Virus record (IMG/VR): IMGVR_UViG_3300017929_000012
Location: 1-37,373 of that record
Reading direction: 5' to 3' (one strand)
Length of the DNA: 37,373 nt
From: a virus
Part shown: positions 1 through 37,373 of the stretch, piece by piece
How positions within the stretch are numbered: the first letter of the stretch is position 1
How the letters are laid out: each line of letters opens with the position of its first letter
Notes under the pieces: model-generated
Seen by the model: only the letters and a program-made list of their open reading frames with translations
Told to the model about the DNA's origin: nothing
Database searches by the model: none
Made by a program: the position numbers and the translations under genes

Positions 1-793
1 ATATTACTCCAGCCGTTTCTGTAATAGTAGTATTATCTACCTCTACCACTCCAAAAGCCGATGCAGTTGCTTTTGCTACAGTAATTGCACCAGAAGAAAC
101 AGTTATAATAGTGCCATCTGGTTTTACTGCACCAAGCACAGAGTCAGTAGCAACAGGAAGGTCAGATGAGTCGATTGCACGGAATGTTGGCACTGCATCA
201 ACGCCAGATACAGGACCGGCGTAAACAGTGTTCTTAGTCTCAGTTGCCTTAGTAACGGTAAAAGTTCCGCTTCCTGTGATTGGAGAGCCGCCTACTGAAA
301 ACTCTCCCGGCATTGACAAAGCCGCGCTTGTTACTCCACCGCCCGATCCACTACCAGACAAAATCTGGTACTGTACACCATCACTAACAAGGGCTATAAT
401 CTGTCCAGAATGTATTTCTCCCCCAGTTAAAGGAGTGGCACCACTTTTGGTAACTGCAACTGCCGGTGTACTGTTAACCGATATGGTAGTTGCACCGGTA
501 TTCGCGGCAGCAGCTTTAACAACAATTATACTACCAGCAACAATCGTCGGGGCTGGAGATTGGGACACGACCATAGCGTTAGCCACGCCAGTATCAGCAG
601 CGTATACATACTTTTCCTGCTGAATGGCTGAAATCGTAGCCGCATCCGTTGAAGGTGTTACGTTATCCCAACTAGCACCATTATCACGAAAAATCTGAAA
701 TGTGTCATTGGTATAATATATTCTTCCCGGAATACTGGCCGATGGTATGGCCGATTCTGCGCCGTACTCAATTACACTAGCAAGTGTGCTCAT
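1..793 (-). CDS. Tail fibre / repeat-containing virion protein, N-terminal part, cut by window edge
   Basis: An open minus-strand frame runs from ATG at 793 off the left edge (264 codons, no stop). It begins MSTLASVIEYGAESAIPSAS and is rich in Thr, Val, Ser, Gly and Ala. From about residue 200 it shows short fibre-like repeats of the type DSVLGAVKPDGTIITVSSG followed by SAFGVVEVDNTTIT, a pattern familiar from phage tail fibre and receptor-binding proteins. The start overlaps the preceding stop as TAATG, so translation is probably coupled. The position at the end of the late block fits a fibre or fibre-associated protein on the virion. The receptor and full length cannot be judged. The plus-strand open frame in this stretch is only its shadow. 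Confidence 0.75.
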   Translation of the reverse strand, partial: MSTLASVIEYGAESAIPSASIPGRIYYTNDTFQIFRDNGASWDNVTPSTDAATISAIQQEKYVYAADTGVANAMVVSQSPAPTIVAGSIIVVKAAAANTGATTISVNSTPAVAVTKSGATPLTGGEIHSGQIIALVSDGVQYQILSGSGSGGGVTSAALSMPGEFSVGGSPITGSGTFTVTKATETKNTVYAGPVSGVDAVPTFRAIDSSDLPVATDSVLGAVKPDGTIITVSSGAITVAKATASAFGVVEVDNTTITETAGVI

Positions 794-1092
794 TAGTCTG
801 GAACCCCTATCACTACTATGATGTCGCCGCCCGTGGTTAGTGTGGCTGCGAATATAAAGTTAGCATTTCCGTCCGTCAAAGGCTCTGCGTGCGTATGCGT
901 TGCAATCTCTGACAGAACCCATGCGTTAGTAGCAGCATTATACTCCAACACCGCTCCATCAAAAGGAGTGCTTTTTGTAATGGGTATACTTATGATGCCA
1001 ACTACTTCAACGTTTTTATTACCAGCCTGTGACTGTACATCACCCGTAAGCGGATAAATACTTGCTGCTCCTGTTGCGATTTCCCTGTTCAT
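793..1092 (-). CDS. Small virion-associated protein (unknown)
   Basis: This 99-residue protein begins MNREIATGAASIYPLTGDVQ. I do not recognise a named family. It is rich in Gly, Thr, Val and Ile with predicted beta strands, has no Cys and no signal peptide, and contains THTHAEPLTDGNANF in the C-terminal half. Its stop overlaps the start of the fibre gene (TAATG) and it begins 4 nt after the preceding stop, so it lies within the tail operon. A small trimeric or fibre-joining virion protein is a reasonable inference from position and composition only. Confidence 0.6.
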   Translation of the reverse strand: MNREIATGAASIYPLTGDVQSQAGNKNVEVVGIISIPITKSTPFDGAVLEYNAATNAWVLSEIATHTHAEPLTDGNANFIFAATLTTGGDIIVVIGVPD

Positions 1093-1095
1093 TGT

Positions 1096-1806
1096 TTAAC
1101 TCTCAATAGGAACAAACTGAAATGTCACCGTGAGTGCCACAGATGATGTCGCGCTTACATTAGTAATCGTAACATAAATAGCAGATGTTTGTGGATTGTC
1201 TGCATTGGCCCCAATGCGATTCTGATATGACCATTGGTAGGGTACGGTATCAATGGACACATCTGAAATCAAGTTCTGCATCGTACCGGCAGGAGGGGGA
1301 ACATCTAACGCTCTGGAAAAATCCTGTGCTTGCGCGGCTGCTGTGCCGTAAAGTTCTACCCTACACGGTGCGCTAGCTGTTACCAACAAAAGCTGAAAAC
1401 TATCAGACATAGTAACAGAACTTATGAAAGTACCTCCCGGAGGTAGCGTAGGAGTCTTTACAACGACCTGAGAAGATTTCAATAAATTGTTAGTTGAACT
1501 GCCGCCACCACTTATGGGTGACAGGCCTTCAATAATCGTCGTCCCCGCTACAGATGCACCCCCACCCACCGGTTGTGGAGGATTAAATAGCCTAGTTTGC
1601 GGAATCTTACCACCAACATACATTTCCCTAAGTGCATCTGGGGACGGCTGCCAAATGGCCGGAAGAAGGCACCTAGTATACGCTCCTCTAACGGGCTGCA
1701 AACTTTCGTTTACACCTGTGGTAGGTGGGAATCGCGCAGCCGAAGCAGGAGAGTAACCAGACAGGTCAAGGTTCCGAATTAGCGAATCTACAAGATTTTC
1801 GGGCAT
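1096..1806 (-). CDS. Tail/virion structural protein (unknown family)
   Basis: A 236-residue protein begins MPENLVDSLIRNLDLSGYSP. It has a Pro/Gly-rich middle (PQPVGGGASVAGTTIIEG) and a C-terminal half with beta-rich character, including TLPPGGTFISSVTMSDSFQL and VSATSSVALTVTFQFVPIES. That half looks like a jelly-roll or beta-sandwich domain exposed on a virion, though this is inference from composition. Its start lies inside the 3' end of the upstream HNH gene (19-nt overlap), with GAGGA eight nt ahead of the ATG. It probably functions in the tail tip or baseplate with its neighbours. Confidence 0.6.
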   Translation of the reverse strand: MPENLVDSLIRNLDLSGYSPASAARFPPTTGVNESLQPVRGAYTRCLLPAIWQPSPDALREMYVGGKIPQTRLFNPPQPVGGGASVAGTTIIEGLSPISGGGSSTNNLLKSSQVVVKTPTLPPGGTFISSVTMSDSFQLLLVTASAPCRVELYGTAAAQAQDFSRALDVPPPAGTMQNLISDVSIDTVPYQWSYQNRIGANADNPQTSAIYVTITNVSATSSVALTVTFQFVPIES

Positions 1807-2258
1807 CTGTGTTCCTCTAGGTATGACATTGCGGCCAACAAAACACTCGGACTATCGTGAAATGACCCTAGGCCAGCGTTACAACTGGTACATAAAAGGG
1901 CACGAATTTTTCCGGTAAAATGATCATGATCCACGTGTGGCTCTTTCAACTCTTCGCCACAAATGGCGCAATACCCCCCCTGTTCGGCTAGCATTGTTTG
2001 CATATCCTCAAGGGAAATACCGTAAGCCCCCATTAGCCAGTTATTCTTGTGATAATCCGGGTTACGTTCACGCCACTTCGCCCTATGACCGCGCATGTAA
2101 AGACGCCTAGTCTCTGTATTACGTTGTCTTGCCTCGTTCGCTCTTTTGCAGGTACGGCAAAAGCTAGAGCCAGATTTTTTGTGAAAGTAAGTGTTTTCAG
2201 GTGTAAATTCGTGCCCGCATTTGTAGGACAATTTTAATTGCGGTGAATTATTGTCCAT
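1788..2258 (-). CDS. HNH homing endonuclease, recombination endonuclease VII-like
   Basis: A 156-residue protein with the Endonuclease_7 pattern: an N-terminal zinc-ribbon-like segment (CGHEFTPENTYFHKKSG then CRTC), a basic helix (RRLYMRGHRAKWRERNP), YGISLEDMQTMLAEQGG, CAICG, the catalytic block HVDHDHFTGKIRALLCTSCN and the tail GLGSFHDSP. The two CxxC pairs would bind Zn and HVDHDH supplies the metal-binding and catalytic histidines. This family includes phage T4 gp49-like resolvases and many free-standing homing nucleases. It sits between two tail genes and overlaps the downstream gene by 19 nt, so it looks like a mobile insertion tolerated in the operon rather than a morphogenesis gene. 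Assignment to the superfamily is firm; its target is unknown. Confidence 0.9.
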   Translation of the reverse strand: MDNNSPQLKLSYKCGHEFTPENTYFHKKSGSSFCRTCKRANEARQRNTETRRLYMRGHRAKWRERNPDYHKNNWLMGAYGISLEDMQTMLAEQGGYCAICGEELKEPHVDHDHFTGKIRALLCTSCNAGLGSFHDSPSVLLAAMSYLEEHRCPKIL

Positions 2259-2282
2259 AAGTTCCTTATTTTCAACAACTTA

Positions 2283-5200
2283 TCAATGCTCTTGAAGATA
2301 ACTACCAAAGATTGTCAAAGAAATCAACTCATTGGGTGCGTTTTCTTGCGCCCACTCTACCTTCATTTGACAATGCCGACAGGCTGCTTCGTCGTCTTGC
2401 CCGGTTAGGTCCGACATATAAAACCGTTGCGAGAAAAACGATTTACTCGTCTTTAATCCCGGAGGATCAGATTCCCAACTCTTGAGAATGTTGAACGCCC
2501 CGGTGTAATAGGGCACTGCCTCGTCCATGATGATTCCAAGTACGAGAGGGGTGCCAACTTTTACCGAGTCTGTGGCAATGAACGAAACAACCGCAATCTG
2601 TCCGGGTTGTGCCAACACCGCAGACCCTATAATTGCAAAGGCCGGGTACGTGCTGACGTTATCAAGGCTACTATCTAAATCTCTGGCAAGAAGCGGTCCA
2701 GTTCCGTAAGGTCCGACTATTAAGGTATGTACCCCCGGAGATGTCTCCACTGCCTTTACCGCCTTACACCCACCTACAATAGATGCAAACGGGGACCAAG
2801 TAAACCCTTGCTCTGGGGCAGGAGTTGTAATAAGTTTGTACCAACCAAACTTACCGTCAGAAACAAACCATCCCTGATCTTCTCCGTTGGTGTACCATGT
2901 AACATAAACATTAGCTGGATTCCAACTCCGTCCGGGTACTCCATTGTTGAGCCTAAATTGGTCTCCAATGTTGAATCCGGGATACTCGATCATGCCGTTG
3001 GGATTTAATATGCAGAACTGGTTATCACTTGTAAAGAACCCTATCGATGCACCATTAACCTCAAGAGCGTTGTAACTCAGTAACCCAACACCCTGCGCAA
3101 GAAGTTGAGGGTTACGAATAGGATCGTTAGTTGTACCAGACCCCTGAATAACCCAAATGTCAGACACAGTGAATATAATTGCACCAATAGCAGTCGGAAC
3201 AATCCTCTTAACGAGAGAAGGAAATGGCACATAATTGATAAGTGGCTGTGTTCCGTTCAATCCGTTTCCAGCCGGTGTAGCTGGCCCGGATGTGTAATAT
3301 ACCACGTTACCGACCGAGTACCACAACCTGCTTATGTGATACGAAATATTTTGTGCCCCTATATCCGGTGGCGTATTTTCCCCTGAGAATGGGGCCTGAA
3401 TCAAGTTATTCAAACCCGTGTCGGGAGTCTTGTCAACATATCCATCCGTTAGATACACAGACAACGGAAGAGTGCCCACCGCAACCGGAACTTGTCCCGG
3501 AATAAGCAACGGTATATTCTGCCCGTCTACTGTTCTAAAAATGGCTACATAATCAGCCTGTGGGTCAATCTGTGAAAGCGCAGGTAACCCGGCAGCGGGG
3601 GGAATAGTTACCCCATCGGCACCAATAAAGTTCCCAGTAGCAGCCGATAAATCAGTAGAATTTGAAACAGTGTTATCAAGCGTGTTTACAAGGGATATAA
3701 CATACTTCCACCCGCCCAAGAAAGTACTTACAGTACCTATCGGCGCTGACCCCGCTGTTCCTTGGTTAATCCACGTCAAATTTGGATTGTCCAAGGTAAG
3801 GACATTTATTCCAGTAGAAAAAACAGGAGCCTTAGAGCCGCTAACGCCGGTACGATATGGTGCCTCAATGTTTCCATTCGGGTCTATAATGGTAGTAGAT
3901 GGCAACGTAAATCTTGTACTAGCTGCCCAAGAAAAGTCTGTAACTGGTCCTAAATTCTCCCATGTCAACTGGCCACCGTTCTCTGTCACGGTTGGATAAT
4001 TAGGAGCGAACTGCGTAGTCCAAGAAGGCCAAACTGGTTGCACAGAGCCACTAGTTCCTGTAAGGCTTCCAGACGTAATGTTAGCCAAAGGATAGCCATT
4101 TACCAATATGTTGAACTGTTGACCAGAATGGTACCAATAGGCATAATCAAATTCAAACGGATAAGTACCAGCAGTTTGGAACGTCACCGTAAATGTGTCA
4201 GTCCATACCGGCGATCCAGACCATGTATTAGTTCCGGCATTATAGGTGCCACCGCCCATTAGCCCTCTATTGGTTCCTCCAAAAACAGGGTAGCCCTCTG
4301 CTGCTGTTTCTGTCTGCGGAGGGGATACCGCTGTACTGTTCGTACCACTTACAAGCACCGGGGTTGACCCGCCGTTGCTGCCCATTCCCCAAATCATGCC
4401 ATCATGATGATTTACAGTAAAAGTATACGTACCGGCAACAGGAACATACATGGCACCCAAAATAATAAGTGCATAAGTGTTGGTAAATGCCGGAAACGGG
4501 GCAGTCTGCCCGATGATCGTACCGGCGCCATTAACAGTGTTCCACTTCAACGTAGCACCCACACCCAATGGTGACCCTGCAAATGAAAGGCTGTTCAAAG
4601 TTGTGTCACTCGCAAGGGCGCTTCCAATGCTTGTAGGAAATGTCTGTGTGAATACACCCACATTGCCTGACCCGTTTCCGGGAAATACATATGCGCTAAC
4701 ATTCCCAGTAACTGACGGTTGAACTGCTGGAACCACTGTAAATAAACAATTGGTACCAAAAGCATTCCCTATGACAAACGAACCTTGACCCACAGCAGAA
4801 GCAGCATTGGTTTCGGCAATGGCACTAGAATTTGAAAGAGTTAACGTACTAGCAGACGATGCACTGCAAGTAAATACTCCGTTATTTCCTGTATTAGAGA
4901 AATCTGTGACTATAAAAGTCTTTCCAGCGTAAGCACTAGCTGCCCCGTTAGTAATTGCCCCCGTATATACAGCGGTGCTCCCTATAGATGCTGCTACTGA
5001 TGTCAACGAAAACTGTAGCGTAGGGGTGTACGCAGTGTTAGGCTGCCAAACAAGAGAGGAAGCAGTCTGAATCATCTTCCACGTAACTGTTCCGTCTATT
5101 GTTGTAAGACCCACAGATGTAGCCCACGTGGGGGCAGTGCTATCACTTACGCCTATCCCTATGACTTGTTGCAAATTCCCATTGGTATCCACAACAACGC

Positions 5201-6254
5201 CCGGCAAGGAATAATAGGTGTTCGGTTGCCAAGCAATGTTCGACGCACCAACTATAGGCTGTAATACTCCCGTTGGCGGCTGTATGCCCCAATTTTCAAC
5301 CGGTGATCCACGGTTAACCCATTGGATCATGCCGTCGATGGTAATTCCACCCTGAAAATTGTTGGACGCAGACGGCACTACCGTGCTCCAAACCGGAACA
5401 GTACCGCCAGAAATAGGATTAGCGCCGCCAGTAGTCTCCGTAGCAACGATCCCCGATTCTGAACCAGAGTAATCGTCGTTAACGAAGTTGGCGGTAAAAG
5501 TGCTTGACGTAACGCCCGTTATGGTGACTACTTGATTGTCTAAGAAAGTAGCCGCCATTCCGTTAGGAAACGTCATCTCCATGCCAGTCTCAAGAACACT
5601 CGTAAGAGGCGACTCGGAGGATGTAATTGTCAGCACATTCGACACCACAGAAACACCAGTTACAGGCACAACCGTGGCCATAAGCTGCTGGATATTTCCG
5701 TTTGGGTCAATCAAAAACGTAGTGAAGTACGGAGTCAAAGCCGTGTTCCACTGTGTATTAACTGCCCACTTTGTCAAGGAGTCGAGATACTTTTTATTGT
5801 CAACACCATTGGCAAAAAACAGCGTATTGCCAACCGATTGCATGAAACTCTGACCGGCACCCGTACTCTTCGTCCACAGTGTACTTTTTGTACCTTGATA
5901 CAAGGTGTACAACGCATCAGCTTGGTCAACCATCAACAAAATCTGTTCCTGAGTTGCGCTGAATGTGCGGAAACTGTAGTACGATAGCGGGGAATCATAG
6001 GAATTTGCATCGAACACGGGGTTACCGGGACGCCGCGCAAGCGTAAGCCTGTTCGTAATCTCGGTGTTGCCACCGGCAATAAGGGCATCGCCAGCTTTTC
6101 CATAAAACTTTTCCACAATACGGCTAGTCGTGGCGTCCCTTAGTGGGCTGCGATTAGTCCAAATGCCGGATGACCAACGACCAGTATAAATGGGCGCAAA
6201 TCTAGTGGGAGAATTTCTATCCTGTGCCCCATTGAGTCCTAGTTCATTAGCCAT
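2283..6254 (-). CDS. Large tail nozzle/hub-like protein with PA14-like domain and repeat modules
   Basis: At 1323 residues this is the largest gene here. The N-terminus (to about 190) and C-terminal 400 residues look like one beta-propeller-type tail protein: SRLWYSVGNVVYYTSGP, IGAIIFTVSDIWVIQGSG and ASIGFFTSDNQFCI recall podoviral nozzle proteins (T7 gp12/P22 gp10 class). Inserted between them are three or more WQPNT...DxNGNxQ...TxDGxVTW modules, one VYTGAI...ETNAAS module near residues 420-500, and a PA14/GLEYA-like segment (about 600-720) with GTYTFTVNHHDGMIWGMG and TAGTYPFEFDYAYWYHSG. PA14 domains commonly bind carbohydrate, so adhesion is plausible. The start overlaps the HNH stop at 6254 (TAATG). 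Fold assignment to a nozzle is inference; virion location is likely. Confidence 0.7.
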   Translation of the reverse strand: MANELGLNGAQDRNSPTRFAPIYTGRWSSGIWTNRSPLRDATTSRIVEKFYGKAGDALIAGGNTEITNRLTLARRPGNPVFDANSYDSPLSYYSFRTFSATQEQILLMVDQADALYTLYQGTKSTLWTKSTGAGQSFMQSVGNTLFFANGVDNKKYLDSLTKWAVNTQWNTALTPYFTTFLIDPNGNIQQLMATVVPVTGVSVVSNVLTITSSESPLTSVLETGMEMTFPNGMAATFLDNQVVTITGVTSSTFTANFVNDDYSGSESGIVATETTGGANPISGGTVPVWSTVVPSASNNFQGGITIDGMIQWVNRGSPVENWGIQPPTGVLQPIVGASNIAWQPNTYYSLPGVVVDTNGNLQQVIGIGVSDSTAPTWATSVGLTTIDGTVTWKMIQTASSLVWQPNTAYTPTLQFSLTSVAASIGSTAVYTGAITNGAASAYAGKTFIVTDFSNTGNNGVFTCSASSASTLTLSNSSAIAETNAASAVGQGSFVIGNAFGTNCLFTVVPAVQPSVTGNVSAYVFPGNGSGNVGVFTQTFPTSIGSALASDTTLNSLSFAGSPLGVGATLKWNTVNGAGTIIGQTAPFPAFTNTYALIILGAMYVPVAGTYTFTVNHHDGMIWGMGSNGGSTPVLVSGTNSTAVSPPQTETAAEGYPVFGGTNRGLMGGGTYNAGTNTWSGSPVWTDTFTVTFQTAGTYPFEFDYAYWYHSGQQFNILVNGYPLANITSGSLTGTSGSVQPVWPSWTTQFAPNYPTVTENGGQLTWENLGPVTDFSWAASTRFTLPSTTIIDPNGNIEAPYRTGVSGSKAPVFSTGINVLTLDNPNLTWINQGTAGSAPIGTVSTFLGGWKYVISLVNTLDNTVSNSTDLSAATGNFIGADGVTIPPAAGLPALSQIDPQADYVAIFRTVDGQNIPLLIPGQVPVAVGTLPLSVYLTDGYVDKTPDTGLNNLIQAPFSGENTPPDIGAQNISYHISRLWYSVGNVVYYTSGPATPAGNGLNGTQPLINYVPFPSLVKRIVPTAIGAIIFTVSDIWVIQGSGTTNDPIRNPQLLAQGVGLLSYNALEVNGASIGFFTSDNQFCILNPNGMIEYPGFNIGDQFRLNNGVPGRSWNPANVYVTWYTNGEDQGWFVSDGKFGWYKLITTPAPEQGFTWSPFASIVGGCKAVKAVETSPGVHTLIVGPYGTGPLLARDLDSSLDNVSTYPAFAIIGSAVLAQPGQIAVVSFIATDSVKVGTPLVLGIIMDEAVPYYTGAFNILKSWESDPPGLKTSKSFFSQRFYMSDLTGQDDEAACRHCQMKVEWAQENAPNELISLTIFGSYLQEH

Positions 6255-6739
6255 TACAGTGCGCCCTCAAGTATCAAAGTTTTAGCCCATTCTCCAAGAA
6301 TAACTAACTCCTCCAATGAGGCGCTGTTTTTCAGCTTGTTAGCCTTGGTAGATATAACCTGTATGTTGTCCTTTGTGTACCCCCTAGTTGAGTCAATTCT
6401 GTCAATGCTAGGTGAATTATCACTGGATTGTCCACCAACACGGTACAACCGTATTCCAAGAATAGGGCAGAATTCCGGGATAACAATATCTTTTTCGGTT
6501 ATAGAAAACTCAATTCCACGCGCCTTGGCCCTTTGTTTTACAGCCCCAATCCATAATTTATCTGGATGTGACTTGCGATAAGTAGCCTGTCGAATATTGT
6601 GTTTTTTAGGGTCGCGCATTTGCCATTCCTTAACCCTTCTTTTGCTTTCTTCCTTGTTGTCCTTATACCACTTACGTTTGGATAGTCTGTCAACTTCTTT
6701 GTGCCGCTCTTTCTTTCTTTCCTTTGATAAAATTGACAT
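6254..6739 (-). CDS. Free-standing HNH homing endonuclease
   Basis: This 161-residue protein has a strongly basic helical N-terminus (SKERKKERHKEVDRLSKRKW) followed by a compact HNH-type core: RGIEFSITEKDIVIPEFCPI, LGIRLYRVGGQ, SPSIDRIDSTRGYTKDNIQV and ISTKANKLKNSASLEEL. The SPSIDRID...GYxxxNIxVIS...AN(R/K)LK order is characteristic of a common phage HNH family (small homing endonucleases of T5-like and T7-like phages). GGAGG precedes the ATG and its TAA overlaps the ATG of the nozzle gene, so it is embedded in the tail operon. It differs in family from the endonuclease VII-like genes at 1788 and 15239, implying independent arrival. Confidence 0.85.
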   Translation of the reverse strand: MSILSKERKKERHKEVDRLSKRKWYKDNKEESKRRVKEWQMRDPKKHNIRQATYRKSHPDKLWIGAVKQRAKARGIEFSITEKDIVIPEFCPILGIRLYRVGGQSSDNSPSIDRIDSTRGYTKDNIQVISTKANKLKNSASLEELVILGEWAKTLILEGAL

Positions 6740-6763
6740 TTTTCCTCCAACAAGCGATGATAC

Positions 6764-7294
6764 CTATGAACCCAATGGCTTTGTGTTGCCAATGTTGATG
6801 CCCACGGATGTTTGTCCCGGAACCGTCAACAAAATTCTGAGTCCAATAGACTCCACCACGAAAGAGCCAACATAATTGGACAATTGCAGTGTAGCTTGAA
6901 AACTGAATGCAACGGAAAATGCTTCTAAATCGGCCTGTGTATTTCCAATGCTCGGCCCTATCCACGTACCAGACGAGGGTAAGGTTGGGAAACTTCCGGG
7001 AGCAAAGAAAGCAAGCGCATCTTTGTCATCATTGCTCAACGCTCCACTATAAACTATAACAGGAACTATGGAGTCAACTGTGACACCGGCAAATAGGGTT
7101 GGCCACTGAAAACCACTCCAACCAAGAACGGTGTGAACGCCTTCAAAAAGATTAAACGGGGGAAACACACCAGATACATCCATTGATCCGCTGGTGTTTG
7201 TCGCGCTTGCAGATGCCCCGTTTGTTGGCCCAACAGAGATAACCGCAGCATTGTTCACTGTTGCCGTAGATGTTATGGAAAGATTGCTTGACAT
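6764..7294 (-). CDS. Virion protein, unknown function
   Basis: A 176-residue protein, MSSNLSITSTATVNNAAVIS, of Ser/Thr/Val/Gly-rich beta character with no Cys and no signal peptide. The C-terminal part (SFQATLQLSNYVGSFVVESI then LRILLTVPGQTSVGINIGN) reads as alternating beta strands. It starts within the TAATG junction of the preceding gene at 7294 and is followed by the HNH gene. Composition and location point to a tail or fibre component. I do not recognise the family. Confidence 0.6.
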   Translation of the reverse strand: MSSNLSITSTATVNNAAVISVGPTNGASASATNTSGSMDVSGVFPPFNLFEGVHTVLGWSGFQWPTLFAGVTVDSIVPVIVYSGALSNDDKDALAFFAPGSFPTLPSSGTWIGPSIGNTQADLEAFSVAFSFQATLQLSNYVGSFVVESIGLRILLTVPGQTSVGINIGNTKPLGS

Positions 7295-7995
7295 TACACG
7301 ACCACTCCGCTAAGTGTGACGCCAACATTAGCCAACGTCGCGTCTGGCACCGCTTGTCCAATTATCGTCAACACATCTCCGACATTGAACGCCGCGCCAA
7401 CTGCCGACGCGAACACCGATGTGCCGTCAGTCGCAAAAGTCAACGTCGCCACTTGTGTTCCATTTTTCTTGATGGAAAAAACCGTGCTTGATGTGGGGTG
7501 TACGCCGCACGCTGCAACACTAGGAGCAAATGCCGGTGCAAAGCGTACTGCCCTTTCAATTGGAAGGAGCAGCACGGTTTGATTAGCTACATACTGACCC
7601 GGAAAAAACAGCCCAATGTCATAGGTCGTTACGTTTCCCTCAAGGAGATTGACCGATGATGGCACCCACACAGTAATATTATATGGGCTAGGAGAGCTAA
7701 GAACCTGCTGCGAATTCGGACCCCAAACTAGTTGACCTTTAGAAGTATACGCCGACACTGTGTAAAATGTGTTCACTGGTACAATAACATCATTGGGCCA
7801 AAGATACTGTGCAGGAGACGTAGAAACGTTACCACTTGCGTCAAGATTTACCATAATCTCGCGTCCAGCCGCAACCTGTGATGTACCATTTACAAGCCCA
7901 TCTTGGCTCAAGACAAACAGCAAGTACCCATTAACCAAAAGATTACCGGCAGCATCTTGAAAGGCTCCACCCGTGATTTGCACTTTTGTTGACAT
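7294..7995 (-). CDS. Tail protein with conserved N-terminal beta domain
   Basis: A 233-residue protein. Its first about 115 residues follow a pattern shared with the neighbouring 94-residue protein: NGYLLFVLSQDG, IMVNLDASGNV, LWPNDVIVPVNTFYTVSAYT and SKGQLVWGP. I read this as a small beta-sandwich virion domain (an N-terminal domain of tail or tailspike-type proteins; inference). The second half contains PIERAVRFAPAFAPSVAACG and ends GVTLSGVVV, with strands typical of a surface-exposed structural protein. AAGGTG precedes the ATG and its stop overlaps the start of the next gene (TAATG). It is likely a fibre-attachment or tail-tip component; function not assigned. Confidence 0.6.
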   Translation of the reverse strand: MSTKVQITGGAFQDAAGNLLVNGYLLFVLSQDGLVNGTSQVAAGREIMVNLDASGNVSTSPAQYLWPNDVIVPVNTFYTVSAYTSKGQLVWGPNSQQVLSSPSPYNITVWVPSSVNLLEGNVTTYDIGLFFPGQYVANQTVLLLPIERAVRFAPAFAPSVAACGVHPTSSTVFSIKKNGTQVATLTFATDGTSVFASAVGAAFNVGDVLTIIGQAVPDATLANVGVTLSGVVV

Positions 7996-8005
7996 TCTTC
8001 ACACC

Positions 8006-8290
8006 TTAAACAACGATGAACTCAGGACCAGATACCATCTCACCGGTAGACGTATACGCTGTAAGCGAGTACAGCACATCATCAGGTAACAACGAGACAC
8101 ATGGATAAACCTGCGGGACAACTATCATTGTTCCTGTACCGTCAAGAGCAACCTTAAGAGGTAGGTTACCACAAATCTGACCATCAGGAGACAAGGCATC
8201 ATCGGTAAGACTTATATAAACATATCCGTAAGCAAGGGGCGCTCCCGATGGGGCATAAAACACCGTAATTGGAAAGTCCACTCGCAGCAT
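8006..8290 (-). CDS. Small tail protein, paralogue of the adjacent protein's N-terminal domain
   Basis: I place the start at ATG 8290, giving a 94-residue protein MLRVDFPITVFYAPSGAPLA. This ATG shares its A with the stop of the upstream gene (TAATG), the junction type used repeatedly in this operon; a longer reading upstream would merely overlap that gene. The protein has the same order of blocks as residues 1-115 of the gene at 7294-7995: GYVYISLTDD, KVALDGTGTM, VYPCVSLLPDDVLYSLTAYT and STGEMVSGP. The two genes therefore look like tandem duplicates of one small beta domain, with one copy extended. A virion role is inferred. Confidence 0.6.
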   Translation of the reverse strand: MLRVDFPITVFYAPSGAPLAYGYVYISLTDDALSPDGQICGNLPLKVALDGTGTMIVVPQVYPCVSLLPDDVLYSLTAYTSTGEMVSGPEFIVV

Positions 8291-9225
8291 TACATACCCC
8301 GTGCCTGACCACCCTGTTGCATTCTGGCGGCATTCTCTACCGGCTGCCCGGTAATAGCTTGCCAACCTTGCAGGAAGATATTCTTCTTCGTTTCGTCAAG
8401 TCCCTCAGCCGTAGCGAGCAACTGTGCAACGAACTTCTGATTGGCCTGTGTAAAACGCGGATCATCGGCAAACGCCCACATAAGAGAAAGAAAGCCCCAC
8501 GTGTATATTCTCTGATATTCATCTGGAATAGGCGTCCACGTTTGGTTGACGGACGTAAAGATTAGCGGCTTTTGCTGCAATGTAATAGTAACAGGGTACG
8601 CCTTATCGGGTACCGGCATCACACGGAATGTTATGTTTCCGTTACCATCATCAGCTTGCGCTGAAACAAATCTAGGACGGCCCTGTGCAGAATCCCGCGC
8701 CAAATCCATCATGTTGGTAATCTGTACCCACTTGTTAGGCGTAGATGTAATATCCAACACTGAGGCGTGCTCAACAAATCCCATAGTGTATGTGGAAGAA
8801 ACACTTATAGGCTGAGCAACAGAAGTAGCTCCCAATATGGGTCCAAGATTTGTCCACGTAACGCCGTTGTCCGTAGTAGTTCCACCAGTAGTAACGTTCC
8901 AACTTGGCAAACCACTTCCACTCGTACCAGCCGTAGTAACCTGCTGACAGTTACCATTACTGTCTACACAAAGAATTCCCTTGGCATATGCAGTAGATGC
9001 TTGCCAATTAACTATCTTGTAATCCTGCTGACCGGGAGTGCATATAAAACCTGTTACAACCCGATTCCAATACCATTCAAACGGAGGCCCAAGAACAGTC
9101 TGCATGATTAGGTTGGCACCCGTAAGCGCCGGTTCAAGAAAGTTCCCGATTGCCGATCTACGACCAAAATTAAGCCTTTTAGCCCATTCCATCGTGTTTA
9201 GCAATGTGAAACTTGAATTAGCCAT
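8290..9225 (-). CDS. Head-tail connector / tail tube A-like protein (copy 2)
   Basis: A 311-residue protein. The N-terminal helix region (MANSSFTLLNTMEWAKRLNF) and the C-terminal half (FRVMPVPDKAYPVTITLQQK, TPIPDEYQRIYTWGFLSLMW, ANQKFVAQLLATAEGLDETK) resemble podoviral adaptor or tail-tubular-A proteins in layout. Residues about 75-120 carry an inserted module, YAKGILCVDSNGNCQQV, TSGSGLPSWNVTTGGTTTDN, GVTWTNLGP, also found in the nozzle-like protein and in the gene at 10253-11365. That gene shares the same C-terminal plan, so the two look paralogous. Both ends of the gene use TAATG overlaps. Exact role in the neck is inferred. Confidence 0.6.
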   Translation of the reverse strand: MANSSFTLLNTMEWAKRLNFGRRSAIGNFLEPALTGANLIMQTVLGPPFEWYWNRVVTGFICTPGQQDYKIVNWQASTAYAKGILCVDSNGNCQQVTTAGTSGSGLPSWNVTTGGTTTDNGVTWTNLGPILGATSVAQPISVSSTYTMGFVEHASVLDITSTPNKWVQITNMMDLARDSAQGRPRFVSAQADDGNGNITFRVMPVPDKAYPVTITLQQKPLIFTSVNQTWTPIPDEYQRIYTWGFLSLMWAFADDPRFTQANQKFVAQLLATAEGLDETKKNIFLQGWQAITGQPVENAARMQQGGQARGM

Positions 9226-9518
9226 TACACACCTTCCTGAATAATTTCCCTAGCAGCCATGGGCCACTTTTCCTTACACACGCGCTGCACCGCATTCAAC
9301 CATGCCTCTCGCTCCCCTATAAGGGATAAAGTTGCATAAAGTGTACGCTGATCACCAGAAACTATCTGCCATTCTTTGCGCTTGCCTTGCAGTACAATAT
9401 TGTGCTCAATCTCTAAAATCTTTGCGTCCGGATGTACAGCCCTGACGACTTGAATCAACACATCAGTTGGAAAGGATTTCAAAAAACTGTACACTTCTTC
9501 CCCTACGCTCTTTTTCAT
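9225..9518 (-). CDS. Hypothetical protein, 97 residues
   Basis: MKKSVGEEVYSFLKSFPTDV begins a small charged, mostly helical protein with no Cys motif, signal peptide or recognisable domain. It contains VVRAVHPDAKILEIEHNIVL and RKEWQIVSGDQRTLYATLSL, suggesting a small alpha/beta fold. Its stop overlaps the ATG of the connector-like gene (TAATG) and it begins 9 nt after the serine protease stop. No function can be assigned beyond membership of the late operon. Confidence 0.55.
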   Translation of the reverse strand: MKKSVGEEVYSFLKSFPTDVLIQVVRAVHPDAKILEIEHNIVLQGKRKEWQIVSGDQRTLYATLSLIGEREAWLNAVQRVCKEKWPMAAREIIQEGV

Positions 9519-9527
9519 TACCTGTCC

Positions 9528-10220
9528 TTATTTAACCGTTGAATACGCAACAGCTTCTTTAATTTGGTCGGGCGTAAGAGTGAACACAAGGGCATAAGAC
9601 ATAACAAACCTCTGCGGGTCATCTAGAGAATTTCCGTGTATATCATTACCATCAATTAAGCCAATCACGGTTCCATTCGCATCAAACATAGCTGCCCCAC
9701 TGTCTCCTTCACCAGTATGTATTTCGAGAAGAACCTCTGGTATAATACCCTCAGTAAAACCACTAAATGAGGATGATCCAGCTACATAACCCCTTCTGAA
9801 TACATTGGAGAAACCATGAGGATTACCAATAATGAACACATCCTGACCAAAATCAAACTTATGCTCAAGGTCTACCAAAGCATACGATAGAAATTTGTAC
9901 CCAGAAATCAACAGTATAGTGTGATCGGAACCATCACGAATTTGTTTATCAATAATCACTGTTATATCAGGATTATTACCTTTTCCCTGCAAAGTAAGCT
10001 GGTTACTAGGAAGCTCACAGTGCGTAGCAGTCAAAAGCGCCTGTGGTCCAATAGCCGTAGCAGAGCACAAACTTTTATCCGCCGCAGTCATTTGGGCAGT
10101 GTGATAGGTGTTATCATATGCCTTAGCAATAACCTCTGGACTTTGCGCAGATGCAAAACCAAGGGTTCCTACTATAAAAATAGCAACCCCAAAAAGAAAC
10201 TTCGTGATTAACTTCTTCAT
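9528..10220 (-). CDS. Secreted trypsin-like serine protease
   Basis: I place the start at ATG 10220 because GGAGGAG lies 7 nt upstream; an earlier in-frame ATG at 10268 lies inside the upstream gene. The 230-residue product begins MKKLITKFLFGVAIFIVGTL and has a classical signal peptide with cleavage predicted after ASA near residue 25. The chymotrypsin-fold triad is visible: H67 in LLTATHC, D99 in GSDHTILLI and S174 in GEGDSGAAMF. C52 and C68 flank the histidine and could form the usual disulfide. The family cleaves peptide bonds; its export signal implies action in the periplasm or outside the cell. It lies among connector and tail genes in the same direction. A role in lysis, envelope processing or virion maturation is open. 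Confidence 0.85.
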   Translation of the reverse strand: MKKLITKFLFGVAIFIVGTLGFASAQSPEVIAKAYDNTYHTAQMTAADKSLCSATAIGPQALLTATHCELPSNQLTLQGKGNNPDITVIIDKQIRDGSDHTILLISGYKFLSYALVDLEHKFDFGQDVFIIGNPHGFSNVFRRGYVAGSSSFSGFTEGIIPEVLLEIHTGEGDSGAAMFDANGTVIGLIDGNDIHGNSLDDPQRFVMSYALVFTLTPDQIKEAVAYSTVK

Positions 10221-10252
10221 AACCATTCTCCTCCATTTTACATCTAAGTCCT

Positions 10253-11365
10253 TTAGTTTGTATTCCATGCCCCGAACGGGTAGGCCGGGTTGATAGGATT
10301 AACAGCAATTCCAGTCTCCATAATGGACAGACCCGGATAGAAACCTACATCATCTTGCTCTTTGTCGGCCTGTTTGACAGACTTATCCAGAGCATCCAAA
10401 AATAACTGACGTTCCAATGTATACTTCGCACGTACCCTAGCATCAGGGTTGCGACGATAGCACTCAGCAAAGAACCCCTGCTTAAAGAACGTAGCGAAAT
10501 CATCCGGCACCGGTTCAAGATATTGAGTAATAGATGTAAATCTAGGCGCTTTCCATTGACATACTGCCTGAATTAGCCAACAAATACCAGTTTGAGGAGG
10601 AATGGGATTCAATCTAAATGCCATACCAGACGGATTGATTGCAGTCCATATACACGTACCATCAGTAACAGTGGTAGCGACCGTATTTGGACTTTGAAAT
10701 GATGGATAAACAGGGGATGCGGGCCAAATAGGCTGCACACTGCCACACGTACCAAACTGTGTCAACACCCAAAGATTGCCGTTGGGGTCTTTGATGCACG
10801 TAGTAGCGTTGATTGGTTGATTTGGTATACCAAGGGGATTCGTATAAACTACATTCGGACCCGGATTCTGCAATCCGCTTGGATTAGTGCCTATAGATGT
10901 AACCGCACCGGATGGATTTAGAACAGTAGGACCAAGAGGGGCAGCACCCCACGTACCAGTCTGAGCCGTACTGTTTGGAATCCAGCAGAGCTTTCCCGGA
11001 TAACCTGTCTGGTCATAGGTAATAAGAAGATCACGATGAACTTCAAGTTGCTGCTTCTGTTTTGGAATGGATGTTTGATTGATGTTAGATGCCCATGCGC
11101 TCTCAATCCAACCAAGATTTACCAGTCCCGGTATAAAGTTATCCTGTTGATAGCTGATAGTGGGAAACGCGGGGGCATTGAACCTATTCCACTTCCAATT
11201 ATATGGAGCACCACCGGGACCACCATTAACCATAGCTGACATTACATCAGTAGCTATAGACAATGCAGGGGCATCAGAGAGACCGCCCGTAGCAAGAGCA
11301 GGAGCAGTGTCACCCAAAGACTGAGCATCATCAACTATATCTTGAAGTCTTATTGTGCTGTTCAT
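10253..11365 (-). CDS. Head-tail connector / tail tube A-like protein (copy 1)
   Basis: A 370-residue protein. Its C-terminal 130 residues (FRLNPIPPQTGICWLIQAVC, LEPVPDDFATFFKQGFFAEC, LERQLFLDALDKSVKQADKE) follow the same order as the C-terminal region of the gene at 8290-9225, suggesting a duplicated connector gene. The middle carries the recurring module in the form TTCIKDPNGNLWVLTQFGTC, QPIWPASP, VTDGTCIWTAINPSG. No enzymatic motif is present. It follows a terminator-like hairpin (11387-11423) and begins 32 nt before the protease start. A neck or adaptor role is inferred from the pattern and position, not proven. Confidence 0.6.
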   Translation of the reverse strand: MNSTIRLQDIVDDAQSLGDTAPALATGGLSDAPALSIATDVMSAMVNGGPGGAPYNWKWNRFNAPAFPTISYQQDNFIPGLVNLGWIESAWASNINQTSIPKQKQQLEVHRDLLITYDQTGYPGKLCWIPNSTAQTGTWGAAPLGPTVLNPSGAVTSIGTNPSGLQNPGPNVVYTNPLGIPNQPINATTCIKDPNGNLWVLTQFGTCGSVQPIWPASPVYPSFQSPNTVATTVTDGTCIWTAINPSGMAFRLNPIPPQTGICWLIQAVCQWKAPRFTSITQYLEPVPDDFATFFKQGFFAECYRRNPDARVRAKYTLERQLFLDALDKSVKQADKEQDDVGFYPGLSIMETGIAVNPINPAYPFGAWNTN

Positions 11366-11386
11366 CTACCAAACCTTTGTACAAAA

Positions 11387-11423
11387 ACGACAAAACTGGC
11401 CCCGATTTTTAGTTCAGGGCCAG
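11387..11423 (-). terminator. Probable rho-independent terminator (leftward)
   Basis: On the minus strand CTGGCCC (11423-11417) pairs with GGGCCAG (11402-11396) across a 14-nt loop, followed by TTTTGTCGTTTTT. It lies between the stop of the gene at 11440 and the start of the gene at 11365. The interrupted T tract suggests partial termination, which would lower expression of the tail genes relative to head genes. Confidence 0.5.
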
Positions 11424-11439
11424 CATCGGAAACACTATG

Positions 11440-12048
11440 TTACCGTAATGTCGAGTCTTTGGTTACCTCGCGGAAGTGTTGACCACCATCCGAGAAAGCA
11501 AACGTATAGGACGAAGAGGGAGAATTGTTTGTAGGCAACATCTTTGCTGCCTCATATTCCACCACAGCCTCCTGATACTTCACGTCGCTTGGGTACGAAC
11601 TACGAACCGGCGGTTTCCATGTCTTGCCACAACGCAAGCAACGAATCCACAAGTCTCCATTCAGCATACGATGCTTCATCAGGGCGAAGTACACTGACGT
11701 ACCCTGACCAGTAATAACCTCATTCATACTGTTTCCACCTTTACGGTGGTTGCATCGTCCTTGCACTTGAGCTTGATCGCGCAGGGTAACGTTAATGGTT
11801 GCCCCATTCGTAGTCGCCAACTGACGAATATTATGACGCCTCATCTGACGCTCAGCAAGGCGCTCATTAATATCCTCAAGATTGGCTTTCTTTTCAAGAA
11901 GCTCATAACGTTTTAATTCAAGATCAAGGGCCTGTGCCTCAATTTCATCTTTAGTAAGCGTTACCTTTGATACGGGCGCTTCCACAACAGCCTCAACCGC
12001 GCCCGTAGAAACCGGGGCGACAAGTTCGGCTACACTTTTACCTGACAT
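11440..12048 (-). CDS. Head-region protein with coiled coil and Cys motifs (unknown)
   Basis: A 202-residue protein starting MSGKSVAELVAPVSTGAVEA after a strong GGAGGAG site. Residues about 30-75 form a charged helix (LDLELKRYELLEKKANLEDI), probably a coiled coil. The second half has CNHRKGG and the pair CLRCGKTW, a likely half zinc ribbon (C-N-H plus C-x2-C), then YPSDVKYQEAVVEYEAAKML. It shares the helix-plus-basic-region plan with the neighbouring gene at 12069 and lies immediately downstream of it. I know no experimentally assigned function. A capsid-associated or assembly role is inferred from its place between the capsid and connector genes. Confidence 0.6.
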   Translation of the reverse strand: MSGKSVAELVAPVSTGAVEAVVEAPVSKVTLTKDEIEAQALDLELKRYELLEKKANLEDINERLAERQMRRHNIRQLATTNGATINVTLRDQAQVQGRCNHRKGGNSMNEVITGQGTSVYFALMKHRMLNGDLWIRCLRCGKTWKPPVRSSYPSDVKYQEAVVEYEAAKMLPTNNSPSSSYTFAFSDGGQHFREVTKDSTLR

Positions 12049-12068
12049 TTTTCTCCTCCATATCCGGC

Positions 12069-12701
12069 TTAAACTGCCTTAGCCTGTCCATTCCTTATCG
12101 CATACAATGTGGCATTGTATCGGTTGGAAGCTGGTCCGCGTGCCGGTCCAAAAGTTTTTTCTGCCAATTCTTCTGTGATAAATCCTTTTAGGATCATCTG
12201 CAAAAGAACCGTTCTCCAACCCCTCCGTCGCGTATTTACCACGACACCCCTTTCGTCAAAGTTAACAAATTCGTACTCTGGCATGATACCATTGATTTGT
12301 ACCCATGCAGCTACTTTTTCTTCGCCATGATGAATCACATACAAAGTAGCCTTATCGGGGTGAGGATGTTGACGATAATGACAACGTACACCAGCCTTGC
12401 GAAGCTTATTAATCAAGTCAGCATGACTCATTAATATGCCAATCCTAGCATCATGGTCTTTATACTCATCCTCGCTCAACCACTGATACTCTTTGGCAAC
12501 TTCCCTATTTATCTCACGCTGCTCCGCAAGTAGCTCCTTATTCTGATTTGAAGTTTCCTCTAGCTCATAACGCCTTTCGGCATATGCATTCACCGCAGAC
12601 TCAAGCTCCGGTGATAACTTCAAATCCAACTCAGAAGCATATGTTTCCCAAGGTGCCTTTTCACTAAGACGTGTGCCTTGTCCCGTCATGTTTGGTTCCA
12701 C
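12069..12701 (-). CDS. Head-region protein (unknown)
   Basis: A 210-residue protein with a GTG start at 12701, chosen because AGGAGGT lies five nt upstream; the next in-frame ATG is four codons later. Residues 25-75 form an acidic/charged helix (YAERRYELEETSNQNKELLA). The remainder contains GVRCHYRQHPHPDKATLYVI, WVQINGIMPEYEFVNFDERG, VNTRRRGWRTVLLQMILKGF and EKTFGPARGPASNRYN, which look like a compact conserved alpha/beta domain. No enzyme motif is recognised. The 180-nt upstream gap carries a stable hairpin (12728-12774) in the leader. Confidence 0.6.
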   Translation of the reverse strand: MEPNMTGQGTRLSEKAPWETYASELDLKLSPELESAVNAYAERRYELEETSNQNKELLAEQREINREVAKEYQWLSEDEYKDHDARIGILMSHADLINKLRKAGVRCHYRQHPHPDKATLYVIHHGEEKVAAWVQINGIMPEYEFVNFDERGVVVNTRRRGWRTVLLQMILKGFITEELAEKTFGPARGPASNRYNATLYAIRNGQAKAV

Positions 12702-12727
12702 GCCAACCTCCTTGGGCGAAACACATA

Positions 12728-12774
12728 CGACATACTATAATGTTCGGCCAACTAACGTTGCACATAGTATGCCG
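12728..12774 (-). other. Leader hairpin upstream of head gene
   Basis: In the leftward transcript CGGCAUACUAU (12774-12764) pairs with AUAGUAUGUCG (12738-12728): 11 bp including one G.U pair, around a 25-nt loop. It ends 20 nt before the Shine-Dalgarno of the gene starting at 12701. There is no U tract after it, so it is more likely a processing, stability or translation-control element than a terminator. Confidence 0.45.
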
Positions 12775-12820
12775 TGGACCTGTTGCGCATTCATCCTAAA
12801 ATGGACACAGGGCCAATAAA

Positions 12821-12877
12821 GGTAATATATTACCCGTTAACATGGTAATCCACCTTATAACGGAAACATGTTACCTA
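12821..12877. promoter_or_regulatory. Cluster of overlapping palindromes (possible operator)
   Basis: The gap between the genes at 12701 and 12883 holds GGTAATATATTACC (12821-12834, perfect 14-bp palindrome), CCGTTA/TAACGG arms (12834-12839 and 12858-12863), and further GGTAA and TTACC half-sites at 12844 and 12871. The density of related half-sites in AT-rich DNA between co-directional genes suggests a protein-binding or RNA-structural control site. No convincing -35/-10 pair is seen here. Confidence 0.35.
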
Positions 12878-12882
12878 TAAAC

Positions 12883-13200
12883 TTATTCTGCGGTTACAGG
12901 TTGAGAGTTCGTGTGGCCTTCGATCTTATTGAGCTTTCTTACTGCCTCAATAGAACGCTCGATCATATAACTATAATCCTGTGGGCCGCAATCAAACTCG
13001 CCACTCCCCCACAGTTCCCCCATTGCCTGTTCTGCCGCAGGGTTAGTGTCACACAGGGCCAAGAATATTTCATCGGCCCGCTCATCTCCATGCCTGACAC
13101 GTTTCCTCAAAAGACTAACGACACGACGCAGTACGCGATTGTGTCCGCGTACCACGTCATGCTCGTCGTTTATTTCATCGAAACCTTTTTCATTGTCCAT
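12883..13200 (-). CDS. Hypothetical helical protein, 105 residues
   Basis: MDNEKGFDEINDEHDVVRGH starts a charged, apparently all-helical protein with VLRRVVSLLRKRVRHGDERA, CDTNPAAEQAMGELWGSGEF and YMIERSIEAVRKLNKIEG. GGAGGAG precedes the ATG by 5 nt. It lies just downstream of the Ig-like protein gene in the head cluster. No known domain is seen. Position suggests a capsid-associated or connector accessory protein. Confidence 0.6.
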   Translation of the reverse strand: MDNEKGFDEINDEHDVVRGHNRVLRRVVSLLRKRVRHGDERADEIFLALCDTNPAAEQAMGELWGSGEFDCGPQDYSYMIERSIEAVRKLNKIEGHTNSQPVTAE

Positions 13201-13228
13201 TACACTCCTCCATATAATGTTAGTGAAG

Positions 13229-14119
13229 TTAGGCTACGACTTGTACATTGACTTCCGCGTAAATCTTGTTGCTAGGAAGCCCGTTCATTGGGTTAGTTAC
13301 GCCGCCTGTCTGACCAGTGCTTACAATTGCAGGAGCAGAGTTGTCAAACGCAGGATACGATACCTCCACAACCGATTCACCCTCTGCAACCGCAGTCAAG
13401 AGACCTTTAGAGCTAACTGTAGCCGCCGCAGGACTATACGACACATAGGTAAGAGAGTTACTCTGATCCTGTAATGTCGCCAGTGCCGCAGCCGTAACAG
13501 CCACGCCGTTAGCGTTCTCAAGGGTAAGACGAGTAGTTGAAGATGCCGTGCAAATATACGTACCATTGCTGGCCGTATACGGTGCCACAAATCCGGTCAC
13601 TGTATATGTTTTTCCTGCAAGTGCATTAGTAGCACCGTTTGGAAACACACCAATGTAAACCGTTGCACCACCCGAAGCAGCGCCCGTAGTACCGGTAAGT
13701 ATAAACTGTTGCTCTGCCGTCGCAGCCTTAGTCTCAGCCACGCTACTAGAATTATTAGTCGTGATAGACGTAGTGCTAGACGCCGAAACAGAAAACGTAC
13801 CGTTATTTTCCGCCGTAGAAAAACCAGCGACAACAACTTGTGTACCAACAAGACCGCTAGACCCACCATCAGGGAATGTACCGGCATAAACACCGTTACC
13901 AGTTCCAGCAGAACTTAGAGCATACACAGTACCAAGAGCAAGCTCGTTACCAGATGCATCCTTAAGATTAGGATCAAGTTGATAAGTCTCTGGATAACCA
14001 CCAGCAGCCGTTAGAGACAAAACAACGTTATTATAACCCGGAGTAACTACACCAGCATTAACGTTTCCTGCAACTGCAATCTTCGCGGCAACTCCCAAAC
14101 CATCAGTTTGTTGTGCCAT
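13229..14119 (-). CDS. Ig-like (Big2-type) repeat virion protein, possible capsid decoration
   Basis: A 296-residue protein immediately downstream of the major capsid gene. It has two or more copies of a module (about residues 75-140 and 140-205): GVYAGTFPDGGSSGLVGTQV, NNGTFSVSASSTTSI and SSSVAETKAATAEQQFILTG, then VYIGVFPNGATNALAGKTYT, SNGTYICTASSTTRLTLENA. The C-terminus resembles a bacterial Ig-like group 2 domain (VSYSPAAATVSSKGLLTAVA, EGESVVEVSYPA). Big2 domains are common on capsid and tail surfaces, where they give weak adhesion or capsid stability. The same VYxG...AETxAA module recurs once in the 1323-residue tail protein. A decoration role is inferred from gene order. Confidence 0.65.
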   Translation of the reverse strand: MAQQTDGLGVAAKIAVAGNVNAGVVTPGYNNVVLSLTAAGGYPETYQLDPNLKDASGNELALGTVYALSSAGTGNGVYAGTFPDGGSSGLVGTQVVVAGFSTAENNGTFSVSASSTTSITTNNSSSVAETKAATAEQQFILTGTTGAASGGATVYIGVFPNGATNALAGKTYTVTGFVAPYTASNGTYICTASSTTRLTLENANGVAVTAAALATLQDQSNSLTYVSYSPAAATVSSKGLLTAVAEGESVVEVSYPAFDNSAPAIVSTGQTGGVTNPMNGLPSNKIYAEVNVQVVA

Positions 14120-14139
14120 TTATTTCTCCTTTACGCAGC

Positions 14140-14182
14140 GTAGAACCGACGCGAGAGGCTAAGCCCTTACGCGCCGGTCTAC
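14140..14182 (-). other. Strong intercistronic hairpin after the major capsid gene
   Basis: In the leftward transcript GUAGACCGGCGCG (14182-14170) pairs with CGCGUCGGUUCUAC (14153-14140): 13 bp with one bulged U and one G.U. The loop contains GGCUUAGCC, itself able to pair. No U tract follows, so it is not a standard terminator. Placed between the capsid stop and the Shine-Dalgarno of the next gene, it may protect capsid mRNA 3' ends or tune the ratio of the two products. Confidence 0.5.
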
Positions 14183-14195
14183 TCTGTTTGATTGC

Positions 14196-15176
14196 TTACG
14201 AAATTGCCGAAGCTGCGTCAATTTCACGAATACGAACCGTAGTATCCGGTCCAAGGCTGGTCGTAAAGTGGACCTTGTAAGAAGTCCATCCGGGGATCAA
14301 ACCTTCGGGATCGGCAACAGTCGGCTCAGCATTCTGCACGATGTTACAGTTGATGTTCTGCCACTCACCATCACCAAACTCGGTATCACCTTGAGCACCA
14401 AGCTTAATGCTGAAAATGCCATCGCGTCCGAAAATGTAGGTACGCAGCGCATACAGACCAGTAATGGCACCATGAGTCCCGTCATTGTAATTCGGGGTAA
14501 TGGTAACCTGATTGGTCTGGAAGAACTGAACACCGGAACCCGGAAGCTCAATCATTTCAGTCAAGTCAGTAGACACCAAATCTTCCATTCGAGCAAGACC
14601 CACAGGGGTATGCTTCAAAATGTCGATAGGCGAATCATTTGTCGAGTCTGACACAACATCACCAACAGCGAATGGGTGGATCACACCACAAAACATCTTT
14701 GATGCTTCGTCAAACGGACGGACAGAACGACCAGCAAGGCTCTGAACAGCATTACGGATAGCGTTAAGGCTAAGAGTCGTAAAGCTCGAAGTGCTGGTAG
14801 CGGGCAACTTCACCAACACGCTTGAATCAACAGCAGAAGCGCCATCAGCAGTTGCACGAACCAGACCACTCAGCGACTCACCAAGACGATACGACATTTC
14901 ACGGGCAACGTTCTCAACCGTATTGTCAATAGCCGTAGCCAGAGACAGCGAAGAGAAGTTCGCGTAATCAGCGTATTCACCGATGGTTGCAGTCGTATTC
15001 AGGACGGACACAGAAATCGAAGTGCCCACAGTACCTTCCGTAGTCTGAGTGGTATTAGCAATCAGCGGAACATACATGAACATCTCGTACTGGTTACCGG
15101 CATTCCTTGGCAAGTCCAGACGTTCGGAACAAGCCACGAACGGAGTCTGAGCTTTCAGGTTCTCACGAAATTTCTT
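14196..15176 (-). CDS. Major capsid protein, exon 2 (326 residues)
   Basis: This exon encodes KKFRENLKAQTPFVACSERL to the C-terminus ...VRIREIDAASAIS. Joined to exon 1 (15746-15811) it gives a 348-residue HK97-fold type major capsid protein. Recognisable parts are the N-terminal segment FYDKKFRENLKAQTPFVACS, restored only by splicing, the region GNQYEMFMYVPLIANTTQTT, and YALRTYIFGRDGIFSIKLGA towards the C-terminus. The reading frame upstream of 15176 is open back to a TTG at 15206, but that stretch is intron and the resulting N-terminus does not match a capsid protein. The gene follows scaffold and portal in the usual order. Family assignment rests on length, gene order and the N-terminal pattern. 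Confidence 0.85.
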   Translation of the reverse strand, partial: KKFRENLKAQTPFVACSERLDLPRNAGNQYEMFMYVPLIANTTQTTEGTVGTSISVSVLNTTATIGEYADYANFSSLSLATAIDNTVENVAREMSYRLGESLSGLVRATADGASAVDSSVLVKLPATSTSSFTTLSLNAIRNAVQSLAGRSVRPFDEASKMFCGVIHPFAVGDVVSDSTNDSPIDILKHTPVGLARMEDLVSTDLTEMIELPGSGVQFFQTNQVTITPNYNDGTHGAITGLYALRTYIFGRDGIFSIKLGAQGDTEFGDGEWQNINCNIVQNAEPTVADPEGLIPGWTSYKVHFTTSLGPDTTVRIREIDAASAIS

Positions 15177-15745
15177 CAACAATGTTATTGCCCGAAACTC
15201 GGACAAAGCTAGACATTTCTGCTAACTTCATACAGTTTTCATTCCTGTATGATCGGACTATCGCATCGCGTATCGTGAAGATTAAGATATGCATATATCT
15301 TTTCCAACAATGTTGGATGATTCTCCACTACACCAACCAGTATATTGCAATACCAATGAACAAGTCCGCGAACTTTTTCAGAAACATGGTCATGATCCAC
15401 TTGACAATTTCTGTCAAACACATCGGCCATTGGTTCGCCGCACACTGCACACAAACTTTTTTGGTCTGCATACATTTTTTCCTTGTCCGCAATCGTTATC
15501 CCATACTTGCGCTCAAGGTGTGCCGGTGCATCTCTGTGTGCATCACGGTACTTTTTGGCATACTTACGCATCTTAACCCGATTGCGTTTACGCCAATCCG
15601 CTTGATATTGTTTTATCTGTTCTGGTGTTCTTGTTTTACGCGCCATCTCATTTAGTCTCTCAGCGTGCCTTTCGGCTTCGCCCTTGTTGGCATTTCAGCT
15701 TTCAAGTCAATTAGAGGCAGTTTTACTACGACAAGATTATCGTTT
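15177..15745 (-). other. Group I intron in the major capsid gene, 569 nt
   Basis: Exon 1 ends CTACGAT (15752-15746). This pairs perfectly with GTCGTAG (15732-15726) inside the intron, with the conserved U.G wobble at the splice site (P1, 7 bp, 13-nt loop). Directly 5' of that guide, TCTT (15736-15733) pairs with AAGA at the start of exon 2 (P10). The intron ends in G (15177) and has a 6-bp P9-like hairpin (15204-15190). AGACTAAATG ahead of the ORF resembles the P7/J7-3 segment of group I introns. Splicing joins ...FYD to KKFRENL and removes an in-frame TAA met three codons after the 5' splice site. The HNH ORF (15239-15646) lies inside the intron. Confidence 0.88.
15239..15646 (-). CDS. Intron-encoded HNH homing endonuclease (endonuclease VII-like)
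   Basis: A 135-residue protein wholly inside the capsid-gene intron. The N-terminus is basic and helical (MARKTRTPEQIKQYQADWRK), followed by KYGITIADKEKMYADQKSLC, AVCGEPM, the core NCQVDHDHVSEKVRGLVHWY and CNILVGVVENHPTLLEKIYA. This is the same Endonuclease_7 order as the gene at 1788-2258, but the sequences differ widely outside the motif and the usual GLG after CN is ILVG here. It would cut the intronless capsid allele and so spread the intron. Its ATG lacks a good Shine-Dalgarno site, common for intron ORFs whose expression is kept low. Family assignment is confident. Confidence 0.9.
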   Translation of the reverse strand: MARKTRTPEQIKQYQADWRKRNRVKMRKYAKKYRDAHRDAPAHLERKYGITIADKEKMYADQKSLCAVCGEPMADVFDRNCQVDHDHVSEKVRGLVHWYCNILVGVVENHPTLLEKIYAYLNLHDTRCDSPIIQE

Positions 15746-15811
15746 ATCGTAGAACTTGACAGTAGACTGCGGAAGTTGGGCTTGGCCGTTTCCAGCAGGA
15801 GTATATGCCAT
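15746..15811 (-). CDS. Major capsid protein, exon 1 (22 residues)
   Basis: ATG at 15811, preceded by GAGGA nine nt upstream, encodes MAYTPAGNGQAQLPQSTVKF then YD, 22 codons ending at the predicted 5' splice site after U15746. Unspliced translation would add only AAA CGA and stop at TAA 15739-15737, giving a 24-residue dead-end peptide. The N-terminal pattern (AYTPAGNGQ...LPQS..K.YDKKF) is what I expect for this type of phage capsid protein, and exon 2 lacks it. This small exon is easy to miss because it is far below usual ORF length limits. Confidence 0.85.
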
Positions 15812-16069
15812 TTGTGAATTTCCTCACACACAGGTACGCCTTAACCTTCTCCTACTCCCATAAGATAGGTAGCGTTACCGCCCTCTATGTGTGCGGCCCG
15901 TAAAGTAGTAATCCGACTACATTCGTAACCGTTTCGATCAGGGATTTGACCGAGTGTGCCTCTCACATAATTAGGGAATGCCGTACAGTAATCCGACTGC
16001 CGAATCATTCAAATCTTTCCCGATTCCCTAAAGAATCTGGACCACTATATAAATATAGTGGGATGAAAC
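15812..16069 (-). promoter_or_regulatory. Structured leader between scaffold and capsid genes
   Basis: This 258-nt gap has no gene. It contains CCACTATA-TAAA-TATAGTGG just after the scaffold stop; a 9-bp inverted repeat TTAGGGAAT/ATTCCCTAA enclosing CAGT-AATCCG-ACTG; and two copies of AGTAATCCGACT about 80 nt apart. On the minus strand TTGAAT and TACTGT are separated by 16 nt, a weak promoter candidate that could boost capsid transcription. Taken together it is probably a capsid-specific promoter or leader; no element is proven. Confidence 0.4.
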
Positions 16070-17137
16070 TTATTGTTGGGCTTGCGCCCTCGCACGCCTA
16101 CGAGACTCAGCCTCTTGTTCAAGCCTTGCCTCAAGCGCGACATTCTTTGGATCGCTCAAAATCCATCTACGGTATACTTCGGACGGCATGGCATTGATTG
16201 CCGACAATCCTTTGTATAACTTTTTCTCACCACGCACCAAAACCTCATAAACAACTTCGTCATCAGAGGGTTTAATGGGCGCAGATGAATCAGAGTTTTC
16301 ACGATTGAATCCAGTAGGAATATGAGCAGTACCCGGCGTAAGATCGGGAGTCTGTTCTACCACTGGTGCTGGTACTGGTGCCGCTTGCACAACAGGCTCA
16401 ACAACAGGAACCGCTTGCACCGGTACAACAGGAACCGCCTGCACTGGACGCTCATCTTCAGGAACATCCGTATAACTCACAACCAAAACACCAGACTTTT
16501 TCAACGTGTCATAAGCCAGTTGAAAATTCTCCCTTGTTGGAGCCAAATCGTAACGCACCATCCAACTTGTAATAGCCTCAAAATTGCCATTACACTTAAC
16601 ATAATCTGGATTGGCAGCTACAAACGCATCAGACTCAATCTTGGCAAGAATACGAATATTCGTGCCCTGCACTTCTGCAAGAGTCTTTATAATCTTCTCA
16701 GGCTGCACACCAAATTTAGCAGTAACCAGTGCATCACTAGCTTCGTCAAACTTTTCAGGGTCTAGCAAATCACGAGAAATCTGTATTCTCTGCTCATCAG
16801 TAAGAGTAACCGGCTTAAATGAAATAGGTTCAGCAAACTTAGCAGACTCGGCAGGAATTTCATCAGCTTCCGCAGTTCCAAGACGATTCTGGCGCGTAAC
16901 AGAGCGCAACTTTCTAACCAAAAGCGTGTTCTGTTCCGCCAACTTATCTGCCAACTCTTCAGAAGTCCTATACTTGATAACCTGCTTTGCTCCGAGTGGT
17001 CTGCCTTCCTCATCTTTAGGCTGATAAACATACCGAAGTTCAGGAAGCTCAACTGGTGCAACAGCAACGGTCTCGGCCACTACAGGCACCTGTGATTCAC
17101 CGTCCTGTACGGCGTTATTATCTACGTTCTCTGCCAT
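16070..17137 (-). CDS. Capsid scaffolding protein
   Basis: A 355-residue acidic, low-complexity protein between portal-side and capsid genes. The N-terminal half has LRYVYQPKDEEGRPLGAKQV, IKYRTSEELADKLAEQNTLL and a long helical region (TLTDEQRIQISRDLLDPEKF). A Pro/Val/Ala-rich linker (VQAVPVVPVQAVPVV...APVPAPVVEQ, about residues 235-270) precedes a C-terminal basic helix (EARLEQEAESRRRARAQAQQ). The helical body with a charged C-terminal helix that can bind capsid subunits is typical of scaffolds. GGAGGAG precedes the ATG, which overlaps the upstream TAA (TAATG). No protease domain is fused. Assignment rests on composition and gene order. Confidence 0.75.
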   Translation of the reverse strand: MAENVDNNAVQDGESQVPVVAETVAVAPVELPELRYVYQPKDEEGRPLGAKQVIKYRTSEELADKLAEQNTLLVRKLRSVTRQNRLGTAEADEIPAESAKFAEPISFKPVTLTDEQRIQISRDLLDPEKFDEASDALVTAKFGVQPEKIIKTLAEVQGTNIRILAKIESDAFVAANPDYVKCNGNFEAITSWMVRYDLAPTRENFQLAYDTLKKSGVLVVSYTDVPEDERPVQAVPVVPVQAVPVVEPVVQAAPVPAPVVEQTPDLTPGTAHIPTGFNRENSDSSAPIKPSDDEVVYEVLVRGEKKLYKGLSAINAMPSEVYRRWILSDPKNVALEARLEQEAESRRRARAQAQQ

Positions 17138-17538
17138 TAAACTCCTCCTTCAATAAGCAGATCAAGTGATTCGTCACGTTCCACGTCATCTGGTGTACTA
17201 GGACGCTCACCAATATCCAACACGCCCTCAGTGTCGTCTGAGGGAGTATTAGACTTATGTTGTGCCATATACTCTTTATACGTCGCTATTTCAGAGTTCA
17301 CATGATTGACCAGTGACGTAAACAATTGCGCAGCTACCTTACTCATCAAAAAACGCGCAAAAAGTAAGTCTTTGTCGTTTTCTGGCGTGTTTAACAAATA
17401 AGTAGTGTAACCATCAACTACAGATTTGAAAATCTTATTGAAAACTACTTGACCGGGAGTTGTAATAGTTTGCATCAACTGTGCCCGTTCATCGTCTGTC
17501 AATGTGATTTCTGGAAAATATGCTTTCTCGTCCTGCAT
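17137..17538 (-). CDS. Hypothetical head-assembly protein, 133 residues
   Basis: MQDEKAYFPEITLTDDERAQ begins an acidic, helical protein lying between portal and scaffold genes. The central part (FNKIFKSVVDGYTTYLLNTP, NDKDLLFARFLMSKVAAQLF) is predicted helical and the C-terminus is acidic and disordered (PSDDTEGVLDIGERPSTPDD). Its TAA overlaps the scaffold ATG, so the two are probably co-translated, which suggests a linked role in procapsid assembly. No known domain is seen. Confidence 0.6.
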   Translation of the reverse strand: MQDEKAYFPEITLTDDERAQLMQTITTPGQVVFNKIFKSVVDGYTTYLLNTPENDKDLLFARFLMSKVAAQLFTSLVNHVNSEIATYKEYMAQHKSNTPSDDTEGVLDIGERPSTPDDVERDESLDLLIEGGV

Positions 17539-17566
17539 TTAACCTTTCCCTCCTCCGGTCAAATGA

Positions 17567-19699
17567 TTAGACCACTGAGGGCATCATACCCTCAAGTCCA
17601 CCCGTAGATGGAACGCCCTCAGTAGCTTCGCTCATTGAACTATCCCTGAATGAAGCTACAACAAGGTCGCGTTTAATTCTATCGTCAGCCGACTGCTGCT
17701 GTAAAGCAGACTTCTGTAAGAATTTCTGCTGATTACTCTGAGCAGTGATAGCCGCTTTAGATTGCGCTTGGGCCGCTTGGGACTTCTGTTGCCTACGTTG
17801 CAACATTTCAGGCGTAAGCGGCTTGAGAATGTCTTGCTTATTTTTCCACTCAGTCGCTTCCATCCACATACTAAAGATCGGTTTGAAATCAATGTACTCG
17901 CCGTTAATGTCAGCCAGATTTTCCTGCACACCCGGATTCTCAAGAAACTGAGTAATCAACATCATTGACTGTGCCATGGTGCGCTTTGCCGCAAGGCTTG
18001 CACCAGCAAGAATCTCATACTCAACACGACCGTCATGGAATTCCTTAAAGTTGAGTTCATAATCCTTGCCCATTTCATCGCCAAGAATATTGAAAATCTC
18101 GGCATCAGAGAGATAGCAAAAAATCAAACCATCAAGAATATACATGAATGGCAAAAACACTTGGTCTATAAAATTATCTAACGGTCCATCCAAGCGAGTC
18201 GCACTAGCATTCGCCAGAATGCCAGCACCACCAGCAGTGCGGCCCATGCCGTTTCTAGGCCCGGCTGTTGATCCTTGCACAAGTGCTTGATCGGCACCAG
18301 AGGAACTTTCTGTTGCTTTCTCGGATTCTCCTAGTGCTTGCCAAATGCCATCCGGCACCTTTGGTGTCTCAAGTAACTTGTAAACCTTCGACAAATCTCC
18401 ATCAGAAGGAGCATCTACCGTAAAAATCTTGCCGATACTTGTACGCATCATTTGCGTCGGTGCGTTTGAATCTCTCCTACGAAGATACACAGGGTTAATA
18501 CCAAATGACAGAATTTTAAGAATAGAGTTAATTGTACCTTGGTCAACTCTTTGATTCTGTCCAACAATCAACCCAAGACCCATGCCATAAAACGCCCTTG
18601 ATCTATTCCACCAATTTGCAGAAAGAAACGGAACCTTTTTGAACTCATTATCGCCCGAGTACATAACGTGCTCTCTACTCAGAACGAAAATCTTGCGTCC
18701 CTTATCCCAATACTCAAGTAACTCTTTCTTGGTTGCCAGCATATCAGGAGTAGCCTGTACATTGGCGTCTTGAGCATGGTGAACAAACCCCTTCGCTTCG
18801 GCTGCTAACTCGACTGCCAGAGGCGCTGCCGTGGAATTCTGGTTAGGTGGAAACCACCACGACATAAGACCCTTTTCGTCCATCGGGAATCTCCAACCTT
18901 TACGGTCAGGATGATCTTCCGGTAATTCAGCGAGAGCCTTACGAATTTTATCAATGTCGTAAAAATCTACATAACGCACGTCAATTACATACCGTGCGTG
19001 ACGAATGTCACCAATATAAGTTTTAGGATCAACCAGCACCTTATCCAAAGGACGCGACTCAAAAAACGGTCTCGGCACTATGCGCGTTTTTCTGATTAAC
19101 TTTGGCGGCGTATCCTTGTGAACGGTAACTTGTTCGGCAGGTGCTCCGGGAGCAGTATTACCAGTGGACGCAATAGCGGAATCTGGCTCTCTAGTTATAG
19201 TCTCTATTTCTTTATAATCAATACCCCACTTCCAAATACCTGTTCCAAACAAACCCATACACTCAAGCCCGGCGCGAACCTCAGCCTTAAAGTTGCACTC
19301 ATCGAGCAACACGGATGCAAGCGTTTTCTTGGCATCCACCACTTTCTGAGAAGTTCCCGGACGAGGGCGCGGCAGAAAAGGAGGGTCAGTATAAAAAAGA
19401 CCCTTGTACAACTGCGGCACCACGGCGTTCAAAACCTTGGCTACTGTGAATCGCTGCACATTAGGCTCAAGGATATAAGTATTTTCATATACCGTCAAAG
19501 GACGGGGCGACTGATAAAGCAAATCGGCATCACGCCAAAGCAGGTTCCACTGCTTATTCGTAATGAATGACTCTGCCCTACGGGCAGCGCCCGTAACCAA
19601 AGCTAGGTCGGCGTCAAATGTCTTTAGGACCGCACCGGGACCGTAGTCTTGGGGTGTTAATGACCGACCTTCGTTACCATCTTTTACCAAATCTGCCAT
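17567..19699 (-). CDS. Portal protein
   Basis: A 710-residue protein directly downstream of TerL, the standard place for portal. The N-terminal region has FITNKQWNLLWRDADLLYQS and NVQRFTVAKVLNAVVPQLYK; the middle has ECMGLFGTGIWKWGIDYKEI, RPFFESRPLDKVLVDP, GDIRHARYVIDVRYVDFYDI and FFSANWWNRSRAFYG-like FLSANWWNRSRAFYGMGLGL. The region LVQGSTAGPRNGMGRTAGGA precedes a helical crown-type C-terminus with Gln-rich sequence (EMLQRRQQKSQAAQAQSKAA). Portal dodecamers form the DNA entry channel at one capsid vertex and bind the terminase. The size fits large podoviral portals. Assignment is from gene order and overall pattern. Confidence 0.85.
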   Translation of the reverse strand: MADLVKDGNEGRSLTPQDYGPGAVLKTFDADLALVTGAARRAESFITNKQWNLLWRDADLLYQSPRPLTVYENTYILEPNVQRFTVAKVLNAVVPQLYKGLFYTDPPFLPRPRPGTSQKVVDAKKTLASVLLDECNFKAEVRAGLECMGLFGTGIWKWGIDYKEIETITREPDSAIASTGNTAPGAPAEQVTVHKDTPPKLIRKTRIVPRPFFESRPLDKVLVDPKTYIGDIRHARYVIDVRYVDFYDIDKIRKALAELPEDHPDRKGWRFPMDEKGLMSWWFPPNQNSTAAPLAVELAAEAKGFVHHAQDANVQATPDMLATKKELLEYWDKGRKIFVLSREHVMYSGDNEFKKVPFLSANWWNRSRAFYGMGLGLIVGQNQRVDQGTINSILKILSFGINPVYLRRRDSNAPTQMMRTSIGKIFTVDAPSDGDLSKVYKLLETPKVPDGIWQALGESEKATESSSGADQALVQGSTAGPRNGMGRTAGGAGILANASATRLDGPLDNFIDQVFLPFMYILDGLIFCYLSDAEIFNILGDEMGKDYELNFKEFHDGRVEYEILAGASLAAKRTMAQSMMLITQFLENPGVQENLADINGEYIDFKPIFSMWMEATEWKNKQDILKPLTPEMLQRRQQKSQAAQAQSKAAITAQSNQQKFLQKSALQQQSADDRIKRDLVVASFRDSSMSEATEGVPSTGGLEGMMPSVV

Positions 19700-19707
19700 T
19701 TAGCTTC

Positions 19708-22671
19708 CTACCCCATCAAATCAGCAAACGGATCAATGGATTCAGGCTCTTGCACAGCCTGTGCTTGTTCAACTTGAAAAGCCGTCCGTGGGTTATCGTC
19801 AGCCGCCATATTACTACTCAAATACGAATATTTTCCAGTACAGTAAACCAAATCCGAAAGCTCAGCCTCTCTCTGGTGGGCGGCATAATCTACGTTGGTT
19901 ACTTCTAACCTACTACCCATATCCGCATACGCGCTAAACTGACTAACCAGTAATGACAATGCATCCACTATGTCATCATGAACGTCATCGCTAGTGCCGG
20001 TAAACTGCTCCATCTCGTTATAGATTTCTTCCAACCCTTCGCAGGATTTAGAAAAATATAGTCGCTCATCCCCCAACAAACGAAGCACTGGTTTTGCTTT
20101 CAGTTGCTTTGATTTCGCCTTAGTACCTAACCCAAGCGACACGAACTCAACAGGAATGGAAATCTGTAGCTTCTGCATTTCCCGTCGCAACTCGGGACTA
20201 ATCCACTTCACGCCCACAGAGTTTTCGATACATATCCTCTTAGGCTTCCACTTCAAACCAATAGCCGCGATCACAGACGGCAACTCATACTCATTAAACC
20301 GTCCCCTGACCATATTCAAGATGTAAAACCTACCCCCATAAATCAGGGCAGTAATAATCACAGTGTAATCTGCCCATGACTTCAAAGAATACGCAGCATC
20401 TACTACCGATACAATCACTCCCTGTTGAGGAAGTTGTATCTGTGGAATTGTACGGCGCATCAAAAGTTCACGTGGAAACTTTATCTTATGCACCTGACGC
20501 GGATCATTGAGATACTTGATTGGAAAAACATCGGGGTCTTGTTCCTTCAAACCCATCAATGTATCATATGACAGAAGTTCAGGAAACCAAATAACCCAAT
20601 CACTTGCTACTGTCTCTTCCTCAATCTTACCTAGTCGTTTGGCTTCATCTGTGAGCCAAAGCGCAGCACGAAGGTGTACCTTTGCCAAAACCGCACTATC
20701 AAATTGCCCGCTGTCAATAGAACCACGTATGTTGCCTTGCAAACCATGTCTTTCTGCACTTGAAATCTCTTTGGAAATCATCTGGCCGTAATAATCGTGC
20801 TCATCATACCACGTACCAATAACATCCAGAAAACCATACGGATGCATTAGAGCTTTATTGATGCCTATTTGCCTGTTAACTTTTGCAAGTCGATCAAGGG
20901 TCAAACTGTTTTCGTTTGTAACCACGTCATCCAACTTCATCACACAGTTATGTGTAACTGCACCAACTATGCAAATTGTTTCGTCCTCTTCTATCTGAAC
21001 AGAAATAACAGAACCCACACCAACACGGTCTACACTTTCAACAATAGATGTGTCGCTTCCGTTTCTTGGGTTAGTTGGTTTTCCTTCATATAGTCCTACA
21101 TTTCCCCATACACGCAAAGTATGATTCTCTTTAACGGCCACGCTGCAAGACTGTTGCAAACCGAGTTTTTGCTTTATCATTAAAGCACCGGCAGCTATTT
21201 CATCTGATATGGTTGTCAGGCTACCACGGTCATCTCCATCACCAGACCACATCCCACGAACAAGGGCCATCAATAATTCCCTTGGAGAATTTATTAACCA
21301 TGCCGGTATATTTTTCCTGCATGGCCCAACATACATTGACCGAAAAACATCAGTAAAAACTTTTGGTGCCTTTCGTATATAAAGAACAATCCCTCTATCA
21401 CAAACCTGCTTTATTCTATAACTATCTGCTCCATATGCAACAAAAAGTTTTCCTAAATTTTCAAAAACCTCAGTTTCATCGATATTGCCTGAAAATTGAA
21501 CCTGATTATTACGAATAGAACCTTCTGCAATAAACCAACCAAACATATTATAAACAGATTCTAACTGCGGTATAGGGGATGAGGGAGATTCATTTACAAC
21601 AGGTCTCATAATTTTTGTTCCAATTACTAGATTTTCAGCATCTTCCCAACCCTGGTCTGTCAAAAACGGGTGGTCAACCGAACAAGTAACCGGGAACGCT
21701 CCAATCTTCTTAAACGTGATTGTTACTCTATCTGATAATCTTTCTTTTAATGCAACAACCCTCCTGTACCTTCCTTTATGAGTAAGAACTTTGTCTCCAA
21801 TTTGAAAGTTCTTAACTTGCTTTACACCATCCTCGGTATAGACCCAAGTATCTGGAGAAAGACAATAGTGCGCACCAGACAAAGCTTGTTCAATAGATGC
21901 CGACCGTACTGACGGTTCCCTTATCTCACCAGCAGCAGCGGTTTGAAACTCTGTTTGAATACCTTCACCGGGAGGAATACAGTGTTCAGGAAACAAAACT
22001 TGAAAAATACTGGTCTCTTTATCTCCCGTAACGCGGTCCAAAACCTTACATGGCCTATAAATAGGCTTTTTTGTGGTTTCGTCTATGCTCCCGCTATCTT
22101 CCATCATAAAGTGCGCTCTAAGCTCCGAAATAAAATCAGTAGCGAGCTTGAACACTCCGGTCATAATGGCTATAGTTATCTCTGGATAGCAAACAATCCA
22201 CTGTACACAATCAGCAATGTCAATAGAACTCTTAAATCCACCACGAGGAACCAAAAGCAAGCGACTTTTCAGGTCACCGTAACCATCTGCAAACGCACGA
22301 AACGTAGGAAGAGTGGGGTCTTTCTGCACAAAAAAACTATTGCATATATACTCATGTGCGCCTAACGTAACCTGACCGTATATAACCAACAACTTGCACA
22401 TGAAATATAAATTAGTCTGCGCCAAAAAGCGCAGTCTCATCATTTCCCCGGTCGCATTAACCTGTTCCGCATGGTCACCAGATTCAGAAAGAAATTTATG
22501 CCAACTATCAAAAACTGCACACTGTTGTTCGTCTGATAACCTCTGGAAACTACGAACAGAAAGCTGCATGAATTCGCCGTCAGGTTCATTATCGTCATGA
22601 AGCCGATAATACTGATAGTGTTCATTCGCACGACACTCTGCCGCTACCCGCCTAAGCTCCTCCAAGTTCAT
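19708..22671 (-). CDS. terL: Terminase large subunit with in-frame intein
   Basis: The 987-residue precursor contains a 306-residue intein (residues 270-575), leaving a 681-residue terminase. The ATPase domain has a variant Walker A LLVPRGGFKSS (about 139-149), ATP-coupling region downstream, and Walker B CVMKLDDVV (576-584), which begins at the intein's C-extein junction. The RNase H-like nuclease shows VVDAAYS...ADYTV (D758), RICIENSVGVKW (E816) and HDDIVDALSL (D899/D900). Terminase cuts concatemers and drives DNA through the portal, encoded 9 nt downstream. AGGA lies 8 nt before the ATG at 22671. The C-terminus ends EPESIDPFADLMG. No small terminase subunit was recognised nearby. Confidence 0.95.
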   Translation of the reverse strand: MNLEELRRVAAECRANEHYQYYRLHDDNEPDGEFMQLSVRSFQRLSDEQQCAVFDSWHKFLSESGDHAEQVNATGEMMRLRFLAQTNLYFMCKLLVIYGQVTLGAHEYICNSFFVQKDPTLPTFRAFADGYGDLKSRLLLVPRGGFKSSIDIADCVQWIVCYPEITIAIMTGVFKLATDFISELRAHFMMEDSGSIDETTKKPIYRPCKVLDRVTGDKETSIFQVLFPEHCIPPGEGIQTEFQTAAAGEIREPSVRSASIEQALSGAHYCLSPDTWVYTEDGVKQVKNFQIGDKVLTHKGRYRRVVALKERLSDRVTITFKKIGAFPVTCSVDHPFLTDQGWEDAENLVIGTKIMRPVVNESPSSPIPQLESVYNMFGWFIAEGSIRNNQVQFSGNIDETEVFENLGKLFVAYGADSYRIKQVCDRGIVLYIRKAPKVFTDVFRSMYVGPCRKNIPAWLINSPRELLMALVRGMWSGDGDDRGSLTTISDEIAAGALMIKQKLGLQQSCSVAVKENHTLRVWGNVGLYEGKPTNPRNGSDTSIVESVDRVGVGSVISVQIEEDETICIVGAVTHNCVMKLDDVVTNENSLTLDRLAKVNRQIGINKALMHPYGFLDVIGTWYDEHDYYGQMISKEISSAERHGLQGNIRGSIDSGQFDSAVLAKVHLRAALWLTDEAKRLGKIEEETVASDWVIWFPELLSYDTLMGLKEQDPDVFPIKYLNDPRQVHKIKFPRELLMRRTIPQIQLPQQGVIVSVVDAAYSLKSWADYTVIITALIYGGRFYILNMVRGRFNEYELPSVIAAIGLKWKPKRICIENSVGVKWISPELRREMQKLQISIPVEFVSLGLGTKAKSKQLKAKPVLRLLGDERLYFSKSCEGLEEIYNEMEQFTGTSDDVHDDIVDALSLLVSQFSAYADMGSRLEVTNVDYAAHQREAELSDLVYCTGKYSYLSSNMAADDNPRTAFQVEQAQAVQEPESIDPFADLMG
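20947..21864 (-). mobile_element. Intein with LAGLIDADG homing endonuclease inside TerL
   Basis: Codons 270-575 of the precursor. The splice junctions are GAHY/C at the N side and HN/C at the C side. Hint blocks are visible: block A CLSPDTWVYTEDGVKQVKNF, block B PVTCSVDHPFLT (here S-V-D-H replaces the usual TxxH), and C-terminal blocks VISVQIEEDETICIV then GAVTHN followed by Cys+1. The two LAGLIDADG-type helices are GWFIAEGS (378-385) and LVRGMWSGDG (470-479), each with its acidic residue (E383, D478), so the endonuclease looks intact. Cys1, His-Asn and Cys+1 are all present, so splicing should be active. Insertion occurs seconds before Walker B, a conserved site. Confidence 0.95.
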
Positions 22672-22686
22672 GGTTTTTCCTATCAG

Positions 22687-22890
22687 TTACCCGCCGTGAT
22701 GCCAACCTTTCATGTTTTTTGCCAAAACCGCCATCGATTTTACATGCGGATTAGAACTATTGGTAGCTGCTTCTAGTTTATCTTCAGGAATTTTCTCCCC
22801 TTCAGGAACATGCAGCGCCTTATGAAGGCCGCCCTTCGCTAAGTGCATAACCACGCGGTGCTTACTAAGTTTTACTGTCTCTTCTGCCAT
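22687..22890 (-). CDS. Small basic/helical protein upstream of terL
   Basis: I choose ATG 22890 (GGGAG 6 nt upstream), giving a 67-residue protein MAEETVKLSKHRVVMHLAKG. A longer reading would only run antiparallel to the Pro/Ala-rich end of the upstream gene in another frame. The sequence HVPEGEKIPEDKLEAATNSS and PHVKSMAVLAKNMKGWHHGG is helical and basic. It begins 2 nt from the upstream stop and ends 15 nt before terL. Its size and place are compatible with an unusual small packaging or DNA-binding factor, but no motif supports that. Confidence 0.55.
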   Translation of the reverse strand: MAEETVKLSKHRVVMHLAKGGLHKALHVPEGEKIPEDKLEAATNSSNPHVKSMAVLAKNMKGWHHGG

Positions 22891-22891
22891 T

Positions 22892-23635
22892 TTATGCTCC
22901 CATAGTAGGTCCAGCAGCAGGACTAGCAGCAGGACTAGGACCAGCCATTGCAGCCGGTGATGCAGCAGCTTCAATAGCCGCATTCGGTGACGCGCCGGGC
23001 TGATAATTTTCCGGGGTACCAGCCTCAGCCTCGGCTTCTCCGGGATTCGGAGTACCGGCATGAGTCAACATGTGATGAACCATACCATCATCATCGGCAG
23101 CATAATGATGCTCCACCGGATGATGATCGGGATGTGTATGATGATGCTCAAAGTGATGCCCACCACCCTGTATTTTATGATGGACGATATGGCTAATCTT
23201 TTTGGGCGGCTTCTCACCAGTCTTGCCGGCAAGGCCATCCTTGGCATTTCCTGACCAATCTTTTGCCATTTTGTTTTTTGCCTCTCTGAATTTACCTGCG
23301 TCCGCTGTGTTCAACACAGCCTCACCCTTTTTAAGAACAGCGGGGCCAGTCTCAGGAACGTAGTCGGTACCTTTGTGATACTTTTTAGGAGCCGGTGTAG
23401 TTTTCTTTACGGGTTGCACCGGTTGTGACGAACCAGAAGAATCTTGGTCGGTCTTTACGCCAAATGATTTATTAGCTTCGCGCACCTGTTGATCATGCCA
23501 AGATGTGTCTACAGGCTTTTTTCCAGTCCAAGAATCTGGTATAATTTTATCTACCGTGTCAATGACTGTTTTCACAGGCTTTATGAGTGTGTCTTTTAAA
23601 GTATTAGACAAGCTATCTGCGGGACCATTAGCCAT
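22892..23635 (-). CDS. His-rich, low-complexity protein (unknown)
   Basis: ATG 23635 gives 247 residues and an ATGGCTAA overlap with the upstream gene; a GTG 30 nt earlier is the alternative. The N-terminus is helical (MANGPADSLSNTLKDTLIKP). The middle has KYHKGTDYVPETGPAVLKKG EAV-like sequence, a short motif (P-x-TGPAVLKKGEAV) seen in many phage proteins near Gly-rich regions. Residues about 165-205 are extremely His-rich (HHKIQGGGHHFEHHHTHPDH, HPVEHHY), followed by an Ala/Pro/Ser-rich C-terminus. The His cluster could bind metal. The low-complexity tail explains spurious open frames on the other strand. Function unknown; late-gene position suggests a virion or assembly role. Confidence 0.6.
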   Translation of the reverse strand: MANGPADSLSNTLKDTLIKPVKTVIDTVDKIIPDSWTGKKPVDTSWHDQQVREANKSFGVKTDQDSSGSSQPVQPVKKTTPAPKKYHKGTDYVPETGPAVLKKGEAVLNTADAGKFREAKNKMAKDWSGNAKDGLAGKTGEKPPKKISHIVHHKIQGGGHHFEHHHTHPDHHPVEHHYAADDDGMVHHMLTHAGTPNPGEAEAEAGTPENYQPGASPNAAIEAAASPAAMAGPSPAASPAAGPTMGA

Positions 23636-24161
23636 TTTGTTCCACCAATCCTGTTGGGCCGCCACTTCCCCTTATCCAACAATTAAGTGTTCCCCAATGT
23701 TGTTTAGCCCATGTGTGTACCCCAATGTCGGGGTCATAATTCCGATAAAGCCCGTGGAAAATTCTCTGAGCTTGTACAAAGTTGTATGGCAACTCGCCAA
23801 TACTCCTCAAGTAAAGCATCGCCATCGTAGGCCCGCGTGAACGCCCGGCGTTACACGCAACCAAAATTCTACGTCCCTCTGCTAACTGTGCATCGATAAA
23901 CCGCAATCCCTTTTTTATCATTTCTTCTGGAATATAATTAGGATCATCGTTGTCAATATAGTTAAGAGCCATCCTGTGACCACGCACAGCCGCCAAATAC
24001 TCTGGTCCCTTTGGTGCGCCACGTGTAGTGTATCCCACTGTCTCTTTATGGCTTCCGGGACCATCCTTACAGCATCTAAGAAATGAAAAATCCGACCTAC
24101 CCTTTAACTTGTTGTAGTCAGTGTCGCCGCCTACCCACAGCTTATTGATTACTTCTTCCAT
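23628..24161 (-). CDS. Dual-specificity-type protein phosphatase
   Basis: A protein of about 177 residues from ATG 24161 (GAGG 6 nt upstream; ATG 24164 is the alternative). The cysteine-phosphatase signature CX5R is present as VACNAGRSRGPTMAM (Cys about residue 103, Arg about 109), preceded by a strand RRILVA in place of the usual HC. EVINKLWVGGDTDYNKLKGR at the N-terminus matches the opening strand of DSP folds, and NYIDNDDPNYIPEEMIKKGL would hold the general-acid aspartate region. These enzymes remove phosphate from phosphotyrosine/serine or other phosphorylated molecules. Why a phage late operon carries one is unclear; modifying host signalling or a structural partner is possible. Confidence 0.75.
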   Translation of the reverse strand: MEEVINKLWVGGDTDYNKLKGRSDFSFLRCCKDGPGSHKETVGYTTRGAPKGPEYLAAVRGHRMALNYIDNDDPNYIPEEMIKKGLRFIDAQLAEGRRILVACNAGRSRGPTMAMLYLRSIGELPYNFVQAQRIFHGLYRNYDPDIGVHTWAKQHWGTLNCWIRGSGGPTGLVEQNG

Positions 24162-24315
24162 CATGTGCCTCGGCAAGAAGCTTCTCTATATCATGGGTTC
24201 CATACTTTGCCACAAATGCCTTTGCATCCAAAAATGCATAATCCCAACGAAGCTGGTCGATACGCGCCCCATCGGAAACAGCAATCTTAAACGATCGATG
24301 TGTGTAATACTTCAT
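24142..24315 (-). CDS. Small hypothetical protein, 57 residues
   Basis: ATG 24315 follows GGAGGAG by 3 nt, giving MKYYTHRSFKIAVSDGARID. A TTG 12 nt earlier lies inside the Shine-Dalgarno region and is unlikely. The protein is alpha/beta-like with LRWDYAFLDAKAFVAKYGTH and a charged helical end. It overlaps the start of the phosphatase gene by 20 nt, implying coupled translation. No known family. Confidence 0.5.
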   Translation of the reverse strand: MKYYTHRSFKIAVSDGARIDQLRWDYAFLDAKAFVAKYGTHDIEKLLAEAHDGRSNQ

Positions 24316-24335
24316 CTTCTCCTCCAAGATAAATA

Positions 24336-24740
24336 TTAGCGAACTACATTAAACTCTCCACTAATACCACGCGGCAAAACAGCACCAGAAGTAGCCGTAC
24401 CCCTTGACGCCTCATTTCCCGTGCTTCCACACGTAACCGTATATGGCGGCATAATCGGGTCACCAATATACGGAAATGGAAATGGAAATGGCTGATAAGG
24501 CGGAACTGTTGGCGCTGGAATAATAACCGGATGTGGATAAATTGGCGGTGGAACCGGCTGACCACAGTGTTTGCAGCGACCGCAATACGGACAAACGTGT
24601 TCAGGTTGGTTAACCTGAATCACTTGCCCTGTTTGCAAACCACCTGTGGTCGTACCACTCGTTTGACTGTTTGTTGCACGAGCCATAGCCGCCTTGGCTT
24701 CGTCAATGTTTTTCTTCTTTTGTGACATTCGTGTGCTCAT
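24336..24740 (-). CDS. Pro-rich protein with CxxCxxCxxC zinc motif
   Basis: A 134-residue protein. The N-terminus is helical and basic (MSTRMSQKKKNIDEAKAAMA). Residues about 49-62 hold HVCPYCGRCKHCGQPV, four Cys in C-x2-C-x2-C-x2-C spacing, a compact Zn site. After that a Pro/aromatic-rich segment (PPIYPHPVIIPAPTVPPYQP, FPFPFPYIGDPIMPPYTVTC) is probably extended. GGAGGG precedes the ATG at 24740 and overlaps the upstream gene end. It may be a virion or adaptor protein; no function is known to me. Confidence 0.6.
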   Translation of the reverse strand: MSTRMSQKKKNIDEAKAAMARATNSQTSGTTTGGLQTGQVIQVNQPEHVCPYCGRCKHCGQPVPPPIYPHPVIIPAPTVPPYQPFPFPFPYIGDPIMPPYTVTCGSTGNEASRGTATSGAVLPRGISGEFNVVR

Positions 24741-24948
24741 TGATTCCCTCCGTCAGAATCTTTGGCTGCGCTTGTGAGGCTTTGATCCTATTTACAAGAG
24801 AATTCAACGTCACATTCGCAAAATCTCTTGCAAACGTAAGGTGTACATCATCAAAGATGATGGTGATACCATTGTAATTCCACACGCGGGAAAATCCACG
24901 CGCATCCTCAAGCCCCACTTGGACTGCTTGAATTTGTTTTGCTGGCAT
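24703..24948 (-). CDS. Small hypothetical protein, 81 residues
   Basis: The start ATG 24948 is chosen because GGAGGAG lies 4 nt upstream. The product MPAKQIQAVQVGLEDARGFS has an alpha/beta pattern (RVWNYNGITIIFDDVHLTFA, RDFANVTLNSLVNRIKASQA) and a hydrophilic C-terminus. It overlaps the gene on either side, as is usual in this packed block. Family not recognised. Confidence 0.55.
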   Translation of the reverse strand: MPAKQIQAVQVGLEDARGFSRVWNYNGITIIFDDVHLTFARDFANVTLNSLVNRIKASQAQPKILTEGINEHTNVTKEEKH

Positions 24949-25258
24949 GTAGCTCCTCCACATGTTTAGCAACTTCGTTAATAATTCTTCGTGCTTTATC
25001 GTCGGGCGTCAACTCAGGTTCAGGTACTTCTTTATTAAGCTTTACCCGTTCATTGTCATCAGCCTTTAACCTAGCGAAACCCTGCAACGATGATTGTGCA
25101 AAAAACAATTTTTCCTGAACATCCTCAGAAGAAAGAAATACAATCCAACCCTCAAGCATCACCCGTAATCTCGAATGAACTTTGGGGTCTTTGGCAAGTT
25201 TAATCATTCGCTTACGCGAACAACTCTTCCAAGACTTTGCATAGGCAACGTGTGGCAT
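24908..25258 (-). CDS. Hypothetical basic protein, 116 residues
   Basis: MPHVAYAKSWKSCSRKRMIK opens a basic, helical protein with SRLRVMLEGWIVFLSSEDVQ and SLQGFARLKADDNERVKLNK, ending in a Ser-rich tail. GAGGAG is 2-3 nt before the ATG. It begins 7 nt after the JAMM protease gene stop. No motif was recognised; the basic N-terminus could bind nucleic acid. Confidence 0.5.
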   Translation of the reverse strand: MPHVAYAKSWKSCSRKRMIKLAKDPKVHSRLRVMLEGWIVFLSSEDVQEKLFFAQSSLQGFARLKADDNERVKLNKEVPEPELTPDDKARRIINEVAKHVEELHASKTNSSSPSGA

Positions 25259-25264
25259 ATCTCC

Positions 25265-25684
25265 TCACTTTATATACGACTGTTTCAACGGAACCACGTG
25301 GTCTGTACCCCAAAACCTCGCACGGGTTTTGTTGTCGTATGTGGACACAATGCCGCAAACTCTGTATCCTTCAGAGATACAGATTTTGTAATCAGCCTCA
25401 GACATTACTGAATCCCATTGTGGATGAGAATGTATGAACCCAATTATGCGCTTTCCAGATGCTTCCGCTTTTTCCTTTACTTTCTCGTAATCAGCTTGAT
25501 ACCAAGCGACACTACTTTCCGACTGGTGTGCATAATTCGTCGTGTACTCAAACGAATCTATGGTAGCAGTGGTAGGGGACAATACCTCACCAACTAAATA
25601 GGCAAGTATCTCCTCCTTTGAATCGCGTGCCAATTTACGAAAATAGCAAAGCTGACCTTTCTTCAACTTCACTGTTCCGCGCAT
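25265..25684 (-). CDS. JAB/MPN (JAMM) metalloprotease-like protein
   Basis: A 139-residue single-domain protein with a complete JAMM motif: IIGFIHSHPQWDSVMSEADY gives H85-x-H87-x7-S95-x2-D98, and the supporting acidic residue is in KEEILAYLVGEV (about E24-E25). JAMM enzymes are Zn-dependent isopeptidases or proteases; phage copies occur fused to tail assembly proteins (lambda K) or alone. Here it is stand-alone in the late operon, between small genes and the lysis enzyme. The substrate might be a virion precursor or a host conjugate, which cannot be told from sequence. The length matches a minimal MPN domain. Confidence 0.75.
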   Translation of the reverse strand: MRGTVKLKKGQLCYFRKLARDSKEEILAYLVGEVLSPTTATIDSFEYTTNYAHQSESSVAWYQADYEKVKEKAEASGKRIIGFIHSHPQWDSVMSEADYKICISEGYRVCGIVSTYDNKTRARFWGTDHVVPLKQSYIK

Positions 25685-25704
25685 AAGATTGTCCCTTCAA
25701 ACTA

Positions 25705-25721
25705 ACCCGGATAAACCGGGT
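25705..25721 (-). terminator. Weak terminator-like hairpin
   Basis: ACCCGG (25705-25710) and CCGGGT (25716-25721) form a 6-bp stem with a 5-nt loop; leftward, TAGTTTG follows. It sits in the 98-nt gap between the genes at 25782 and 25684. The T tract is poor, so partial termination or mRNA end protection is more likely. Confidence 0.3.
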
Positions 25722-25781
25722 CGGCTGCTCGATTAAGTGTAAGCCATGCTCATAACAAGGCGAACAGCGGCAGCGCAAACT

Positions 25782-26009
25782 TTATATCTTAACAGGAGAA
25801 ACCGCGTTGAATTCATTAACGCGCCTAACGAGTCTCAAAAATGCCTCCTGCAATTCAGCAAATTCTTTTCTCGATACATCAAAAGTATTATCTTCGTCAA
25901 GAATGTCGCCCTCATCTGTTGCAACCTCTGACGCTGGTGCTTGGTTCGCGGCAACTACCGCATCCCGATCCACACCAAAAAGATTTTCAACTGTATTTCC
26001 TGCTTCCAT
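25782..26009 (-). CDS. Small acidic protein, 75 residues
   Basis: The ATG at 26009 follows GGAGG with 5-nt spacing; the GTG 12 nt earlier overlaps the Shine-Dalgarno itself. The protein MEAGNTVENLFGVDRDAVVA is acidic and helical, with EGDILDEDNTFDVSRKEFAE and LQEAFLRLVRRVNEFNAV. It sits 12 nt after the lysis gene stop. Possibly a lysis or assembly accessory factor from its place, but nothing in the sequence shows a membrane segment or enzyme. Confidence 0.5.
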   Translation of the reverse strand: MEAGNTVENLFGVDRDAVVAANQAPASEVATDEGDILDEDNTFDVSRKEFAELQEAFLRLVRRVNEFNAVSPVKI

Positions 26010-26020
26010 TGTCTCCTCCA

Positions 26021-26392
26021 CTACAAACCGCTAACCACCTGAATTTGATGGTCACCAGAATTCCAAATCAACTCACGAAGCACGCGCGCCAACACAATAC
26101 ATCCCTCACTGGCTGTACCCGGCTCCTTAATCGAGTCCCCATGAATACGAAAATCGCCACGACCAAACATCTCATTCGATGGGTCAGGCACAAGGTTCAT
26201 AGTATATGGTCCCGTCTTGGGATTCATATACGGCTCAGTGATCGTATATATTCCTACTGGAAGTGGCCCCTCATTTTTCAACTGTTCGTCAGCCGGATTG
26301 TCAACATAACCGGGCGCACCAGAGTAACCACTGCCCGCGCATGCTCCCTGACCATTAAACAACTTACCGTCACACTGTTGAAATTTCCACAT
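26021..26392 (-). CDS. DUF2778/Tlde1-like peptidoglycan-active enzyme (putative endolysin)
   Basis: A 123-residue protein with the DUF2778 pattern: W-x-F-x-Q-C-x-G at the N-terminus, SGYSGAPGYVDNP, GPLPVGIYTI, GPYTMNLVPDP, FRIHGDSIKEPGTASEGCIV and LIWNSGDHQIQVV. The HGD...SEGC core (H84, C98) is the catalytic Cys-His pair shared with L,D-transpeptidase-like proteins; the family includes peptidoglycan-targeting Tlde1 effectors and many phage genes. It has no signal peptide, so export would need a holin, and no holin was recognised nearby. GGGGAG precedes the ATG. It is the first gene after two hairpin terminators in the late block. Lysis function is inferred. Confidence 0.75.
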   Translation of the reverse strand: MWKFQQCDGKLFNGQGACAGSGYSGAPGYVDNPADEQLKNEGPLPVGIYTITEPYMNPKTGPYTMNLVPDPSNEMFGRGDFRIHGDSIKEPGTASEGCIVLARVLRELIWNSGDHQIQVVSGL

Positions 26393-26406
26393 TTATTTCT
26401 CCCCAC

Positions 26407-26448
26407 AAAAACACAGCCCCCGCCGGGCCAGCAGTTCCACGGCGGGGG
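26407..26448 (-). terminator. Rho-independent terminator-like hairpin 1 (leftward)
   Basis: CCCCCGCCG (26417-26425) and CGGCGGGGG (26440-26448) form a perfect 9-bp GC stem with a 14-nt loop. Leftward it is followed by CTGTG and TTTTT (26411-26407). It lies only 15 nt before the lysis-gene start at 26392, so it is either the last stop for transcription from the HNH side or an attenuator in the lysis leader. Confidence 0.6.
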
Positions 26449-26453
26449 ACATT

Positions 26454-26524
26454 AAAAACAGGAGGGGTCGGTAGTACCAAAACCATTTCTGGCTCAAAGC
26501 ACTAGGAGGAGGCCGACACCCTCC
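26454..26524 (-). terminator. Rho-independent terminator-like hairpin 2 (leftward)
   Basis: Leftward GGAGGGTGTCGG (26524-26513) pairs with CCGACCCCTCC (26471-26461) with one bulge, followed by TG and TTTTT (26458-26454). The 41-nt loop contains CCAGAAATGG, a possible small GAAA hairpin. It directly precedes hairpin 1, so two T5-tailed stems stand in tandem downstream of the HNH gene. The remaining bases up to 26702 are AT-rich and hold no gene. Confidence 0.5.
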
Positions 26525-26702
26525 AATAGCAATACCGGTTTAGAGAAAAAAAGAATATATAAGAAAGGCTCTGAAACCGCTCCTCAATCTTTTTTTTCCT
26601 ACTCACATAACGTTACACACGTGTCAAGTGAATAAATTTCAACATAAAACCAATAAAATGAGACACATACACCAAAAATAACCATTTTTCATGTAATAAA
26701 AT

Positions 26703-27272
26703 TTATTTTTTATAGTAACATTTATCACGAAGGCACCGAGTCATTTCATACCACTCATCATAAGTGAATCTATCCCCCTTACCACAATTACACCGGGCAC
26801 AACACGCCACACAATTTTCTTTAGAATATCCCTTGGTATTATCCTTTCGATCCAAATTGTACGCCACAGTTCCAGAAATATGCTTATACCACACCAACTC
26901 CATTCCACAATAATGACAAAACTTCTCATTAACAAATAATAAAAACTCTTCATATGTTAAATCAACGGGGTATCTCAATTTGTTTCTATCTTTTAATACC
27001 CGATAAACTGCCTCATATGGCCGCAATCTGGCACTCTTTCCCCATACTTCACGAATCAAACAACCACAAGACTCTCTTCCTGCTATAAGGCCGCATCTCT
27101 TCACTTTACATAACCCACCACAATCACACTTACAAGACCACACACTGCCGCCGCGCCTAACAGGAAAAACTCTACCTAACACAACTAATTTCCCAAACCT
27201 CATTCCTGTCAAATCCTTTGGCAATCTTCTTGGTTTTTCACTACCGTACACCGGCAACCTTGGGTTTCCCAT
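26703..27272 (-). CDS. HNH endonuclease with AP2-like N-terminal DNA-binding segment
   Basis: A protein of about 189 residues (ATG 27272, GGAGG just upstream; ATG 27275 is the alternative). The N-terminal half has DLTGMRFGKLVVLGRVFPV, WSCKCDCGGLCKV and RESCGCLIREVWGKSARLRP, the recurrent (D-L-T-G-x-R-F-G-x-L...CxCDCG...SCGCL) segment of phage HNH/AP2 homing endonucleases. The C-terminal half has the nuclease core FCHYCGMELVWYKHISGTVA, YNLDRKDNTKGYSKENCVAC and CARCNCGKGDRFTYDEWYEM. Its base composition is more AT-rich than neighbours, hinting at recent arrival. It is the gene nearest the leftward promoter and is flanked by non-coding DNA on both sides. Confidence 0.9.
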   Translation of the reverse strand: MGNPRLPVYGSEKPRRLPKDLTGMRFGKLVVLGRVFPVRRGGSVWSCKCDCGGLCKVKRCGLIAGRESCGCLIREVWGKSARLRPYEAVYRVLKDRNKLRYPVDLTYEEFLLFVNEKFCHYCGMELVWYKHISGTVAYNLDRKDNTKGYSKENCVACCARCNCGKGDRFTYDEWYEMTRCLRDKCYYKK

Positions 27273-27275
27273 CAT

Positions 27276-27791
27276 ACCTCCATAAACTTTATACTAAAAC
27301 ACCCGTTAAATTATTACACTTCTAGCATTCCCTCTCGTCATATCTTTATACCACACAGGCACTTATGACCCGTATAGCTACACCAGTATATAGGATATTA
27401 CTGGCATATATACAACCTTTTTATTATGTGCAACATACACACAACTTGTTGATTGTAAAAGATTTACACGGTTGCCTATCGGCGTGCGAAAAGCAGGGAT
27501 TCCCCCTCTGCGACCAATCATTTTCAATTGGTCAATATAATAATCCCCCGTTGTATGGCTGTTTTTGTTCATATGACTTTGTTCGACCGGGACGTATGCT
27601 TTTTCGGCGCATCAACTAGCGCCCCGTTGCCCGGAAAACCGCCCTTGCGTGGCGGAACAGACCTTACGTTGCTCCTCACTAACTGCTGTGTTATCAGGTT
27701 TCCTCAGTATGATATAAGGTTGACTAGAACAAATACACTGAAACTACTACGAACTGGTACATGACACACCAATACGCAAGTTTCAGTTCTT
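27276..27791 (-). other. Non-coding leader of the leftward promoter, with hairpins
   Basis: About 500 nt between the leftward promoter and the HNH gene. Hairpins seen: GACCAAT-8-ATTGGTC near 27519, GGCGC-8-GCGCC (27606-27623) and CCGCC-7-GGCGG (27639-27655, leftward followed by TTTT, terminator-like). A 64-codon open frame on the minus strand (27378-27572, MNKNSHTTGDYYIDQLKMIG) has no Shine-Dalgarno site and is not called as a gene. The rest shows no conserved feature. Antitermination or attenuation control of late genes could act here, which is inference. Confidence 0.4.
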
Positions 27792-27820
27792 ACTGTATCA
27801 CAGTTTGTGTTATTTGTCAA
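27792..27820 (-). promoter_or_regulatory. Leftward sigma70-type promoter
   Basis: On the minus strand TTGACA (27820-27815) and TACAGT (27797-27792) are separated by exactly 17 nt. It reads into the HNH gene and the late block. Its -35 region is in a perfect 12-bp inverted repeat with that of the rightward promoter: TATTTGTCAAGT (27811-27822) and ACTTGACAAATA (27835-27846). Confidence 0.7.
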
Positions 27821-27836
27821 GTGGTGCCGATTGGAC

Positions 27837-27865
27837 TTGACAAATAAAGAGAGTTGTGCTACTGT
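27837..27865 (+). promoter_or_regulatory. Rightward sigma70-type promoter
   Basis: TTGACA (27837-27842) and TACTGT (27860-27865) with a 17-nt spacer, 28 nt upstream of the first rightward gene. The -10 is weak but the spacer end GTTGTGC resembles GTGTGC of the promoter at 31494. It is back-to-back with the leftward promoter, the two -35 boxes being about 16 nt apart. Confidence 0.65.
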
Positions 27866-27892
27866 AAAAGAAACAGTTGAAAAGGCGCGAGT

Positions 27893-28105
27893 ATGTCTGA
27901 TACAGTTCATGGGCCATTCACAACCGTCCGCGAAGCTTTAGCGAAGATTGATGAGCTAACCAGCGCTAAAAAGAAGGCATTTCTCAGCAGTAGGATGGTA
28001 AAAGGCACAGATAAGTATCACAAACGGCTTGGGTTTCTTAAATCAGGAACGTTCGAGTGGTTTGTAAAAGAAGGGAAGAAATCAAATGCGTCAGATAACA
28101 CGTAA
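27893..28105 (+). CDS. Hypothetical early protein, 70 residues
   Basis: The first gene of the rightward block, MSDTVHGPFTTVREALAKID, is basic and helical (ELTSAKKKAFLSSRMVKGTD, KYHKRLGFLKSGTFEWFVKE). It overlaps the next gene by 20 nt. No domain recognised. A first-gene position after a strong promoter fits a small early regulator or host-takeover factor, but this is speculation. Confidence 0.5.
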   Translation: MSDTVHGPFTTVREALAKIDELTSAKKKAFLSSRMVKGTDKYHKRLGFLKSGTFEWFVKEGKKSNASDNT

Positions 28106-28391
28106 AGCAATCGAGAAAACGTTAGCACAGTATGAGATTAAGCCGGGCGGCAAGGAATTCATGGCTGGTGCTATATTGTTAGCAGGACTGAATGTTGGCC
28201 CCAATGTCAAGCGTGTGGCAAAGGTTCTCAAAGTCTCCCGCAAAGAAGTACAACCCTATGCACAACGTTTGCGCCAGAGTAAGATATGGAGTGGTGGTAA
28301 GATTAACTGTGGATGGTTTGAAAAAGAAACAAGCGGTATTTCATTCTTGCTTGACCTGTCTGTAGCCATGGGATTTCTACAACGCGCATAG
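28086..28391 (+). CDS. Hypothetical protein with helix-turn-helix-like segment
   Basis: A 101-residue protein. KRVAKVLKVSRKEVQPYAQR (about residues 42-61) has the helix-turn-helix rhythm of small DNA-binding proteins. MRQITRKAIEKTLAQYEIKP precedes it and SGGKINCGWFEKETSGISFL follows. It is translated just ahead of the polymerase gene. A replication-linked or regulatory DNA-binding role is possible; homology is not recognised. Confidence 0.5.
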   Translation: MRQITRKAIEKTLAQYEIKPGGKEFMAGAILLAGLNVGPNVKRVAKVLKVSRKEVQPYAQRLRQSKIWSGGKINCGWFEKETSGISFLLDLSVAMGFLQRA

Positions 28392-28405
28392 CCGAGGGAT
28401 ACCAC

Positions 28406-31087
28406 TTGGAAATCAAGCTTCTTAAAGCGGATGATGTAAAACCGCCAATGAATATTACCACAATCACAGATATTAAACAGCTTCCGCTTCTTGTGGATTT
28501 TTTCAATAACTCTGGTGGTGTGTTTGGGTGGGACATTGAGACAACTCCACTTAAAGATTTCTTCTATCGTCGCACTCGAACCGTTCAGTTTGGAAATCGA
28601 GAAAAACAATTTGTTGTCGATCTTCTGGCACTATGCGACGGTGATCCTGATTTGCTCTTTGAGGCTCAAGGGAATTATGGCGCGAATCTCTACAAAGCGC
28701 CAAAACTCAAACTCTTTATGGACACCATTGCTCCGGTGCTTTGCGCTGCTGACTGTACAAAGGTTGGTGTGATGCTGAGTTTTGAGTACGAAAATTTTTA
28801 CTGGCAATTCGGCCTTCGTACATGTGGATTCTTTGATTGCTCACTTGTAGAGAAAGTAATTTACGCCGGACTGCACTCATTGAAGCACTATGAGTTTTAT
28901 TCCATGGAGGCCATGACTCAACGCTATTTCGCATTCCAGATTGACAAGGGTTTGCAAACATCATTCAACCTGTCCGACCCACTCAGTGAAGACCAAATCA
29001 AATATGCAGCCCTTGATAGCCGCTTGCCGCTGGCCCTTCGTGATGCACAAATGCTTGTTCTTAAGGGCCGTACAGTAAAAGACTTGCTCGTGAAAGGAAA
29101 CCCATCGGCTGCGATTCTTGCTAGATTAAACCCCCTTGTGCTTGGTGATAACCTCGTGGAGATTGCACAAATTGAAAATGATGCCATTGGCGCATTTCAA
29201 GACATGCACATTCACGGGGAGCGCATCAACTGTGAGAAGTGGCTTGCTCGATGCACCAAGCTTGAGGAAGAATTCAATAATCTGATTTTCAACGTGCTTG
29301 ATCCTATATTTATACCAATTGTCGGGAACAAGAACGATCTCATAACCGATGAATCCATTGAAACAGCAACACAGGAATGGAAGGCCCTTAACATAGTAAC
29401 CGATGAGGAATTAATTCTAAAAAAGGATGCAAGGGGAGCGCGAAAACAGGGTCTACATTCTGTGGCAAGAGATTTGGAAATTAAAGCAGGAGAATTAGAA
29501 ACCGCACGACGAACAAAAAAAGATGCCCTAAAAGAACAGACCAATGCACTAAAACGTACACGCACGGTACAATATGCTCTCTTGGAAAAATGTGAGGGCA
29601 ATGCGCTCATCAACTATGGTTCAAACAAACAACTGATAGCAGTAGTGCAACAGATACCGGGTCTCAAGAAAGTTAAGGATATGGAAGATGAGACCCTTGA
29701 AAAGTATTCTGTTTATGCTGTCATGCGTGCAATTAAAGAGTATCATCGAATTTCAAAAGAACTGAGTACTTATGGCAGACCGTGGGCAACACAATGGAAA
29801 ACACATGCGTGCAATGAAGAAGGATGGCTAAATCCCGGCGATGGTCGCTTGCACTCTGTGTTCAATCAACTTGAAGCTGAAACAGGACGGTCCAGTTCTG
29901 AAAAACCAAACGGCCAGAATGTACCACAAGATAAAGAAGTACGCAGTTGTTTTATTGCTGACCCACCAAATGAAAACATCCGGATTAGTGGCTGCTGTGA
30001 GGACGACACAAGCTTTGAACCAGACGCTTTTGGAGCAAATCAGTTTTATTGTTTGAAGTGTGGGCAGCCTTGTGAAACCCACGCCGAAGAGTATGTAATC
30101 ATTACTGCCGACATGTCTGGTGCCGAATTGCGCATTATTGCTGAATGCGCCGATGATCCGTTGTGGATCATGGCATTCGCTCGTGGTAAAGATATTCACT
30201 CAGTAGGAACCGAACTTCTGTATGAAGAGAAGTGGCCCGTTCTTGCGCTGCCTGACTGTGACTACTATAAACTTCATACATGTGAATCGGTGGCGAAGAA
30301 TCCGCTTTGTCAAGTTGGTGAACCACAATGCAAGAAATGTGAATGCCCTGAACACAAAGAACTTCGTGATGACAACAAGAGTACCAATTTTTTGTTAGCC
30401 TACGGGGGTGGTGCATATACGCTAGCGGCTCGCATCAAGAAGACAGTCCGTGAAGCTAAAATCCTTATGGCCCTTCACGAACAGAAGAATCCGCGCATTT
30501 GGGAATATTTGAAAAAATCTGGTAAAATGGCCGTAAAGATCAAACGCGCATTCGACATGTTCGGACGCCGTAGATTGTTCCCAGAACCGACCATGGAACT
30601 CGCTAAGGAACGGTTCATGGAGGATCACGAAGATAAGTTAGAAATTGAGCCGAATGAGGCCGATGAACGGATAGAAGATTTCGTTTCTACATATAAGCGA
30701 AAACCGACTGCCGAGGAAAAATGGTTCTTGACACATCGGCTGCCAACACAGAACCAAATAAAAAGTTCTTGGAAAGGAATGCACGAGTCCATCGAACGGC
30801 AAGGCAAGAACCACTGCATTCAGGGAACCAACGCGACAATTGCAAAACTGGCTATGGGGTCTGGATGCGATAAAGATGGTAAACCATACCTATGGGTGAC
30901 ATTGCCACAATATCGTGCCAAGTTGGTAAAGTTCGTTCACGATGAGTTGGTGATTCAAGCACCAAAGCAATATGCTCAGATTGTGGTAGAATTGGTGGGA
31001 GACGCTTTTAAACGATCGGCGTCCACAAAGATGAAGAAGGTGGTCATGGAGTTTGATGCCCACGTTGCGGAGTATTGGAAGAAATGA
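28406..31087 (+). CDS. DNA polymerase, family A, with 3'-5' exonuclease
   Basis: An 893-residue protein with a TTG start at 28406 (GAGGG 7 nt upstream). The exonuclease has GWDIETTP (D43, E45) and YAALD (Y200, D204). Polymerase motif A is ITADMSGAELRII (about 566-578), motif B KSTNFLLAYGGGAYTL (about 658-673), and motif C KFVHDELVI (H845-D846-E847). NHCIQGTNATIAKLAMGSG supports the assignment. A charged helical insertion lies about 330-395, and two Cys-rich stretches flank motif A: C530, C531, C549, C552, C556 and, after it, C618, C626, C635, C642, C645, C647, H650. The latter resembles the CxxP-H insertion seen in several phage polymerases. It synthesises phage DNA. Neighbours are early genes. 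Confidence 0.95.
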   Translation: MEIKLLKADDVKPPMNITTITDIKQLPLLVDFFNNSGGVFGWDIETTPLKDFFYRRTRTVQFGNREKQFVVDLLALCDGDPDLLFEAQGNYGANLYKAPKLKLFMDTIAPVLCAADCTKVGVMLSFEYENFYWQFGLRTCGFFDCSLVEKVIYAGLHSLKHYEFYSMEAMTQRYFAFQIDKGLQTSFNLSDPLSEDQIKYAALDSRLPLALRDAQMLVLKGRTVKDLLVKGNPSAAILARLNPLVLGDNLVEIAQIENDAIGAFQDMHIHGERINCEKWLARCTKLEEEFNNLIFNVLDPIFIPIVGNKNDLITDESIETATQEWKALNIVTDEELILKKDARGARKQGLHSVARDLEIKAGELETARRTKKDALKEQTNALKRTRTVQYALLEKCEGNALINYGSNKQLIAVVQQIPGLKKVKDMEDETLEKYSVYAVMRAIKEYHRISKELSTYGRPWATQWKTHACNEEGWLNPGDGRLHSVFNQLEAETGRSSSEKPNGQNVPQDKEVRSCFIADPPNENIRISGCCEDDTSFEPDAFGANQFYCLKCGQPCETHAEEYVIITADMSGAELRIIAECADDPLWIMAFARGKDIHSVGTELLYEEKWPVLALPDCDYYKLHTCESVAKNPLCQVGEPQCKKCECPEHKELRDDNKSTNFLLAYGGGAYTLAARIKKTVREAKILMALHEQKNPRIWEYLKKSGKMAVKIKRAFDMFGRRRLFPEPTMELAKERFMEDHEDKLEIEPNEADERIEDFVSTYKRKPTAEEKWFLTHRLPTQNQIKSSWKGMHESIERQGKNHCIQGTNATIAKLAMGSGCDKDGKPYLWVTLPQYRAKLVKFVHDELVIQAPKQYAQIVVELVGDAFKRSASTKMKKVVMEFDAHVAEYWKK

Positions 31088-31497
31088 AAAAACTTATATT
31101 GAAACGCCGAACCATTGAAGTAGTTCCATACAACCACGATGTTACCGTAATCTTAACTACTGACATTAAACGTGCAGTATTAAAACTTAAGGGTGAACTT
31201 GGTGACGATATAATAACCCGCATAAAACCCAACATGCACGCCCTGACAGTCTTTTCAGATGGCAACTCTAATATATTTATATTCCTAGAAATGAAGCCGG
31301 ATGTTGGCACCCTTGTGCATGAAGTTTATCATGCAGTGGATTTCATTTTACGTGATGCGGGGGTCAAAAATGATCCACACGTCAACGATGAAACGTGGGC
31401 TTACCATTTGGGCGACTTGACAAGACAAGTGGTAAAGTTTTATCATCACGCTAACAGCAAGGGAAAGTTCAGTACCAACAATCGGGCTAAGACTTGA
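31084..31497 (+). CDS. Small zincin-like protein (HExxH)
   Basis: ATG 31084 overlaps the polymerase TGA (ATGA), giving 137 residues, MKKLILKRRTIEVVPYNHDV. The core DVGTLVHEVYHAVDFILRDA has the HExxH zinc signature, followed by NDETWAYHLGDLTRQVVKFY, with a Glu that could be the third ligand. Small phage proteins of this shape (HExxH followed by E-x-W-A) are common and mostly uncharacterised. It may be a minimal metallopeptidase or only a structural Zn protein. Its stop codon is embedded in the -35 box of the next promoter. Confidence 0.65.
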   Translation: MKKLILKRRTIEVVPYNHDVTVILTTDIKRAVLKLKGELGDDIITRIKPNMHALTVFSDGNSNIFIFLEMKPDVGTLVHEVYHAVDFILRDAGVKNDPHVNDETWAYHLGDLTRQVVKFYHHANSKGKFSTNNRAKT

Positions 31498-31522
31498 CAA
31501 ACGGAAAAAAGTGTGCTATAGT
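31494..31522 (+). promoter_or_regulatory. Near-consensus sigma70 promoter
   Basis: TTGACA (31494-31499), a 17-nt spacer ending GTGTGC, and TATAGT (31517-31522). This is the best promoter in the window. The predicted start near 31529 is about 3 nt before the closed RNA element at 31532, so the transcript begins almost at the base of that stem. The -35 overlaps the preceding gene's stop codon. Confidence 0.8.
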
Positions 31523-31531
31523 CATAAAAGA

Positions 31532-31622
31532 ATGCGGCGAAGGTGAGAAAAGAGCGGGCCGGTGGTCCGGGGAGCTTGGGGAACTGCTTACGGCACCGGT
31601 CCAAAATCACGGTTCGCCGCAT
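31532..31622 (+). ncRNA. Structured RNA element closed by a 10-bp stem
   Basis: ATGCGGCGAA (31532-31541) pairs perfectly with TTCGCCGCAT (31613-31622). Inside, GTGA/TCAC continue the stem, and GGGCCGGTG (31556-31564) pairs with CACCGGTCC (31594-31602) as 9 bp with one G.U; the inner loop has further AGC/GCT pairing. The whole 91-nt region folds on itself immediately downstream of a strong promoter. It does not match a riboswitch or known phage RNA I can name. It may be a small RNA or a 5' element stabilising the transcript. The 73-codon ORF begins 31 nt downstream. Confidence 0.6.
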
Positions 31623-31653
31623 AAGGCGTAGAAAAATTATATGGAGGAATCAA

Positions 31654-31875
31654 ATGACACTGGTATCTGATGTTGAAGCGGTGGCAAAGAAAATTGAAAC
31701 AAACGTGATTGCAGACGCGAAGGCAGTTGAAGCCAAGTTGGCTGCTGCTCTTGCAAATGAGGCAACAAAGGCTAAGGCCCTTATCCTTGTAGAGGTTCAG
31801 AAGGCCAGTGTAAGCGCACAGACTTTAGCAGAGACGCTTAAGGCCCTGTTTCTTGCTGAGCTTTCCAAGCTGTAG
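31654..31875 (+). CDS. Small Ala/Lys-rich helical protein, 73 residues
   Basis: MTLVSDVEAVAKKIETNVIA starts after GGAGGAATCAA, a good Shine-Dalgarno. The product is almost entirely helix-forming Ala, Lys, Glu and Val with heptad-like spacing (ADAKAVEAKLAAALANEATK, LAETLKALFLAELSKL), so a coiled coil is likely. Longer reading upstream enters the structured RNA and is rejected. First cistron after the strong promoter; function unknown. Confidence 0.6.
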   Translation: MTLVSDVEAVAKKIETNVIADAKAVEAKLAAALANEATKAKALILVEVQKASVSAQTLAETLKALFLAELSKL

Positions 31876-32020
31876 TAGTTTGGGTGTACTCGCTGTTTAA
31901 TAGCGGAGACAAAACAACGTGCCCTGTGCGGGCCAGTGTGGCTGATACCAACGTTGACAAATCGCTATCTCTGTCAGGGGACACCGGTGTAATTCGAATT
32001 CATCGGCGGCGAGTCGCAGC
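31876..32020 (+). other. Non-coding region, first part (no clear gene)
   Basis: Together with the two features below this forms a 313-nt gap without a gene. I see TGACA/TGTCA arms around 31955-31976 and the pair GTCGC-A-GCGAC just before the long hairpin. No Shine-Dalgarno plus start of notable length is present on either strand. It is probably transcribed from the 31494 promoter. Confidence 0.3.
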
Positions 32021-32069
32021 GACCGTGGGATACGTCTAGTCGTTTCGCGTCTAGGCGTGTCTCACGGTC
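32021..32069 (+). ncRNA. 19-bp near-perfect hairpin
   Basis: GACCGTGGGATACGTCTAG (32021-32039) pairs with CTAGGCGTGTCTCACGGTC (32051-32069): 19 consecutive pairs, three of them G.U in RNA, with an 11-nt loop. TCTAG occurs three times (32035, 32050, 32069). AGGTTTTAAGG follows, so a weak terminator is possible, but the T run is short and displaced. A long stem like this is also a classical RNase III substrate; either role would cut or shape the transcript ahead of the 32189 gene. Confidence 0.55.
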
Positions 32070-32112
32070 TAGGTTTTAAGGAGAGTTGTAATATATTTTT
32101 ATAGAAAATCCG

Positions 32113-32153
32113 CTTTTTCCCTTTATATTACTACGTAATATAAAGGGAAAAAG
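32113..32153. repeat. Perfect 19-bp inverted repeat, 3-nt loop
   Basis: CTTTTTCCCTTTATATTAC (32113-32131) and GTAATATAAAGGGAAAAAG (32135-32153) form a perfect 19-bp palindrome with loop TAC. As RNA it is a strong AU-rich hairpin flanked by A-rich sequence; there is no T tract after it. As DNA it could be a binding site. It ends 36 nt before the next ATG and may block readthrough or protect the mRNA. Confidence 0.6.
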
Positions 32154-32188
32154 TAAAAAGAAAGCGAAAGTGGGAAGAGGAGGCGAAC

Positions 32189-32380
32189 ATGGTGAAACTC
32201 TACGTGATACAACTTAAGAAATGGAAACGATGGAACAAAACCATCTGGACCCACGGCAGACATGAATATGGTGGACCGGTTTCTTTACGGTCCGCCATGA
32301 AAGCCTTGACGAAAGCACAAAAAGCATTTCCAAAAAGTGAATATCGAATTGCTGTGTATCGTCCAAGGAAAAAGAAGTGA
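32189..32380 (+). CDS. Small basic protein, 63 residues
   Basis: MVKLYVIQLKKWKRWNKTIW follows AGAGGAGGCGAAC, a strong Shine-Dalgarno. It is highly basic (Lys/Arg about one quarter) with SLRSAMKALTKAQKAFPKSE and ends RPRKKK. Nucleic-acid binding is plausible from charge; no family is recognised. It lies just upstream of structured RNA and tRNA-type genes. Confidence 0.55.
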   Translation: MVKLYVIQLKKWKRWNKTIWTHGRHEYGGPVSLRSAMKALTKAQKAFPKSEYRIAVYRPRKKK

Positions 32381-32548
32381 AAGCGGGCTTTTCCACCGCA
32401 ACCGGGAGAACCTAGCGGGGCTTAATGGTCCGGTCATGCAAAGGATGCACCGTTACCTGACCACGTGGAGTAACGGGATAGGGTACGCACAGTGTTGCAC
32501 TGTGCGTGACCCGCATAGGCGGTAAAAATCCGCCCGATGGAAAACCAA
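32381..32548 (+). ncRNA. Dense cluster of stem-loops upstream of the tRNA-type genes
   Basis: Within 168 nt: GCGG-9-CCGC (32383-32399); CCGTTAC-13-GTAACGG (32450-32476); CGCACAGTG-TTG-CACTGTGCG (32486-32506) extended by GGGT/ACCC across an A/TG internal loop (32481-32512); and GGCGG-7-CCGCC (32518-32534). Nothing codes for protein. Such spacing suggests one folded RNA or a set of processing hairpins preceding the tRNA gene at 32549. It could not be matched to a named RNA family by eye. Confidence 0.5.
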
Positions 32549-32650
32549 GAGGGTGTAGCTCAGATGGTGAGAGCACCCGACATGTTTCAGCCTTAAGGTA
32601 GACCAAAGGCACGTGCCGGGAGGCCGCAGGTTCGATTCCTGTCACCCCTT
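32549..32650 (+). tRNA. Aberrant tRNA-like gene with expanded anticodon loop (possible pseudogene)
   Basis: A D arm (GCTC-AGATGGTGA-GAGC), T arm (GCAGG-TTCGATT-CCTGT) and acceptor strands (GAGGGTG/CACCCCT, with an A-C mismatch at 2-71 and a G.U at 1-72) are clear. The anticodon arm is not standard: CCCG(A) and (C)CGGG enclose about 35 nt instead of 7. In that loop GCCTT/AAGGC and CATG/CGTG can pair, giving a long branched arm. No normal anticodon loop can be read. It has no encoded CCA. It is either a decayed tRNA, one with an insert, or a tRNA mimic. The antisense tRNA-type reading frame over it is spurious. Confidence 0.5.
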
Positions 32651-32775
32651 GGATTTTGATGCCGAGAGACACTTAGTGTAGCGGCATCGGGAAACGTCTC
32701 TTGTTTGACTAGGGGAGACCATGGGCGACGTTTTGGAGAGAGTATCTTGGGTTTTGGCCGTCCACCAAAAGTTTT
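32651..32775 (+). other. Hairpins between the two tRNA-type genes
   Basis: GATGCCG/CGGCATC (32658-32664, 32682-32688) encloses ACAC-TTA-GTGT; AACGTC/GACGTT (32693-32698, 32727-32732) encloses GTCTC/GAGAC; and TTTTGG-7-CCAAAA (32752-32770) is followed by GTTTT just before the tRNA at 32776. These look like processing or partial termination elements. No gene. Confidence 0.4.
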
Positions 32776-32850
32776 CGCGGGGTAGCTCAGTCCGGTAAGA
32801 GCGAAAGATTCATAATCTTTAGGCCACAGGTTCAAATCCTGTCCCCGCAA
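32776..32850 (+). tRNA. tRNA-CAU with initiator-type C1-A72 mismatch
   Basis: A complete cloverleaf: acceptor CGCGGGG/CCCCGCA with C1 opposite A72 unpaired, D arm GCTC...GAGC, anticodon arm AAAGA-TTCATAA-TCTTT with anticodon CAU, variable AGGCC, T arm ACAGG-TTCAAAT-CCTGT, discriminator A73. The C1-A72 mismatch and A73 are hallmarks of bacterial initiator tRNA-fMet, but the three consecutive G-C pairs of the initiator anticodon stem are replaced by A/T-rich pairs. CCA is not encoded. It could be an initiator-like tRNA, an elongator Met or a lysidine-type Ile tRNA. Confidence 0.9.
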
Positions 32851-32861
32851 CATTGGTTGCT

Positions 32862-33263
32862 ATGAACGAAAAACGTAGAGAGTATATGAAAATATATCAC
32901 CACGAGTGGTATATTAATACCATGGTGAAACGAAGAGAACAGTGGTTTGTAGAAAATGGCCCATGTGTGGATTGTGGTAGAAATATAAATCTTGAAGTTG
33001 ATCATATAGACCCATCCACCAAAATAAGTCACTGTGTTTGGAGTTGGTCAGAAAAGCGACGCAAAGAAGAATTAGAAAAATGTGTTGTACGCTGTAACGA
33101 ATGTCATAAAATAAAAACAGCATCGGAGATTAGGGCAAAACTTTCTCGTCCCCCTGTACACGGAACAAGTTCAGGGTATATACACCACAAGTGTCGTTGT
33201 CATTTATGCAAGGATTTCCATAAAAATTATAGACATTCCTACTATTTACAAAGTGGTAAATAG
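32862..33263 (+). CDS. HNH endonuclease next to the tRNA
   Basis: ATG 32862 gives 133 residues, beginning MNEKRREYMKIYHHEWYINT. The nuclease core is GPCVDCGRNINLEVDHIDPS, then CVVRCNECHKIKTASEIRAK; the C-terminus has VHGTSSGYIHHKCRCHLCKD, the short zinc-like tail common in this HNH family. No good Shine-Dalgarno is present, and the start is only 12 nt from the tRNA 3' end. tRNA-adjacent insertion is a known habit of homing elements. It overlaps nothing and is followed 6 nt later by the phosphoesterase gene. Confidence 0.85.
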   Translation: MNEKRREYMKIYHHEWYINTMVKRREQWFVENGPCVDCGRNINLEVDHIDPSTKISHCVWSWSEKRRKEELEKCVVRCNECHKIKTASEIRAKLSRPPVHGTSSGYIHHKCRCHLCKDFHKNYRHSYYLQSGK

Positions 33264-33268
33264 TTTTT

Positions 33269-33835
33269 ATGAATCAAACTCATTTCACGGCTGATGAGCA
33301 TATCGGTCACAAAAATATAATTATTTACTGCAACCGCCCCTTTGCGGACATTCGTGAGATGCGCGATGAGATGATCCGTCGCCATAACGAAGTTGTCTCG
33401 GATGGTGATATAGTATATCATATCGGTGATATGTTTTGGCGTTTCAACAAGACAAAGGAAGTTTTAGACTACCTCTATTCACTCAACGGCACTCACCGAT
33501 ATGTTCTCGGGAACCATGAGGAAGCCATTCGAGACCTTTTCAATAAATATCCAGACTGTGAATTCTTTGGTCCCCTATTTGAGCGCGTGTACTTAAATGG
33601 GGTGTCTACGGGAACGCCGGGCGGCATTGTGCTTGACCACTATGCCGGACGCGTGTGGCAGAACAGCAGTCACGGCTCGTGGCAATTATTTGGGCATAGT
33701 CACGCTGCACTACCTGACATTGGACTTTTACAAATGGATGTAGGAGTTGACGCCCACAACTTCTATCCTGTATCATTGGATCAAGTAAAAGCGATCATGG
33801 CAAAGAAAATGGAGAGCCAGAGTGAGCGACCCTGA
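33269..33835 (+). CDS. Calcineurin-like metallophosphoesterase
   Basis: A 188-residue protein with the metallophosphoesterase blocks in order: MNQTHFTADEHIGHKNIIIY (D-x-H, first metal ligands), VYHIGDMFWRF (GD), RYVLGNHEEA (GNHE), VLDHYAGR (His), and LFGHSHAALPD (GHSH). VGVDAHNFYPVSLDQ closes the family pattern. These enzymes hydrolyse phosphomono- or diesters using two metal ions; phage copies are thought to act on nucleotides, DNA ends or RNA. Its stop overlaps the next start by 14 nt. Assignment is confident at superfamily level. Confidence 0.9.
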   Translation: MNQTHFTADEHIGHKNIIIYCNRPFADIREMRDEMIRRHNEVVSDGDIVYHIGDMFWRFNKTKEVLDYLYSLNGTHRYVLGNHEEAIRDLFNKYPDCEFFGPLFERVYLNGVSTGTPGGIVLDHYAGRVWQNSSHGSWQLFGHSHAALPDIGLLQMDVGVDAHNFYPVSLDQVKAIMAKKMESQSERP

Positions 33836-34610
33836 TAAAAATATATCCCACGTCTATGAAAAAGACGAGTCTCCTTGTGAGCACAAATGGTCGCTCTATC
33901 GCCCTAGAAACAGTGGTATTGTAAAACGCTGCCTAAAATGTGGCTACATTCTTATTGAAAAAACCCCATGTCAACATCCCAATGCTTATTATATTGGCAT
34001 CGATCCAGAGGCGCAGGGGCCAACATCTGTTTACCGGTGTGAATCATGTAGAGAAGATTTTAAAAAAGAAGGCTGTTGGCACTTACACCGCGCAATAGCA
34101 CGGCGAGAGCTTGAAACCAACGCAGCAGGAGAACAACTATATTTATATTACGAAACATGTTTGGACTGTGGTGAGCGGCTTGTCAAAGCTCCGGAGCCGT
34201 ATCAAGATAGTAACTGCACCAGTTGTCACCGCAGGGGCACAGTTCTATTCCATAGATTACCTAGTGGAAAAAACATTGCTCTATGTACGATGTGCGGTAA
34301 ATACACCGACTTGTCAGTAAACTCCCCGGCAGCTACCATTACCACAGCAGCCCAACAATTAAACGAACAAATGACCCGCAATCGGGCAGCTAGGGATTTA
34401 CTCAGAGCCAGTTTGCCCACAGATACTTTACAAGAACAAAGAATAATGCAAGGAATTGTAAATACGCAATTAGAAGCTTTAGCTAGAAATATGACCCCCG
34501 CATTTGCACGTAGCCAACCAAAAACCACGGCTATAGTTGTAAAAAGGGAAACCACAACTCTTGTTGTGTCTACCGACCAAAGACCGCGTAAGTTCATTTG
34601 GGACGCATAG
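33822..34610 (+). CDS. Multi-zinc-ribbon protein
   Basis: GTG start at 33822 (GGAGA upstream) overlaps the phosphoesterase gene end. The 262-residue product carries repeated CxxC pairs: RCLKCGYILIEKTPCQHPN, YRCESCREDFKKEGC, ETCLDCGERLVKAPEPY, NCTSCHRRG, ALCTMCGKYTDLS. They could form two to four zinc ribbons in the first 170 residues. The rest is helical (QLNEQMTRNRAARDLLRASL) and basic, ending PRKFIWDA. Nucleic-acid or protein binding is likely; enzyme function is not seen. Confidence 0.6.
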   Translation: MSDPDKNISHVYEKDESPCEHKWSLYRPRNSGIVKRCLKCGYILIEKTPCQHPNAYYIGIDPEAQGPTSVYRCESCREDFKKEGCWHLHRAIARRELETNAAGEQLYLYYETCLDCGERLVKAPEPYQDSNCTSCHRRGTVLFHRLPSGKNIALCTMCGKYTDLSVNSPAATITTAAQQLNEQMTRNRAARDLLRASLPTDTLQEQRIMQGIVNTQLEALARNMTPAFARSQPKTTAIVVKRETTTLVVSTDQRPRKFIWDA

Positions 34611-34618
34611 GGGGAACA

Positions 34619-34886
34619 ATGGAGTATACTCAAAAACTTGATGTACTTTGTACCGAAGTACGAAATGAAGTCACACGTGCTGTATCTCTTCATGGCGGTA
34701 TGAAAAGTCAGCACGAGGCTTATGCTGTAATCCTTGAAGAACTTGATGAGTTTTGGGATTTGGTGAAAATCAACCCAAAAAAAACTTCCACCCGAGGAAC
34801 AAGATAAACGGTTGGACGACATGCACGTTGAACTCATCCAAATCGCAGCTATGGCAATCCGAACGATCTATGATCTAGCATTATAG
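34619..34886 (+). pseudogene. MazG-like NTP pyrophosphohydrolase-type gene, apparently frameshifted
   Basis: ATG 34619 opens MEYTQKLDVLCTEVRNEVTR, followed by HEAYAVILEELDEFWDLVKI with the EExxE-type metal cluster of all-alpha NTP pyrophosphohydrolases. At an A8 run (34777-34784) the frame leaves a short tail and stops at 34805-34807. One frame over, CTT CCA CCC GAG onward reads LPPEEQDKRLDDMHVELIQI, AAMAIRTIYDLAL, stop 34884-34886, the expected rest of such a protein. One base too many, or slippage, would explain the split. This needs a check before calling it dead. Confidence 0.6.
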
Positions 34887-34894
34887 GAGGAAGC

Positions 34895-35356
34895 ATGAAA
34901 TCACAAACCCTGCTGCAATCATTCGTTACATACTGCCAAGACCATCCAGAGGAACGCTTCTGGCAAGCCTTGCGAAACTGGTCAAAGTGGAGTTTTATTG
35001 GTGTATCAAATGACTTGGTGAGTTGGCGAGATACAATGTTTTGGGAGGGCCGATCAAGCTTTATTGAGGGGATCGGACCGGACCAGAAAATTAAAAGCCA
35101 TAGGATTGACGTTCGACACGTCTGCGCTATCTGTGATAAGGTGTATGGAGAACATGAGGCATATAGCAACCGATGCACATATGGCCCAAAAAGTGCCGTG
35201 CTGAATGGAGTGAAATTTCTGGACACTGTGTTTGCTCCCAAGAAGGGGTGGGAACCACCGGCGGATGACTCTAATAAAATGTTAGTACAAGACAGGCTCC
35301 AAAGCAGACGTTATCAGGGTGACGAGCAAGAAAGTTCCGCAGAGAGGTTGAGCTAA
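34895..35356 (+). CDS. Hypothetical protein, 153 residues
   Basis: MKSQTLLQSFVTYCQDHPEE follows GGAGGAAGC. The first half (RFWQALRNWSKWSFIGVSND, GRSSFIEGIGPDQ) is a pattern I recognise from uncharacterised phage proteins. The rest has CAICDKVYGEHEAYSNRC, a possible half zinc site, and a charged tail. No enzyme motif is seen. The next gene starts at its stop (TAATG). Confidence 0.55.
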   Translation: MKSQTLLQSFVTYCQDHPEERFWQALRNWSKWSFIGVSNDLVSWRDTMFWEGRSSFIEGIGPDQKIKSHRIDVRHVCAICDKVYGEHEAYSNRCTYGPKSAVLNGVKFLDTVFAPKKGWEPPADDSNKMLVQDRLQSRRYQGDEQESSAERLS

Positions 35357-35586
35357 TGTATATATCTTGTTACCGAATTTACAAACTCCGTCCTGACATG
35401 AAACCTGTTTGCTGTGAATCGTGTCATACGGATGATGAAGAATTTGGTTATGATTTATGTGCAGTTGACGGTCCAGATGGATCAATTGGTGAACATACTG
35501 GTGGAGTTTGTTGTAGAATGTCGATGCAACTTGACGATAAACCCTTAACTGTTGAAGAATGGGAAAAACTGAAAACGGAGGAGTAA
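35356..35586 (+). CDS. Small Cys-rich protein, 76 residues
   Basis: The ATG at 35356 shares its A with the preceding TAA. MYISCYRIYKLRPDMKPVCC has many Cys: C5, CCESCHTDDEEFG, YDLCAVD, and GGVCCRMSMQ. Six to eight Cys in 50 residues suggest a Zn-binding fold. DGPDGSIGEHTGG separates the clusters. Its own stop again overlaps the next ATG (TAATG). No family recognised. Confidence 0.5.
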   Translation: MYISCYRIYKLRPDMKPVCCESCHTDDEEFGYDLCAVDGPDGSIGEHTGGVCCRMSMQLDDKPLTVEEWEKLKTEE

Positions 35587-36062
35587 TGGCTAAAAAGAAA
35601 TCATCCAAGCGTCCTATGAAGCCATACTGGACATTCGTGAACGACATTACATACTATCTAAAAGACCACTTCTACCTGCACTCGTGGACTCTTCATGTTC
35701 TGCAAGTAAAGAACGACAAGACTAGCCAGAACGATACAAATGCCGAAGTGATTGCTAGCATGGGTAGTGATGATACCTATATGGACGCGACTCTTAGTTT
35801 GTATCCTCTAGCAAAAAGAATGTGGAAAGAAAGGCGATGCAATTCCCTTGGACGTGCCATTGTACATGAATTCTGTCACGTCATAACCGATCCTCTGTAC
35901 AAGATTGCTTGTAACGGGATATGTCGCCGCGAAGGTCCGGGGCTGGAACATACGCGAGAGAATACGACACAACACATATGCAACATTGTCATGCCCGGCA
36001 TCGACAAAAAAATCTTCTCTCCATATAAAAATATCAGGAGTAAACGACAATGCATACATTGA
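35586..36062 (+). CDS. Second zincin-like protein (HExxH)
   Basis: ATG 35586 (GGAGGAG just upstream, stop/start overlap) gives 158 residues, MAKKKSSKRPMKPYWTFVND. The core is RAIVHEFCHVITDPLYKIAC, an HExxH motif, followed by EHTRENTTQHICNIVMPGID, where a Glu could be the third Zn ligand. It resembles minimal phage zincins and is not closely like the protein at 31084 outside the motif. It may be a metallopeptidase or a structural Zn protein. Followed by a 13-nt overlap. Confidence 0.6.
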   Translation: MAKKKSSKRPMKPYWTFVNDITYYLKDHFYLHSWTLHVLQVKNDKTSQNDTNAEVIASMGSDDTYMDATLSLYPLAKRMWKERRCNSLGRAIVHEFCHVITDPLYKIACNGICRREGPGLEHTRENTTQHICNIVMPGIDKKIFSPYKNIRSKRQCIH

Positions 36063-36313
36063 CAACGGACCAGAAAATGACAATTCGTAGAAATGCACAG
36101 CGAGCCATTGACGAATGCGACTATCGGGCATTCAGAAACAGTCTGTTATCCCCAGAGCAGATTGTCGCCCTGCTGGATGAAACAGAGGCCATAAGGAATC
36201 GTCTCTCGACCATCTACCGGGAAGATTCCTATGAAGTCAGGCGACAAGCCAATCCACCTATAATGATCTCAGCCGTATCTGCTAGACGTAAGGCGATGCA
36301 ATACCCATTGTAA
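36050..36313 (+). CDS. Hypothetical protein, 87 residues
   Basis: MHTLTTDQKMTIRRNAQRAI starts after AGGAG and overlaps the zincin gene by 13 nt. It is helical and charged (DYRAFRNSLLSPEQIVALLD, ETEAIRNRLSTIYREDSYEV), with no Cys. No recognised family; small early regulatory or host-interacting protein is possible. Confidence 0.5.
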   Translation: MHTLTTDQKMTIRRNAQRAIDECDYRAFRNSLLSPEQIVALLDETEAIRNRLSTIYREDSYEVRRQANPPIMISAVSARRKAMQYPL

Positions 36314-36359
36314 TAAAAGATAAAAATATATTGGAACTAAAGGACAAGGAGGAACCACA

Positions 36360-36563
36360 ATGGTAAAGTATTCATTCAGACATACACATGGTTGGATCGT
36401 AAAAGTATTGTGGGAAGAAATCATCCAATCAAGTAACGATATATTGTTATTGAAACAAATGGCAATCGATGGCAACGACAAATTGCAAGTAGTCATCATC
36501 AACATGCAGGACCGCCGGGAGAGGATGCTAAATCTCTACGACTTCTTTACACCAAAGGATTAG
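36360..36563 (+). CDS. Hypothetical protein, 67 residues
   Basis: MVKYSFRHTHGWIVKVLWEE follows AAGGAGGAACC, a strong Shine-Dalgarno. The product is alpha/beta-like (IIQSSNDILLLKQMAIDGND, KLQVVIINMQDRRERMLNLY). It is the last gene of the rightward block, 27 nt before the terminator. No family known. Confidence 0.5.
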   Translation: MVKYSFRHTHGWIVKVLWEEIIQSSNDILLLKQMAIDGNDKLQVVIINMQDRRERMLNLYDFFTPKD

Positions 36564-36589
36564 TTCAAGAAGTGCCATTTGAAATAACT

Positions 36590-36628
36590 CCTGCACAATA
36601 ACTCGCCCAAAGTTATCGTGCAGGTTTT
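36590..36628 (+). terminator. Rho-independent terminator ending the rightward block
   Basis: CCTGCACAATAACT (36590-36603) pairs with AGTTATCGTGCAGG (36611-36624) with one A-C mismatch, loop CGCCCAA, followed by TTTTGTGT (36625 onward). A long stem, tight loop and T run make this the best terminator in the window. It ends the unit from the 31494 promoter. Confidence 0.8.
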
Positions 36629-36797
36629 GTGTATTCACAAAATTTATATTAGAACACTTCTAATAACATTATATTGAAGTGACCCCCTTTTCCGCATATC
36701 TCCAACCGGCCCCCTGACACCCTTCCAGCCTTGACACAAGCCCTTTATATCCCCATAGGCTTGACACTACCCCGTTAAGACCCCCTTCCTATACCAA

Positions 36798-36813
36798 TGT
36801 TCCACGTGGAACA
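36798..36813. promoter_or_regulatory. ParB-site (parS)-like palindrome
   Basis: TGTTCCACGTGGAACA is a perfect 16-bp palindrome that differs from the classical parS TGTTTCACGTGAAACA at only two symmetric positions. A half-site-like TGTGAAACA follows at 36817. Bacterial ParB binds such sites. No parA or parB is in the window. Confidence 0.5.
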
Positions 36814-37159
36814 CAGTGTGAAACATTTGATTCCATTGGGAGCGTCTGTGTTTCATGCTGCCATGCCGGGATAGCTGCGCACGCTGTTAATTATTACAAC
36901 GCGCTGGATTAGTGGGGTATCCGATTTTGGCCACACCAGCAAAAGCTGACGAACGCATACCCCTGTGGGGTCTGGCGGCACGGTCGGCCCGGTACTTCTT
37001 AACCACCCTATAACCCCTGTAAAATCTTATACATGCGCCATGTAAACGGTTACAATGTTTCTGGGTTGCAACCTTTTACCGTTGGAATTCTGCGGCATCC
37101 GGTTTGTAACTCGTTTGGTTTTAATGGGATGGTCGCAATGTAAACAAAATCACATAATG

Positions 37160-37201
37160 TTGACAAATGGTCACAGGTTATCAACTAATAAATTAGTTGA
37201 T
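37160..37201 (+). promoter_or_regulatory. 22-bp palindrome over a possible promoter
   Basis: ATCAACTAAT-AA-ATTAGTTGAT (37180-37201) is a perfect 22-bp palindrome. TTGACA lies at 37160-37165 and ACTAAT (four of six matches to TATAAT) 18 nt later inside the left arm. A repressor bound to the palindrome would cover the -10, the classical operator layout. It points to the right, beyond the window. Confidence 0.4.
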
Positions 37202-37373
37202 GGTTTGGAAACAAGATTGTGTGACGTGGCGCATAGTAAACGACAGGATACGGCCCATTTAATCTTTACATCCGTTCCCCTATTGAACTCGGTCCGTTCC
37301 GGGGTTCGCATCCGGCCCGGTTCTATTGCGGCCCGTTGCCGGTGTTCCTATAGTTGCTTGTGTCGATGTTCCC

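Follow-up and report, generated by a model that had tools for sequence, protein, structure and literature searches.

The window analyzed here is the whole 37,373-base record of a virus, a soil phage. Between a gp136 homologue and a phosphoesterase gene, it carries a promoter, two genes for small proteins, several predicted RNA structures, two tRNA-type sequences, and an HNH endonuclease gene, all on the + strand (Table 1). The promoter, which overlaps the 3′ end of the gp136 homologue, was called near-consensus in the initial annotation and is present as described; Tunturi_3 and many other relatives have a promoter of the same type where their gp136 homologue ends. Homology also bears out the two tiny proteins reported from this stretch. 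The 73-aa protein has homologues in four other phages of the group (L007, L002 [Tunturi_3 gp134], L018/L043, and L015), and for the 63-aa protein a homologue of 57% identity occurs in L175, an unrelated phage context, which argues against its ORF being an artefact. Because homology identifies both small ORFs as real, the locus mixes coding and noncoding sequence.

Over 14.7 kb, the window matches part of an 89,756-base IMG/VR contig (G001) at 99.99% identity. Judged by its DNA polymerase, the nearest cultured relative is Tunturiibacter phage Tunturi_3 (51% identity), whose host is a soil bacterium of the Acidobacteriota (PMC11924767). An alignment of four polymerases was used to gather the loci of relatives and yielded 58 loci in viral contigs; the same alignment revealed no closer relatives in the bacterial genome contigs searched. 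The 987-aa terminase large subunit of the window (19708-22671, − strand) shows a weak match to Hint (intein-type) domains that scores below the cut-off of Pfam.

Table 1. Genes, RNA features, and motif instances considered in this work
Feature	Position	Strand	Evidence
gp136 homologue, 140 aa; upstream boundary of the locus	31075..31497	+	phrog_1365
σ70-type promoter, TTGACA-17-TATAGT, extended −10	31494..31522	+	11/12 consensus matches
91-nt rod-like hairpin, 5′ leader of the 73-aa gene	31532..31622	+	MFE −45.3 kcal/mol, z −3.8
73-aa helical protein gene	31654..31875	+	RBS TGGAGG; homologues
Possible multi-branch fold, 137 nt, weak	31884..32020	+	z −0.75 alone
Long hairpin, 22 pairs, 3-nt loop; candidate RNase III site	32021..32069	+	
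Perfect 19-bp inverted repeat, 3-nt gap	32113..32153	+	27% GC
63-aa basic protein gene	32189..32380	+	RBS AGGAGG; homologue
168-nt structured stretch, several hairpins; candidate small RNA	32381..32548	+	z −2.9
tRNA-like element	32549..32650	+	RF00005, 44.4 bits (cut-off 29)
Spacer, 125 nt, two hairpins; weak candidate small RNA	32651..32775	+	z −1.8
tRNA-Met type gene, anticodon CAU	32776..32851	+	ARAGORN; RF00005, 70.1 bits
HNH endonuclease gene, directly 3′ of the tRNA	32853..33263	+	phrog_4234, E 6e-31
Phosphoesterase gene, downstream syntenic boundary	33269..33835	+	
Two-hairpin motif instances	L067:2046-2097; L014:12053-12112; L018:11504-11570; L059:11357-11410; L125 near 8289; L162 near 1441		

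RNA structure downstream of the promoter

The roughly 1.3 kb noted earlier as rich in structured RNA indeed tops the + strand of the window. In a scan with 100-nt windows, the most structured stretch lies at 31.5-33.3 kb, where the 26-window running mean of z falls to −1.97 (at 32001), compared with −0.31 (SD, 0.39) for the + strand; the mean z of the region is −1.31, versus −0.28 for the rest of the strand. The leader had been described as a 91-nt multi-stem element. Its stable fold was upheld but its architecture was not: with a 10-bp base, internal loops, and no branch, the element is one long interrupted hairpin, a single unbranched rod. The 73-aa ORF folded as RNA scores at chance level (z −0.2), and the 137-nt fold between this ORF and the first long hairpin is by itself no better than chance. 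A long hairpin and a perfect 19-bp inverted repeat, both reported initially, were found, the repeat forming the core of a second long hairpin of 21 pairs (32109-32157); across the whole 37-kb window, only three hairpins reach 17 pairs, and these are two of them. The inverted repeat was rejected as a + strand terminator because no U-run follows it. The 168-nt cluster of stems is likewise present.

The claim that most of the conserved-looking signal is RNA did not hold: relatives exist for both tRNA folds and for both proteins, with none for the other structures, and homology is limited to the position of the promoter, both small proteins, and the tRNA folds. Searches of the relatives' loci with nhmmer gave tRNA-type matches only and none for the other RNA elements, and covariance models built from the 91-nt element and from positions 32398-32548 of the 168-nt stretch each matched only themselves in 45 loci (0.70 Mb). 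Among the matches listed from elsewhere in the pieces of this phage that were searched, none convincingly showed an additional copy of, or an antisense match to, any of the elements. In eight relatives, the same interval minus its tRNA and tmRNA genes is barely more structured than the flanks. By these comparisons, the extra non-tRNA structure is apparently specific to the lineage of the window phage, which counts against the idea of a conserved system.

One large ornate RNA spanning the whole interval is unlikely because the 63-aa gene interrupts the interval and no Rfam family matches. The GOLLD and ROOL RNAs (PMC12286853) are comparable in being large, structured RNAs of phages that lie near tRNAs and whose function is unknown, but the noncoding stretches of the window measure ∼0.3 to 0.4 kb and are split by a real gene; the GOLLD and ROOL Rfam models had no match in the window.

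tRNA-type genes and the syntenic tmRNA position

Both tRNA-type genes of the initial annotation were recovered with the tRNA model. The downstream gene forms a cloverleaf with a 7-nt anticodon loop (anticodon CAT). The tRNA-like element upstream of it was not called when ARAGORN was run on the window; it resembles tRNA in its cloverleaf, with D and T arms intact, but departs from the family in two respects. The strands of its anticodon stem are 35 nt apart, and these 35 nt fold into a long structured arm that replaces the anticodon loop; its acceptor stem runs into the flanks (CCAAG/CTTGG), giving about ten pairs with one bulged A. The nearest covariance-model match of the element is a tRNA-Pro of L010 (38.9 bits).

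L010 also encodes a tRNA-Asn(GTT) with a 49-nt structured insertion in the anticodon loop, between U35 and U36 (L010:6053-6173, − strand). This gene sits where relatives carry theirs and was not detected by ARAGORN. Only this tRNA-Asn and the tRNA-like element of the window, which is also present in the G001 copy, exceed 95 nt among the tRNA matches listed; they are two rare RNAs of tRNA shape in which the decoding loop carries a structured insertion. In Tunturi_3, a tRNA-like element (L002:9558-9615) has only ∼4 nt at the expected anticodon loop.

In relatives, the interval from gp136/DNA polymerase to the phosphoesterase gene contains tRNAs and often a permuted tmRNA, which in L002 and L018 lies directly 3′ of the 73-aa-type gene. 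Permuted tmRNA is common across the phage group (for example, at L067:2128-2320 and L002:9213-9437): RF04321 scores above cut-off, anywhere in the record, in 24 of 35 related records. Known permuted tmRNA loci (RF04321; OM43 phage Melnitz, PMC9004378) are similar to the relatives' syntenic interval, with the tmRNA near a promoter; the interval of the window differs in having no tmRNA. The complete permuted tmRNA of the window phage instead lies ∼13 kb past the window end (G001:50627-50819) and has an open tag frame ending FAFSPVLATA. The main text of the Tunturi paper does not mention tmRNA. Since Tunturi_3 is cultured, the syntenic locus in its genome, which has a permuted tmRNA and an unusual tRNA-like element, is open to direct study. 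Between the lipoprotein and phosphoesterase genes of Tunturi_3, there are also 755 nt without annotated genes (L002:10712-11466), with a z of −2.0 when folded.

A putative processed transcript and competing explanations

An RNA-gene locus after the promoter is supported by the excess of structure, the tRNAs, and the tRNA and tmRNA genes that relatives carry in this interval. That the locus gives rise to a discrete set of small RNAs or a processing cascade, as first suggested, is plausible from sequence. Our best reading, which we regard as an even call, is that stable small RNAs may arise from a polycistronic tRNA-cluster transcript through cleavage by RNase III and tRNA-processing enzymes. 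The locus would be this phage's version of the tRNA/tmRNA locus that relatives carry between the DNA polymerase block and the phosphoesterase gene. One promoter would produce a single transcript with a stable hairpin leader, two small proteins, and tRNA-type genes at its end; host RNase III would cut the two long hairpins, and RNase P together with tRNA 3′-end enzymes would cut the tRNA and perhaps the tRNA-like element, so that the 168-nt stretch, possibly along with the 125-nt spacer, would persist as stable small RNAs. The tRNA-like element cannot decode and would serve either to mark a processing site or as a tRNA scaffold protecting the inserted hairpin.

This reading is favored by the highest structure in the window, z-scores of −3.8 and −2.9, the promoter conserved in position, the tRNAs and permuted tmRNA of relatives, the two tRNA matches, the ORF homologues, and two hairpins of >20 pairs. 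The non-tRNA elements without homologues, the barely structured interval of relatives, and the chance-level 137-nt fold argue against it. The closest described analogues of the proposed products would be RNAC and RNAD of T4, small non-tRNA RNAs of its tRNA region whose role is unknown (PMC3014915); those were reported as transcribed, whereas the window locus is known from sequence alone. The locus makes it possible to test whether phages akin to those infecting a little-studied bacterial phylum produce small RNAs beside tRNA and tmRNA genes.

A more specific proposal, which we consider unlikely, is that the tRNA-like element represents a naturally occurring small RNA built on a tRNA scaffold. 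It would be a phage tRNA, nearest to tRNA-Pro, in which a functional hairpin replaces the anticodon loop and which is released with the neighboring 168-nt RNA from one processed transcript. If so, the tRNA-Asn of L010 with its structured insertion would be a second case of a tRNA scaffold.

It is a realistic, if somewhat doubtful, possibility that the locus makes no stable small RNAs and combines ordinary mRNA leader and spacer structure with one tRNA and one decaying pseudo-tRNA. Phage tRNA genes are often gained and lost, the tRNA-like element has a mismatched acceptor stem and lacks a usable anticodon, and the missing homologues of the non-tRNA elements fit this explanation as well. However, the element keeps its D and T arms, and its inserted arm and flanks pair, unlike the outcome of random decay; the z-scores of the 91-nt and 168-nt elements and the long hairpins are also beyond chance.

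Splicing of the tRNA-like element into a decoding, intron-containing tRNA is improbable. The tRNA-Asn of L010, with its insertion exactly within the anticodon loop, offers a precedent, but no choice of 5′ and 3′ splice boundaries in the window element gives a 7-nt loop with U33, and Rfam shows no group I intron match in an insertion that is much too short for one.

A diverged or second permuted tmRNA is the least credible explanation and very improbable: relatives do carry tmRNA at this position, in L002 and L018 right after the 73-aa-type gene, but RF00023 and RF04321 match nothing in the window except a T arm, and a complete permuted tmRNA, open tag frame included, exists elsewhere in this phage. 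A functional tmRNA in the interval is already refuted, and decayed remains are possible at most. Because the real tmRNA of the phage lies elsewhere, a divergent tmRNA was rejected, and the cluster in the window therefore occupies a known RNA-gene position without being a tmRNA.

A two-hairpin motif in the phage group

We also observed an unnamed RNA motif of two hairpins, in which a hairpin of variable sequence is followed by TGGTGGAGGGC, a short loop, and GCCCC. It is found in leaders of the phage group, upstream of the tmRNA of the window phage, and in other viral contigs, sometimes immediately before terminators. The motif is absent from the locus studied here, and membership of the 91-nt leader is unsupported. 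An Rfam search with one instance gave no meaningful family match. In 22 instances, the five-pair first helix is canonical at every one of a total of 110 pairs, with as many as five pair types at a given position, compared with a mean of 63 canonical pairs for shuffled arms; these instances were selected for having the first helix, and the count is biased accordingly. In a less biased comparison, a perfect helix of at least five pairs precedes 18 of 89 pattern matches versus 7 of 263 control positions.
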